Positions 1 through 64,000 of a stretch of DNA of 64,000 bases are shown here, one piece after another. Location: NCBI GenBank assembly GCA_945862325.1, contig CAMAXZ010000017.1, positions 1 to 64,000 on the forward strand, read 5' to 3'. The notes under the pieces were generated by a model, which did no database searches, was not told the origin of the DNA, and saw only the letters and a program-made list of their open reading frames with translations. Made by a program: the position numbers and the translations under genes. This stretch comes from Klebsiella pneumoniae (GTDB lineage: Bacteria; Myxococcota_A; UBA796; SXON01). Position 1 is the first letter of the stretch; every line of letters begins with the position of its first letter.

Positions 1-490
1 GCCCGAGCCCGACCGCCACGGCCGCCGCGGCGACGGCGGCGCCGTCACGCTTGCGCAGCGCGTGCGCGCGCCCGGACGCGCCCGCGACGAGGAGCCCGAC
101 GCCGAGCAGCGCACAGCCGAGCCAGGTGGCCTCGCCGGCGGTGACCGCCAGCATCCATGGCGCGAGGGCGGGGGCCGGGTACGCCGGTGCGATGCCGTCG
201 ACGAGGGAGCGGCGACCGAAATCCAGGTTGGCAGCGATGTCCGGGTCGCGGGGCGCGAGCGCCTGCGCGCGCCTCCATGCGAGGACCGCGTCCGCCGGGG
301 CTTCGGCCCGCCACAGGACATTGCCCAGGTTGTAATACACGTCCGCGTCCGCGTAGCCCTCGTTCACCAGCGTACGCAGGCCCGCCTCGGCCGAGGGGAG
401 ATCGCCTGCGGCGATCGCGTCGTTGGCCGCTGCGAACGTCGCCGACGGGTCGGCGAGCGCCAGCGTGACGAAGCAGAGCGCGGCGATCAC
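1..490 (-). CDS. BatE-like TPR protein (3' end outside window)
   Basis: Reverse-strand translation from GTG at 490 reads VIAALCFVTLALADPSATFAAANDAIAAGDLPSAEAGLRTLVNEGYADADVYYNLGNVLWRAEAPADAVLAWRRAQALAPRDPDIAANL, TPR-like; start overlaps the batD stop (GTGA). No stop inside window. Confidence 0.7.
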   Translation of the reverse strand, partial: MIAALCFVTLALADPSATFAAANDAIAAGDLPSAEAGLRTLVNEGYADADVYYNLGNVLWRAEAPADAVLAWRRAQALAPRDPDIAANLDFGRRSLVDGIAPAYPAPALAPWMLAVTAGEATWLGCALLGVGLLVAGASGRAHALRKRDGAAVAAAAVAVGLG

Positions 491-2097
491 GCCAAGGCCT
501 CCACCACCCGTCGCACGGCTTCTTCGGGGAGGTTGGCCGCGCCGCCGTATCGGGCGGCCTCGAGCGCGCGCCACGCCGTCTCCGCGGCGTCCGCGTGCGC
601 GCCGAGCCGACCGAGATCCTCGCGCCGCACCGCGTCCGGCGCGAGGCCGAGCCGACCGCCGATTCGGACGCGCAGCGCGCGTTCGAGCGCGGCGAGCCGC
701 GCCTCGGCGTCCCCGGGGAGGTCGTCGAGGGACACGCGCTCCTCGACGACCGGCGCGGTTGCAGCTCGACTCTGGCGCAGATGGGCTGCGGCGCGCCCGA
801 GGAGCAGCGCCGCCCCGGGCACGACGAGCAGCCAGGCCCAGGCGCGCGGGATCGGCGCGGACACGCGAACCGCGGTCCGGATCGGCAGGATGTCCTCGCC
901 GAGGGCGTCCACCGTCGCGTCCCCGCGCGTGCCCTGCGGGGCGAACGAGATCGGCGACGGCGCCTGCGCCGCCCCGTCCACCTCGATGGTGACGGGCTCG
1001 GTCTCTACCCTCGCGTAGCGCCCGGAGCTCGGGTCGAACACCGACAGGGCCACCGCCGCGACGGTGTGCGTCCCGCCTTCCTGCGGGACGAGCGCCCGCT
1101 TGAACGTGGCCTTTGCTCGGTACGCGCCATCGACGAGGCGAGCCGCCACCGTGGGCTGGTCGTCGTACACGCGAAACGCGGGGGCGTCCACCGGCGGGAG
1201 CGCGAGCCCCGCGAGCGGCCCGTCACCCTCCACGACGACCTCGAGGGTGACGGTCTCGCCGACGGCGACGCGGGACGGCGACGCGACTGCGGACACCGTG
1301 AAATTTCCGACCAAGCCTGAGAAATCCGCAGGACGCCCCTGGGACGGCAAGGCCTTGACGACCACGTCGGTCGGCTCCGCGGCGAAGTTCTCGGTTCGAA
1401 CGTCCCCAAAGGGCATCGCCGGAAAGGCGCGGCTGCGCGTCCGCCCGCGGCTCGATGGAAACTGGGCCGCGAGGACCCCGCCGGGGAGCCGGTGCCGACC
1501 CGCGGCGACGGCGCGAAGCGGGTACTGCAGCTCCTGCACGGTCAGCACGCGCCCTTCGCGCTCCACCTGGCCTTCGGTGTTCGAGGGCTCGACGCTCGCC
1601 TCCGGCGTGAGCCCGGGCGCCTCCGGCGGCACCCAACGCCCCGACAGGAGCGACTGCTCCGTCTCGAAGCGCATCGTGTACACGAGGACCTGGCCGACCC
1701 ACGCCTCCATGGCGCTCAGGCTCCCCCGCAGGGCGGCGCCGCCGTCCAGGCGCGGGTCGACGGTGAGCGTGACCGGCGCGGTGCGCACGGGCCCGGCGGA
1801 CGTGGGGACCGACCAGGGCCCGAGCGTGTACGATCCGCGGCGGTTGGCCATCACCTCGTAGGTGAACGTCGTCAGGATCGCACGATCGAAGTTGATGATC
1901 TGCGCACCCTGCCGGACCCCACGGTACACGAGGGCGAGCCCTTCCGGCGTCTGGAGCGTGGGCGGCACCGTGACCTCGGCGTCGCGGACCTCGATCTGCA
2001 GCGTCGCCGACTGCCCTTCGCGGAGGGTCTGGGGATCGAGCGAGACGACCACCTGCGCGGCCAGCGCCGCGGCGACGAGCGCGACGAGGGTCACCAT
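487..2097 (-). CDS. BatD-like protein (oxygen tolerance family)
   Basis: MVTLVALVAAALAAQVVVSLDPQTLREGQSATLQIEVRDAEVTVPPTLQTPEGLALVYRGVRQGAQIINFDRAILTTFTYEVMANRRGSYTLGPWSV is typical of BatD; sits in a Bat gene run. Start chosen at the signal peptide, not the 1140-aa track ORF start. Confidence 0.8.
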   Translation of the reverse strand: MVTLVALVAAALAAQVVVSLDPQTLREGQSATLQIEVRDAEVTVPPTLQTPEGLALVYRGVRQGAQIINFDRAILTTFTYEVMANRRGSYTLGPWSVPTSAGPVRTAPVTLTVDPRLDGGAALRGSLSAMEAWVGQVLVYTMRFETEQSLLSGRWVPPEAPGLTPEASVEPSNTEGQVEREGRVLTVQELQYPLRAVAAGRHRLPGGVLAAQFPSSRGRTRSRAFPAMPFGDVRTENFAAEPTDVVVKALPSQGRPADFSGLVGNFTVSAVASPSRVAVGETVTLEVVVEGDGPLAGLALPPVDAPAFRVYDDQPTVAARLVDGAYRAKATFKRALVPQEGGTHTVAAVALSVFDPSSGRYARVETEPVTIEVDGAAQAPSPISFAPQGTRGDATVDALGEDILPIRTAVRVSAPIPRAWAWLLVVPGAALLLGRAAAHLRQSRAATAPVVEERVSLDDLPGDAEARLAALERALRVRIGGRLGLAPDAVRREDLGRLGAHADAAETAWRALEAARYGGAANLPEEAVRRVVEALA

Positions 2098-3914
2098 CCC
2101 TTCTCCCCCGATCGGCCGCTCGCGCCGAGGCGCGGCGTCCCGTCCGGCACGGACTCCACGATCCGCGCGGCCTCGTCCGGGCTCATTCCGTCCGGCGCGG
2201 GTTGCTCCGACGCCGACGCGGGGGTCTCGGTCGGTTCTCCCACCTCGGGCTCGCCCTCTTCGTCGGCCGCCGGCGGCGGCGGCGCCGCGGGGTCCGCGGG
2301 GGGTGGCTGCGCGGGTTCCGCCGGGTCCGCCTCTCCCGGCTCTCCCGGCTCCGCCGGCTGAGGCTCGGCCCCGTCGGAGGGCTCGGACGGGTCGCCCTGG
2401 GAGGCGTCGTCCTGCTCCTGCTGTTGCGTGTCGCTCTCGCCGTCCTCGCCCTGCGGCTCCTTCGGCGGCGGCTCGCGCAAGCGCGCCGCGATCTCCTTGC
2501 GGACCGCCGCGGCGTTGTCGCCGGCCGCCGACCACGTCGGGTCCTTCGCGGCCGCGGCGTCGAAGTCCTCCGCGGCCACCTGGAGCTTCCCGGCGGCGTA
2601 GGCCGCGTGTCCGGCGTTGAAGAGGTGCCGGGAGGCGCGCTCCGGATCGAGGTCGGCCAACGTGCGGTACATGCGCTCCGCGTCGCGGTAGCGACCCGAG
2701 CGGTACAGAGACTCGGCCAACGCGCCGGTCACGTCGGCATCGTTCGGATTCTGGACCCGGGCCTGCCCGAGCGCCGACACCGCGTCTTCCCAACGCCCCG
2801 CCCGCCAGGCCGCGAGCCCCTCGCTCGACGCGTCGGCGCGCGCAGGCGTCGGGGCCATCGCGAGGAGCAGGGCGAGGGCGCCCGCGACGCGCCACCCTCG
2901 CGACCACGCCCAGGGCGCGCGGCGCCCGCCGACCCCGGCGAGCGCGCTGGACACCAGCGCGACGAGCGCGGCGGCCAGCGGCCACTGATAGTGCTCGTGC
3001 CACTGTTTGTCGCGACGTACGCCCCGCTCGGAGGCCGCGAGGGTCCCGCGGATCTCCTGTTCGTACAGGGCGCGCACGTCGGCGTCGGAGGGCACGGAGC
3101 GCACGTACGCGCCGCCCGTGTCCGAAGCAAGCCGCTTGAGCCGCGCTTCGTCGAGGCGGCTCACGACGACGGCGCCGGTCGCGTCCTCGAGGATGCCGCC
3201 GCGGGCGTCCGGCACCGGACCGCCCTCCGGGGTCCCGACGCCGAGCGCGTAGACCACGACACCGGCGTCGCGCGCCCGCGCGACCGCGGCGTCGAGCGCG
3301 CCCTCCGCGTCGTGGGCCTCGCCGTCGCTCACGAGGAGGATCGCGCGCCCCTTCTCCGGAGAGCGCGACAACACCTGCGTCGCCGCGTCGAGGGCGCCCG
3401 CGAGCGCCGTGCCTTGCGCGCGGATCATGGAGGTCTCGGACTCGCCGACCGCCCACGCGAAGGTGCCGTAGTCCACCGTGGGGGGGATCCGCACCCAGGC
3501 CAGCTCCGCGAATGCCACGAGGCCGATGGCGTCCCCGCGGAGCAGCGCGGTGAGATCCGCGAGCTCCCGCCGCGCCAGCTCGAGGCGCGACGGCGGCGCG
3601 TCCCGCGCGTCCATGCTCCGGGAGACGTCGAGCACGACCATGATCGTCGTGCCCTCGAGCGTGCGCGTCTGCCAGGTGAAGCCGAGCCGTGGCCCCGCCA
3701 GCGCCAGCGCAGCCAGCCCCGCGAACAGCACCGCGGCCACGCCTTGCCAGGTCCGCGCGCGCGCGACGCCCGGCGGCAGGAGGGTCGCCAGCACCTCGTC
3801 GCTCGCGATGAGGCGAAGCGCCGCGGCGCGACGTGACGCCCCATGAACCACGACGATCGCCACGAACGGCGCGAGCAGGAGCACCGCGAGGAGCTCCGGT
3901 GCGGCCCACGTCAC
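2091..3914 (-). CDS. BatB/BatC-like fusion: VWA domain plus TPR repeats
   Basis: VVLDVSRSMDARDAPPSRLELARRELADLTALLRGDAIGLVAFA (VWA, MIDAS-like DxSxS), then TPR segments (YRSGRYRDAERMYRTLADLDPERASRHLFNAGHAAYAAGKL) and an acidic/Pro-rich tail. GTG start overlaps the previous stop. Confidence 0.8.
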   Translation of the reverse strand: MTWAAPELLAVLLLAPFVAIVVVHGASRRAAALRLIASDEVLATLLPPGVARARTWQGVAAVLFAGLAALALAGPRLGFTWQTRTLEGTTIMVVLDVSRSMDARDAPPSRLELARRELADLTALLRGDAIGLVAFAELAWVRIPPTVDYGTFAWAVGESETSMIRAQGTALAGALDAATQVLSRSPEKGRAILLVSDGEAHDAEGALDAAVARARDAGVVVYALGVGTPEGGPVPDARGGILEDATGAVVVSRLDEARLKRLASDTGGAYVRSVPSDADVRALYEQEIRGTLAASERGVRRDKQWHEHYQWPLAAALVALVSSALAGVGGRRAPWAWSRGWRVAGALALLLAMAPTPARADASSEGLAAWRAGRWEDAVSALGQARVQNPNDADVTGALAESLYRSGRYRDAERMYRTLADLDPERASRHLFNAGHAAYAAGKLQVAAEDFDAAAAKDPTWSAAGDNAAAVRKEIAARLREPPPKEPQGEDGESDTQQQEQDDASQGDPSEPSDGAEPQPAEPGEPGEADPAEPAQPPPADPAAPPPPAADEEGEPEVGEPTETPASASEQPAPDGMSPDEAARIVESVPDGTPRLGASGRSGEKGW

Positions 3915-4876
3915 GGCAGCCTCCGAAGGAGCGTGTGGCTCGACAGGAGGTGGATGCCCCACAAGACCAGCGCGGGCACGAGCGCGTAGCGGAAGCGCTC
4001 GTCGCGGTGCACGAACTCGCGGGTGCGGCCGGTGGTCATCTCGAGCGTGTCGATCTCGTCGTACACGGCCTGAAGCGCGCTGGCGTCGGCGGCCCGGTAG
4101 TAGCGGCCGCCCGTTCGCGCGGCGACGCCACGCAGGGTGTCTTCGTCGATCTCGCCGCTCCCTCCCCGCAAGACGCGCTGGAGCGGGCCCGCCGACGCGC
4201 CGACGCCGATCGTGTACACGCGAATCCCCAAGGCAGCGGCTGCTTCTGCCGCAACGAGCGGAGCCACCGGGCCGGCGTTCGACTGCCCGTCGGTGATGAG
4301 CACCATCACACGGGAGGGCGCGTCGATCTCCTTCATGCGCTTCGCGCCGACCGCGATCGCCGAGCCCACCGCCGTCGCGTTTCGGCCCGCCATTCCGAGC
4401 TCGAGCTGGCTGATGAAGTCGATCAGGGCGTCGTGATCGGTCGTGAGCGGGACCATCACGAATGCCTCTTCGCCGAAGGTCAGCAGGCCGACCCGGTCGT
4501 GCGTGCGCTCCGCGACGAAGCGCGCCATCACGATCTGCGACGCTTGCAGCCGATTGAGCGGCCGCGCCATCGTGCCCATGTCCGGCGCCTCCATCGAGCC
4601 GGACGTGTCGATGGCGAGGAGGATGTCGATGCCCGGCGTCTCCACGATGGTCTCTCGCCCCACCACCTGCGGGCGCGCGAGGGCGACCACGACGAGCGCG
4701 ATGACCGCGCTCTCCAGCGCCGGGAGGAGCACGGCGGCGCCGACCCGCGCCGTGTGACCGCCGCGAACCGCCCCGACCGCACCGAAGCGGAGGGCGTGCG
4801 GCCGCCACCACGCGAGCCAGGGGGCTGCGGCGAGCGGAAGGGCGAAGAACCAGAGCGGGCTCATCCACTCGATCAC
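3911..4876 (-). CDS. BatA-like VWA domain membrane protein
   Basis: SPLWFFALPLAAAPWLAWWR...IDILLAIDTSGSMEAPDMG...VGLLTFGEEAFVMVPLTTDHDALIDFI; VWA with DxSxS. Confidence 0.82.
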   Translation of the reverse strand: MIEWMSPLWFFALPLAAAPWLAWWRPHALRFGAVGAVRGGHTARVGAAVLLPALESAVIALVVVALARPQVVGRETIVETPGIDILLAIDTSGSMEAPDMGTMARPLNRLQASQIVMARFVAERTHDRVGLLTFGEEAFVMVPLTTDHDALIDFISQLELGMAGRNATAVGSAIAVGAKRMKEIDAPSRVMVLITDGQSNAGPVAPLVAAEAAAALGIRVYTIGVGASAGPLQRVLRGGSGEIDEDTLRGVAARTGGRYYRAADASALQAVYDEIDTLEMTTGRTREFVHRDERFRYALVPALVLWGIHLLSSHTLLRRLP

Positions 4877-5646
4877 GACGCTCTCCGGCGCGCGCGGACG
4901 AGCGCGTCGAAATCTTCGTCGAACTTCTCGAACAGCGCAGCCGCGGCGCCGCGCTCCGAGAACTTCACGAGGTCCATCGCCGACAAGAGCCGGCGCGCGC
5001 GGTCGAGGTCCGCGGCGGGCAGGTCCACCGCGAGATTGTCGAGGATCTCCTTTGTGGTGCGCGCGGTCGCCGGGAACCGCTCCGTCGCGTCGAGGTAGCG
5101 ACGGTACACGCTCGACAGCTCCAGCGCGAGCGCCTCGGGGGCCAGATCCTCGCGCGCGCGAACGGTCCGCCATTCGCGTCGCGCTCGCGCGTCCGGCGCC
5201 TCCGGCGGAGGCGGAGGCGGGGCCGGAGCGAGGCGCCTCGCCATGTTCACGAGGAGCCACCCCACGATCGTCGCCGCGACCGCCGCGGCGACGTACCACG
5301 GCCACCGCGACGGGGGCGCCGGGCTGTACGGCACGAGCTCCGCCATGGGCCCGCCGGTGGGCCCTTCGACGCCGATGTCGAAGAACAGCCGCACGGGACC
5401 GTCGGCCGCCGGAACATCCACGACATACGCCCCCGGATCGCCGCGCAGCTCCCACACGGCGCTGCCGTCGTCCCCGATCGCGCGCGGGGTCACGGTGAGC
5501 GTCGTGAGCGCGGGGAGCTCGGTGCCCGCGGGGGCGTGCAGCACGACGGGCTGGCCCTCGTCCACCGACCGGTCTTCGATCCAAACGCCCGGATCGGGCG
5601 CGACGACCACCGGCGGCTCGGCGCACGCGAGGAGCAGCACGATCAC
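4873..5646 (-). CDS. Membrane-anchored protein of the Bat operon (DUF4381-like position)
   Basis: Lipoprotein-like N-terminus MIVLLLACAEPP, one TM (WPWYVAAAVAATIVGWLLVNMARRL), C-terminal helical region; overlaps both neighbours by 4 bp. Confidence 0.6.
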   Translation of the reverse strand: MIVLLLACAEPPVVVAPDPGVWIEDRSVDEGQPVVLHAPAGTELPALTTLTVTPRAIGDDGSAVWELRGDPGAYVVDVPAADGPVRLFFDIGVEGPTGGPMAELVPYSPAPPSRWPWYVAAAVAATIVGWLLVNMARRLAPAPPPPPPEAPDARARREWRTVRAREDLAPEALALELSSVYRRYLDATERFPATARTTKEILDNLAVDLPAADLDRARRLLSAMDLVKFSERGAAAALFEKFDEDFDALVRARRRAS

Positions 5647-6503
5647 GCGCGCGCCCCACGGAAGTGTTGCTGCAACTTCAAGAACGCGTCGTCCTTGGTC
5701 GACACCGCGCTCGCCGCGACACCGAAGCGTCGAAGCTCCGCGAGCCGCTCCGCGCGCGCCCGGGTGGCGACCATCGAGCCCACGTCGCGGGTGACGATCG
5801 CGCCCGTCTCGGCGTCCTGGAGGGTGACCAGGCCGACGCCCGGCAAGCGCTCCTCCAGGGGATCGTGCACGAGGAGCGCATGCACCCGGTGGCGCCCCGC
5901 GAGCGCCCCGATCTGGTCGAGGAACGGCTTCGGCCCCAAGAAGTCCGACAACACCACGACGACGGCGCGCCGCCGCATCACGCTCGACGCGAACGCGAGC
6001 GCCGCGGCGAGGTCGGTCTGGTGGCCCTCGGCGTGACGCTCGAACGCGGCCTGCACCACGCTCCAGCCGTGGCCGCGGCTCTTGCGCGGCGGCAGGTAGC
6101 GCTCGACGCGGTCGGTGAACGCCACGAGGCCCACCCGGTCGTTGCTGCGCAGGGCCGCGTACGCGAGGCCCCCCGCGAGCCGGGCGATCTGCAAGCGCTT
6201 GTCGGTGCGGCCGTCAGCCCCGCCGCCGCCGAAGCGAACCGAGCCGCTCACGTCGATCACGAGGAGCAACGTCAGCTCGCGCTCCTCGCGGAACACCTTC
6301 ACCCACGCCTCGTCCGAGCGCGCCGTCACGTTCCAGTCGATGCGACGCACGTCGTCGCCCGGCTCGTACGCGCGGACCTCCTCGAACTCCATCCCGCTGC
6401 CCTTGAACGCGGAGCGGTAGTCGCCGGCCAGCAGCGCGTCGACACGACGCCCGGCCTGCACGTGGAGGCGCTTGATCTGGCGAAGTTCGTCGGCGGTCAG
6501 CAC
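5643..6503 (-). CDS. DUF58 domain-containing protein
   Basis: GDYRSAFKGSGMEFEEVRAYEPGDDVRRIDWNVTARSDEAWVKVFREERELTLLLVIDVSGSVRFG is the DUF58 signature. Confidence 0.92.
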   Translation of the reverse strand: MLTADELRQIKRLHVQAGRRVDALLAGDYRSAFKGSGMEFEEVRAYEPGDDVRRIDWNVTARSDEAWVKVFREERELTLLLVIDVSGSVRFGGGGADGRTDKRLQIARLAGGLAYAALRSNDRVGLVAFTDRVERYLPPRKSRGHGWSVVQAAFERHAEGHQTDLAAALAFASSVMRRRAVVVVLSDFLGPKPFLDQIGALAGRHRVHALLVHDPLEERLPGVGLVTLQDAETGAIVTRDVGSMVATRARAERLAELRRFGVAASAVSTKDDAFLKLQQHFRGARA

Positions 6504-6513
6504 CTGACGGCCC

Positions 6514-7485
6514 TCAGGGCGTCTTCACCGACGCGAGGATCTCGCGGACCACCTGGTCCGCGGTCACCTGCTCGGCCTCCGCTTCGTACGTCAACAATAC
6601 GCGATGGCGCAGCACGTCGGGCGCGACTTCCTTCACGTCGTCGGGGGTCGCGAAGTCACGCCCGTCCAGCAGCGCCGTGGCGCGCGCCGCCCCCGCCAGC
6701 GCGAGCGTCGCGCGAGGCGAGGCTCCGTACTGGACGAAGCGCGCCAAGCGCGGCGACACGGTCGCGGGTTGCCGCGTCGCGTGCACGAGGCTGACGATGT
6801 AGGTCGCGAGCACCGGCTTCAGGGTGACGTCGCGCGTGAGGGCCTGCATCGCGATGAGGTCTTCGGGGTGGAGGACCGCCGTCGGCGGGTCCAGGGGGCG
6901 GTTCGCCCGGATCAACACCTCACGCTCCTCGTCCGCCGTCGGGTACGTCACCACGAGCTTCATCAAGAACCGGTCGACCTGCGCCTCCGGCAGTGGGTAC
7001 GTCCCTTCCTGCTCGATGGGGTTTTGCGTCGCGAGCACCAGGAACGGCCGTTCGAGCGGCCACGTCGCGTCCGCGAGGGTGACCTGGCGCTCCTGCATCG
7101 CCTCGAGCAGCGCCGACTGCACCTTGGCCGGGGCGCGGTTGATCTCGTCGGCGAGCAGCACATTGGTGAAGATGGGGCCCCGCCGCGTGGTGAACGTCCC
7201 GTCGCGGGGGTTGTAGATCTGGGTGCCGAGCACGTCGGCAGGAAGCAGATCCGGCGTGAACTGCACGCGGGCAAAGCGGGCGTGCAAGGTGGCGGCCAGC
7301 GCCTTGACCGCGGTGGTCTTCGCGAGGCCCGGCACGCCTTCGAGCAGCAGGTGACCGTCGGCGAGCAGCGCCACGAGCAGCCGGTCGATCATGCTCTTCT
7401 GGCCGACGATCACCCGTCCGACCTGTTCACGCACCGCCGCGAGCTTGCGCGCCGCCTCGGCGACAGTGGTCGTACCTTCGGTCAT
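6514..7485 (-). CDS. MoxR family AAA+ ATPase
   Basis: MTEGTTTVAEAARKLAAVREQVGRVIVGQKSMIDRLLVALLADGHLLLEGVPGLAKTTAVKALA...LLADEINRAPAKVQSALLEAMQERQVT; Walker A/B. Start at MTEG preferred over the track start at 7503. Confidence 0.93.
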   Translation of the reverse strand: MTEGTTTVAEAARKLAAVREQVGRVIVGQKSMIDRLLVALLADGHLLLEGVPGLAKTTAVKALAATLHARFARVQFTPDLLPADVLGTQIYNPRDGTFTTRRGPIFTNVLLADEINRAPAKVQSALLEAMQERQVTLADATWPLERPFLVLATQNPIEQEGTYPLPEAQVDRFLMKLVVTYPTADEEREVLIRANRPLDPPTAVLHPEDLIAMQALTRDVTLKPVLATYIVSLVHATRQPATVSPRLARFVQYGASPRATLALAGAARATALLDGRDFATPDDVKEVAPDVLRHRVLLTYEAEAEQVTADQVVREILASVKTP

Positions 7486-7561
7486 GCACCCCTCCTTCCA
7501 CACGTACGCCCGGGGGCGAGCTCGACGCCAGCCGGTCGCTGTGACGTTTCGTCGCGACGCC

Positions 7562-8665
7562 TCAGGTCGACCATCGGAAGAAGTCCTTCCAGATGCTCCG
7601 GTCCTTCACGTGGGCGTCCTGAAGGGAAGCGAGCTGGCGGACCAGCTCCTCCTCCTTGGCCGTCATCACCTTCGGCACCGCGACGACGACCTGCACGAGG
7701 TGGTCTCCGCGTCCACGGCCGTTCAACGACGGCACGCCCTTGCCGCGCAGGGTCACCACCTTGCCGCTCGGTGTCCCGCGTTCGAGCTCGATCTGCTCCT
7801 CGCCGTCGACCGTCGGCACCTGCACCGTGCCGCCCAGGCACGCCGTGGCGTAGCTGATCGGGATCTGGCACAGGACGTTGTTGCCGTCGCGCCCGAACAT
7901 CTCGTGTTCGGCCACCCGCAACGTGATGTACAGGTCGCCCGGGGTCGAGCCCGGGTCTCCCACGTCGCCCTTCCCTTGCAGGCGGAGCTGCATCCCGTCG
8001 TCCACGCCCGCCGGAATGGTGACCTTGAGCTTGTCCGTCACGCGCGTGCGACCCTGGCCGGAACACGAGGTGCAACGCTCCTTCACCACACGTCCCCGCC
8101 CCTCACACGTGGGACAGACGGTGCGAATGCGCAGGAACATCTGCGCCTGGATCACCTCGCCCGCGCCACGGCATGTGCCACACGTGGTGGGCTGCGACCC
8201 CGGCGCCGCGCCGGACCCGCCGCACGGCTCGCACATCGCGTGCTTCGGAACCTGTACTTCCTTCTCGACACCCTTCACGGCCTCGAGGAACTCGATCGTG
8301 AGCGGGTACTCGAGGTCGGGCCCGCGGCGCGCGCCGCGCCGCCGGCCACCACCGCCGAGCCCGAACAAGTCTCCGAACAAATCGCCGAAGTGGCTGAAGA
8401 CCTCGTCGGCGTTCTCGAAGCCCGCGTTGAGCCCGGCCCCACGCAGTCCGTCGTGCCCGAAACGGTCGTACATCTGACGCTTCTGGTCGTCGCCGAGGAT
8501 CTCGTACGCCTCCGCGACCTCTTTGAACGCCGCCTCCGCGTCTTTGTCCCCCGGGTTTTTGTCCGGATGGAACTTCATCGCGAGCTGCCGGAACGCGCGT
8601 TTGATGTCGGCCGCCGGTGCGTTCCGCGGAACGCCCAGCACCTCGTAGTAGTCACGCTTCGGCAT
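7562..8665 (-). CDS. dnaJ: Molecular chaperone DnaJ
   Basis: J domain [42 protein letters not shown] region, four zinc-finger CxxC motifs ([32 protein letters not shown]). Confidence 0.96.
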
Positions 8666-8721
8666 CGGGGGTCGGCGCCTCCTGGGGGGTCAGGCGCGGG
8701 TCGGGGCCCGCGCCGCTCGGC

Positions 8722-10614
<1,893 letters not shown>

Positions 10615-10709
10615 AGCGTTCTCCTCCCCGCGCCGGTGACCGCGCGATACAACCGTTCATTCCTGTGTTTCGCGCCGCGGCACGGGGGTGCAGCGGCCGA
10701 TTCGGCAAG

Positions 10710-10737
10710 AGGGTAATCCCCGAGCACGTGCCGTCAA
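10710..10737 (-). promoter_or_regulatory. Candidate dnaK promoter TTGACG-N16-TACCCT
   Basis: Reverse-strand reading TTGACG GCACGTGCTCGGGGAT TACCCT, about 95 bp upstream of the dnaK start; same architecture as upstream of both groESL operons. Confidence 0.5.
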
Positions 10738-10884
10738 CGGGCTGGGCGCGCGGATGAGCCTTCGTCGCGCGACACCGGCACGACGGAACTCCCGCAGCGG
10801 GATTAATCCAGGTTCCGAACACCGTATTCGCAAGATCACGCCCGGAGGAAACGCGCCCCGACGAAAATTCACGACCCCGCCGCG

Positions 10885-10912
10885 TTGACGCCGACGGGCG
10901 CGTGTCTACCCC
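10885..10912 (+). promoter_or_regulatory. Candidate groESL1 promoter TTGACG-N16-TACCCC
   Basis: ttgacg ccgacgggcgcgtgtc tacccc, about 53 bp upstream of the groES1 ATG. Confidence 0.5.
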
Positions 10913-10965
10913 TTCGCCGCTCGCAGTCGGCCTTGCGCCGCTGCCAACCCCCAACGGAGTTCCGA

Positions 10966-11256
10966 ATGAAGTTCCGTCCGCTCTACGACCGCGTCCTCGT
11001 CAAGCGCGTCACCACCGAAGCCCGCAGCGCCGGTGGCCTCATCATCCCCGACTCCGCCAAGGAGAAGCCGCAGGAGGCGGAAGTCATCGCCGTCGGCTCC
11101 GGCCGCGTCCTCGAGGACGGCAACGTCCGTCCCGTCAGCGTCGCCGTGGGCGACCGCGTGCTGTTCGGCAAGTACACGGGCGACGAAATCAAGCTCGAAG
11201 GTGAGGAGCACATCATCCTGCGCGAGGAAGACATCCTCGCCGTGCTCGAGAAGTAG
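10966..11256 (+). CDS. groES: Co-chaperonin GroES (copy 1)
   Basis: [47 protein letters not shown]...[17 protein letters not shown]. Confidence 0.97.
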
Positions 11257-12963
<1,707 letters not shown>

Positions 12964-12994
12964 CGGTCCGGGCGGGGCTACCTCGCCGAAGGGC

Positions 12995-13029
12995 GCGGCC
13001 CGGGCAACCGCCCGGGCCGCCTCGTTTTT
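12995..13029 (+). terminator. Rho-independent terminator after groESL1
   Basis: Perfect 11-bp stem GCGGCCCGGGC / GCCCGGGCCGC (loop AACC) followed by CTCG then TTTTT. Confidence 0.88.
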
Positions 13030-13050
13030 GGGACCGGGATAGCGAGAGGC

Positions 13051-13842
13051 ATGCCCATCCGCGCCGAACGCCTCGACGATGTCCTGCTGTTGACGATCGA
13101 ACGTCCGGAGCGACGAAACGCCCTGGATCTCGACCTCTGGCACGCCCTGCGCGACGCGTGCGTGGGCGCGGACGGCGTGCGCGCGGTGGTGCTGACCGGG
13201 GCAGGCGGTCACTTCTGCGCCGGAATGGACCTGAACGCGGACAACCCGCTCGTGGCGCAGATCGCGCCGGCGGTGTTCGAGGGGCGCGAGGGTCCCGCCT
13301 ACGCCACCATCCGGGAGCTCAAGGAGTGTGTGGGGGCGCTCGCCGACGTGCAGGTCCCGACGTTCGCGGCCATCGAAGGGGCGTGCCTCGGCAGCGGCCT
13401 CGAGGTCGCGCTGGCCTGCGACGTGCGCATCGCCGCGAGAAACGCCACCATCGGCATCCCTGAGGTCGCGGTGGGCATGGTCCCCGACGTCGGCGGCTGC
13501 GCGCGCCTGACGCGCCTCGTCGGCCCCGGCCGCGCCGCGGACCTCATCGTCACCGGTCGGCGCATCGACGGCGACGAGGCGTATCGCCTCGGGGTGGTCG
13601 AGCGCGTGGTGGAGCCCGGCGAGGCCCTGAACGTGGCCCTGGCCGCGGCCAGGCAAGCGGCCGCAAACGCCCCGGTGGCCGTGCGCATGGCGCTGCGGGT
13701 CGTGCGCGTGGCGCCCGACCTGGGCCTCGACGAGGCGCTCTCGACCGAGACGCAAGCGGGGGTCGTCGCGCTGACCAGCGGCGAGCCCGCGGAGGGGCTC
13801 GCGGCGTTCGCCGAGCGACGCGCCCCGCGCTGGCCCGCATGA
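13051..13842 (+). CDS. Enoyl-CoA hydratase/isomerase family protein
   Basis: MPIRAERLDDVLLLTIERPERRNALDLDLWHAL...AVVLTGAGGHFCAGMDLNAD...GACLGSGLEVALACDVRIAARNATIGIPEVAVGMVPDVGG. Confidence 0.93.
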   Translation: MPIRAERLDDVLLLTIERPERRNALDLDLWHALRDACVGADGVRAVVLTGAGGHFCAGMDLNADNPLVAQIAPAVFEGREGPAYATIRELKECVGALADVQVPTFAAIEGACLGSGLEVALACDVRIAARNATIGIPEVAVGMVPDVGGCARLTRLVGPGRAADLIVTGRRIDGDEAYRLGVVERVVEPGEALNVALAAARQAAANAPVAVRMALRVVRVAPDLGLDEALSTETQAGVVALTSGEPAEGLAAFAERRAPRWPA

Positions 13843-15425
13843 GCGCCGCCCCCGCCGCGTCGACGGTCGCCGAGGCAGGCCGCCGCGCCGGCGACCTCCC
13901 GCGCTACGCCGCCGCGGCGCTGTCCGGCGTGGGGCTGGTGCTCGTGTCGCCCCCGGTGTCGGCCACGTGGCTCGAGTGGTTTCTGTTCGTGCCTTTCCTC
14001 GTCGTGCTCGACCCGGAGCGCCCACGGTTGAACTTCCGTGTCGGCTACCTCGCGGGGTTCGTCGCGATCTACGCAATTTTCTCATGGCTGATCGACACGA
14101 TTCACACCTTCGGCCAGCTGCCGGTGCCGGTCGCGATGGCCGTCCTCGCGCTGTTCGCCGCGGTGTGGGGCCTGCCGTACGGCGCGCTCGCGTGGGCGGC
14201 CCCGATGCTGCGGCGCCGCTTCGGCGGCTGGTGGGTGCTCGCGGTCCCGTCGTTCTGGGTCACGCTGGAGTACCTCCAGCCCGCGCTGTTCCCGTATTAC
14301 CTCGGCGGTTGTCAGTATCGCGCGCCGTGGGTCTGGCAGTCGGCGAGCGTGGTCGGGGCGCTCGGTCTGAGCTGGTTCGTGTTCCTGGTCAACACGACGC
14401 TCGCCGAGGCGGTGTTGGCCTTCCGCGAGGGCCGGCGGCCCCCCTGGGCGACGCTCGGCGTCGTCGCGTTCCTGTTCCTCGGGAACCTCGGCTACGGCGC
14501 ATGGCGACACGCCCACGTCGAGGCCGCGCTCGCCGAGGCGCCGGTGCTCAGGGTGGCGGTGCTGCAGCAGGGGGTGACGATGGTCACGCGCCTGAAGGAC
14601 CGCGGCTCCACGATCCTGAAGTCCTGGATCAAGCTGACGCAGGAGGCCGCCGCGAAGGACCCCGACCTCGTCGTCTGGCCGGAGGGCTCGATCTACTCGC
14701 GCGACCCCTCGAAGGGCGACTACGCCACGATCCTCGGCAAGCTGGCCAAGGCCGGCGACTTCCACCTCGTGCTCGGCGGCGGCACGCACGAGCCGGACCC
14801 GGTCGACGTCGAGAAGTTCCGCAGCTGGAACTCGGTCTACATGTTCCGGCCGGACGGCACGGTCGGCGGCCGGTACGACAAGATGGTGCCGCTGCCCTTC
14901 GGCGAGTACCTCCCCTTCCCCTTCGCCTTCCTGCGTCCGTACGTCGCGGGGATCGGCAACTTCCGCGCCGGCGACTCCCTGACCCAGTTCGAGGTCGACG
15001 GGCTCACGTTCTCCACGCCCATCTGCTACGAGGCGATCCTCGAGCGCCAGATGTTGCGCATGTCGGACGTCGACTTCTACGTGAACGTCACCAACGACGC
15101 CTGGTTCGGGGACACCGCCGCGCCGCACCAGCACGCCATGCTCTCGGCCGTGCACGCGATGGAGTTCGGACGGCCGATGTTGCGAATCGCGTACACGGGC
15201 GTGGGGATGGTCGTCGAGCCGCACGGCGAGATCCCGTACGAGACGAAGCCCTACACCGACGTGGCGGACGTGGTGCCCCTCCGCGTCGCGACCTTCGAAA
15301 CCCCCTACCGCACGTGGGGGCGCCTGTTCCCGCTGCTCGCCGCGCTCTCCGGCGCCGTGCTCGTCCTCGTCGCGTGGCGAGACGCCCGCAAGAACCCCGT
15401 CACATCCAAGGACGCCCCGTCGTAG
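13839..15425 (+). CDS. lnt: Apolipoprotein N-acyltransferase
   Basis: Multi-TM N-terminus, then nitrilase domain: DLVVWPEGSIY, YDKMVPLPFGEYLPFP, TPICYEAILE, NVTNDAWFGDTAAPHQHAMLSAVHAMEFGRPMLRIAYTG. ATGA overlap with the previous gene. Confidence 0.92.
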   Translation: MSAAPAASTVAEAGRRAGDLPRYAAAALSGVGLVLVSPPVSATWLEWFLFVPFLVVLDPERPRLNFRVGYLAGFVAIYAIFSWLIDTIHTFGQLPVPVAMAVLALFAAVWGLPYGALAWAAPMLRRRFGGWWVLAVPSFWVTLEYLQPALFPYYLGGCQYRAPWVWQSASVVGALGLSWFVFLVNTTLAEAVLAFREGRRPPWATLGVVAFLFLGNLGYGAWRHAHVEAALAEAPVLRVAVLQQGVTMVTRLKDRGSTILKSWIKLTQEAAAKDPDLVVWPEGSIYSRDPSKGDYATILGKLAKAGDFHLVLGGGTHEPDPVDVEKFRSWNSVYMFRPDGTVGGRYDKMVPLPFGEYLPFPFAFLRPYVAGIGNFRAGDSLTQFEVDGLTFSTPICYEAILERQMLRMSDVDFYVNVTNDAWFGDTAAPHQHAMLSAVHAMEFGRPMLRIAYTGVGMVVEPHGEIPYETKPYTDVADVVPLRVATFETPYRTWGRLFPLLAALSGAVLVLVAWRDARKNPVTSKDAPS

Positions 15426-15964
15426 TGAAGGCGATGGCTGCGGACGTGACCGCGTCCGACGAGGCGCTGATGGACAGGGTCAAGCAGGGCGAGCTCGCCG
15501 CGTTCGACGCGTTGTATGCCCGGTGGCAAGCGCCGATCTACGGCTACGCGCTCCGCATGACCCGTCAGGACGAAGCCGCCGACGACGTGTTCCAAGACAC
15601 GTTCCTCAAGCTCTACCGGGGCCGCGCCGCGTGGTCGTCCGGACACGGCACGTTCAAGAGCTGGATCTACCGCATCGCCACGAACGCCATGCGGGATCGC
15701 GTGCGCCGGGCCGCTCGGCGCCCGGAGGAGCCGGAGGTGGAGCGCGGCGCCCCCCCCGACGACGTACCGAGCCGCGTCACGTTGGAACGGGCGCTCGGCG
15801 CGCTGCCGGAGCCGATGCGCGAAGCCTTCCTGCTCGGCGCCGTTCACGGGCTCGACCACAACGAGCTCGCCGCCGCCCTCGACATCTCGCCCGAGAACGC
15901 GCGCGCCCGCGTCTCTCGCGCACGCGCGCGCCTGCGCGAGCTGTTGGGCGAGGTGGACGCGTGA
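15425..15964 (+). CDS. ECF-type RNA polymerase sigma factor
   Basis: DEALMDRVKQGELAAFDALYARWQAPIYGYALRMTRQDEAADDVFQDTFLKLYRGRAAW...FKSWIYRIATNAMRDRVRR... region 4 LPEPMREAFLLGAVHGLDHNELAAALDISPENARARVSRARARL. Start GTG 15425 (alternative ATG 15434). Confidence 0.9.
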   Translation: MKAMAADVTASDEALMDRVKQGELAAFDALYARWQAPIYGYALRMTRQDEAADDVFQDTFLKLYRGRAAWSSGHGTFKSWIYRIATNAMRDRVRRAARRPEEPEVERGAPPDDVPSRVTLERALGALPEPMREAFLLGAVHGLDHNELAAALDISPENARARVSRARARLRELLGEVDA

Positions 15965-16602
15965 CGCTCCTCGCGCCCGACGCCCTGCGCGCGCTCCGCG
16001 ACATCGAGCCGCCGGCCCGGCTCGTCGCGGAGACACGCGAACTCGTGCGCGACGCCGCCTTCGACGGAGGGTTCGCGGCCATGGCCGCGGTCGAGCCGCC
16101 AGGCGCCCTGGTGTCGCGCGTCGCCGACGCCGTGGCGCGTGAGGCCCGTCCGCGGCGGCCCGCAGCGTACGCCGCGCTCGGAGGCGCGTTGGCGCTCGCC
16201 GCCGCGGTCGTCCTGTCGATGCGCCCTCCGGCCACGGTCGTGGCGCCGGCCGGCAGCCTCGTCGAGCGCGGCGAGGGCGTACGCGCCCCCGAGATTTCGC
16301 TCGAGGTCGCGGTGGCGCCCGCGGGGGGCGGCGCTCCACGTCGCGCGTCCGCGTCGGACGCGGGCGCGGCAGGCGATGTCCTGGCGTTCGCCGTACGCTC
16401 TGACGTCGGCGGCGACGGCGTCCTCAGGCGCGACGGCGCGCTCGTGTGGGCCGGGCCCATCTCGGCGGGGCGGACGGAGGTCCCGGTCGCCTGGGGGCGC
16501 GAGCCGGGTGAAGGATCGGCTACCTTCGAGCTGACCGTGTCCACGGTCGACGCCACTTCCTCCGTTCGCTTCTCGGCGGCGCCGGTCCGCCAGGGTCCAT
16601 GA
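15961..16602 (+). CDS. Putative anti-sigma-like single-TM protein with C-terminal extracytoplasmic domain
   Basis: Directly overlaps the sigma gene (GTGA); ~60-aa helical N-terminus, TM AAYAALGGALALAAAVVLSM, C-terminal beta-rich segment DVLAFAVRSDVGGDGVLRRDGALVWAG. Confidence 0.6.
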   Translation: MTLLAPDALRALRDIEPPARLVAETRELVRDAAFDGGFAAMAAVEPPGALVSRVADAVAREARPRRPAAYAALGGALALAAAVVLSMRPPATVVAPAGSLVERGEGVRAPEISLEVAVAPAGGGAPRRASASDAGAAGDVLAFAVRSDVGGDGVLRRDGALVWAGPISAGRTEVPVAWGREPGEGSATFELTVSTVDATSSVRFSAAPVRQGP

Positions 16603-18203
16603 TGCTGCTCGCCCTCCTCCCCTTCGCCCACGCGGCCGCGCTTCCGGCGCCGAGCGGCGTCGTCGCGACGGCGCACGCCCCGCGCCGTGTCGCGGTGGTC
16701 GTCGGCGTGCAGGACTACGCCGACCCGGCGCTGCGCGGCCTGCGCTGGGCAGAGAAGGACGCGGCGGACGTCGCGCGGGTGCTCGGCAGCGCCGATGTGG
16801 GAGGGTTCTCCTCGGTCGAGGTCCTCAGCGGCGCGGCGCTCACGTCCCGCGAAGCGCTGTGGTCGGCCCTCCGGCGCGTCACCGACAGCCTCGGGCGCGA
16901 CGACACCTTCCTCCTGTACCTCTCGGGGCACGGCACGCTCACGCTCGACCCCACCGCGGGCACGCGCCTCTGGTTCCTGCCGTCCGACGGCCGGCTCGAC
17001 GCGCCCGAGTCCACCGGGGTGTCGATCGAGGAGCTCGAGGCGTGGGTCAACGAGCTCCCTGCGCGTCGCCGGGTGCTCGTCCTCGACACCTGCCACAACG
17101 GCCGCGTCGGCTCCAAGTCCTCGTTGACCGCGGCCACCACGACCCGGCTCGGGGAGCTCCGCGGCGAGCCCCCGTCACCGCGCCCGGGTCGCGAAGTCTC
17201 CGAGTCGGAAGCCCGGCTGTACGCCGCCCAGTACCACCAGCCCGCGATGGAGGACCCTGAGCTCCAGAACGGCGTGTACACCCACTTCCTGCTCGACGGG
17301 CTCACCGCGGGCCGCACGGTCGCGGATCTCGACCGCGACGGCCTGGTCGACGTGGCGGAGGCCCACGCGTACGCGCGCGACCGGACGATCGCCCGGACAG
17401 GCGGAGCGCAGGTACCCCGCGCCGAATACCGAATCGTCGGGCGCGAGGAGATCTACCTCTCCGGGCGGCCGGACAGCCGCTCGACCGCCGAGCGTGCCTT
17501 GGCGACGGCCTACGATGCCGTCCTGTCGCGCGCGCGCCTGCTGATCGACGGCACCCCGCGCGGCGAGCTGCCGGGTCTGTACGCCGTCGAGCCGGGCGTC
17601 CGCGACGTGGAGATCCGCGCGGCCGACGGCCGCACGGTCGTAAAGCGGAAGCACCGGTTCGTCGCCGGTAACATGACCGCGCTGGAGGACCTGCTGGCCG
17701 AGCGTCGGTCGTCCGTCGGCGTTGCCCTGGGCGTGAGCGCGACGGACGCCGAGGGTTGGGAGGGGTTCGCGCCGTCGTTGATGCTGACGGTGGCGCAGCC
17801 CGTGCGCACGTCTGGAAACCTTCGGTGGGACCTCCACCTCGCGGCGTCGGGCTTCGGTGCGGAGTGGGAGGCGACGCGCGGCTACGCCGGCGACGCCACG
17901 CTCGGCACGACCGTCGGCACCTACGCCGGGCCGATGTGGTTCGGCGCCACCGTGGGCGCGCGCGCGCCGTGGCGCTCCGCCCTGGCGGAGGCCACGACGA
18001 CGCCGGACCCGACCCCAAAGAACCTGCCACAGGCCTACCTCACCGGGTCGGCCGGGCTCGCGGCGGGCGCCGAGGTTCCGTTGGGGGCCGGCCGCGTCGT
18101 CACGTTCCGCCTCGACGGGTGGGGCACCCCGACGCAGTGGGACGGCCGCTGGGAGCTCTCCGCGGGCGGAGCCGCCCGCGTCGGTGTCGCCTTCCGCGAC
18201 TGA
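16599..18203 (+). CDS. Caspase-family (C14-like) protease with a C-terminal region resembling an outer-membrane beta-barrel
   Basis: RRVAVVVGVQDYADPALRGLRWAEKDAADVARVLG...DDTFLLYLSGHGTL (catalytic His), RRVLVLDTCHNGRVGSKS (catalytic Cys); signal peptide MMLLALLPFAHAAA. Confidence 0.85.
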   Translation: MMLLALLPFAHAAALPAPSGVVATAHAPRRVAVVVGVQDYADPALRGLRWAEKDAADVARVLGSADVGGFSSVEVLSGAALTSREALWSALRRVTDSLGRDDTFLLYLSGHGTLTLDPTAGTRLWFLPSDGRLDAPESTGVSIEELEAWVNELPARRRVLVLDTCHNGRVGSKSSLTAATTTRLGELRGEPPSPRPGREVSESEARLYAAQYHQPAMEDPELQNGVYTHFLLDGLTAGRTVADLDRDGLVDVAEAHAYARDRTIARTGGAQVPRAEYRIVGREEIYLSGRPDSRSTAERALATAYDAVLSRARLLIDGTPRGELPGLYAVEPGVRDVEIRAADGRTVVKRKHRFVAGNMTALEDLLAERRSSVGVALGVSATDAEGWEGFAPSLMLTVAQPVRTSGNLRWDLHLAASGFGAEWEATRGYAGDATLGTTVGTYAGPMWFGATVGARAPWRSALAEATTTPDPTPKNLPQAYLTGSAGLAAGAEVPLGAGRVVTFRLDGWGTPTQWDGRWELSAGGAARVGVAFRD

Positions 18204-18232
18204 GCGACTTCCACGGCGTATAATCGCCAGCA

Positions 18233-19642
18233 ATGACCGGCCTGTCGCGTCTCGAATTGGCGGTGCTCACCGGGCTGGCTGCCTCGGTTGCGGCGATGAT
18301 GCTCGCGGCGTCGGGTGCGCTCTACGCGCCGCCGTACGGCGAGGACGCCACGTTCTGGGGGGCGCGCGCGATCCGGCTCGCCGCGGGAGAGATCGCCGGC
18401 GAACACCCTCCGGCCTGGCCAGCCGTCGTCGCCCTCGTCGCGGGCCTGACCGGCCTCGACGTCGGCCGCGCCGGCCAGATGCTGGCGATCACAGCGTTTT
18501 CCCTCTTTCCTCCCACGCTCGCAATCGCCGCGGCCGCGTGGTCCGACGGCCCGGACGCGAAGTCCGTGGCGCGCTGGGCCGGTTGGACGAGCCTCGCGTT
18601 GCCGAACCTCGCGGCTTGGGCGGGCAGGGTCGAGCCGACCACCGCCCTCGTCTGGCTCGCGGTGGCGGCGGCGGCGGTCGGCCACCCCAGGGCCGGAACG
18701 TTCGCGGCCGCCTTCGCAGCCTTTGCCTGCGGGGCGATGCCTCTGGTGAAGGAGAACGGCCTCCTGCTGGGCGCCGCGGTCGCGGCCGCGATCGCCTACG
18801 CCCGCCGCGCGGACCGCGGGGTGATGGCGGCGGCGTGGAGCGTCGGGCTCGTCGCGGCGTTGGCGGTCCTGGCGCTGGGCGGCGCGCCCGCCGGCGAGCG
18901 CACCGCCTTGCCGTTCGCGGACGCCACCGCGGCCGTGTGGTCTGGACGCCTGCCCGCGGCGATGGCGAGCCCGGAGGTGCCTTCCGTGTGGATCCCGCGC
19001 GCGCTCGTTCACGCCATCCGGCCGGAGTCGCACCCGCTCACCCGCGCCCTCGCGTTGTCGGGAATCCACGCCTTGCGCCTCCTCGCCATCGGCGGGCCCT
19101 GGTTCGGCCTGGGTTTCGCCGCGATCTGGGCCTTGTGGCGCGAGGGGCGGCTCGGGCAGCCCCTGCCGGTCCTCGGGGTCGCACTGCTGGCCACGACGCT
19201 GCCCGGCTTCGCCATCGTCGTGCAGGGGCGCCACGTCCAGCCTGGCCTCCTCGGCGCCGTGCTCTTGCTCGCGTGCGCCGCCCGGGCGCTCCCGGCGGGC
19301 GTCCGCGTCGCCGCGCTCGCGTGCGCGTCCGTCTGGGGGGCGGCTCGTCTGTTGCGCCAAGAGGTCCCGCATGCCAGCTTCGTCGCGCGCTGCGCGTCCG
19401 CGGAGGTGGACGCGCTCGCCGCCGCGCGGGCGCACGCCGGCGACGCCGTCTGCGGGCGGGACGCCTGGGTCACGTTTCGCACGGGCAGGCCCGCGCACTG
19501 CACGGATGAACGCTGGGAGATCCGCGCGTCGCACCGCGCCGCCCGCCCACGGGGCACCGACGCGCCCCGACCCCACGCGGACGCGCGTCGTCTGGGCACG
19601 TTCGCGTGCCGCGGCGAGCTGTGGCTCGTGCCACCCCCGTGA
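18233..19642 (+). CDS. Polytopic membrane protein, possibly glycosyltransferase-like
   Basis: Many hydrophobic segments (LAVLTGLAASVAAMMLAASGALYAPPYGEDATFW, ALAVLALGGA); TATAAT box 8 nt before the ATG. Confidence 0.6.
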   Translation: MTGLSRLELAVLTGLAASVAAMMLAASGALYAPPYGEDATFWGARAIRLAAGEIAGEHPPAWPAVVALVAGLTGLDVGRAGQMLAITAFSLFPPTLAIAAAAWSDGPDAKSVARWAGWTSLALPNLAAWAGRVEPTTALVWLAVAAAAVGHPRAGTFAAAFAAFACGAMPLVKENGLLLGAAVAAAIAYARRADRGVMAAAWSVGLVAALAVLALGGAPAGERTALPFADATAAVWSGRLPAAMASPEVPSVWIPRALVHAIRPESHPLTRALALSGIHALRLLAIGGPWFGLGFAAIWALWREGRLGQPLPVLGVALLATTLPGFAIVVQGRHVQPGLLGAVLLLACAARALPAGVRVAALACASVWGAARLLRQEVPHASFVARCASAEVDALAAARAHAGDAVCGRDAWVTFRTGRPAHCTDERWEIRASHRAARPRGTDAPRPHADARRLGTFACRGELWLVPPP

Positions 19643-19702
19643 GCCGCGCCCGCGTCGCCGTCTCCGCCGAGCGGCCTTCCACCGGGTGATACATCGCCGA
19701 CG

Positions 19703-20491
19703 ATGGTCGACCTCCGCATCCCTCGGCACGCCTGTACGCCCCGGGACACATCGCGCGCGGGCGACCTCTGGCGCCTCGTGCAGGAGGTGGCGGTGCGCGC
19801 GTCGGAGGACGCCGGCTGGCCCCCCTCGCGGTACCGGCGCTCGGGCACCGGCTTCATCGTCCGGCGCATGTCGGGGCTCCACCTGCGCGAGGCCACGTAC
19901 GGCGAGCGACTGGTGGGCACCACGCGGATCACCGACGTCCGAAGGGGCATGGTGATGCAGCGCGCCACGGAGCTCCGGGACACGACCGACCGCGACGTCC
20001 TCCGCACCACGGCGGACTGGGTCTTCATGGGCCCGGGCGTCGACGGCCGCCTCGCCCCCGCGCGCGCCGACCGCGAGCTCCTCGAGGCCCTCGCCGGCCA
20101 CGCGCTCACCGGCGGGTCGGGTCCGGACCTCCCCTCGGTCCCGGACGTCGCGCCTCGCGCGCTCCCTCCGTTGGAGGTCGAGCCCTGGTGGACGGAGATG
20201 GACCCCATGGGCCACGTGAACCACCCGCGCTACGTGGACTGGTGCGACGAGGCGGTGGCGCGATGGCTCGCCGCGCGCGGGGTCGACCCGATCGGCGTCA
20301 TCCCGAGGTTCGAACAGGTCGTGTTTCGATCCGCCGCGGTGGCCGGGGGCAGCGTACGGGTCGAGGCGACGCAGACCGGCGCCGGCGCGGACGAGGCTCG
20401 GTTCGACGTGGCCATCACGTCCGCCGGCGAGCGCGTGTGCGAAGCGACGCTCGTACGGGCACATCTCGGCGGGGCCGCGGCGTGGCGCTGA
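19703..20491 (+). CDS. Acyl-ACP/acyl-CoA thioesterase-like (double hotdog) protein
   Basis: C-terminal VEPWWTEMDPMGHVNHPRYVDWCDEAVARWL (hotdog thioesterase) with N-terminal hotdog-like half. Confidence 0.7.
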   Translation: MVDLRIPRHACTPRDTSRAGDLWRLVQEVAVRASEDAGWPPSRYRRSGTGFIVRRMSGLHLREATYGERLVGTTRITDVRRGMVMQRATELRDTTDRDVLRTTADWVFMGPGVDGRLAPARADRELLEALAGHALTGGSGPDLPSVPDVAPRALPPLEVEPWWTEMDPMGHVNHPRYVDWCDEAVARWLAARGVDPIGVIPRFEQVVFRSAAVAGGSVRVEATQTGAGADEARFDVAITSAGERVCEATLVRAHLGGAAAWR

Positions 20492-22869
20492 TCCTCGCCG
20501 CCCTCGTGGGGTGCCTTGCGTACCGCACGTACCCGCTCGTCACGATGGACCCGCCCGGTCCAGGCGCGTTCGAGCCGAGCGGCGTCGCCGTGCTCGAGGA
20601 CGGCCGAATGGTCGTCTCCGCAGAGGGCGAGGCGCGCGTGCTCTATGTTCCCGACCCGGACCGACCGCTCGTCCCGGGGACGGTCCTCGGCGCGTTTCCC
20701 CTGCGGGACCTCGGCCGCCGCGGCGCGATCCCCGGGTGGCGCGCGGGCGTGAGGCTGGCGCCACGCCCGATCCGCTGGCTGGCGCGAGGTCGCCGGGAGG
20801 TGATCCCGTACGACATCGAGGATCTCGCGAGCTTCGGCCCGGACCGTGTCCTCGGCATCACCGCGTACGACACGATCGGGCGGCGCACGGGCCACCAGAA
20901 GGACTACGTCGCGCGTCCGCGCGTGGTCACCGAGCAGATCTTCGTCCTCGAGCGAGCCCAGGAGGGTGACGCCGAGGTGTGGCAGGAGCGCGCGGTGCCG
21001 GAGATCGAGCGCCTCCGCGGGGTCCTGTCGGATTGGGGCCGCGCGCAGTGCCAGGACGACATGCTGGTGCAGGGCATCGCGGCGGACGCCGACAGCTCGA
21101 CCATCTGGATCGGCCTGCGCCGCTGCGACGGGCCGGTCGCGCGTGTGCTCCGGTTCGACCTCGATCGGGCACGCGACGGGGCGGTCGCGGACCTCGTGGT
21201 GGTCGCGGACGGCGTGCGCGGCGGGCGTGGGCCCACGGAGGGGGTGAGCGGGCTCACGTGGGCCGCGGGCCACCTGCTCGCGACCACGGCGTGGGACAGC
21301 TACGGCCTCCCAGGCGAGCCGACATGGGGCGGCCGCCTCAGCGTCGTCCGCGACGGCGTCCTCGTCCCGCTCCCGGCCGCGGACCGGTTCGTCGATCGGC
21401 CGTCGGGGGTGGCCGTGCTCGAAGCCCCCGTCGCGACCGACACGGCCATGCTCGACAGCGTGGTGATCTTCGACAACGACGACGCCTCGCAGAACGCGGG
21501 CCGCCCCAATCTCACGCTGCTCGAGGCGTTCACGGCGCGTCCGCAGGGCGGCCGGTGGGCCGAGCTGGTCGACCTCGCCGAGGCGCCCGACGTGCCGCCC
21601 GTCGGCCTCAACGGCTTCGATGTTCGCTGGTACGTACGGGATCATCGTCTGTCGATGCTCGGGGTCCGCCTGGACCGGGAGCCGGCGGACCAGACCGGAC
21701 CCGGGGAGTCGGGCGCGTGGACGCGGGCGCTCGGTGGACTGTGGCAGCTCCGGGTGGGCGGATCGCTCGGCGTCCTCGCGCGCGGCGTGCCCCTCGTCGA
21801 CAAGCGCACCGGGCACAACCGGCAGGCGGCGGCCTGGACGGACTACACGGGCTCGAACCTGTCGTTCACCGGATACCGCGCGACGGTGTCGACCGTCCCT
21901 CGCGACCGCGAGCGCCACGACCCGTCGGTCGCGGGCTTGCTCCACGCCGCGCGCGAGGCCTCCCGGGTGCGCATCACCCTCCCGCGCACCGCGATGCCCG
22001 GCGCGGGGCTCGTCCTCCAAGGCTTCGAGATCGACACGTCGTCCCGCGCGGATCGCGGTGTGTGCCTCGCGGCGCTGGACGTCGGCGTGGATTGGGCGGG
22101 GGACTCCCGCCGGGAAGTGGACGTACAGGCGACCCTGGTCGGCGGCCTGTGCAACGACTTCGATCTTCGCGGTCCGGCCTTCCACCACGGCCTGACCACC
22201 GCGGTCGACGGCGGCGTGCGGGTGATCGTTCACTTCGCGGTCGTCGAGGGCGCGGAGGCCCACTCGTGGCGCGCGTCCGTGTGGGATCGCACCGTGCCCG
22301 GCCCCCGAGACGGCGCGCCGATCGGCATGCGCGACGAAGACGCGCGCAACCACGTGCACTGCGTCGGCGTGGCGCCCGACGGCGCCGTGACCCGCCTCGC
22401 CCGCCCGGTCGAACGCCCGCCCAGCGCCTGGGTCCAGCTCGGCTCGACCGCCACCCCCGTGCCGCGCGGCCCCGCGAGCCTCCGCGGCTTCACCCTCGCG
22501 CTCGACCCCTTGGGGTTCGACGAGGCCACGACGCGCCGCCGCCTCACCGAAGAAGAAGCGCTGGATCGGAACAACTACATCTACCGGTACCTCGTGCGGG
22601 CGTTCCCGACCGCCGACGGCGCCTTCGTCGAAGGCGGCCTCACGCACGGCATCCACCCGGCGGGCCCGCTGCGCGACAACGCGCGTCCGAGCGCGCTCCT
22701 CGTCGACGCCCGCATGACGACCTTCCCGTCGAGCGTGGCGGCCCCGGCGTTCGACACCGTGTGGCCGCGACGCGCGGACGACCCGAACCTCGAGCCGGAG
22801 GATGGGTACATCCGGTGGGCGACGGGGCGGCGCCTGGACGACTCGCCCGCGTGCTCGCCGCCATGGTGA
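20482..22869 (+). CDS. Secreted/lipoprotein-like protein of unknown function
   Basis: Start VALILAALVGCLAYRTYPLVTMDPPGPGAFEPSGVAVLEDGRMVVSAEGEARVLYVPDPD; 10-bp overlap with upstream gene, 7-bp overlap with downstream gene. Confidence 0.6.
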   Translation: MALILAALVGCLAYRTYPLVTMDPPGPGAFEPSGVAVLEDGRMVVSAEGEARVLYVPDPDRPLVPGTVLGAFPLRDLGRRGAIPGWRAGVRLAPRPIRWLARGRREVIPYDIEDLASFGPDRVLGITAYDTIGRRTGHQKDYVARPRVVTEQIFVLERAQEGDAEVWQERAVPEIERLRGVLSDWGRAQCQDDMLVQGIAADADSSTIWIGLRRCDGPVARVLRFDLDRARDGAVADLVVVADGVRGGRGPTEGVSGLTWAAGHLLATTAWDSYGLPGEPTWGGRLSVVRDGVLVPLPAADRFVDRPSGVAVLEAPVATDTAMLDSVVIFDNDDASQNAGRPNLTLLEAFTARPQGGRWAELVDLAEAPDVPPVGLNGFDVRWYVRDHRLSMLGVRLDREPADQTGPGESGAWTRALGGLWQLRVGGSLGVLARGVPLVDKRTGHNRQAAAWTDYTGSNLSFTGYRATVSTVPRDRERHDPSVAGLLHAAREASRVRITLPRTAMPGAGLVLQGFEIDTSSRADRGVCLAALDVGVDWAGDSRREVDVQATLVGGLCNDFDLRGPAFHHGLTTAVDGGVRVIVHFAVVEGAEAHSWRASVWDRTVPGPRDGAPIGMRDEDARNHVHCVGVAPDGAVTRLARPVERPPSAWVQLGSTATPVPRGPASLRGFTLALDPLGFDEATTRRRLTEEEALDRNNYIYRYLVRAFPTADGAFVEGGLTHGIHPAGPLRDNARPSALLVDARMTTFPSSVAAPAFDTVWPRRADDPNLEPEDGYIRWATGRRLDDSPACSPPW

Positions 22870-24026
22870 CCGCCACGCTGCTGGTCGCCGCCGCGCTCGC
22901 GGCCACGGACGAGTGGGGCGACAGCAGCGCGCTGGTGGGCCCGGTCGCCCCCGAGCTGCTCTGGGGCCCCGTGCTCGAGCTGCGGCAACGGATCGACACG
23001 TTTCCCGACACGCTCGAGGTCGGGCAGCGCGCGGAGGTGGGCCTCGAGGTCGAACGACGCGCGGTGTCCGCGCGGGTCAGCGTCGAGGACATCCGGCGAT
23101 GGGCGCCCGCCGCCGAAGCCGCGGCCCCGCCGGGGCCTGGCCTCGGCGACGCGTGGGTGCGCTTCGCATGGTCGATGAACGGCAACGTCGGGATCCGCGT
23201 CACGGCCGGGCGCCAGGAGCTGCAGGCGCACCAGGGGCGCATCCTGGGCGACGACGACCGCGCGCTCACGCCCCGGCGCTTCGACGCCGTGCGCGCGGAG
23301 CTGCGGGGTCTGCCCCTCAACCTCGAATTTCTGAACGCGCGCCGCCTCGCGGAGGGCGACACGCAGACGCTCGGCTTGACGATGGTCCGCGGCGGCCTCG
23401 CGGGCGGCGCGGGCCTCACCCGGTACGTCGCGGACGCCCTCTGGCTCTGGGACGCCCGACAGACCGAAGACACGAGCCACACGGTGGGCACGTACGCGGA
23501 GGTCGACATCGCGCAGTGGCGTTCCCGCGGGGAGTTCTGGGTGCAGACGCGCGGCGACGCGGTCGCCACGGCCTTCTCCGCGCGGGCCGGCCGCGTGTTC
23601 GGGACCTACGAGCGCTTCGTCCTCGCGGGGAGCCTCGACGCGCTCAGCGGCGACGCGGGTGGCGCCGCGTGGCGCTCGCCCGTCGGCGACCGCCGCCGCT
23701 TCAACGGCGGGCTCGATCGGTTCGCCGAGGCCCCCGTCGACGGGCTCGCGGACATCGCCGCCACCGTCGAGTGGCGACCGTCGCCACGCGTCCAGGGCAT
23801 CGTGACCGGCCACGCGTTCCTGCCGATGTCGAGCCCGGGCGTGTACGGCTGGGGCGCGGAGGCCTCCCTTCGCGCTTCATTTTCGGCGTTCGCCATCCTC
23901 GGCGCCGAAGGCGCGGCGTTCTGGCCGATCGACGGATCGGCGCCGGAGCACCGGGTCACGGTCGAGCTCGACGTCGCGTTCAACCGGACCGCCGCGCCGA
24001 GCGGCGGCGCGCGCGTGACGGAGTGA
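22863..24026 (+). CDS. Alginate-export-like outer membrane beta-barrel protein
   Basis: MVTATLLVAAALAATDEWG...VRFAWSMNGNVGIRVTAGRQELQAHQGRILGDDDRALTPRRFDAVRAEL...GTYAEVDIAQWRSRGEFWVQTRGDA resembles the alginate_exp family. Confidence 0.6.
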   Translation: MVTATLLVAAALAATDEWGDSSALVGPVAPELLWGPVLELRQRIDTFPDTLEVGQRAEVGLEVERRAVSARVSVEDIRRWAPAAEAAAPPGPGLGDAWVRFAWSMNGNVGIRVTAGRQELQAHQGRILGDDDRALTPRRFDAVRAELRGLPLNLEFLNARRLAEGDTQTLGLTMVRGGLAGGAGLTRYVADALWLWDARQTEDTSHTVGTYAEVDIAQWRSRGEFWVQTRGDAVATAFSARAGRVFGTYERFVLAGSLDALSGDAGGAAWRSPVGDRRRFNGGLDRFAEAPVDGLADIAATVEWRPSPRVQGIVTGHAFLPMSSPGVYGWGAEASLRASFSAFAILGAEGAAFWPIDGSAPEHRVTVELDVAFNRTAAPSGGARVTE

Positions 24027-24055
24027 CCGGACCGCGACGCGGTTAGCACGAGCGG

Positions 24056-24880
24056 ATGGCGCGAAGCGGCGAAGTGGTCGAGATGGTCGGGCGGCGCGTG
24101 CGCGTGCGATTCGTGGAAGGCGACGAGGCGGTCCTGCCCGTGCGCGACGCCGTGGTCGTCGGTGACAAGGTCACGGTGTCCGACTCCGCCGTCACCGCGC
24201 ACGAGCCGCGCGCGACCGAGCTGCTCCGCAGCGGCGCGAGGACACGGACCGTGTGCGCCAACGCGACCATGCTCCTGTCGGTCAACGCGGCGAGCACGCC
24301 TCCGTTCCGCGCGGGCCTCGTCGACCGGCTGCTCGTGGCCGCCAGCGCCGCCGGCATGGACGCGGCGTTGGTGCTGAACAAGTGCGACGAGGGCATGGAG
24401 GAGGAGGACCTCGAGACGCTCGCCCGGTACGAGGCGCTCGGGTACCCGGTGTTCCTCGTGAGCGCGGTGCAGAACAAGGGCTTCGACGCGCTGCTCGAGC
24501 TCCTCCACCGCCACACCTCCGTCCTCGTCGGGCACTCCGGGGTCGGAAAAACCTCCATCCTCCGCGTCCTCGTGCCCGGGGTGCAACGCGACGTCGGCGT
24601 GCTCGACGCGTGGGGGCGCGGCCGCCACACCACCACCGGCGGCGCCATGTACGACCTGCCCGGCGGCGGCCGCCTGATCGACGTCCCCGGGGTCCGCGAG
24701 TTCGGGGTCGACCACATCGACAAGGCCGAGCTGCGGCGACACTTCCCCGAGCTCGCGGCCCTCGCGTGCAAGTACCGCAGCTGCCTTCACATGGGTGAAG
24801 ACGGCTGCGAAGCGGAGGAACACATGACGGAGGCTCGACTCGAGAGCTACCAGAAGCTGATGGCGGAACTCGTCAGCTGA
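24056..24880 (+). CDS. rsgA: Ribosome small subunit-dependent GTPase A
   Basis: NATMLLSVNAASTPPFRAGLVDRLLVAA...VLNKCD...LVGHSGVGKTSILRVLVPG...RHTTTGGAMYDLPGGGRLIDVPGVREF and C-terminal zinc motif CKYRSCLHMGEDGC. Confidence 0.95.
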   Translation: MARSGEVVEMVGRRVRVRFVEGDEAVLPVRDAVVVGDKVTVSDSAVTAHEPRATELLRSGARTRTVCANATMLLSVNAASTPPFRAGLVDRLLVAASAAGMDAALVLNKCDEGMEEEDLETLARYEALGYPVFLVSAVQNKGFDALLELLHRHTSVLVGHSGVGKTSILRVLVPGVQRDVGVLDAWGRGRHTTTGGAMYDLPGGGRLIDVPGVREFGVDHIDKAELRRHFPELAALACKYRSCLHMGEDGCEAEEHMTEARLESYQKLMAELVS

Positions 24881-24884
24881 CCGC

Positions 24885-26099
24885 TCAGACCTCGAGCAGC
24901 AGCCGCTCGGGGTCCTCGAGGCACTCCTTGATGCGGACGAGGAAGCTCACGGCCTCGCGCCCGTCGAGGAGGCGGTGGTCGTAGCTGACCGCCAGGTACA
25001 TCATCGGGCGGATGACGATTTGATCGTCGACCACCACCGCGCGCTTCTGGATGGCGTGCATGCCGAGGATCGCCACCTGCGGTGGGTTGAGGATCGGCGT
25101 CGACATCATCGAGCCGAAGATTCCGCCGTTGCTGATCGTGAAGGTACCACCGCGAAGATCGTCGACCGCGAGGGTGTTGTCGCGCGCCTTCTGACCGAAG
25201 GCGGCGATGGCCTGCTCCGTCTCGGCGAAGCTGAGCCGATCCGCGTTGCGCAGCACCGGGACGACGAGGCCGCGGGGCCCGCTGACGGCGACACCGACGT
25301 GGTAGTACTCCTTGTAGACGATGGAGTCTCCACGAATCTCGGCGTTGGCCGAAGGCCAAGCCTTGAGCGCGTCGATCGCCGCCTTGACGAAGAAGCTCAT
25401 GAAGCCGAGCTTGATGCCGTAGCGCTTGGTGAAGCGCTCCTGATAGCGCTCGCGCAGCCCCATGACCGCGCTCATGTCCACCTCGTTGAAGGTGGTCAGG
25501 ATGGCCGCGTTCTGCTGGGCCTCGACGAGGCGCGTCGCGATCCGGCGGCGGATGCTGGTCATCGGAACGACGCGTTCGACGTCGCCGCCGGCCACCACCA
25601 CCGGCGCGGGGGCCGGCGCAGGCCGAGCGGCCGCCGTGACGTCCGCGCGCGTCACCCGGCCGCCACGACCAGAGCCCGCCACCTGCTCGGCGCTCAGGCC
25701 GGCCTCGTGGAGCGCCTTGCGGACGCTGGGGCTCGTGGGCGCGTCGGCGCGCGGGGCGACGTTGCTGACGCCTTTGCCGGCGCTCAGGACGCCTTCGGCC
25801 TCCGCAGGGTCCGTCGCGAGCGGCGCGGCGCCGGGGCTCGACGGGGCCGCCGTCGACGCGGCGCCGGGCGCGACGCGCGCGAGCGCCTGCCCGACCTTCA
25901 CCTCGGCGCCTTCCGGCGCGAGCGCGACCTCGAAGACGCCGGCCGCTGGAGACGGCACCTCGACGTTGGCCTTGTCGCTCTCGAGCTCGACCAGCGGCTC
26001 GTCCACTTTCACGGGGTCGCCGGGCTTCTTCAGCCAGCGCGCGATCGTGGCCGTCGTGACCGACTCGCCCATGCTCGGGACCACCACCTCGATCGACAT
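24885..26099 (-). CDS. sucB: Dihydrolipoamide succinyltransferase (E2 of 2-oxoglutarate dehydrogenase)
   Basis: Lipoyl domain [55 protein letters not shown]; catalytic [32 protein letters not shown]. Confidence 0.95.
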
Positions 26100-26122
26100 C
26101 GCTCCTCCAGAGGCCGTCCGAA

Positions 26123-26710
26123 CTAACGCGGCGCGCCGCGGGCGGCCGCGCGCTCGAGCGCCAACGCGACCGCTTCCCGCGCGAGCCACCTCGCCCGGCC
26201 GGACGGCCGCCGCCAGACCTCGGAGTCGACCGGCCACGGGCCGGCCTCGAAGCCGAGCTCGGCCGCGAGCGCGAGGGCTCGGCCGAGGTGGAATCGCTCG
26301 GTCACGAGCACGACGCGTCGCCGCTCGACGCCGAGGAGCCCGCGCGCCATCTCCAGGTTTCCCCGTGTGTTCCTGCTCTTTTCGTCCAGCATCAGCGCCG
26401 CTCGCGGCACCCCCGCGGCCTCGAGCGCGCGCGCGCTCACGACCGCCTCGCCGGGGGGGTGGAGGTGATGCGCCCCCGTGCACACGATGACCGGGGCCAC
26501 CCGCGCGCACCACGCCGCGAGGGCGCCGTCGATCCGCGCGCGCAGCGACGACGACGGGGTGCCGTCCGGCCGAACCGCAGCACCGAGCAAGACGATCGCG
26601 TCGACCGGTGTCGTCGCCGGAGACAGGCGTGAGGCGGCGAGCACCTCACGCGCGGCGGCGGGCAGCGCGGCCGGGACGCGGAGCGGCACGGCCGGGTCCC
26701 AGCGGCGCAC
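26123..26710 (-). CDS. YdcF/SanA family (DUF218) protein
   Basis: [31 protein letters not shown]...VIVCTGA...[15 protein letters not shown]...[14 protein letters not shown]. Confidence 0.8.
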
Positions 26711-27352
26711 TCAGCGGCCCGGCGCGCGCCGCGCGACGAGCAGGCCGAGCGCGCCGAGCAGCGCGCCGAGGGTGGAGCCGTCGGCCGCGCCCCACCCACA
26801 CCCGGGCGACCCCGGCGCGGCCGGGACCTCCGACACGGGCGCGCGCACCGGGGCGTCAGACGGCGTAACCGGGGCGGTTGGCGCGTCCGAAACCGTTGGT
26901 TCGACCGCCACGTCCGTGGGCGGGCGATCGAGCAGCGCGACGTTTGCCCGATCCTCCTCGGTGAGGAGGCCGTCGGTGTAGGTGGCGCGTGGCGTGTACC
27001 AGGGCCACTGGGCAAAGACCTTCGCGTGTTCGGGCACCGGCGAGGCGCGACCCCGGCGCGCGTGCACGCCGTCGGCGAGGAGCCGACGGTCGGCGGGACG
27101 CATGCGGCGGACGTGCTCCGCCGGTACCGGCCCAGGATGGAGCAGGTACCAGACGGCGAGCGCGCGCGTCAGCCGTTCGGAGCCCTTCCCCGCGCCCGCG
27201 TCGATCGCGACGACCAGCGCGTCGCGCCCCGCGTCGGTCGCGGTCACGCAGTCGTAGGCTTCCCGGGTGCCGGACGCCCGGACCGCGTCCAGCGCGGCCG
27301 CGATGTCGCAGTCCGCGGCGAGCGCCGCGGCGACGGCCAAGAGGGGGCTCAT
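26711..27352 (-). CDS. Exported protein with C-terminal Cys/TM/Arg sorting-like tail
   Basis: MSPLLAVAAALAADCDIAAALDAVRASGTREAYDCV..., ending PGCGWGAADGSTLGALLGALGLLVARRAPGR (MYXO-CTERM-like). Confidence 0.55.
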   Translation of the reverse strand: MSPLLAVAAALAADCDIAAALDAVRASGTREAYDCVTATDAGRDALVVAIDAGAGKGSERLTRALAVWYLLHPGPVPAEHVRRMRPADRRLLADGVHARRGRASPVPEHAKVFAQWPWYTPRATYTDGLLTEEDRANVALLDRPPTDVAVEPTVSDAPTAPVTPSDAPVRAPVSEVPAAPGSPGCGWGAADGSTLGALLGALGLLVARRAPGR

Positions 27353-28815
27353 GCGCGCGCCACGGCGGCCGACCAGGCCGACAACGTGCGCGCGATCACG
27401 AGGGGGTCGCCGGAGGGGGAGAAGCGACGCTCCTCGCTCGACGCGCCCCGGAGCGCCTCCACGTCCGGCCACATCCCGACGCCGAGCCCCGCGAGGAGCG
27501 CGGCGCCCATCGCGGTGCTCTCGAGGTTGCGGGGGCGCACGCACGGCACCCCGAGCACATCGGCCTGGATCTGCATCAGCAGGTCGTTCCGCGCCGCGCC
27601 GCCGTCGACGCGCAGCTCGCGCAGCGGCGCGCCCGCGTCCGCCGCCATGGCGCCGAGGATGTCGGTGAGCTGCAGCGCGACCCCCTCGAGCACGGCCCGC
27701 GCGATGTGGGCCCTGGTGGTCCCGCGCGTGAGGCCGCTCAGGAGGCCCCGCGCGTCCGGACGCCAATGGGGCGCGCCGAGCCCGGCGAGCGCGGGCACGA
27801 ACACCACGCCGCCGCTGTCGGGCACCGTGGCCGCGAGCGCCTCGACCTCCGCGCTGGACTGGAAGAACCCGAGCCCGTCCCGCAGCCACTGCACGGCCGC
27901 GCCCGCCACGAACGCGCTGCCCTCGAGCGCGTAGGTGACCTCGCCGCCGAGCCGCCACCCGATCGTCGTCAGGAGCCCGTGGCGGCTCGTCACCGCTGTC
28001 GCGCCGGTGTTCAGCAGGAGGAACGCGCCCGTGCCGTACGTGCACTTCGCCATGCCCGGCGCGAAGCACGCCTGGCCGAACAGCGCGCTCTGCTGGTCGC
28101 CCGCGAGCCCGGCGACGGGGATGCCGTCCGGCAGGAACCCTACGCCGCGGGTATGGCCGAACACCCCGGCGTTGTCGACGACCCGCGGCAGGCACGCGAG
28201 CGGCACCCCGAAGCGCTCGCACAGCGCGGGATCCCACGCGAGCGCGTGGATGTCGTACAGCAAGGTGCGCGACGCGTTGCTCGGGTCGGTCACGTGCTCG
28301 CCGGTCAGCCGCCAGGCCACGTAGCTGTCGATCGTCCCGAATCGCAGCCGACCGGAGGCCGCGCCTTCGGCCACGCCCGGGACGTTCTGGAGCACCCACT
28401 CCGCCTTCGTGGCCGAGAAGTACGGGTCGAGCACCAGGCCGGTCCGCGCGCGCACCTCGTCCTCGAGCCCCTCGGCGCGGAGCGCCTCGCAGCGCGCGGC
28501 CGTTCGGCGGTCCTGCCAGACCAGGGCACGGTGGGCGGGCGCGCCGGTCGTGCCGTCCCAGAACAGCGAGGTCTCCCGCTGGTTGGTGACCCCGATCGCG
28601 GCGATGCGGCCGACGTCCACCGCGGACAAGACGCCGCCCACGGCGGCGCCCACCGAGGCCCAGATCTCGTCGGGCTCGTGCTCGACGCGGCCGGGCGCCG
28701 GAAAGTGATTGGGGAACTCGACGTTGTGCGAGGCGAGCACGCGGCCCGCGACGTCGACCAGCAGCGCGGTGCTGCCGGTGGTACCTTGATCGATGGCGAG
28801 GACGACGTCCTTCAT
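27349..28815 (-). CDS. glpK: Glycerol kinase
   Basis: MKDVVLAIDQGTTGSTALLVDVAGRVLASHNVEFPNHFPAPGRVEHEPDEIW...; GATAVTSRHGLLTTIGW, LRVDGGAARNDLLMQIQADVLGVPCVRPRNLESTAMGAAL. Confidence 0.96.
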   Translation of the reverse strand: MKDVVLAIDQGTTGSTALLVDVAGRVLASHNVEFPNHFPAPGRVEHEPDEIWASVGAAVGGVLSAVDVGRIAAIGVTNQRETSLFWDGTTGAPAHRALVWQDRRTAARCEALRAEGLEDEVRARTGLVLDPYFSATKAEWVLQNVPGVAEGAASGRLRFGTIDSYVAWRLTGEHVTDPSNASRTLLYDIHALAWDPALCERFGVPLACLPRVVDNAGVFGHTRGVGFLPDGIPVAGLAGDQQSALFGQACFAPGMAKCTYGTGAFLLLNTGATAVTSRHGLLTTIGWRLGGEVTYALEGSAFVAGAAVQWLRDGLGFFQSSAEVEALAATVPDSGGVVFVPALAGLGAPHWRPDARGLLSGLTRGTTRAHIARAVLEGVALQLTDILGAMAADAGAPLRELRVDGGAARNDLLMQIQADVLGVPCVRPRNLESTAMGAALLAGLGVGMWPDVEALRGASSEERRFSPSGDPLVIARTLSAWSAAVARA

Positions 28816-28844
28816 CCATCGATGCTACCGCGTCGCCGGACGCG

Positions 28845-28873
28845 TTGCGAGCCCGCGCCCCCGGCGCTATCCA
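28845..28873 (+). promoter_or_regulatory. Candidate promoter TTGCGA-N17-TATCCA
   Basis: ttgcga gcccgcgcccccggcgc tatcca followed by GGAGG and the ATG at 28891. Confidence 0.4.
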
Positions 28874-28890
28874 ACCTGCGGAGGAACCCC

Positions 28891-29502
28891 ATGATCACGC
28901 TCGCCCTCGGCTTCCTGGCGTGCACCGGCCCACAGCCCGGGTACGACGGTACGAACATGACGAACTACTTCCCGATCGACGGCGCGCGCGAGTCCTCGTT
29001 CCGCAACGACGACACGTCGATCGAGTGGACCCTCGCCATGAAGACCGTCCAGCCCGTCGAGACGATCGACGGCCGCCGCGTCGTGACCTACGAGCTGACC
29101 AACGACGACACCGGCGAAGTGCTCGGCGCCGTGAAGTGGTCCGCCAGCGACGACGTGCTCATCCACGCCTGGCGCTCCGGCACGGACGAGTGGACCGAGT
29201 TCGACACGCCGGTCGTGTTCGCCGAAGAGAGCATGAACCTCGACGAGACCGTCGAGACGACGACCAACGGCTCGACGTTCACCGCCACGCGCCACGAGAT
29301 CGCGACGTGCGACGTCGTCTACGGCGACTCCTTCGACAACTGCATCCGCGTCACCCTCGACGACGGCGACGGCGATGACGCCGCCGGACCGATCTTCGCG
29401 GGAGAATACTGGCTCGCCGGCACGTACGGCGTCGCTCGCATGACGACCACCGGCTGGTCGCAGGCCTGGAGCCTCTCCGACCACGAGTACAGCGCGGAGT
29501 GA
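28891..29502 (+). CDS. Lipoprotein, unknown function
   Basis: MITLALGFLACTGPQPGYDGTNMTNYFPIDGARESSFRNDDTSIEWTL; lipobox LGFLAC. Confidence 0.6.
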   Translation: MITLALGFLACTGPQPGYDGTNMTNYFPIDGARESSFRNDDTSIEWTLAMKTVQPVETIDGRRVVTYELTNDDTGEVLGAVKWSASDDVLIHAWRSGTDEWTEFDTPVVFAEESMNLDETVETTTNGSTFTATRHEIATCDVVYGDSFDNCIRVTLDDGDGDDAAGPIFAGEYWLAGTYGVARMTTTGWSQAWSLSDHEYSAE

Positions 29503-29891
29503 TCCTCGCGGTCGCGCTGGTCCTGGGCTGCGCCGGCCCGTCCTACGATCGGGCGGACCTGCAGCTCGACGTCGCGGGGTCGCTCCCGGCGGACGCCGAG
29601 CGGCTGCGGGTCTGCGTGGTCGGCTCCGGCGTCGTGACCCAGGGCGCCGGAAACGGGCGCGCGGCGATCACCGGCCTCCCGGCGGATGAACCCGCCGACG
29701 TGACAGTGGTCGTGCTCGACGACGCCGACCGCGTCCTCGCCTCCGCGGGGCCCACGCGGCTCGACGGCGAAGCGCCGTGGGCCACCACGCCGCTCGCCGC
29801 GCCGGGCGCCGACTGCGACGATCCGGGGTCACCCGCGGCGGCGGGGAACGCCACGTGGCTGCTCGCGGTACGCTTCGACGAGGCGCCATGA
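29499..29891 (+). CDS. Small lipoprotein, unknown function
   Basis: ILAVALVLGCAGPSYDRADLQLDV; lipobox-like LVLGC; GTGA overlap with the previous gene. Confidence 0.55.
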   Translation: MILAVALVLGCAGPSYDRADLQLDVAGSLPADAERLRVCVVGSGVVTQGAGNGRAAITGLPADEPADVTVVVLDDADRVLASAGPTRLDGEAPWATTPLAAPGADCDDPGSPAAAGNATWLLAVRFDEAP

Positions 29892-30277
29892 TCCTCCTGC
29901 TCGCCGTGGCCTGCTCGGGTTCCCCCGCCGATCCGGACGCCGGCTTCGCGGTCGTGGGCACCTCCCCCGCCGACGGCGCGGTCGACGTCGTCGAGGCGCA
30001 CATCCCCGAAGTGTGGTTCAACGCCGCGAGCGACCCCGCCGCCTGTACGACCGACACCGTGCGCATCGACGCGCTCTACGCGGACGGCTCCGTGGCGTTC
30101 GCGGTGCCGCTCGGCCTCGAGCCCATCGACGGCGGCGTGAAGCTCCGCCTCCGACCGGAGGAAGTTCTGCCCGAAGGCTGGTCGTACGCGCTCACGGTGG
30201 CCGACGGCGACGCCGGCTGCGCGAGCACCGCCGGCGACGTCGTGCGGCCGCACCTCTCCACCTTCCTCGTGCCATGA
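29888..30277 (+). CDS. Lipoprotein with SbsA-like Ig domain
   Basis: MILLLAVACSGSPADPDAGFAVVGTSPADGAVDVVEAHIPEVWFNAASDPAACTTDTVRI; Big_5-like pattern. Confidence 0.55.
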   Translation: MILLLAVACSGSPADPDAGFAVVGTSPADGAVDVVEAHIPEVWFNAASDPAACTTDTVRIDALYADGSVAFAVPLGLEPIDGGVKLRLRPEEVLPEGWSYALTVADGDAGCASTAGDVVRPHLSTFLVP

Positions 30278-31953
30278 GCGCCATGACGCCGCTGCTCGCC
30301 CTGCTCGCCTGCGCACCGAACGCCGCGAAGCCGCAGGACTCGGACTCCGGCTACCTGTTCGTCGACACCGGGCTGTTGCCGGACGACTCCGCCGACAGCG
30401 GCGACTCCGGGCTCGACACCGACACGGCCTCCGCCCCAATCGATCTAGGACTGTGGCCGAGCGGGCTCGACCTCGCGCCAGGGGGCGTCGTCGCGATGCG
30501 GCTCGTCTCCGTGGACGCGGACGGGGTCCGCACCGCGGGGCCCGCCGCCACGTGGTCGAGCTCGGACGCCACGATCGCCGCCGTCGACCCCGACGGCGTC
30601 GTGACGGCGCTCGCGGCCGGCGCCGTCACCGTGCGCGCCCGCGTCGGCGACGCCGAAGCCGCGGCCGACCTCCGCGTTCGGGACGACGGTACGCTGACGG
30701 TGCGGGTGGTCGATCCGGCGACCGGGGCCCCGCTCGAAGGCGCCTCGGCGCGCGTGGAGGGCGGCCAGACCGTCGTCACCGGCGCGGACGGCGTCGCGAC
30801 GATCCCCGTCGAAGGGGGGGCGCCGGTCACCCTGACCGTCTGGTCGGACGACTCCTGGGACACGGTCAGCGTCGTCGACATCGCCGCCCGCGCGCTGGTG
30901 CTGCCGCTCCGGGCCAAAGCGAGCAGCGACGGCTGGGACGCGACCATCGCCGGGTCGGTCGATCACGCGGGGGTGCCCGCGGCCGCCTGGGACGAGATCG
31001 GCGTCGGGATTGCCTTTCCAACGGTGCAGGGGCCCCTCGGCGCGCTGTTCGTCGACGCCCTCTTCGGCGCCGCCCGCACCGTCACGGTGTTCGGCGCCGA
31101 CATGGAAGCGCCGAGCAACCTGTTCCTCCGCGACACGCCGACCTACGCGGCCCCGGCGCGCGCCGGCACCGTCGGCGCGTGGGCGCTCGCCGGCCCCGTC
31201 GCGGTCGCCGATGCCACCGCCGGCCTCGCAGGGGCGGGCGACGCCCTCGCCCTGCTCCTCTCCGATCCGTCGGCGCTCCGCTGGGGTTGGACGGGCGGTG
31301 GCGCCGCGGCGGACGGCAGCGTCGCCGCGCTCGACCTCGCGCCGGCCTCCACACTCGACGGGTCGGTCCCGGTGTCGCTCCCGGCGTTGCCGGACGGCTT
31401 CGCCGGTGACGAGCCCTGGCTCGTCCTCGTCGCCGACGCGCGCGCGGCCGAGGGGTGGGTGCCCGTCGGAATGGGCGTGGGGCGGGGCGCGTTCACCGTG
31501 GCGATCGTCGAGGGCCTCGACGGCGCCACCGGCCGGGCGGCGCAGGCCACGACCCAGGTCGGCGGGGTCGGCAGCGGGGGCGCCGCGGTGACGGTGATGG
31601 GGACCGAAGACGAGGTTGGAGCGATCCTCTTCCCGGAGGCCCCCTCCGTGCCCACCATTGACGCGTGGGCGCCCGCCACCCGCGCGCTCACCCTGTCCAC
31701 GCCGTCGGGCGCCGATTGGGTCCGCGTCCGATTCACCGACGACCGCAAGCGCGTCCACGATCTGCTCGTCCCGCCCGACTGGTCCGGGGTCGTCCCGACC
31801 GGGTTCCCACAGTTCCACTACGTCCAATCCGACATCACCGTCACGACGGCGCGGGCCCTCACCGGGCACCGCGAGTCCTGGGCCGCCGGGGGCGCGCTCG
31901 AGCCGCGCGACGTCGATCCGGAGGCGATGTCTCGAAACACGAGGCCCCACTGA
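30274..31953 (+). CDS. Lipoprotein with Asp/Ser/Thr-rich linker and BIG2-like Ig domain
   Basis: TPLLALLACAPNAAKPQDSDSGYLFVDTGLLPDDSADSGDSGLDTDTAS, then VSVDADGVRTAGPAATWSSSDATIAAVDPDGVVTALAAGAVTVRARVGDA (BIG2-like). Confidence 0.65.
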   Translation: MSAMTPLLALLACAPNAAKPQDSDSGYLFVDTGLLPDDSADSGDSGLDTDTASAPIDLGLWPSGLDLAPGGVVAMRLVSVDADGVRTAGPAATWSSSDATIAAVDPDGVVTALAAGAVTVRARVGDAEAAADLRVRDDGTLTVRVVDPATGAPLEGASARVEGGQTVVTGADGVATIPVEGGAPVTLTVWSDDSWDTVSVVDIAARALVLPLRAKASSDGWDATIAGSVDHAGVPAAAWDEIGVGIAFPTVQGPLGALFVDALFGAARTVTVFGADMEAPSNLFLRDTPTYAAPARAGTVGAWALAGPVAVADATAGLAGAGDALALLLSDPSALRWGWTGGGAAADGSVAALDLAPASTLDGSVPVSLPALPDGFAGDEPWLVLVADARAAEGWVPVGMGVGRGAFTVAIVEGLDGATGRAAQATTQVGGVGSGGAAVTVMGTEDEVGAILFPEAPSVPTIDAWAPATRALTLSTPSGADWVRVRFTDDRKRVHDLLVPPDWSGVVPTGFPQFHYVQSDITVTTARALTGHRESWAAGGALEPRDVDPEAMSRNTRPH

Positions 31954-31954
31954 C

Positions 31955-34072
31955 ATGAACGCCGACTCGCTTCACGCCGCCTTCGAACGCCTGTCCGTGC
32001 GCCCCGAGGTGCGCGCTTCGGCGCTCCGCAACCTCGAGCGGTGGATGACCGCCGACACCTTCGCGGCGTACCGCCCGCAGATCGCGTCGATGATCGCGCG
32101 CGAGCGTTGGGAGGTCCTGCTCGACAGCTTCTACCAGGTGATCCCGTTCGGCACCGGGGGCCGCCGCGGGCCGGTCGGCGTCGGGCCGAACCGGTTCAAC
32201 CCCTACACCCTGGCGGCGAGCGTGCAGGGCCACGTGGCGTTCCTGCGCACGCGGTTCGGCGCCGGGCCGCTCACCGTGGTCATCGCCTACGACGTGCGCC
32301 GCTACCGCGACGCCAACGGCGTCTACGACCCCACGGTGCCGAACCCCTGTCTCGGGCTGTCCTCCCGAGACTTCGCGGAGCTGGCCGCCGGCGTCTACGC
32401 CGCGAACGGCGTTCGCTCGGTGCTCCTGGCCCCCGAGTCCGACACCTACGTCAGCACCCCCGAGCTGTCGTTCGCGATTCGGAGCCTGCGGGCCGCCGGC
32501 GGGCTGAACGTGTCCGCGTCGCACAACCCGCCCGACGACAACGGCGGCAAATTCTACGACGCCGAGGGCGGACAGGAGGTGCCGCCCCGCGACGAAGCGA
32601 TGGCCGCGCTCGTCGACGCCGTCGACGACATCCGCGCGATGTCGTACGCCCAGGCGCGCGCCGAGGGGTGGGTCACCCCGTACCCCGCGGCGTGCCACGA
32701 CGCGTACGTGGCGGCCAACCTCGCCACGTCCCTCGTCCCGAATCGCGACGCGCACGTCGTGTTCACCGGGCTGCACGGCACCGGCGACACCACGGTCGTC
32801 GAGGTGCTCCGCGCGGCGGGCTTCCGCGTGGACGTCGAGCCCACACAGGCCGCCCACGACGGCAGCTTCCCCAATGTCCCGTTCCGCACCCCGAACCCCG
32901 AGGTGCGTCAGAGCATGGACCGCGCGGTGGCGCTGGCGAAGGAGCTCGGCGCAGACCTCGTGATGGCCTGCGACCCCGACGCCGACCGCCTCGGCCTGTG
33001 CGCCCGCGGCCCCGACGGCAATTTCCGGTTCTTCACCGGCAACGAGATCGCCGCGCTCGTCGCCGAGCACCGCCTCGCCCACGGCCGCTGGGAGCGCCCG
33101 ATCGTGATGAAGACCGAGGTCACGAGCGACCTCGTGGCGCGGGTCGCGCGGTTCCACGGCGCCCAGGTGGTCGGCCACCTCATGGTCGGCTTCAAGTACA
33201 TCGGCGCCGGGCTGCACGCGCTCGAGACGACCGGCGCGTTCGGAGGCGCCCACGGAGGCCTCGGCGACTTCGTCGTCGGCGTCGAAGAGTCGCACGGGGT
33301 GCTCGTCACCCCGGCCATCCGCGACAAGGACGCGGCGGGCGGCGCGCTCGCCCTGGCGGAGCACGCGGCGCTGTTGAAGGGCGAAGGCCGCACGCTCGTG
33401 GACGCGCTGGAGGGCCTGTGGCGCCGTGTCGGCTACGTGCACAACGAGCTCGTCAGCACGGTGATGCGCGGCGCCGCGGGCAAGGCGCGCATCGAGCAGA
33501 TCCAGGCGACCATGCGGGCCAATCCGCCGACCCACGTCGGCGCGCGCGCGGTCACCGCCGTGCACGATCGCGCCGACCCGGCGGGGCCGCTCGGGCCGCT
33601 GAAGAGCGGGTCGGACGCCGCGAGCCGCGACGTGCTGGTCATCGAGCTGGGGGACGAGGCCCGTCTGCTGCTGCGACCGAGCGGCACGGAGCCGAAGAAC
33701 AAGATCTACGTCGAATATCGAGGCACGCCCGGGGCCGATCCGACGACGGAGATCCCGCGCTGCGCCGCCGAGGCGCGGGGCATCGCCCGCGCGTTCACCC
33801 AGGACATGTTGCGGCGGGTCGGCATCGAGCTGCCGGAGTGGGCGTTGTACGTGAGCGACCTCGTCGCGATCGAGCAGAAGTCCCACTTCGCGGAGTCGCT
33901 CCTGCCCGGCGTCCTCGCGCGCCTCGACGATCCTGCCCTGCCGACGTGGCTCGACGCCGAGCTTCGGCCGTACGGGAAGGACCCGCGGGCGCTCGTGGCG
34001 GACGCCGTGCGCGCATGGGCGGCGCTCGGCCACGCCGACGCCGCTCGGGTCGCGGCGGCCTTCGGCGCCTGA
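31955..34072 (+). CDS. Phosphoglucomutase/phosphomannomutase family protein
   Basis: GLNVSASHNPPDDNGGKFYDAEGGQ (catalytic Ser loop), ADLVMACDPDADRLGLCARG (metal loop), GVEESHG, LLRPSGTEPKNKIYVEY. Confidence 0.93.
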   Translation: MNADSLHAAFERLSVRPEVRASALRNLERWMTADTFAAYRPQIASMIARERWEVLLDSFYQVIPFGTGGRRGPVGVGPNRFNPYTLAASVQGHVAFLRTRFGAGPLTVVIAYDVRRYRDANGVYDPTVPNPCLGLSSRDFAELAAGVYAANGVRSVLLAPESDTYVSTPELSFAIRSLRAAGGLNVSASHNPPDDNGGKFYDAEGGQEVPPRDEAMAALVDAVDDIRAMSYAQARAEGWVTPYPAACHDAYVAANLATSLVPNRDAHVVFTGLHGTGDTTVVEVLRAAGFRVDVEPTQAAHDGSFPNVPFRTPNPEVRQSMDRAVALAKELGADLVMACDPDADRLGLCARGPDGNFRFFTGNEIAALVAEHRLAHGRWERPIVMKTEVTSDLVARVARFHGAQVVGHLMVGFKYIGAGLHALETTGAFGGAHGGLGDFVVGVEESHGVLVTPAIRDKDAAGGALALAEHAALLKGEGRTLVDALEGLWRRVGYVHNELVSTVMRGAAGKARIEQIQATMRANPPTHVGARAVTAVHDRADPAGPLGPLKSGSDAASRDVLVIELGDEARLLLRPSGTEPKNKIYVEYRGTPGADPTTEIPRCAAEARGIARAFTQDMLRRVGIELPEWALYVSDLVAIEQKSHFAESLLPGVLARLDDPALPTWLDAELRPYGKDPRALVADAVRAWAALGHADAARVAAAFGA

Positions 34073-34086
34073 GGCGTCGCCGGGCG

Positions 34087-34725
34087 TCAGTCCCGAAAGG
34101 GCACGTCGTACGCGCGCAACGCGCCCTCGAGAGCGTCGAGGGTGCGAACGGACACCGTCGCGCCTACGGGCGGAGGTACGTCCCAGCCCACGCCGATCAT
34201 CGGCCACCCGGCCGCCACAGCGGCGCCCACGTCCGCGGGACCGTCGCCGACCATGACCCCGTCGCGCGCCGCGAGGCGCGCCGCGGCCTCGCGGAGCGGC
34301 GCCGGGTCCGGCTTGCGGGTCGGGAGGGTGTCGGCGCCGAGGACGACCGAGAAGTATCGCTCGAGGCCGAGCGCGTGGACGCAGCGAAGCGCGAGGCGCT
34401 CCGGCTTGTTGGTGACGATGGCCATCGGGGCGTCGATGCGCGCGAGCAGCGCCGGCAGCGCCGCGGGCCACACCCGCGTGCGCACCGTGAGGTGACGCGC
34501 ATAGTCTTCGAGGAACGCCGTGAGCATGGCGTCGTCGGCGACGCCGCCGGCCGCGGACGCGCACTGATCGAGCAGGCGCCGCGCGCCTTCTCCGATGAAC
34601 CCCCGCACCCGGGCCTCCCCGAGCGCCGGCAGGCCGCGCGCGACGAGCGCGCGATCGACCGCGGCGGCGATGTCGCCGGCGCTGTCGATCAGGGTGCCGT
34701 CCAGGTCCCACGCGACGATGCGCAT
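34087..34725 (-). CDS. HAD-family hydrolase (phosphoglycolate phosphatase-like)
   Basis: MRIVAWDLDGTLIDSAGDIAAAVDRAL...APMAIVTNKPERLA...RKPDPAPLREA...MVGDGPADVGAAVAAGWPMIGV. Confidence 0.9.
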   Translation of the reverse strand: MRIVAWDLDGTLIDSAGDIAAAVDRALVARGLPALGEARVRGFIGEGARRLLDQCASAAGGVADDAMLTAFLEDYARHLTVRTRVWPAALPALLARIDAPMAIVTNKPERLALRCVHALGLERYFSVVLGADTLPTRKPDPAPLREAAARLAARDGVMVGDGPADVGAAVAAGWPMIGVGWDVPPPVGATVSVRTLDALEGALRAYDVPFRD

Positions 34726-35813
34726 CAGAGCTCCGGCGCCGGGTCGGCGGCGGCCTGGGCGGCGAGCGCCGCCACGTAGGCCGGGACCACCTCTGGCAAG
34801 GGACCGTCCGCCGACGGCAGCGCGGGCAGATCGAGCGGGGACGGGCCGAGCGCCGACACGCGGGGACCCTGCTCACGTGGAAAATAGAGGGCGATCCCGA
34901 GGGACCGCCAGTTCACGAAGTCCCGGAGGTGGTTGACGTACCAGTCCAGCCGGTCGTCGCGCACGAGCTGTTGCCCCATCCGCGTCGCGTGCCGCACCTT
35001 GACGCCGGAGGCGTCGCGCACGACGAGGCCGATGTGGGTGACCACGATCGGCACCCACGGCCGCGGCTGTCGGAGCGTGAGCAGGATCGTCCCATCCGGG
35101 ATCGCCGAGACCGCGGCCGCGGCCGCCACGAGGTCGAGGTAGCGCAGCGACCAGGTGCCGACCGGCAACGCCGCGTCCGGCACGGCGAACAGCCGGCGAC
35201 GTCCCCAGTTCGCCCACACCTGGGGCGTGACGGTCTTCTCGAGGGTTCGGGCGGGCCCGACGCGGTCCGTGATGTCGGCGAGGACGCCGGACGCCACGGC
35301 GCCGGGGATCCAGCTCGCCTCCATGAAGTGCCGCCGGGTGTCGTACGCGCGCGCTTGGTCGCCCCAGCGCAACGCGTCCCGAACCGCCGGCGCGTAGAGC
35401 GGGTCGGCCGCGACGGCGATGCCGAGCACCTCCTCCACGAACGTGAGGCAGTCGAACGCGTCGTAGCGGCCCGGCGGGTCGGCGTCGCGACCGACGCCCT
35501 CTCCCGCGGCCTCGTTGACGTAGGGCGCCCCCAGCAGCCCGCGGCTCGCGGCCTCCATGCGCTCGGCGATCGGCCGCGCGCGGACGCCGCGCACCGCCTG
35601 CACGATCGCGTCGGGGATCGTCCACCGCTCGTGATCGATCGGGGGTGGCGGCCAGCCGGGCCCGGGCACCTTGGGCGGGACGAGGGCGGGCGCCGCGGCA
35701 GCCGGCGCGTCTGACGGCGGGCCGCCGGCCGCAGAAGGCTCGGCCGATGGCGCCACGTCGTCCGCGCGCGCCAGAGCGGACATCGCGACGATGAGAATGA
35801 AACCGAGGATCAT
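34725..35813 (-). CDS. DUF1460-like (putative amidase/NlpC-type) exported protein
   Basis: Signal peptide MILGFILIVAMSALARA; RYDAFDCLTFVEEVLGIAVA and PWVPIVVTHIGLVVRDASGVKVRHATRMGQQLV match DUF1460 Cys/His motifs. Confidence 0.65.
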   Translation of the reverse strand: MILGFILIVAMSALARADDVAPSAEPSAAGGPPSDAPAAAAPALVPPKVPGPGWPPPPIDHERWTIPDAIVQAVRGVRARPIAERMEAASRGLLGAPYVNEAAGEGVGRDADPPGRYDAFDCLTFVEEVLGIAVAADPLYAPAVRDALRWGDQARAYDTRRHFMEASWIPGAVASGVLADITDRVGPARTLEKTVTPQVWANWGRRRLFAVPDAALPVGTWSLRYLDLVAAAAAVSAIPDGTILLTLRQPRPWVPIVVTHIGLVVRDASGVKVRHATRMGQQLVRDDRLDWYVNHLRDFVNWRSLGIALYFPREQGPRVSALGPSPLDLPALPSADGPLPEVVPAYVAALAAQAAADPAPEL

Positions 35814-35819
35814 CCTCGA

Positions 35820-37172
35820 CTACATGCCGAGGCGATGCTGATAGCCGGCGATGCGCTCGAGCATCGATTCGAGCCGCGGCTCGTCGAGGGCCTCGCCGGC
35901 CGCGCCCAGCGCGCGCTCGATGAGGTCGCCCAGCGCGCGATCGAGCAGGCGACGCTGCTCGGTTGCCGGCCGCCGACGCAGGTTCTTCAGCACCTGCGCG
36001 ATCGGCAGGCGCCCGTCCAGGCTCGGCTCGACGTTCTTGAACAGGAGCGCGTGCGCCCCGGAGCTGCCCTCGATGAGGAGCTGCAGCTGGGCCTGACCCG
36101 CGCCGCTGCCGTCCACCGCGTCGAGCGCGGCGCACACGGTGGCGCAGACGTCGTTCAGGACCTCGAGCTTGCGCGCCGCCTCGTCATCGTGGAGCTTGGG
36201 CCCCGAGAAGTTCAGCGAGATGGCGCCCGACTCGCGCGCGGCGGCGTCGGCCTCCTCCATCTCGATGACCGTCTCGGTCGACGCGAGCAACGGCACGAAC
36301 GGCGCGCGCTCGGCGTCGGTGACCTCCACACGGTCGAGCAGCGCGCGCTCCGTGGTGAAGTCGCCGCCCATGCGGGACGTGTCGTAGTCTTGAAACGCCG
36401 CGAGCTCGTCGAACGGCTCGTCGGCGCCGCGGCGACCCTCGCGCGCTGCCGCCGGGGCGGCGACCTCGGCCTCGGGGTCGGCCTGGCGCGGCGGCGTGCG
36501 GGTGGACTCCGCGAACCGCACCACGCCCGAATCGAGCAAGGTCCGCACGACCGCGAGGGTGCGACCGGACTCGCGTGGGCTCAGGCGCAAAACTTCGTAG
36601 AGCGCGCGCCCGCCCTCGGCGAGGGACACGATGGCGCGCTGGACGCCGTCGGAGCGCCGCTCGGCCGCCCGCGGGCCGGGGACGAGCGCCACGTCGAGGT
36701 ACGGCTCGAACGCGCGCACGAGCTCCGCGAGCGCGGCGAGCTCCTCCACGAGCGCCCGCGAGTCGTGACCGACCTGGATGTTGTCGGTGAACACGGCGTC
36801 CATCGGCGTCAAACGGAGCGCTTCGCCGCCCGCCAGGAACTGGAGCAGATTCTCACGAAAGCGCTCGTGCAACAGCGCCGTGACGACGTCCTCGGCGACC
36901 GCGTCGAACAGCGCCTCGGACAACGACCCGCCCTGCCCCACCGCGACCCGCACGCGCTCGATCGCCTCGGCATCCGCCGCGCGCGCGTTGGACAGGAGCT
37001 CGACGACACGAGGCGCGTCCTCGGCGGTGTGCGCCGCGAGGACCTCGCCCATCATCACGTAGACCTGGTGACGGCCCAGAGGGGTCTCCGCGGAGATCAT
37101 CCCCGTTCGTCCGGCGTCGAGCCACGAGACGAGCGTCTCCCGTGGACTCGTGGTCACCTCCGACGACGCCAA
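35820..37172 (-). CDS. Protein with DUF4388/PATAN-like N-terminus
   Basis: LVSWLDAGRTGMISAETPLGRHQVYVMMGEVLAAHTAEDAPRVVELL resembles the PATAN pattern; the rest is unassigned. Track start is TTG; GTG inside is an alternative. Confidence 0.45.
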   Translation of the reverse strand: MASSEVTTSPRETLVSWLDAGRTGMISAETPLGRHQVYVMMGEVLAAHTAEDAPRVVELLSNARAADAEAIERVRVAVGQGGSLSEALFDAVAEDVVTALLHERFRENLLQFLAGGEALRLTPMDAVFTDNIQVGHDSRALVEELAALAELVRAFEPYLDVALVPGPRAAERRSDGVQRAIVSLAEGGRALYEVLRLSPRESGRTLAVVRTLLDSGVVRFAESTRTPPRQADPEAEVAAPAAAREGRRGADEPFDELAAFQDYDTSRMGGDFTTERALLDRVEVTDAERAPFVPLLASTETVIEMEEADAAARESGAISLNFSGPKLHDDEAARKLEVLNDVCATVCAALDAVDGSGAGQAQLQLLIEGSSGAHALLFKNVEPSLDGRLPIAQVLKNLRRRPATEQRRLLDRALGDLIERALGAAGEALDEPRLESMLERIAGYQHRLGM

Positions 37173-37271
37173 TACCCGCTCCCGCGCCTCAGCCGCGCTG
37201 ATGCATGCTACCGGCCCGCACGGGCGCGGTCAAACCGCAGGCGCCCGCCGGGGGCCGACATCACAATCGCC

Positions 37272-37859
37272 TCACGACGCGGCGAGCACACGGGCGTCGT
37301 CGCCGAGCGCGTCGAGCAGGCGGTCGCGGGCGCGACTCAACCGAGACATGACCGTCCCCAACTTGATGCAGAGCGCCGACGCGATCTCGGAGTAGCTGAG
37401 GTCCTCGTAGTAGCGCAGCATCAGGATGTCGCGGTGATCGGCGGTGAGGCGACCGATCGCCGCGATGATCTCGTCCTGACGCTCGCCCCCGAACACCGCG
37501 TCGATCGGGTCGGCGAGGAGCGCCTCGCTGCGGGGGGTCGCGGCGAGGATGCTGTCCCGGCGACGGCGGTCACGGACCAGGTTGAAGCAGAGATTCCTGG
37601 TGACCCGGTACAGCCAGGCCTGGATCCGGAAGTCAGGCTCGAACAGCCGCGGCTCGCGCATCGCCTTGATGAACACCTCCTGCACCACGTCGCGCGCTTC
37701 GTGCGCATCTTTCAAGATGCACCACGCGTGCACGTAGAGCCGCTCCTCGAAGCGCTCCACGAGCATGGACATCGCGTGCGACCGGTCTCCGCCCGCGACG
37801 CGCTTGACGGTGTCTTCGCTCCATCCGGCCTGCGCGTTCTCGTTTCGGTGCGACTCCAT
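37272..37859 (-). CDS. ECF-type RNA polymerase sigma factor
   Basis: [70 protein letters not shown]...[53 protein letters not shown]. Confidence 0.93.
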
Positions 37860-37871
37860 GTTCCTCCCGCC

Positions 37872-37895
37872 GACAGCGTGATGCGACCCGCTGTC
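37872..37895. repeat. Inverted repeat GACAGCG-N10-CGCTGTC upstream of the ECF sigma gene
   Basis: gacagcg tgatgcgacc cgctgtc; perfect 7-bp arms. Confidence 0.55.
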
Positions 37896-37943
37896 GTTCC
37901 ATGTACGCGCGGACCCGCCCGGGCTTGCACCGGGTGACGCAAC

Positions 37944-37972
37944 TTGACGGAAGGCGCCGTCGCTCCGATGAT
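37944..37972 (+). promoter_or_regulatory. Candidate promoter TTGACG-N17-GATGAT upstream of khpA
   Basis: ttgacg gaaggcgccgtcgctcc gatgat ending 6 nt before the ATG. Confidence 0.4.
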
Positions 37973-37978
37973 GTCCAG

Positions 37979-38272
37979 ATGGACGCCAGCAGGGCAGTGG
38001 AAGCAGTGGACGGCGCGAGCAAGGACGTTGTCGAGATCAAAGCGCTGGTCGAGGCGATCGTGAAGGCGATCGTCGACCGGCCGGATCAGGTGCGCGTGGT
38101 GGAGATCGAGGGCACCCAGGCGTGCGTGCTCGAGCTCGTCGTCGCGCCCGAAGACGTCGGCAAGGTGATCGGCAAAAAGGGCATCCACGCCGACGCCATC
38201 CGACGCATCGTGCACGCCGTCGGTGGCAAGAACAAGAAGCGGTACGTCCTCGAGATCCTCGAAGGTCGCTGA
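37979..38272 (+). CDS. KH-domain RNA-binding protein (KhpA-like)
   Basis: [30 protein letters not shown]...[50 protein letters not shown] loop. Confidence 0.88.
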
Positions 38273-38285
38273 GCGACCTCGTGGC

Positions 38286-39962
38286 TCAGAGGCCCGGCAC
38301 GCGCACGCCGCGTGCGCGCGCGACATCCACCGCGCGTTCGTAGCCGGCATCGACGTGCCGCAGGACGCCCATCGCCGGGTCGCTCAGCAACACGCGCTCC
38401 AAGCGCCGCGCCGCCTCCGGGGTGCCGTCGGCGACGATGACCTGCCCCGCGTGGATCGAGTAGCCCATTCCAACGCCGCCGCCGTGGTGAAGGCTGACCC
38501 AGCTCGCGCCATTCACGGCGTTCACGAGCGCATTCAGGATCGGCCAATCTGCCACGGCGTCGGACCCGTCGAGCATGCCCTCGGTCTCGCGGTTCGGGCT
38601 CGCCACGCTCCCGCAGTCGAGGTGGTCGCGCCCGATGACGATCGGCGCGGACACCCGGCCGCTCGCCACGAGCTCGTTGAACAGGAGGCCCGCGCGGTGC
38701 CGCTCGCCGTAGCCGAGCCAGCAGATGCGCGCCGGCAACCCCTGGAATCGAATGCGTTCGGCGGCCATGTCCAGCCACCGGCGGAGGCTCGCGTCCTCCG
38801 GGAACAGCTCGAGGAGGGCCGCGTCCGTGACGCGGATGTCCTCCGGGTCGCCTGAGAGGGCCACCCACCGGAACGGCCCTCGCCCCTCGCAGAACTGAGG
38901 ACGGATGTACTCGGGCACGAAGCCCGGGATGTCGAAGGCGCGGGGCTCGCCCCCCGCGACGGCGCCGGCGCGGAGGTTGTTGCCGTAGTCGAACACGATC
39001 GACCCGGCGCGTTGCAGCGCGAGCATACCCGCGACGTGCGCCGCCATCGACGCGTGGGATTGCGCGGTCAACCCGGCCGGGTCCGCGGCGCGAGCGGCGT
39101 CCATCGCGTCGAGGCCGACGCCGGCGGGGACGTAGTACAGCGGGTCGTGCGCGGAGGTCTGATCCGTCACGATGTCCGGGCGCCAGCCCCCGGCCGCCGC
39201 TTCGGCGGCGATGCGGGGCACGAGCTCCGCCGCGTTCCCGACGAGGGCCACCGAACGAGCCTCGCCCGCGGCGGACCAGGCGCGCAGGCGCGCCACGGCG
39301 TCCTCGAGGGAGTCCGCGACCTCGTCGACGTAGCGGGTCGCGAGGCGCTTCTCGACCCGCTGAGGATCGACCTCGATCGCCAGGCAGCTCGCGCCGGCGA
39401 ACACGGCGGCGAGCGGCTGCGCGCCGCCCATGCCGCCGAGCCCCGCCGTCAAGACCGTGCGTCCCGTGAGCGACCCGCCGAAGTGTCGGCGCCCGCATTC
39501 GGCGAAGGTCTCGAAGGTGCCCTGCACGATGCCCTGCGAGCCGATGTAGATCCAGCTCCCCGCGGTCATCTGGCCGTACATCATCAAGCCGCGCGCATCG
39601 AGCTCGCGGAAGTGTTCCCACGTGGCCCAGCGCCCTACGAGGTTGCTGTTGGCGAGGAGGACGCGCGGCGCGTCTGGGTGCGTGCGCAACACACCGACGG
39701 GCTTTCCGGACTGGACGAGGAGGGTCTCGTCATCGGAGAGATCGCGCAGGGCGGCGAGGATGCGGTCGAAGCTCGGCCAGTCACGGGCGGCTTTGCCGTT
39801 GCCGCCGTACACGACCAGGTCGTCCGGGCGCTCGGCCACCTCCGGATCCAGGTTGTTCTGGATCATCCGGTAAGCGGCCTCTTGCACCCAGCCCTTGCAG
39901 ACGCGCTCGGAGCCGCGTGGCGCCCGCACCACGCGCGGTCCGCTCGGCTCGGCCCCGCTCAC
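38286..39962 (-). CDS. hutU: Urocanate hydratase
   Basis: [39 protein letters not shown]...[26 protein letters not shown]...[18 protein letters not shown]...[19 protein letters not shown]-type C-terminus. Confidence 0.95.
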
Positions 39963-39963
39963 G

Positions 39964-40182
39964 TCAGGACTCGTCTTCGTCGCCAGTGGGCTCGGCGCCG
40001 AAGTCGACACGGCGACTCCGGGCGTGCGAGGTGAACACGAGCCGGGACTCGTCCGCGTCGCCCGCGCAGTCCTCGAGCCCGGCCAGCGCCGCCTCGTAGG
40101 CTTCGACGGTGATCTTGCCTTCGGCAATGAAACGCTCGATCGTGCGGACGTCGAGCAAGCTGAGATCGAGGGGGTTCGACAT
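39964..40182 (-). CDS. Small acidic protein, unknown function
   Basis: 72 aa [72 protein letters not shown] between hutU and rpoZ. Confidence 0.6.
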
Positions 40183-40188
40183 CGTTGA

Positions 40189-40491
40189 TCAGGCCTCGGG
40201 CGGGAGATCGTCAGCGGACGGCGGGAGCAGATCGTCGGGCGACGGAGGCAGCGCGGCGCCGCCGAGCTGCACACGCACGTTCTCGTTCTCGTCGAAGCCG
40301 GTGAGGTCGGGGCGCACGTGGCCGTTCGCGACCTCGCGCAGCGCGCTCACGATCTCCTTGTTGGTGCGATCGTCCTCTAGAAGGGCGCGCTGGCCCTTCA
40401 TGAGCTGCTTCGTGCGCTCCGCCGTGACGAGCACGAGCGTGAACCGGTTCGGGACCTTCTCGAGGCAATCCTCGACGGTGATTCGGGCCAT
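40189..40491 (-). CDS. rpoZ: DNA-directed RNA polymerase omega subunit
   Basis: [59 protein letters not shown]. Confidence 0.93.
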
Positions 40492-40520
40492 TCGGGCGCT
40501 GTCCTCTGCGACCCGGGCAA

Positions 40521-41129
40521 CTATCCGACCGCGGGACCCGCGGCAACCCCCGCGTGGACGACCACGACGCCGAGCTGCCGGAGCCGCTCGGCCACGCGCG
40601 GCGACCGCGTGCTGAGCCACTCCTCGTAGAGGCGAACCACGTCGGAGTCGACACACGCGGCCGCCTCGTCGCGGACGCCGGCGAGCAGGTCCGCACACGC
40701 GTCGAATCGCGCGGCCAGCTCCCCGAACACCTGCGCGAAGCTCCCCTCGCCACGATCCACGAGCGCCCCCAGGGTGCCGTAGGCCCCGCGTCCCATGGTC
40801 TCGCAGTAGCCCCGCGACACCCGGCGACGCTCGAGATGTTCGCGGAAGAACCCGGCGACCATCAGCGCCGTGTCGCCGAGCTGGCGCCACCGCAGCAGCG
40901 CCTCACCGCTCGGCGCGCCGACGGCACGGGCCCGGAGCTCGGCCAGCCGCGGCAGCGGCTCGTCCCCTTGGTCGGCCGGCCGCCGCGCTTGATCCACGAG
41001 CAGGTTCGACAGGTAGAACACCGCGTTCTGGCTCACCGGCGGGCGCACCCCCGCCGCCGCTCGCTCCACCTCCGTATGAAAGAAGTCGAACAGGTTGTCG
41101 CTGCTCAGCAGTGTCGCGCGTCGCTCCAT
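40521..41129 (-). CDS. Conserved-looking protein of unknown function
   Basis: [49 protein letters not shown]; divergent from groESL2. Confidence 0.65.
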
Positions 41130-41157
41130 GACCCCTCCTGAAAATTCGCACCAGCGC

Positions 41158-41186
41158 TTGACCCCCTGTTGGGGCGTGCCTACCTC
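41158..41186 (+). promoter_or_regulatory. Candidate groESL2 promoter TTGACC-N17-TACCTC
   Basis: ttgacc ccctgttggggcgtgcc tacctc, about 91 bp upstream of the groES2 ATG. Confidence 0.5.
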
Positions 41187-41277
41187 CCGGGCGCGACGGC
41201 ACGGCGCGGTCTCCCCTCGCCGAACGTCTCCTACACAACCCACCACGGCGGGCCGCGCGTCCGCCCTCGGAGCCCCC

Positions 41278-43260
<1,983 letters not shown>

Positions 43261-43293
43261 GCTGCGTCGCGGCGCCGCCGCGGCCAGAAGGCG

Positions 43294-43329
43294 GCCCGCC
43301 GGGGAAACCCGGCGGGCTTCGCCGTTTTT
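43294..43329 (+). terminator. Rho-independent terminator after groESL2
   Basis: Perfect 10-bp stem GCCCGCCGGG / CCCGGCGGGC with GAAA loop, then TTCGCCG and TTTTT. Confidence 0.88.
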
Positions 43330-43344
43330 ATGCCTCGGGGGTCG

Positions 43345-43890
43345 CTACGGCGTCGGCTTCGGGGCGCCCTTCGGGGCCGGCACGTAGAAGCGCACGCCGA
43401 GCGCTGCGTCGAACAGGAAGGACGTCGCCGGAAAGAGCCCGACGCCCGGGACGATCTCGAGGAAACCCTCGATGGGCGTGTCGTCGTGGCGGATGGTCAT
43501 CCCCACGGGGATGCGCACCCCGAGGTCGAAATCGGAGTCGAACGCGTCGCCCGGGACGTCGCCGATCCGGATGCGGGGGCCTACGCCGAGGTAGGCGCCG
43601 AACGCGGTGTCGGCGAAGTCGTCGGTGCGGATCTCCGTGAGCTCGATGAGCGCGTCGGCGTGCACGACCAGGGAGCCACGCGTGAAGCTCCAGGCGACCG
43701 CGCTGTCGAACCAAAGCGGGCCGCCGGGCCGGTAGCCCAACGAAAGCCCTGTTGGTACACCAAGAATCAGGCCGAAGCCGATGCCCTCCGCGTCCCGACC
43801 GAACACGCTCGTCGTCTCGCGCGGCTTGGGGTCTACGTACGGATCGCCCGCTGGGGCGGCGAGCGCGACGGCGGTGAAGAGGAGGATCAC
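43345..43890 (-). CDS. Putative outer-membrane beta-barrel protein
   Basis: VILLFTAVALAAPAGDPYVDPKPRETTSVFG...FGLILGVPTGLSLGYRPGGPLWFDSAVAWSFTRG...ALGVRFYVP; alternating strands, terminal aromatic. GTGA overlap. Confidence 0.55.
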   Translation of the reverse strand: MILLFTAVALAAPAGDPYVDPKPRETTSVFGRDAEGIGFGLILGVPTGLSLGYRPGGPLWFDSAVAWSFTRGSLVVHADALIELTEIRTDDFADTAFGAYLGVGPRIRIGDVPGDAFDSDFDLGVRIPVGMTIRHDDTPIEGFLEIVPGVGLFPATSFLFDAALGVRFYVPAPKGAPKPTP

Positions 43891-44498
43891 GGGGGGTTCT
43901 CCGAAGATTCGAGCGCGTCGAGCACGGCCTCGTCCTGGTAGGCGACCACGAGGCGCCGGAGTACGGGGCCGAGCTCGGGATGGCGCAGATAGCCGCGCCA
44001 ACGAGCGTCGCCCACGACGGTACGCACGGAAAATCCGGTCCGCAGCGCGTCGAGGAGGTGTCGTTCGAAGGCGTCCGCGTCCGCGCGCCGCGCGGCGACC
44101 TCCGCCAGTCGAAAGTGCCCTGGCCAGCGCTCCGGCGCGACCCGCGCGACCACCTCGAAGTCTTCGCGCGCCGCGGCGAGGTCGCCCGCGGTCAAGCGCA
44201 GCTCGCCCCGGTCATAGCGCCCCGCGACGAGCTCCGGGTCGAGATCGAGGGACGCGTCCAGCCACCAGGCCGCCTCGCGGTCGCGCCCCGCCAGCCGCAG
44301 CGCGAGGCCCACCTCGTAGCGAACGCGGGCGTCCGGGCCCACCTGGCGCTCCCAAGCCTTCGCGAACGCCATCGCGTCGGCGACGCCCGTGGCCCGCGCG
44401 CGCCGGGTGACCTCGTCGGCCGCCGACGCGTTCAGGACGTCACGGTAGTCCGGCGGCGGGAGCTCCGCCAAGGCGAGCCCCGCGAGGAGCAGCCACAC
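43887..44498 (-). CDS. TPR-like exported protein
   Basis: VRYEVGLALRLAGRDREAAWWLDASLDLDPELVAGRYDRGELRLTAGDLAAAREDFEVVARVAPE. Confidence 0.6.
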   Translation of the reverse strand: MWLLLAGLALAELPPPDYRDVLNASAADEVTRRARATGVADAMAFAKAWERQVGPDARVRYEVGLALRLAGRDREAAWWLDASLDLDPELVAGRYDRGELRLTAGDLAAAREDFEVVARVAPERWPGHFRLAEVAARRADADAFERHLLDALRTGFSVRTVVGDARWRGYLRHPELGPVLRRLVVAYQDEAVLDALESSENPP

Positions 44499-47474
<2,976 letters not shown>

Positions 47475-47558
47475 GAGACCTCCGGGCGCCTACAGGATGC
47501 CGCATCCGCGCGCGGCCGGCGACCCCCCACGCGGGACCATCACACCCGCTTGACAGCC

Positions 47559-49094
47559 ATGCGCGCTCGGACCGTCGCATGCTCGTTTTTCGTGATGCTC
47601 CTGGCTTGCACAGGATCGTCCACGGCGCTCGACGACGCCGACTCCCCTCCCCTGCCCACCCTTCCGCCGCGCCCGGACGCCCGGGAGGCCGCGGGCCCGA
47701 TTGTGCCAATGCGCGAACTTGTGTTCGCCGTCACCGGAGAGGTGCGCGGGGAGGTGGAGGCGTGCGGGTGCCCGACCACGCCGTACGGCGGCTTCGCGCG
47801 CCGGGCGCGGCTCGTCGAGGCGCTGAGGAGCCAGGGGCCCCCGGTGTTCCACGTCGACGCCGGGGAGATGTTGGTGAAGGGGCTCCACACGGAGCCGGAC
47901 GCGGCGCGGCGCGCGCGCGCACGCGCGGTGCTCGACGTCAGCGCCGCGGTCGGGCTCGACGCGTGGGCCGGCTCCGCGGTGGACCTCATGCCCGGCGGGC
48001 TCGACGCCCTCCGCGCCGCGGGTGCGCTCGCCGCGAACTGGGGCGGCGCCCTGCCTCCGACCCGGGTCGTCGACCGCGGCGGCGTGCGCGTCGGTTTTCT
48101 GGGGCTCGGCGCGCCGCCCGACGACGCCCCTCGGGTCGCCCCCGTCGAGGCCGCGCGCGCCGCCATCGAGGCCAGCCCGCCGGCCGACGTGTGGGTCGCG
48201 CTCTCGAACCTCAGCGCCGCGGACAACGTGACGATCGCCGAGGAGGTGGCCGCCGTGAGGGTCGTGTTCGCCACCTCGGGGGATCGCCTCGACGCACCGC
48301 GTGCGACGCGCGGCGCCCCCGTCATCGAGGCCGCCGACCGCGGCCGGTACGTCAACGTGACCCGCGTCGCCCTGGGCACCTCCACGGACCGACCGTGGGA
48401 GCTCGAGGAGCACGGCCCGCTCCGCGACCTCTCGAAGAAGCGGGCGGAGCCCGGGGCGCGCCCGGATCGCCCGGACGTCGTGGCCGCCCGCGCCCGCGCC
48501 GAAGCGGCGCTCGCCGGGCGAAACGTCGTCCACACCGAGCTGATCCCGCTCGGGTCGACGTGGGACGGCGCCTCCGACGCCGACGAAGCCCTCACGCGGT
48601 TCCGTAGCAGCCTCGCGACGACCGCCGCCGAAGCCGCCGCCGCGCGGCCCGAACGATCGGGGTACGCCGGCGCGTCCGCCTGCTTGAATTGCCACGAGCA
48701 CAAGCAACGCTACACCCTGTGGCTCTACGACCCCCACGCGCGATCGGCCTGGGAAGCCCTCGTCAGCCGCGGCGAGGCGGACAACCCCGACTGTGTGGCC
48801 TGCCACAGCACCGGCTGGGGGCGTCCCGGCGGCTTCGGGGAGCTCACGCCCGAGCAGATCGGGCGCTGGAAGTCGGTTCAATGCGAGGCGTGCCACGGGC
48901 CGCTCGCCGCCCACCCCAACGGCAGCGCGCGGCCGGTCCCACCGGGGCCCGAGATGTGCCTGGGTTGCCACGACGAGGCGAACAGCCCCGACTTCGACTA
49001 CGCGAGCTACGTCACGCGCATCTCGTGCCACCGCGCGCGCGTCGACACCGCCGCGCCCACCCGTCCGGCCGGCGACGGCTTCGGTCCGCGCTAG
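47559..49094 (+). CDS. Lipoprotein with nucleotidase-like N-terminal domain and multiheme cytochrome C-terminal domain
   Basis: Lipobox VMLLAC; EVEACGCPTTPYGGFARRARLVEALRSQGPPVFHVDAGEML; four CXXCH motifs: CLNCH, CVACH, CEACH, CLGCH. Confidence 0.75.
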   Translation: MRARTVACSFFVMLLACTGSSTALDDADSPPLPTLPPRPDAREAAGPIVPMRELVFAVTGEVRGEVEACGCPTTPYGGFARRARLVEALRSQGPPVFHVDAGEMLVKGLHTEPDAARRARARAVLDVSAAVGLDAWAGSAVDLMPGGLDALRAAGALAANWGGALPPTRVVDRGGVRVGFLGLGAPPDDAPRVAPVEAARAAIEASPPADVWVALSNLSAADNVTIAEEVAAVRVVFATSGDRLDAPRATRGAPVIEAADRGRYVNVTRVALGTSTDRPWELEEHGPLRDLSKKRAEPGARPDRPDVVAARARAEAALAGRNVVHTELIPLGSTWDGASDADEALTRFRSSLATTAAEAAAARPERSGYAGASACLNCHEHKQRYTLWLYDPHARSAWEALVSRGEADNPDCVACHSTGWGRPGGFGELTPEQIGRWKSVQCEACHGPLAAHPNGSARPVPPGPEMCLGCHDEANSPDFDYASYVTRISCHRARVDTAAPTRPAGDGFGPR

Positions 49095-49109
49095 TCCTCG
49101 TCCGCGACG

Positions 49110-51119
49110 TCACCAGGCGGCGAGGAACTTGTCGACCTCTTCGCGCTCGAGGAGTCCCATCGACAGATCGAGGCAGTCTGCACAGACGTCGACCCCGTTG
49201 TGACGGTACACGCCGCGGCTCTCGAAGTGGGTGCGGCCGCAGAGGCTGCACGCCGCGTCGTCGGGGGCCACCTGCGCACGACGGTTGCGCGCGACGGCCG
49301 CGACGCACACGTCGCACAGGATGGCCTTCGTGCCGGACATGAGGTGCGTGCACTCCTTGCCGGTGCGACCGCAGCTCGAACAATGCACGTCCGACCCGCC
49401 CCCCAACGGCTTCGGCTCGCCCGGCCGCCGCGGGGGCGAGACGTGGGCGAGCAGGCGCTCGACGATCGCGCCGGCGCCGCGCTCCTGCGCGCGACGCACG
49501 AGCGCCCGCGCCGCCTCGGCATCCCCACACATCACCTGCGACGCGAGGACCGACACCTGCAGCTCCGGGTCCGCGTCGCGCCCCCAGCCGGCGAGGAGCT
49601 GGCGCGCGCTGCGGCTCCGCCGCGTCGCCACGCCGAGCAGCAGCACGGCCTGATAGGCCCGGGCGACCTCGCGCTCGTGCTCGACGTTCCGGCGATGCGC
49701 GGCGAGGTCGGACGCCGCCCCGCGGCGCTCCACCGCCGCGCGCTGGATGTCTTCGAGGGTGACGTTCAACCCGGCGGTCAGGGCCGGCTCCGGGAGCCAG
49801 CTCGCGGCCGCGAGGGCGTTGCGCGCCAGGTTCACGCTGTAGTGACCACCGGGATCGCGCAGGCGAGCGCCCACTTCGTCGGCGATGTGACCGCCGGCGA
49901 GGGTGCACGCGGCCTCCCACAACGAGAAGCGCAGAGCCTCGTCTTCGGTGCGCTCCACCGCCTCGAGCACCGCCGGCACGGAGCTCGGACCGACGGCGCG
50001 CAGCTCGTCGAGCAGCACCTCGATGCGGCGGCGGGTGAGCGCGCGCGGCGCGCCCTCTCCGCCCACGAACGGGAGGCGGTCGTGCGCGCCGACCTCGGCG
50101 TGGAGCGCCTTCTGCAGCCAGCCGACGTCGCCCGTGCGCCGCCGCGTGCGCGCGAGCTCCACGTAGCTCTGCAGATCGCCGGGGTGATCCTCGAGCGTCT
50201 CTCTGAACACCTTGACGGCCTCGGGGACCTGCCCCTCCTCGAGCAGCGTGCAGCCGAGGGCGTGCCGCGCCGGGAGGTGATCCGGCGCGAGCAAGAGCGC
50301 CTTGTTGCAGTACTCCCGCGCCCGATCGAGCTCGCCGAGGGCGAGGTACGCCATCCCGGTCTGCGCGATGGCGTTGGCGTCGTCCGGGTGCCCTTCGAGG
50401 TACTGCCGGAAGTGTTGGATGGCGTTCTTGTGCTTGCCCAGCGCGTAGGCCACCTGGCCGAGGTGCTTGCGCGCGTGTGAGGCGAACTTCGGGTTCTCCC
50501 GGAGGCGCACGAACAGCTTCTCGGCCTCGGCGTACCGCCCGGTCTGAAGGCACGAGAGGCCCAGATCCCGAACGAGCGGCGCCGTGAGGTCGGGGCTCGG
50601 CTCGAGCTTGAGCGCCTGCACGAGGTGGTACTGGCTCCGTTCGATGAGGCGCGACGGGGCGCCGAGCTGCCGGGCGCGCTCCGCGAGCGCGCGTCCGAGG
50701 AGGATGTGGGCCTCCCAGCTGTTCGGCGCAGCGCGGCAGGCGTTCTCGAGGTGCCGAATGGCGAGGTGGCGGTCGCCCATCGCGCGGTACATCGCGCCGA
50801 GCGCGAGGTGGGTGTCCGCGCGATCGGGCGCCTCGCGCAGCGCCTCGTCGAGGTACTTCTGGGCTTGCTCCGGGCGGTCCATGCCGACCAGCGCCGCCCC
50901 GGCGACGACCTTCGCCTCGACCTCGCCGGGCTCGTCCTGGATGACCTTCCGCGCGTGCTGGAGGGCCTGCGCGCACACCGCCTCGCCGCCCCCATGGTAC
51001 AGCCCGCGGCTCAGCAGCACCCGCGAGAGCTCGAGGCGAGCGGTGGCGTCCTCCGGCTGCGCCGCGAGGCGCTGCTCGAGCCGGGTGGTGGACCATTCGA
51101 GTTTGTGATGGGGGTACAT
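49110..51119 (-). CDS. TPR/HEAT-type repeat protein with two C-terminal ClpX-type C4 zinc fingers
   Basis: Many TPRs (LLGRALAERARQLG, LGKHKNAIQHFRQYLEGHPDDANAIAQTGMAYLALGELDRAREYCNKAL); C-terminus CSSCGRTGKECTHLMSGTKAILCDVC and CSLCGRTHFESRGVYRHNGVDVCADC. Confidence 0.75.
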   Translation of the reverse strand: MYPHHKLEWSTTRLEQRLAAQPEDATARLELSRVLLSRGLYHGGGEAVCAQALQHARKVIQDEPGEVEAKVVAGAALVGMDRPEQAQKYLDEALREAPDRADTHLALGAMYRAMGDRHLAIRHLENACRAAPNSWEAHILLGRALAERARQLGAPSRLIERSQYHLVQALKLEPSPDLTAPLVRDLGLSCLQTGRYAEAEKLFVRLRENPKFASHARKHLGQVAYALGKHKNAIQHFRQYLEGHPDDANAIAQTGMAYLALGELDRAREYCNKALLLAPDHLPARHALGCTLLEEGQVPEAVKVFRETLEDHPGDLQSYVELARTRRRTGDVGWLQKALHAEVGAHDRLPFVGGEGAPRALTRRRIEVLLDELRAVGPSSVPAVLEAVERTEDEALRFSLWEAACTLAGGHIADEVGARLRDPGGHYSVNLARNALAAASWLPEPALTAGLNVTLEDIQRAAVERRGAASDLAAHRRNVEHEREVARAYQAVLLLGVATRRSRSARQLLAGWGRDADPELQVSVLASQVMCGDAEAARALVRRAQERGAGAIVERLLAHVSPPRRPGEPKPLGGGSDVHCSSCGRTGKECTHLMSGTKAILCDVCVAAVARNRRAQVAPDDAACSLCGRTHFESRGVYRHNGVDVCADCLDLSMGLLEREEVDKFLAAW

Positions 51120-51165
51120 GACGGCCGCGGAAGGAAGCCGTATGCTATCGCGCGGAGGATGTGTC

Positions 51166-51342
51166 GTGCGTCGTTTGGTGCGGAGGGGTCAAGCCACGAC
51201 GGAGTGGGTCGTCCTGCTCTCGGTGCTCGTGGTCGCGGTGGTCGCCACCGGATGGCTGCTCGCGAGCACGTTCACGAGCGACATGGCAGGCCTGAGCGAC
51301 CGCGCGGCGACGGTGTACGCGAGCGGCGACCTCGGGCGCTGA
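51166..51342 (+). CDS. Flp-type prepilin-like small protein
   Basis: GTG start after GGAGG; VRRLVRRG|QATTEWVVLLSVLVVAVVATGWLLASTFT: basic leader, Gly at cleavage site, Glu+5, hydrophobic helix. Track ORF starts at 51118. Confidence 0.55.
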   Translation: MRRLVRRGQATTEWVVLLSVLVVAVVATGWLLASTFTSDMAGLSDRAATVYASGDLGR

Positions 51343-51357
51343 GCCCGACGCGAACGC

Positions 51358-52344
51358 TCACCCGCGCGGGGTCCGCCATCCGGCGGGATGCGCGCGCATC
51401 CACGCCCACGCGCTCCCGACGATCGTGTCGAGGTCCTGGCGCCGCGGGCTCCACCCGAGGTCTGCGCGGATGCGCGCGCTGCTGGCGACGAGCACCGCGG
51501 GGTCTCCGGCGCGGCGGGGCCCCTCCACCACCGGGATGTCGCGGCCCACCACCGCCTCGGCGGCGCGGATGACCTCGCGCACCGAGAACCCGCCGCCGCA
51601 GCCCAGGTTCCACACTCGGCTCGGGTGACCGGCCGCGAGGGCGCGCACCGCCAGCACGTGGGCGTCCGCGAGGTCGAGCACATGGACGTAGTCGCGGATG
51701 CACGTCCCGTCCGGGGTCGGGTAGTCCGTGCCGAAGAGCTGCACCTGCGGCCCGACCCCGAGCGCGGACTTCAAGACCCGCGGGATGAGGTGGGTCTCGG
51801 GATCGTGATCTTCCCCCGCGCGCGCGCTCGCGCCGGCGGCGTTGAAATAGCGCAGGGACGCGTAGCGGATGCCGTAGGCGCCGCCGTACCAATGCAACGC
51901 CCGCTCGAACGCGAGCTTCGTCTCGCCGTACGGGCTCGTCGGACGCGTGGCGTCGTCCTCTTCGACCGGCTGCTTCTCGGGCTCGCCGTACACGCTGGCG
52001 CTGCTGCTGAACACGAGGTTGGACACCCCGCACACGCGCATCGCGTCGAGCAGGCCCAGCCCGAGGACGACGTTCTGGTGGAAGTAGCTGGCCGGGTCAC
52101 GAACCGAGACCCCGACGAGCGAGACGGCGGCCATGTGCACGACGGCGTCGACCCCGTCGAGCGCGCCTCGGAGCGCCTCCCCGTCGCGCAGGTCCGCGTG
52201 CACGAACCGCGCCCCTTCCGGGATGGCGGGCGCGTGGCCGGTCGACAAGCTGTCGAAGACGACCACCTCGTCGCCGCCGGCGAGCAGCTGCTCGGCGACA
52301 ACACTGCCGATGTACCCGGCTCCGCCCGTCACGAGTACGCGCAT
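51358..52344 (-). CDS. galE: UDP-glucose 4-epimerase
   Basis: MRVLVTGGAGYIGSVVAEQLLAGGDEVVVFDSLSTGH...FSSSASVYGEPEKQPVEEDDATRPTSPYGETKLAFERAL...SLRYFNAAGA. Confidence 0.95.
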   Translation of the reverse strand: MRVLVTGGAGYIGSVVAEQLLAGGDEVVVFDSLSTGHAPAIPEGARFVHADLRDGEALRGALDGVDAVVHMAAVSLVGVSVRDPASYFHQNVVLGLGLLDAMRVCGVSNLVFSSSASVYGEPEKQPVEEDDATRPTSPYGETKLAFERALHWYGGAYGIRYASLRYFNAAGASARAGEDHDPETHLIPRVLKSALGVGPQVQLFGTDYPTPDGTCIRDYVHVLDLADAHVLAVRALAAGHPSRVWNLGCGGGFSVREVIRAAEAVVGRDIPVVEGPRRAGDPAVLVASSARIRADLGWSPRRQDLDTIVGSAWAWMRAHPAGWRTPRG

Positions 52345-52390
52345 GCCCCCTCCGCGCGACCCGGTATCATGCGGCGCGGCGGGCGCCGGG

Positions 52391-53494
52391 TCACGCGCCG
52401 GACATGCACCAGCGGAGCGTGGCTTCCGGATCGGCGGCGATCCGCGCCCGCACGTGGTCGGGGAGGATCCCGGCGCGCAGGCGCACCACGTCGGCCTCCT
52501 GACCGAGCGCCGCGGCGAGCGCCTCGAACGCGCCCGGCGCGAGGGCGCGCGCCCCGCACTCGACCCGCGACAGGAGCGCCGCGCTCACGCCGACGCGCCG
52601 CCCGAGCTCCGCCTGCGACCAACCGCGCGCCGCGCGCTCGGCGCGCAGCCACGCCCCGAACTCCGGTGCCGCCGCCGGCGGGTCCGCGGACGCGACCGAA
52701 GGCGCGTCGACCGCCTCGCCGTCGACCACGAGCTCGGCCCAGGCGGAGTGATTGTGGATGCTCTCGAGGTTCTCGACGGAGACCCGCAGCCAGGTGGCGC
52801 GCGGGCGCAGCGCCGCCGTGACGTCCCGCACCAGATCCTCGACGAACCTCGGGTTGTCGTACGCCCGCTCGGTCACCCACTTCTCGTCTTCGCGCTTGAG
52901 CAGCGCGTACAGCGGCGCGCTCGCGCAGGCCTCGACCGCGTCGACCACGTCCTCGATCCACAAGAAGTCGGGCCCCCGGATCTCCACGTCGACCAGGCCG
53001 CGCTGATTGTGCGCGCCATACGCGCTCACGGCCTTGCTGCACGGGCAGAGGGTGGTGACCGGCACGCGCACCGACAGCGTGAACTGGAAACAACCGCCGG
53101 AGCGCCTCGCGTGGAAACCCGCCTGATAGCTCATCAACGAAGCGACCCCGGAGACCGGGGCGCGCCGCTCGACGAAGTACGGGAACCGCACGTCGAGCTG
53201 GGCGTCTTCGGCCTCCAACCGCCGCTGAATGGCGGCGAGCACGTCGGGTAGGTTCTTCAGCGACAGCTCCCCGCGCACGCCATTGAGCACCTCGACGAAG
53301 CGCGACATGTGCGTGCCCTTCACGTCGGCGGGCAGCGTGACCGACGCGTCGATCGTCGCCACCGTGGCCTGGGTGCGGTTCGCGCGATCCCACACGACGA
53401 TGGGGTACGCGAGGCCGCGGATGCCCACGCGGTCGATCGGGATGCCGCGGGCGTCGGGCTCGGCGGCGTGGTCAGGGAGGCGAGCGCGGCTCAT
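52391..53494 (-). CDS. folE2: GTP cyclohydrolase FolE2 with C-terminal XRE-type HTH domain
   Basis: DVKGTHMSRFVEVL...PVTTLCPCSKAVSAYGAHNQRGLVDVEI (FolE2); C-terminal EFGAWLRAERAARGWSQAELGRRVGVSAALLSRVECGARALAPGAFEALAAALG (XRE HTH). Confidence 0.88.
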   Translation of the reverse strand: MSRARLPDHAAEPDARGIPIDRVGIRGLAYPIVVWDRANRTQATVATIDASVTLPADVKGTHMSRFVEVLNGVRGELSLKNLPDVLAAIQRRLEAEDAQLDVRFPYFVERRAPVSGVASLMSYQAGFHARRSGGCFQFTLSVRVPVTTLCPCSKAVSAYGAHNQRGLVDVEIRGPDFLWIEDVVDAVEACASAPLYALLKREDEKWVTERAYDNPRFVEDLVRDVTAALRPRATWLRVSVENLESIHNHSAWAELVVDGEAVDAPSVASADPPAAAPEFGAWLRAERAARGWSQAELGRRVGVSAALLSRVECGARALAPGAFEALAAALGQEADVVRLRAGILPDHVRARIAADPEATLRWCMSGA

Positions 53495-53518
53495 GAGCGG
53501 TGGGTTATCCTTGGCAAC

Positions 53519-53986
53519 ATGTCCATGCCAGATTCGTCAACGCTGACGTGCACCCGCCGCCTCGAGTGGGACGCGATGCACCGAATCCCCCGTCACGAGA
53601 GCAAGTGCTCGGCGTTCCACGGGCATCGCTACGCCGCGGAGCTCACGTGCGACGCGCGGGCCCTCGACGACCGCGGGCGTGTCATCGACTTCGGCGTGGT
53701 GAAGGAGCTCGTCGGCGGGTGGATCGACCGCCACTGGGATCACACCGCCATCCTTCAGCGGGATGATCCGGACCCCGCGGTTCACGTGCTCGCGGCTTCG
53801 AACGCGGCGTACGGCCGCCCCGTGTACTGGCTCGACGCGCCGCCGACGGCGGAGGTCATCGTCGCGGAGCTCGCGCGCGTCGCGGCGGCGCTGCTCGCTG
53901 ACCACGGCGTCCGGGTCACGCGGGTCCGCCTGTGGGAGACCCCGAACGGCAGCGCGGAGTGGGTGGCGCGTGGCCTGGACCGGTAA
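53519..53986 (+). CDS. queD: 6-pyruvoyl-tetrahydropterin synthase/QueD family protein
   Basis: CTRRLEWDAMHRIPRHESKCSAFHGHRYAAELTCDA (C-x3-HGH), WDHTAIL, PTAEVIVAELARVAAAL, VRLWETPNGSAEW. Confidence 0.85.
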   Translation: MSMPDSSTLTCTRRLEWDAMHRIPRHESKCSAFHGHRYAAELTCDARALDDRGRVIDFGVVKELVGGWIDRHWDHTAILQRDDPDPAVHVLAASNAAYGRPVYWLDAPPTAEVIVAELARVAAALLADHGVRVTRVRLWETPNGSAEWVARGLDR

Positions 53987-55031
53987 ACTCCTCGGAGGGC
54001 TCGTCGGCGGCATGGTCGGGGGCCCCGTCGGGCTCGGGGTCGGCGCGGCGCTCGGTCACTGGCTCGCCGACGGCGACGCCGCGTCCGCGGATCGCTCCCT
54101 GGCGCTGCTGCGCCTCGAGTGGCGCCATCACGCGTTCGCGGCGTCGGGACCGGGCGTGCGTGTGGTGCCGATCTGGCGGGCGGTGGGCAAGGAGGGCCAG
54201 GACGTGGCGGTGCACGTCGGGTGCGGCGACGTGGACGCGCGCGGCGTGGTGACGCTCGACACGGCCGACGAAACTGTCTCTCTACCCTCATTTTTCCTTC
54301 CTTATCGAGCGATCGACCCGACCGAGGTGGCGCCGCGCGCCCGCGTGCACGCGGCCCTGCGCGGCGGCGGCGCCCGCGACGAGGCGGTGTTCGACGTGCC
54401 CCTCCCCAATCGCGTGCGGCGCATGGGCTCGAGCGGGCCGGCGCGCCTGGTCATGGCGCTCGTCGCGTGCGCACGGGCGGACGGACGTCGGCTCGCGCGC
54501 TCCCACGGGCGGTTCGTCGAGGACACCTTCCGGGCCGCCCACGCGCTCGACGACCGCGGCCACGCGTGGCTCCGCGCCTGGGCCGCCGAGCTCGACGACG
54601 CCGACGTCGCCCGCCTCGCGGCGGCGCGGGTCGCGCGGCGCCTCGAACCCCACCTCGCGGAAGCGGACCGCGACGCGCTCCTCACGTGGCTGATGCGCGG
54701 CGTGCGCCACGCGTGGCCCGGCGCCGCCCAGGAGGCGTGGGCGGCGGAGCTCGCGCTCGCGCTCGGCCGCGACGCCGCCGACATCGCGCGCCTGTGGGCC
54801 GAAGTCCAGGGGGAAGGCGATGAAAATGCCGAGGCCGCGGCGCTGCTCGGCGTGCCCCCGGGGTGCTCGCTCGACGTGGCTCGCGGCGCGTGGCTTCGTC
54901 TCGTCCGGCAGCACCACCCCGATCTTGCGCGCGACCCGGAGGACGCGGCCCGGCGGACGCGACGGACCGCCGCGTTGAACGCGGCGTGGCAGGTGCTCCA
55001 AGCGGAGCGGGGCGGATCCGCAGGACGATAG
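53970..55031 (+). CDS. DjlA-like protein: Gly-zipper N-terminus, TerB-like middle, C-terminal J domain
   Basis: GKLLGGLVGGMVGGPVGLGVGAALGHWLADG; LVMALVACARADGRRLARSHGRFVEDTF (TerB-like); LLGVPPGCSLDVARGAWLRLVRQHHPDLA (J domain, HPD). Confidence 0.7.
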   Translation: MAWTGKLLGGLVGGMVGGPVGLGVGAALGHWLADGDAASADRSLALLRLEWRHHAFAASGPGVRVVPIWRAVGKEGQDVAVHVGCGDVDARGVVTLDTADETVSLPSFFLPYRAIDPTEVAPRARVHAALRGGGARDEAVFDVPLPNRVRRMGSSGPARLVMALVACARADGRRLARSHGRFVEDTFRAAHALDDRGHAWLRAWAAELDDADVARLAAARVARRLEPHLAEADRDALLTWLMRGVRHAWPGAAQEAWAAELALALGRDAADIARLWAEVQGEGDENAEAAALLGVPPGCSLDVARGAWLRLVRQHHPDLARDPEDAARRTRRTAALNAAWQVLQAERGGSAGR

Positions 55032-55095
55032 CCACGGGCGTATCCCCGACGCGAACGCTTTCGACGCACGCGCTCGGCTCCGAACCCTGTCGGCG

Positions 55096-55124
55096 TTGCG
55101 ACCGTGGGCGCGGTGCTCTACCAT
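55096..55124 (+). promoter_or_regulatory. Candidate promoter TTGCGA-N17-TACCAT
   Basis: ttgcga ccgtgggcgcggtgctc taccat, 7 nt before the ATG at 55132. Confidence 0.4.
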
Positions 55125-55131
55125 TCGCCGC

Positions 55132-55713
55132 ATGATCACCCTCCTCTTCGCCAGCCTGCTCGCCTGCACCACCGCCTCGATCGCCCTGGGCGACGCCGAC
55201 ACCGGCATTCCGGACGCGGACGCGGACACCGATACCGACTCGGACACCGACACCGATACCGATACCGATACCGATACCGATACCGATACCGATACCGATA
55301 CCGACACCGATACGGACACCGACACCGATACGGACACCGACACCGACACCGACACCGACGTCCCGGTGGATCGCGTCTACACGGGTTGGGTGGCCGGCGT
55401 GCTCGTGTGGGGCGGCTGGGACGAAGAGGACTCGAGCGAGTGCGAGGGCGAGTTCGAGATCCTCGTGACCGCCGACGGCGAGGTCAGCGGCGAGGCGGAC
55501 TGCAGCGCCGGCCGCGAGCTCCGCATGGACGGCGAGGTCGAGGGCGCGTCGATCCGCTCCGAGGTCCGCGGCACGTGGGCCATCGACTTCGGCCGCGAGG
55601 ACCTCGACTGCGAGCTCGAAGGCGCCATCGACGGCTCCGACATCGTCCTGTCGTGCGAAGGCGACATCGACTGGATGGAGTACGCGTTCACGTTCGAGGG
55701 CAGCGAGCGCTGA
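55132..55713 (+). CDS. Lipoprotein with (Asp-Thr)n repeat linker
   Basis: MITLLFASLLACTTASIALGDADTG...TDTDTDTDTDT..., followed by an acidic beta-rich domain. Confidence 0.75.
   Translation: MITLLFASLLACTTASIALGDADTGIPDADADTDTDSDTDTDTDTDTDTDTDTDTDTDTDTDTDTDTDTDTDTDTDVPVDRVYTGWVAGVLVWGGWDEEDSSECEGEFEILVTADGEVSGEADCSAGRELRMDGEVEGASIRSEVRGTWAIDFGREDLDCELEGAIDGSDIVLSCEGDIDWMEYAFTFEGSER
55225..55356 (+). repeat. Hexanucleotide tandem repeat (GAYACC)n, 22 units
   Basis: Read directly: units GACACC/GATACC/GATACG (one GACTCG), including eight consecutive identical GATACC units at 55255-55302. Confidence 0.97.
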
Positions 55714-55728
55714 TCGGCGGCGCCGTCT

Positions 55729-57027
55729 TCACCGGACGGCGCGGATCTCCGCGGTCGCCTCGCCGGCGCCGAGCCGGAGCTCCACGGTGTCGCCCGACGC
55801 GAGGACGGCGGTGTCGCGCACCACGACGCCCTCCTTGCGCACGATCGCGTAGCCGCGCACGAGCACGGCCAGCGGAGAGAGCGCGTCGAGACGCCCGGCC
55901 GCCGACACCACCGCGTGCTCCCGACGCGCGACGAGGCGCGCGATCGCGGCCTTTGCTTTGCCGTCGTCGAGGATCAACCGGGCGCGACGATCCTGGAGGA
56001 GGCGTTCGGGCGCGCGCACCGGAACCCTGGCGAGGCGCGCGCGGCATCGCTCGACGCGGCGTTCGATCGCCGCGCGGAGGCGCTCATCCAGATCGTCGAG
56101 GCGCAACCTTCCGTTCTCGATCCGCGTGCGAGGATGGACCAGCCGCGCCAAGGTGACCCGGTGACGGGCGCGCTCGACGGCGCGCTGGCTCGACCGCCCG
56201 AGGCGGGATCGCAGGGCCTCGACAGCCTCGACCACGACTCGTCGTACCGGCACCACCAGCTCCGCGGCGTTCGACGGTGTCGCGGCGCGCCTGTCGGCCG
56301 CGAGGTCACACAGGCTGTTGTCCGTCTCGTGGCCGACGGCGGACACGATGGGCAACGGGTACTCCGCCACCGCCCGCACGAGGATCTCTTCGTTGAACGC
56401 GGCGAGGTCCTCGGCGCTCCCTCCGCCGCGTCCGACGATGACGACGTCGCATTGGCCGTCGGCGGCGAGCAGGCGGAGCGCGCGCACGATGTCGGCGGCG
56501 GCGCCCGGGCCTTGAACGAGGCACGGCGCGACCCGGATCGGAAGGCCGGGCCAACGCTGACGCGCCACGTGCAGCACGTCGCGGATCGCCGCGCCGCTCG
56601 CGCTCGTCGCCACCCCGAGGCAGCGCGGGAAGGTAGGCAACGGGCGCTGCTTCGCGGGATCGAACAGCCCCTCGCGCCGCAGGCGCTCGGTGAGCTCGCG
56701 CAGGCGCTGGGCCGCGTCTCCCTGCCCCGCCTTTTTGAGCGCGCGCACGCCGAGGGAGTAGGTCCCGCGCTGCGCGTACACGCTCAGGTCGCCGGTGGCG
56801 ATCACGCGCTCGCCTTCGCGGGGCTGGCGACTCAACTTTTGGTTGTGGCCGCGGAACATCACGCAGCTCAGGGTCGCGTCCTGGTCCTTGAGGGAGAAGT
56901 ACCAGTGGCCCGAGGTGTGCGCCTTGAAGCCCGACACCTCGCCGACGACGTCGACCTCCGAGAAGCGCTCGCGCAGCGACAGGTCGACGCGGCGGGTGAG
57001 GTCGGTGACGGTGAGCGGCTCGCTCAT
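55729..57027 (-). CDS. xseA: Exodeoxyribonuclease VII large subunit
   Basis: MSEPLTVTDLTRRVDLSLRERFSEVDVVGEVSGFKAHTSGHWYFSLKDQDATLSCVMFR...VIVGRGGGSAEDLAAFNEEILVRAVAEYPLPIVSAVGHETDNSLCDLAADRRAATPSNAAEL. Confidence 0.96.
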   Translation of the reverse strand: MSEPLTVTDLTRRVDLSLRERFSEVDVVGEVSGFKAHTSGHWYFSLKDQDATLSCVMFRGHNQKLSRQPREGERVIATGDLSVYAQRGTYSLGVRALKKAGQGDAAQRLRELTERLRREGLFDPAKQRPLPTFPRCLGVATSASGAAIRDVLHVARQRWPGLPIRVAPCLVQGPGAAADIVRALRLLAADGQCDVVIVGRGGGSAEDLAAFNEEILVRAVAEYPLPIVSAVGHETDNSLCDLAADRRAATPSNAAELVVPVRRVVVEAVEALRSRLGRSSQRAVERARHRVTLARLVHPRTRIENGRLRLDDLDERLRAAIERRVERCRARLARVPVRAPERLLQDRRARLILDDGKAKAAIARLVARREHAVVSAAGRLDALSPLAVLVRGYAIVRKEGVVVRDTAVLASGDTVELRLGAGEATAEIRAVR

Positions 57028-59354
57028 GCGCTCCTTCTGCCCCACCGCGCGCCCGCGAGCAACGCCGCGAGCGCGACCACGGCCGCCATCGGCAGGAGCC
57101 GGGCCGGCAGCCCCGGGTCGTAGCGGAACACCACCTCGTGGGCGCCAGCGTCGAGGCGCACCGCCCGAAACAGTACATCCGCCCTGTGGATGATCGCCGG
57201 TGCGCGGTCGACCGTGGCCGTCCAGCCGGGCGCGTACGTATCCGCGAGCACGAGCCACCCGGGCCCGTGGGCGCGCACCGTCACTTCGCGATCGGCGTAC
57301 CGCTCGATCGTGGCCGCGCCCGCCGTCGCGGCGAGGCATCCCCCCTCGACGCCCTCGAGCACCACGTGCGTCGCGAGGGGCGCGGCGGGCAGCGCCTCGA
57401 ACGCCGCCTCGACGCCCCCGACGCCCTCGGCGCACGGGGCGACCCGCGCCCTCGGGAGGGCCGCCGGATCCTCGTACAGGTTGACCGCTCCTCGTACGAC
57501 GGGCACGAGGTCCGCAACCGGGTGGACCGTCGCGATCCACCGCACCCCGAGTCTGCGGGCGACGTTGATGTTCTTCAGGTATTCACGGACCTTGTCTCGG
57601 CCACCCGTCGCGAGATCGAGCCCCGCCAGCGCCAGCACCGCGTCGTTTCGGAGCATCAACAGGGGGCTCGGCACGAGGACGTCGTTCGTGCCCCAGAGCA
57701 GCCCGAGCGACGCGGACGCGAGCGACGCGTCGAGCGAGGTCGGCTGATGCCGGTCCACGACGCTCACGCGCGGGCCCCCAGGCTCGGTCATGGCCGGCGT
57801 GAGCCACACCGGCGACTCGCGCGTCTCGCCGACCGGCACCACCGGGTGGAAATCCCTGGCGTAGATCCCGAGGTCAAGCGCGACGAGCGCGGCGAGGAGG
57901 CGCCGGTCCCGACGGCGCACGGCGACCGCGGCCAGGGCGAGCAGGCCGAGGGGGATCAACGTGCGCGGCGAGGCCGGGGAGGTCGAGCGGCGCAGGTCCG
58001 TGAGGATGCGGGCGGCGCGGGCGCCGGCGGCGGCGGGGTCCGCCGGCGTCGGCGGCGGGAGCGCGGCGCGGGCGAGCGCGCTCGACGGAGCAGGCGGGGG
58101 CGGACGCGCGGCGCGGGCCGCGAGGGCCGACGCGAGCCGCTCGAGGAGCGGCGCCTCGGCGAGGTGCGAGGCACCATAAACGAGGCCGAACGCCAGGGAC
58201 CCGAGCACCAGGGCCAGCGTCGTGGCGCGGGCCGCAGCCTCGGAGAGGACGGGCCGGCGCAGGGCCGCGACCCCGTGCGCCGCGAGCACCGAGACGGCGA
58301 GCGCCGTCCACATCGCGAAGCGCACCGGAAAGCGGAACCCATCGAAACCCGGGACCATCCTCAACAACGCCCACGGCGGACCGCCGAGGGCGAGCACCAC
58401 GCCCGCCAGCGCCACGAGCACCCACGCGGGGCGCCGGCGCGCGCCGCACAACGCCAGGACGAAGGGGACGATCCCGATGTAGAAGCTGGCTTCCCAGCTG
58501 TTCGGGCTCGGCCCCCAGTATCCGTCGCCCCGATGGTGGTAGCTCAGCGGCACGTCGGCCGGCCGGTCGAAGCCGAAGGTGTACGGCAGCAACGCCCTCA
58601 CCCACTCGATGGGGTTCAAGGCGCCGATGTTCGCGAACGCGGCGTCGACGCCGCCGTCGCGCGCGCTCTCCCGCGCGAGCTGCAGGGTGGCGACGAGCTG
58701 GGGCGACGCGATCCCCACGCCGACGGCCACGGCCGCCCACCACCACGCCCCGAAGCGTTGCCCGACGGCGTGTACGGCGAGCAGCAGGCCTCCGAACGCG
58801 GCGGCCTGCGGGTGCCCGGCGAGCCCCATGAGGCCCACGGCGAGCGCGAGCACCGCCGGCCTCCGGGTCGCGCCGGCCCACAGCGCCCACCCGAGCCACG
58901 AGGCCGCGGACAACATGCCCAGGTACATCGCGTGCGACACGAGGAACCCGCTCGCGCCCCAGCAGAGCCCGCCGATCCACGCCGCGTGCCACGGGAGCGC
59001 ACGCGCGCGCAGGTAGAGGAACAGCCCGAGCGCCGCCCAGACGAGGTGCCCGAGCACGGCCCACGACAGGGCCAGCCCGTCCGGCAGCGCGAGGTACGCG
59101 ACCATCGTCGGGGGATACAGAAACCCCCCTTCCCCCTCCGCGAGGAGCGGGAAGCCGTTCGCGGCCCCGGGGGTCCACCACGGCACCTCGCCGGCCGCCC
59201 AACGGGTCGCCGCCCAGGCGCGCCACGGGTCGTGGTGGTGCCGGAAGTCGTGGTGCCAGAAGGTCGCCTGGCCGACCGCAGCGCGCGGGGCGAGCAGCGC
59301 GGCGAGCGCCAGGTACCCCAGCGTCGCGGCGATCCGCTCGCGCCGGGCGCTCAA
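57024..59354 (-). CDS. YfhO-like polytopic membrane protein
   Basis: FWHHDFRHHHDPWRAWAATRWAAGEVPWWTPGAANGFPLLAEGEGGFLYPPTMVAYLALP...; C-terminal GWLVLADTYAPGWTATVDRAPAIIHRADVLFRAVRLDAGAHEVVFRYDPG. Confidence 0.85.
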   Translation of the reverse strand: MSARRERIAATLGYLALAALLAPRAAVGQATFWHHDFRHHHDPWRAWAATRWAAGEVPWWTPGAANGFPLLAEGEGGFLYPPTMVAYLALPDGLALSWAVLGHLVWAALGLFLYLRARALPWHAAWIGGLCWGASGFLVSHAMYLGMLSAASWLGWALWAGATRRPAVLALAVGLMGLAGHPQAAAFGGLLLAVHAVGQRFGAWWWAAVAVGVGIASPQLVATLQLARESARDGGVDAAFANIGALNPIEWVRALLPYTFGFDRPADVPLSYHHRGDGYWGPSPNSWEASFYIGIVPFVLALCGARRRPAWVLVALAGVVLALGGPPWALLRMVPGFDGFRFPVRFAMWTALAVSVLAAHGVAALRRPVLSEAAARATTLALVLGSLAFGLVYGASHLAEAPLLERLASALAARAARPPPPAPSSALARAALPPPTPADPAAAGARAARILTDLRRSTSPASPRTLIPLGLLALAAVAVRRRDRRLLAALVALDLGIYARDFHPVVPVGETRESPVWLTPAMTEPGGPRVSVVDRHQPTSLDASLASASLGLLWGTNDVLVPSPLLMLRNDAVLALAGLDLATGGRDKVREYLKNINVARRLGVRWIATVHPVADLVPVVRGAVNLYEDPAALPRARVAPCAEGVGGVEAAFEALPAAPLATHVVLEGVEGGCLAATAGAATIERYADREVTVRAHGPGWLVLADTYAPGWTATVDRAPAIIHRADVLFRAVRLDAGAHEVVFRYDPGLPARLLPMAAVVALAALLAGARWGRRSA

Positions 59355-61246
59355 CGGGGGGGCCGAGGATCGGGCTCGGTGTACCCGAGCGCCTCGAGCC
59401 GCGGGTCGCCCACGGGGATCACCTCCGGCAGATCCCCGAGGAGCTCCCGCACGTTCCGGCGCCCGGCCTCCACCGCGCGCGGCTGCGCGGCCCCGATGTC
59501 GTGGAGCTCCCCCGGGTCCGCCCGAAGATCGTAGAGCTCCTCGCGATCTTCAGCTTGGATATACTTGATCCCGTTTGGCGCGCGGACGCCGCGGAGCTGG
59601 CCGTGCGTGAGCGACGCGGCGGTGCGCCCGACGAGCATGACCGGCGATGCCGGGATGTCCATGCCCTCACCGAGCTGCTGCACGGCGACGGAGGGGGTGT
59701 TCGTGAGCAGGGGTACATCGGCGCCGGCGAGGAGCGTGTTCGCGACGTCCATCACCGTGACCTGGCGTTCGACCTTTGTTCCAGGCGCCCACCCCGGGTT
59801 GCTGCTCCACACCACGAACGGCACCCGCACGACCGGATCGTAGAGCCCGTGGTGGTTGAACATGACGCCGTGCTCGCCCAGGCTCTCGCCGTGGTCGGCC
59901 ACGACCACCACCGTCGCGTTCTCCAGCCGGCCCGAGGCGCGAAGACCCGCGAGGAGCTCGCCGATCCGCGCGTCGGTCCACTCGACCTCTGCCGCGTACA
60001 GCCGCCGCAGCTCGGCCTCTTCCTCCGGGGTGTACGCGTAGCCGGGCTCCTGTTCGAGGATTCGTCGATGATCCACTTCGGTCTGGTCGTCTCCGCGGGG
60101 CTCGTACGGGCTGTGGGGCTCGAACAGGTGGACCCACAGGAACACGGGCGCGGCGGCCGGCGTACGATCGACCCACGCGAGGGCGCGCGCGATCGTCGCG
60201 CGCCCATCGCGCTCGAGCAGGCCCGCCCACGCCGTCGGGTCGCCGAAGCGCATCAGGAGGGGGATCCCGAGCTCGAAGACCCGCGCGCGCGTGGCGCCTC
60301 GAGCCGCCGGCAGGAACTCGTCGTCGTAGACGTCGAAGCCCTGCGACAGGCCGGTGGAGGCGTCGACCGCGAACGAGCTGACGAACGCGCCGGCGTGCCA
60401 GCCGAGGGTGGTGAGCTGCTCGGACACCGTGTGGTAGCCGCCGCGCAGCGGCGCGCCGTTGTGGATCACGTCGTGGTTCGCCGGCCCGTAGCCGGTGAAC
60501 ATCGACGCGTGGCTCGGGGCCGTCTCCGGCACGGGGGTGACCGCGTCCATCATCAGCAGCCCCTCGCGGGCGAGCCCATCGATCGTCGGGGTCGACACGA
60601 GCGCGCCGTACGCGCCCACGTGGTCGCGTCGGAGGGTGTCGACCGTGACGAGGATCAGGTTCGCGGCGTCCGGCGGAGCCGCCGCACGTCGCGGCGCGGA
60701 GGGCCCGCCGAGCACCGCGGCGAGCAGGGCGAGCGCCGCGGAGACCGCCGCCCCGACGACGGTCCAGCCCAGGCGCGGCGCCGCGCCAATCATCTCGCGC
60801 CGATACCAATAGCCGGCGTTGAACCACGCCGTCGCGCTCAGGAGCGCGCCGAGCGCGATCATGCCGATCGCGGGCGCGCGCCGCTCCTGGACGGCCCACA
60901 GGTCCCAGGCGACCGGCCCGAGGAAGCCGCAGGCGAGCGCCACCGCGCCGAGCGTGAACCCGATGCGGTAGCGGCGCCACCGCGCGAGTCGCCCGAGGAG
61001 GAGCTGCGCGACGAGGCCCCCGGCGAGCCCGACGCTCGCGCCGACGGTGGCGTCCGCCGCGACGACCGCCGCCCCCATCGCCGCACGATCGAGCAACGAC
61101 CCTTCGAATCGGCTGCTCAGCGCGATGCCGAGCGCCTCGAGACCGCCCACGATCGCGCCCGCCACGGCCACCTGACCCGCGATGCGGAGCGCCATGCGGC
61201 CGTCCGGCACGGGGATCAGGTCGAACGCGTCGTCGCCGAGGGTCAT
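59351..61246 (-). CDS. Sulfatase-family protein with N-terminal TM domain (copy A)
   Basis: NLILVTVDTLRRDHVGAYGALVSTPTIDGLAREGLLMMDAVTPVPETAPSHASMFTGYGP...VVVVADHGESLGEHG. Confidence 0.9.
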   Translation of the reverse strand: MTLGDDAFDLIPVPDGRMALRIAGQVAVAGAIVGGLEALGIALSSRFEGSLLDRAAMGAAVVAADATVGASVGLAGGLVAQLLLGRLARWRRYRIGFTLGAVALACGFLGPVAWDLWAVQERRAPAIGMIALGALLSATAWFNAGYWYRREMIGAAPRLGWTVVGAAVSAALALLAAVLGGPSAPRRAAAPPDAANLILVTVDTLRRDHVGAYGALVSTPTIDGLAREGLLMMDAVTPVPETAPSHASMFTGYGPANHDVIHNGAPLRGGYHTVSEQLTTLGWHAGAFVSSFAVDASTGLSQGFDVYDDEFLPAARGATRARVFELGIPLLMRFGDPTAWAGLLERDGRATIARALAWVDRTPAAAPVFLWVHLFEPHSPYEPRGDDQTEVDHRRILEQEPGYAYTPEEEAELRRLYAAEVEWTDARIGELLAGLRASGRLENATVVVVADHGESLGEHGVMFNHHGLYDPVVRVPFVVWSSNPGWAPGTKVERQVTVMDVANTLLAGADVPLLTNTPSVAVQQLGEGMDIPASPVMLVGRTAASLTHGQLRGVRAPNGIKYIQAEDREELYDLRADPGELHDIGAAQPRAVEAGRRNVRELLGDLPEVIPVGDPRLEALGYTEPDPRPPR

Positions 61247-63027
61247 CGTCGCTCCAGGTAGCCGAGCGCCTCCAGCGCGTGCAGCGTGTCGGCGTCCATC
61301 TCGGGGCTCGCCACCGCCGACGCGTCACGTCGGGCACGGACGGCCGCCGTCATCTGCTCCGACAACGGCGTGGGCCCGAGGTTCGCGCGTTCGTGCGGAT
61401 CGGCGTCGAGATCGTAGAGCTCGGTGGAGTCGTCGTCGTGGACGATGAGCTTGTGTCCCTTGCCGCGGAGCGCGTGGTCCGTCGGTGGGTCGTCCATGTG
61501 CCGCCCGGCGATGGTGCTCGCGAACACGGGCAGCTCGACGCAGGGACCGCCGGCGAGCACGTCCGTGAGCGACCGTCCCTCGCGCGTCTGGGCGTCGTCG
61601 ACCCCCGCCAGCGCCAGCACCGTGGGCGCGAGATCGACCGCGCCGACCTGACAGCCGGGGCGAAGCCCGGCGACGGCCCGCCCCGGTGCACGCACGAGGA
61701 ACGGGATCCGGAGGGAGGGGTCGTAGAGGTTGTCCCCGTGGTCGAACCAGTATTCGTGCTCTCCGAGGCTCTCGCCGTGATCCGCGAGCACGACGACCAC
61801 GGTGTCGTCGAGCCGGGGCCCGAGCGCGTCGACCAGGCGGCCGACCGCGTGGTCGACCCACCGCAGCTCCGCGTCGTAGGCCTGGGCGAGCCAGGCGACG
61901 CTCGTCACCGCGCGCCACTGCGCCGGCCAGAACGCCGGCAAGGACGTCAGCCGCGCGCCCTCGGTCGGCGGAGGCGGAAGATCGACGTTGTACGGAGATT
62001 CGTAGGGGGCGTGCGCGTCGTAGAGGTGCACCCACGCGAAGAACCGCGCGTCCCGGTTGCGCTCGAGCCACGGAACCGCGCGCGCGAGCACCCGGTCCGC
62101 CGACCGCTCCCGCAGGGCGTGCGCCTCGAGGGCGACCTGGTTCCAGGCCTTCACGATCGTGAGGTGCTGCACGCCGGCCACGTCGCCGAAGTCGTCGTCG
62201 TAGATGTCCATTCCTTGCGTCCACCCGTACTTCCCGTGGAGCGGGAAGCCCGAGACCCACGCCGCGGTCGACCAGCCGCGCTCGCGGAGCGCGCGCCACA
62301 CGAGCAGGGGGCGATCGCCCAGGCGCGTGCCGTTGCTCACGACGCCCGACCCGATCGGGGGGACGCCCGTGAACATCGCGAGGTGGCTCGGCTCGGTGAT
62401 CGGCGCGGCGGCGACGGCCTGGGTGAACGTGACGCCCTCTCGGGCGAGGCGCGCGAGGGCCGGCGTGTCGTTGTCGTGGCCGTAGGGCGAGAGCCGGTCG
62501 GGCCGCACGGTGTCGAGGGTGATGATCAGGAACGACGGACCTTGTCCGGGTGTCGGGCGCGGGGCCGCGGCGCGGACGAACGCCACCGCGGCGAGCGCCA
62601 CCCCGACGAGCGCGAGCCCCCCGAGCACGCGCGGGCGGCCGAGCACCGGCGCGACCAACGCGCCGAGGGCGAGCCCGACCACCGCGAGCGCGGACATGCC
62701 GCCCCACACCCGGGGGTCGCGCACGAGCTCGTTGAGCACGACCTCGAAGCGATAGTTGAAGGCGAGCACGATCGTGAGCACCCCGCCGGCGAGCAACGCC
62801 GCCTCGACCCGGTCGCCGGCCCTCGCCGCGCGCGCCACGAGCGCCGAGAGCGCCGCCCCCAACGCGGCGATCGCCACGGCGAGGCCAACCGAGATCGCCA
62901 GCCACGACGCGACCGCCGCCGCGTCGAGCCCCATGCGCGGCTCCACGCGCACCGCCACCTCCGCCGCGCCCCAGGCCGACCCGAGCGCCAGGGGGCGCGC
63001 CGCGCGCAGCCATGTCGGAGCCGTCAT
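61243..63027 (-). CDS. Sulfatase-family protein with N-terminal TM domain (copy B)
   Basis: SFLIITLDTVRPDRLSPYGHDNDTPALARLAREGVTFTQAVAAAPITEPSHLAMFTGVPP...VVVVLADHGESLGEHEYWFDHG. Confidence 0.9.
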   Translation of the reverse strand: MTAPTWLRAARPLALGSAWGAAEVAVRVEPRMGLDAAAVASWLAISVGLAVAIAALGAALSALVARAARAGDRVEAALLAGGVLTIVLAFNYRFEVVLNELVRDPRVWGGMSALAVVGLALGALVAPVLGRPRVLGGLALVGVALAAVAFVRAAAPRPTPGQGPSFLIITLDTVRPDRLSPYGHDNDTPALARLAREGVTFTQAVAAAPITEPSHLAMFTGVPPIGSGVVSNGTRLGDRPLLVWRALRERGWSTAAWVSGFPLHGKYGWTQGMDIYDDDFGDVAGVQHLTIVKAWNQVALEAHALRERSADRVLARAVPWLERNRDARFFAWVHLYDAHAPYESPYNVDLPPPPTEGARLTSLPAFWPAQWRAVTSVAWLAQAYDAELRWVDHAVGRLVDALGPRLDDTVVVVLADHGESLGEHEYWFDHGDNLYDPSLRIPFLVRAPGRAVAGLRPGCQVGAVDLAPTVLALAGVDDAQTREGRSLTDVLAGGPCVELPVFASTIAGRHMDDPPTDHALRGKGHKLIVHDDDSTELYDLDADPHERANLGPTPLSEQMTAAVRARRDASAVASPEMDADTLHALEALGYLERR

Positions 63028-63077
63028 CGACGCCCGATAACCGAGCCCCGCATGATAGCCGCGCGCAGGAGGCGCCG

Positions 63078-64000
63078 ATGAAGCTCGCCCTGGTGATGAT
63101 CGCGCGCGACGAGGCCCGTCACCTCGCGGCGTGCGTCGAGTCGGCGCGCGGCCTCGTCGACACCATCGTCGTCGTCGACACCGGCAGCACCGACGGGACG
63201 CCGGAGATCGCCCGTGGGCTCGGCGCCACGGTCGTGCCGTTCGCCTGGTGCGACGACTTCGCGGCGGCGCGCAACGCCGCGCTCCCGCACGTCGACGCCG
63301 AGTGGCTGCTCGTGCTCGACGCGGACGAGCGCCTGTCCCGCCGCGGCTGGGACGCGATCCGCGCCGCGATGGCGGACCCCACGCTCGACATCGGGATGAT
63401 GCCGCGCTTCGAGGCCGACGCGGAGGACGCGCCGTTCGAGGAGGTCGTCACCGGCGCGCGCGGCATCCCGTCGATCGTCATCCCCCGGCTGCTCCGCCGC
63501 ACCCCGGGCCTGCAGTGGCGCGGGCGGGTCCACGAGAACCCCGTGGGCATCGTCGAGACCCCCGAGCGCGTGAAGCTCGTCGAAGCGCCGTTCGCGCACT
63601 ACGGCGCGCTGCACGGCGTCCGGACGGCCCTCGCCAAGTCCGAGCGCAACATCCGCCTGCTCCGCATCCGGTGCGAAGAAGAGCCGGACGACTGTGTGCC
63701 CTGGTGCTACCTCGTCGAGGAGCTCCGCGGCGCCGGGCGGACCGCCGAGGCCGCGGAGGCCACGGCCACGGCGTGGGCGCTCTGCGTCCGAAGCTGGGAG
63801 CCGCCGGGCGGCGGCCCGCCGACCCGTCGGCCTCCACCGACCCGCCTGCTGATCCGCGTGGCCACCGCCAGCCTCGCCGTCGGCCGCCTGGACGAGGCCG
63901 CCGAGGCGGTCGATCGTGTGGTCTCGTGGGTCGGCGCGATCCACCCGAGCGTTCGCTACATGCGCGGCATCGTACGCGAGGCCGCCGCGCGCGCATCCGA
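63078..64000 (+). CDS. Family 2 glycosyltransferase (3' end outside window)
   Basis: RBS AGGAGG then MKLALVMIARDEARHLAACVESARGLVDTIVVVDTGSTDGTPEIARGLGATVVPFAWCDDFAAARNAALPHVDAEWLLVLDADERL. Absent from the ORF track because no stop lies within the window. Confidence 0.9.
   Translation, partial: MKLALVMIARDEARHLAACVESARGLVDTIVVVDTGSTDGTPEIARGLGATVVPFAWCDDFAAARNAALPHVDAEWLLVLDADERLSRRGWDAIRAAMADPTLDIGMMPRFEADAEDAPFEEVVTGARGIPSIVIPRLLRRTPGLQWRGRVHENPVGIVETPERVKLVEAPFAHYGALHGVRTALAKSERNIRLLRIRCEEEPDDCVPWCYLVEELRGAGRTAEAAEATATAWALCVRSWEPPGGGPPTRRPPPTRLLIRVATASLAVGRLDEAAEAVDRVVSWVGAIHPSVRYMRGIVREAAARAS

Follow-up and report, generated by a model that had tools for sequence, protein, structure and literature searches.

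A conserved sigma factor, anti-sigma factor and barrel-bearing caspase trio in Myxococcota, with a candidate cleavage site in the periplasmic linker

Proteases paired with ECF sigma factors

The window analysed here, a 64,000-nt stretch of DNA from a member of the Myxococcota, contains a three-gene locus that resembles several described systems in part. The DegS-RseA-RpoE system of E. coli, which is linked to outer-membrane assembly (PMC8103513), shares with it a single-span anti-sigma factor acting on an ECF sigma factor and a periplasmic site-1 cleavage, which is proposed for the locus described here. However, DegS is a serine protease of the inner membrane and carries a PDZ domain, whereas the present locus encodes within its operon a caspase-fold protease that carries its own predicted outer-membrane barrel. 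The proper caspase-fold comparator is Csx29-Csx30-CASP-sigma (type III-E CRISPR), in which a caspase-fold (CHAT) protease cuts the inhibitor of an ECF sigma factor (PMC10028731). A comparable step is proposed here, but that system is cytoplasmic, RNA-activated and CRISPR-linked, with no membrane anti-sigma factor and no export (PMC10028731). The window caspase has no TPR or Cas domain and is a predicted exported barrel protein, and we do not assign it to this system. A first-pass annotation of the window had instead drawn its comparison with CalpL-CalpT-CalpS (type III CRISPR), which likewise encodes a protease, an anti-sigma factor and an ECF sigma factor together (PMC11417357). That likeness in gene content stands, but CalpL, which cA4 activates, belongs to the SAVED-Lon proteases and not to the caspases (PMC11417357); membership in the CalpL system is rejected, as the window caspase matches C14 (and weakly CHAT) and has no SAVED-Lon.

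FecA-FecR-FecI likewise comprises an outer-membrane barrel protein, a single-span anti-sigma factor and an ECF sigma factor, but FecA is a TonB-dependent receptor with a signalling domain, whereas the barrel protein here is a protease with eight strands. Metacaspases, orthocaspases and MALT1 share their fold, His/Cys dyad and acidic S1 residues with the window caspase, which differs from them in its fusion to an outer-membrane barrel and in its sigma and anti-sigma gene partners.

Operons of a sigma-70 factor and a metacaspase were reported in 2012 for Myxococcus xanthus, Anaeromyxobacter, Haliangium and Sorangium (PMC3501461), likewise with both genes in one predicted operon. Judged by their description, these operons most probably represent the type of locus to which the present trio belongs. 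The first-pass annotation knew of no characterised system with this gene order, a statement that has to be tempered by the 2012 operons; the section of that report devoted to them names no anti-sigma factor, barrel or mechanism (PMC3501461); here the first two are predicted and the third is proposed.

Gene layout and conservation of the trio

The three genes lie exactly where they were first annotated, joined by two 4-nt overlaps (GTGA between the sigma and middle genes, ATGA between the middle and caspase genes). The GTG start of the sigma gene shares 1 nt with the lnt stop codon, and an ATG at 15434 is an alternative possible start. The anatomy of the trio listed below is well supported by sequence analysis and structure prediction, which cover the gene unit, the anti-sigma family, the topology, the active site, the barrel and the conserved R/K-G.

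12995..13020, +, terminator-like hairpin after groEL (sequence)
13839..15425, +, lnt (apolipoprotein N-acyltransferase), immediately 5′ of the sigma gene and in conserved synteny (LNT_N 8.8e-24, CN_hydrolase 8.5e-21)
15425..15964, +, ECF sigma factor, regions 2 and 4 (Pfam Sigma70_r2, Sigma70_r4_2; TIGR02937)
15961..16602, +, membrane-bound anti-sigma factor of 213 aa that has lost the zinc motif (alignments A1/A3, family profile, zf-HC2 in related cassettes, model)
15976..16146, +, predicted cytoplasmic sigma-binding helices, residues 6-62 (AlphaFold2, four helices, pLDDT about 64-89)
16162..16218, +, single transmembrane helix, residues 68-86 (model helix 68-86; hydropathy maximum at residue 69)
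16267..16272, +, R103-G104 in the periplasmic linker, proposed scissile bond (conservation in orthologues, class cassettes and phylum set)
16294..16578, +, predicted periplasmic beta-sandwich domain, residues 112-206 (model pLDDT >90; weakly DUF4384-like in relatives)
16599..18203, +, predicted exported C14 caspase-family protease with C-terminal barrel, 534 aa (Pfam C14, NF047832, MALT1/metacaspase fold)
16599..16637, +, short putative signal peptide, about residues 1-13, AHA/A (sequence; orthologues)
16683..17453, +, caspase catalytic domain, about residues 29-285 (Pfam, model, fold match)
16929..16931, +, catalytic His111 (invariant, 115 caspases)
17091..17093, +, catalytic Cys165, LDTCHNG (invariant, 115 caspases)
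17160..17165, +, R188-G189, candidate autoprocessing site in the loop that follows p20, modelled at low confidence (alignment)
17325..17360, +, EF-hand-like loop D243-x-D-x-D-G-x-x-D-x-x-E254, possible Ca2+ site (conservation, 115 caspases)
17535..17660, +, small beta domain, residues 313-354, PEGA-like by eye only (model strands)
17712..18197, +, predicted 8-stranded outer-membrane-type beta barrel, residues 372-533 (eight long strands; Ail, OmpX, NspA and OmpA matches)

Because a terminator-like hairpin follows groEL, the arrangement suggests a transcription unit of enoyl-lnt-sigma-anti-sigma-caspase beginning after it. The first product matches Sigma70_r2 (2.7e-18) and Sigma70_r4_2 (6.4e-12) in Pfam and scores above the NCBIfam cut-off for TIGR02937; a protein of about 180 aa with regions 2 and 4 has the size and domain content of an ECF sigma factor.

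A search for the trio in other Myxococcota, as the first-pass annotation had proposed, found sigma, anti-sigma and caspase genes in this order at all orthologous family loci with enough sequence. Nearly every genome of the family retains the trio, with stable groEL-lnt synteny around it, and the trio recurs across the class and the phylum in varied contexts. Among class caspases of the subfamily (profile score >170), 58 have a sigma gene one gene upstream, 4 more are cut off by contig ends and 2 have no sigma gene in the available stretch; an upstream sigma gene is missing from 9 of the 13 more distant caspases in the class set. Since the -4/-4 pattern recurs in 38 of 62 cassettes, the overlaps exceed what chance would give. 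Overlaps of 4 nt are common in compact operons, and the genes might accordingly be neighbours merely through shared operon ancestry, with no functional link. This reading is extremely improbable: the trio recurs phylum-wide in different contexts, and it is absent as a block in one relative (G011), in which groEL-enoyl-lnt is retained and all three genes are missing from that site. As judged from conserved gene order, the trio is a real unit.

Predicted anatomy of the anti-sigma factor and the caspase

On its own, the middle protein of the window has no Pfam or NCBIfam match, so that family-level evidence was needed. Foldseek found nothing for it at E <=1e-3, returning only beta-sandwich look-alikes. 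The family profile (A3), compared with PDB sequences, matched RslA (0.0012), DdvA (0.025) and RsiW (0.099), with no others at E <1, and all three matches cover the N-terminal part, placing homology to known sigma-binding domains at the level of the family. The zf-HC2 domain scores above its cut-off in two related cassettes (L029 and L037), and a profile-profile comparison links the anti-sigma family to zinc-bearing members at 97.7%, a link that for the window protein lies mainly over the transmembrane helix and beta domain. The window protein, like most members of its family, lacks the zinc motif itself (HxxxCxxC; ZAS, zf-HC2), which is present in many related cassettes. The AlphaFold2 model contains four N-terminal helices, a transmembrane helix at residues 68-86 and a seven-stranded domain at 112-206 with pLDDT >90. 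Both model and hydropathy give a single transmembrane helix, which would place the N-terminus inside and the C-terminal domain outside. The anti-sigma shape originally recognised in this protein is thus borne out, and its assignment to an anti-sigma family is supported by the profile matches; the N-terminal helices would be expected to bind the sigma factor. A DUF4384 match in one relative (L022; 0.0016) lies under the cut-off, as do all such matches in relatives, and we do not claim the beta domain for DUF4384.

The third protein matches Peptidase_C14 in Pfam (2.5e-10) and NF047832 (8.5e-29, below the curated cut-off of that model), and its catalytic domain has the fold of MALT1 and metacaspases. 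The His/Cys pair and signal peptide described in the first-pass annotation are both recovered: H111 and C165 form an intact dyad in 115 of 115 caspases, and the orthologues retain a hydrophobic N-terminus with an AxA-like end. D54 (114/115) and D163 (106/115) align with the metacaspase NDA Asp and DxCH Asp, an acidic pair that forms the S1 pocket in Arg/Lys-specific metacaspases (PMC6426788), and the caspase therefore appears to possess the acidic S1 residues of those enzymes. In the EF-hand-like loop, D243, D247 and E254 are kept in nearly all of the 115. The loop between p20 and p10 has an invariant G189 in 29 sequences, preceded by R or K at position 188 in the 37 closest class members and not in distant ones. 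The small beta domain (313-354) has no Pfam match.

Residues 372-533 form exactly eight long strands in the model and match Ail, OmpX, NspA and OmpA (target TM 0.59-0.66), in agreement with the barrel first guessed from the sequence. The caspase is thus predicted to be exported and anchored in the outer membrane by this barrel. Its catalytic domain would then share the periplasm with the C-terminal domain of the anti-sigma factor, a topology that would permit cleavage.

The same three compartments are occupied in FecA-FecR-FecI, and a barrel protein might signal without proteolysis, by touching the beta domain of the anti-sigma factor, with the protease activity serving something else. We consider this unlikely, as the dyad is kept in all members and the S1 acids in nearly all, and the eight-stranded barrel protein has no plug or STN domain by Pfam, features by which it also falls outside the FecA system proper. 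Caspase homologues are often tied to cell death, which raises a further possibility, that of a sigma-controlled death or anti-phage effector. The caspase matches the generic PADLOC caspase model (3e-9), and autolysis in M. xanthus is a subject of speculation in the 2012 report (PMC3501461); PADLOC, however, gave no further match among the three proteins, and the stable groEL-lnt synteny and predicted outer-membrane export also render this role improbable.

The linker motif and the proposed switch

Between the transmembrane helix and the beta domain, the anti-sigma factors carry a near-invariant [R/K]-G, which is a new observation in this sequence family. In 24 of 24 orthologues G104 is invariant and position 103 is R or K, and a basic residue aligns at this site in 61 of 62 class cassettes. 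An R/K-G within 40 residues after the transmembrane helix (<=40) is found in 54 of 62 class cassettes and 50 of 54 phylum cassettes, where shuffled linkers give 24.8 and 23.3; when [RVIT] is also required at P3, the counts are 42 and 45 versus 7.6 and 6.6. The linker also agrees with the caspase loop, in that an R loop accompanies an R linker in 26 cases and a K linker in 2, and a K loop a K linker in 9 and an R linker in 0, a correspondence that rests on few evolutionary changes. These patterns suggest R103-G104 as a candidate scissile bond for the caspase. The first-pass interpretation, in which an envelope caspase cleaves the periplasmic part of the anti-sigma factor, is partly supported as a whole, and the motif gives it a concrete candidate bond.

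The motif lies 8-9 residues ahead of the first beta strand and may have a structural role. One related anti-sigma factor (L209) retains VRTKG although the next gene encodes a protein kinase in place of a caspase; the control set of anti-sigma factors without a caspase is small, with 6 usable, there being too few zf-HC2 anti-sigma factors with one transmembrane helix.

We propose, with confidence close to even, that the trio is an envelope switch in which the outer-membrane caspase acts as the site-1 protease, cutting the anti-sigma factor and so starting sigma release. The N-terminal helices of the anti-sigma factor would tether the ECF sigma factor to the inner membrane, and a flexible linker would present the beta domain of the anti-sigma factor to the periplasm, while the exported caspase, anchored by its barrel, would face the periplasm with its catalytic domain. 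Upon an envelope disturbance the caspase would reach the linker and cut after R103, and a site-2 protease and cytoplasmic proteases would then release the sigma factor. Sigma binding, the cleavage at R103 and its signal are conjectural; a speculative trigger is failed outer-membrane delivery, which would strand the caspase near the inner membrane. The genome encodes an M50 site-2 protease (PF02163, E 4.7e-57), which is not specific, being present in 14 of 14 control genomes.

Counted against this model are the VRTKG that precedes a kinase gene, the small control set, the possible structural role of the motif, the few changes behind the R/K agreement, the confinement of the caspase-loop R/K-G to the closest part of the family, and a promoter search that gave no hit for this cassette. 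An outer-membrane-anchored caspase may also not reach an inner-membrane linker unless something changes.

The broader claim, that across the Myxococcota this caspase is a dedicated site-1 protease which senses its own delivery failure or another envelope fault and cuts R/K-G, is at present doubtful. If true, DegS/RseA would have a counterpart built on the caspase fold, and bacterial caspases, most of which have, to our knowledge, unknown natural substrates and roles, would have a native function in regulation and not in cell death. Caspase-type proteolysis would then work as a switch by which these bacteria sense the envelope, adding a third independent case of ECF sigma factors under protease control to DegS/RseA and the CRISPR-linked systems. 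Candidates for substrate, bond and topology are now named for a phylum-wide family that, by the 2012 report, includes the tractable M. xanthus.

Autoregulation and effector genes are usual in ECF operons, and the caspase could accordingly be an output: the sigma factor would induce its own operon, the caspase would process or degrade other envelope proteins, and a DegS-type protease would cut the anti-sigma factor. Our promoter search found none for the window cassette, classical ECF patterns were not enriched upstream of the sigma genes, and neither sigma-70 promoters nor CIRCE were found near groES. In distant cassettes, GGTGACA-N14-CGGTGTT lies just 5′ of the sigma gene, and it also precedes exbB, tonB, DUF2807 lipoprotein genes and a gene resembling a TonB receptor, so that induction of the caspase would coincide with that of envelope genes. 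This main rival is possible, though we hold it to be less probable than the site-1 model. Its regulon evidence comes from distant cassettes, the motif being absent from the window and having 0 sites in this genome, and it leaves unexplained a linker R/K-G that matches the predicted specificity of the caspase.

Organization and conservation of the three-gene cassette

The three reading frames described in the first-pass annotation are all present, and both of the 4-base overlaps that it claimed between successive genes were confirmed:

15425-15964, + strand: sigma gene, with a GTG start and a 1-base overlap with the lnt stop
15961-16602, + strand: middle gene, with a 4-base overlap with the sigma stop (GTGA)
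16599-18203, + strand: caspase gene, with a 4-base overlap with the middle stop (ATGA)

Its assignment of the outer two products as an ECF sigma factor and a caspase is backed by Pfam (Sigma70 regions 2 and 4; caspase domain), and the NCBIfam caspase model NF047832 matches the window caspase at 8.5e-29, which falls under the model's own cut-off. A strong terminator-like hairpin at window positions 12995-13020 separates groEL from the enoyl-CoA hydratase gene.

Conservation of the trio in Myxococcota, proposed in the annotation as a check, was observed at the levels of family, order, class and phylum. Nearly all complete loci of the same family share the order groEL-(enoyl-CoA hydratase)-lnt-sigma-middle-caspase, with caspases 51-57% identical and middle proteins only ~30% identical; lnt-sigma-X-caspase is retained in the next family of the order, and sigma-X-caspase persists without lnt in more distant cassettes. 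One genome of the same family (G011) keeps groEL-enoyl-lnt and is missing the sigma, anti-sigma and caspase genes, the whole block beside groEL-enoyl-lnt being lost or absent (L292, G011:C169:24897-34405).

The class survey revealed a caspase of this profile in 52 of 71 genomes. Among non-redundant caspases with profile scores >170, 58 have a same-strand sigma gene one gene upstream, four are truncated by contig ends and two lack a sigma gene in the stretch examined; nine of 13 more distant caspases have no nearby sigma gene, which provides an internal contrast. Of 62 cassettes, 38 have both 4-nt overlaps. Across the phylum, the profile of the middle protein matched in 105 of 189 genomes, and at the ~60 places examined the caspase is the next gene in 53 non-redundant cases, mostly with a 4-nt overlap. 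It lies one gene further on at L216, and no caspase occurs in the stretch examined at L209, L221, L222 or L226. At L209:1480-4206, a Ser/Thr protein kinase gene takes the place of the caspase after sigma and zinc anti-sigma genes. L060 (CAMAWH010000062.1) is this myxobacterial-type locus in a metagenome bin deposited as Klebsiella pneumoniae, a record name that looks wrong. We hold the anatomy and conservation of the trio with high confidence.

The linkage of sigma factors to metacaspases is already known, since a 2012 report found that four of five M. xanthus metacaspases share an operon with a sigma-70 gene, and described such operons in Anaeromyxobacter, Haliangium, Sorangium, Ralstonia and Fibrobacter (PMC3501461). 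CHAT proteases have been discussed in the context of ECF54 (PMC8999054). No description of the anti-sigma, outer-membrane (OM) barrel or cleavage site was found in the literature searched, whose coverage was incomplete.

Predicted architecture of the middle protein and the caspase

Searched singly against Pfam and NCBIfam, the middle protein has no match. Its family profile, A3, finds three matches with E <1 among all PDB sequences, and all are anti-sigma factors aligned over the N-terminal part: RslA (which we take to be 3hug chain B; 0.0012), DdvA (presumably from M. xanthus; 0.025) and RsiW (0.099). An HxxxCxxC motif lies close to the N-terminus in several related middle proteins, two of which exceed the zf-HC2 cut-off (L029, 3.6e-6; L037, 2.6e-7). 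The zinc motif is lost in the window protein's own family, which profile comparison joins to zinc-bearing members at 97.7%, mainly through the TM and beta domain. In the predicted structure, four helices at the N-terminus precede a TM helix (68-86), and residues 112-206 form a seven-strand domain modelled with good confidence, the layout that had been read from the sequence at first pass; a fold search with this model gave no match reaching E 1e-3. The middle protein is thus very probably an anti-sigma factor, as originally proposed.

The caspase begins with a short hydrophobic stretch that ends in AxA in most orthologues, consistent with the signal peptide noted previously. Eleven class cassettes (L108, L110-L116, L119, L121, L126) have what looks like a lipoprotein signal instead, and most of these lipoprotein-like caspases still have OM-protein-like C-termini. 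In the model, the caspase domain and a small beta domain precede exactly eight long C-terminal strands. Foldseek matches the first part to MALT1 (target TM 0.75, caspase domain alone) and metacaspase 4, and the last part to the 8-strand barrels Ail, OmpX, NspA and OmpA (0.59-0.66), bearing out the suggestion of a C-terminal OM barrel; many relatives end in OM-protein-like sequences (GLGYRF or GVEVGF). Because 8-strand OM barrels of this kind have both termini in the periplasm, the caspase domain would face that compartment. Export and OM anchoring, as predicted, are likely.

The annotated His/Cys pair corresponds to His111 and Cys165, present in 115 of 115 caspases. D54 (114/115) and D163 (106/115) line up with the metacaspase aspartates in NDA and DxCH, which form an acidic S1 pocket for Arg/Lys. 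Orthocaspases cut after positive residues (PMC6426788). An EF-hand-like loop (residues 243-254; window 17325-17360) is conserved through the caspase family, and it is possible, judging from this sequence, that the enzyme binds or depends on Ca2+.

A candidate cleavage site in the anti-sigma linker

Alignment of the 24 closest middle proteins shows that the stretch linking the TM to the beta domain is variable apart from V101-x-R103-G104, where every sequence has G104 and all but one, which has K, have R at position 103. A basic residue aligns at position 103 in 61 of 62 class cassettes, followed in nearly all by G, S or A, and the usual form in the phylum set is R-x-K-G. Linker R/K-G occurs in 54 of 62 class cassettes (24.8 in shuffled linkers) and 50 of 54 in the phylum (23.3 shuffled); with [RVIT] at P3, the counts are 42 (7.6) and 45 (6.6), respectively, and the control set of anti-sigmas without a caspase is very small. 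The loop after p20 is the processing place of caspases and metacaspases, and the closest caspases contain R-G or K-G within this low-confidence loop. Loop and linker share the same basic residue in 35 of 37 pairs (R/R 26, K/K 9, R/K 2), a correspondence that is no more than suggestive given the few evolutionary changes behind it.

The reading we favour is that the caspase acts as a site-1 protease that would cut the anti-sigma at R/K-G (R103-G104 here), to which we assign close to an even chance. As with RseA, the site-1 cut would be followed by a site-2 protease and then cytoplasmic degradation; a site-2 protease is present in the window's genome, but also in all control genomes. In one simple scheme for a stress trigger, failed OM delivery would leave the caspase near the inner membrane, where it could reach the anti-sigma. 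Counting against a cut site, L209 has VRTKG though a protein kinase gene replaces its caspase, and the motif could instead show where the beta domain begins.

The caspase as a possible induced effector

The main alternative to site-1 cleavage is that the caspase is the induced effector of the switch rather than its trigger. In distant cassettes from a dozen genera and many families, GGTGACA-N14-CGGTGTT occurs ~20-40 bases before the sigma start (L207, L202, L177, L174, L169, L197, L191, L179, L165 and others), and the motif recurs ahead of exbB, tonB, a TonB-receptor-like gene and DUF2807 lipoprotein genes. The placement of the motif before both sigma and envelope genes suggests that these cassettes are autoregulated and have an envelope regulon, and its copies likely represent their ECF regulon. 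This evidence does not necessarily apply to the window cassette, and the window's genome has no site of this form. That genome carries a second sigma/zinc anti-sigma/caspase cassette (L035, G000:C18:63478-65026), whose anti-sigma has an HLASCEAC motif and a VRTKG linker.
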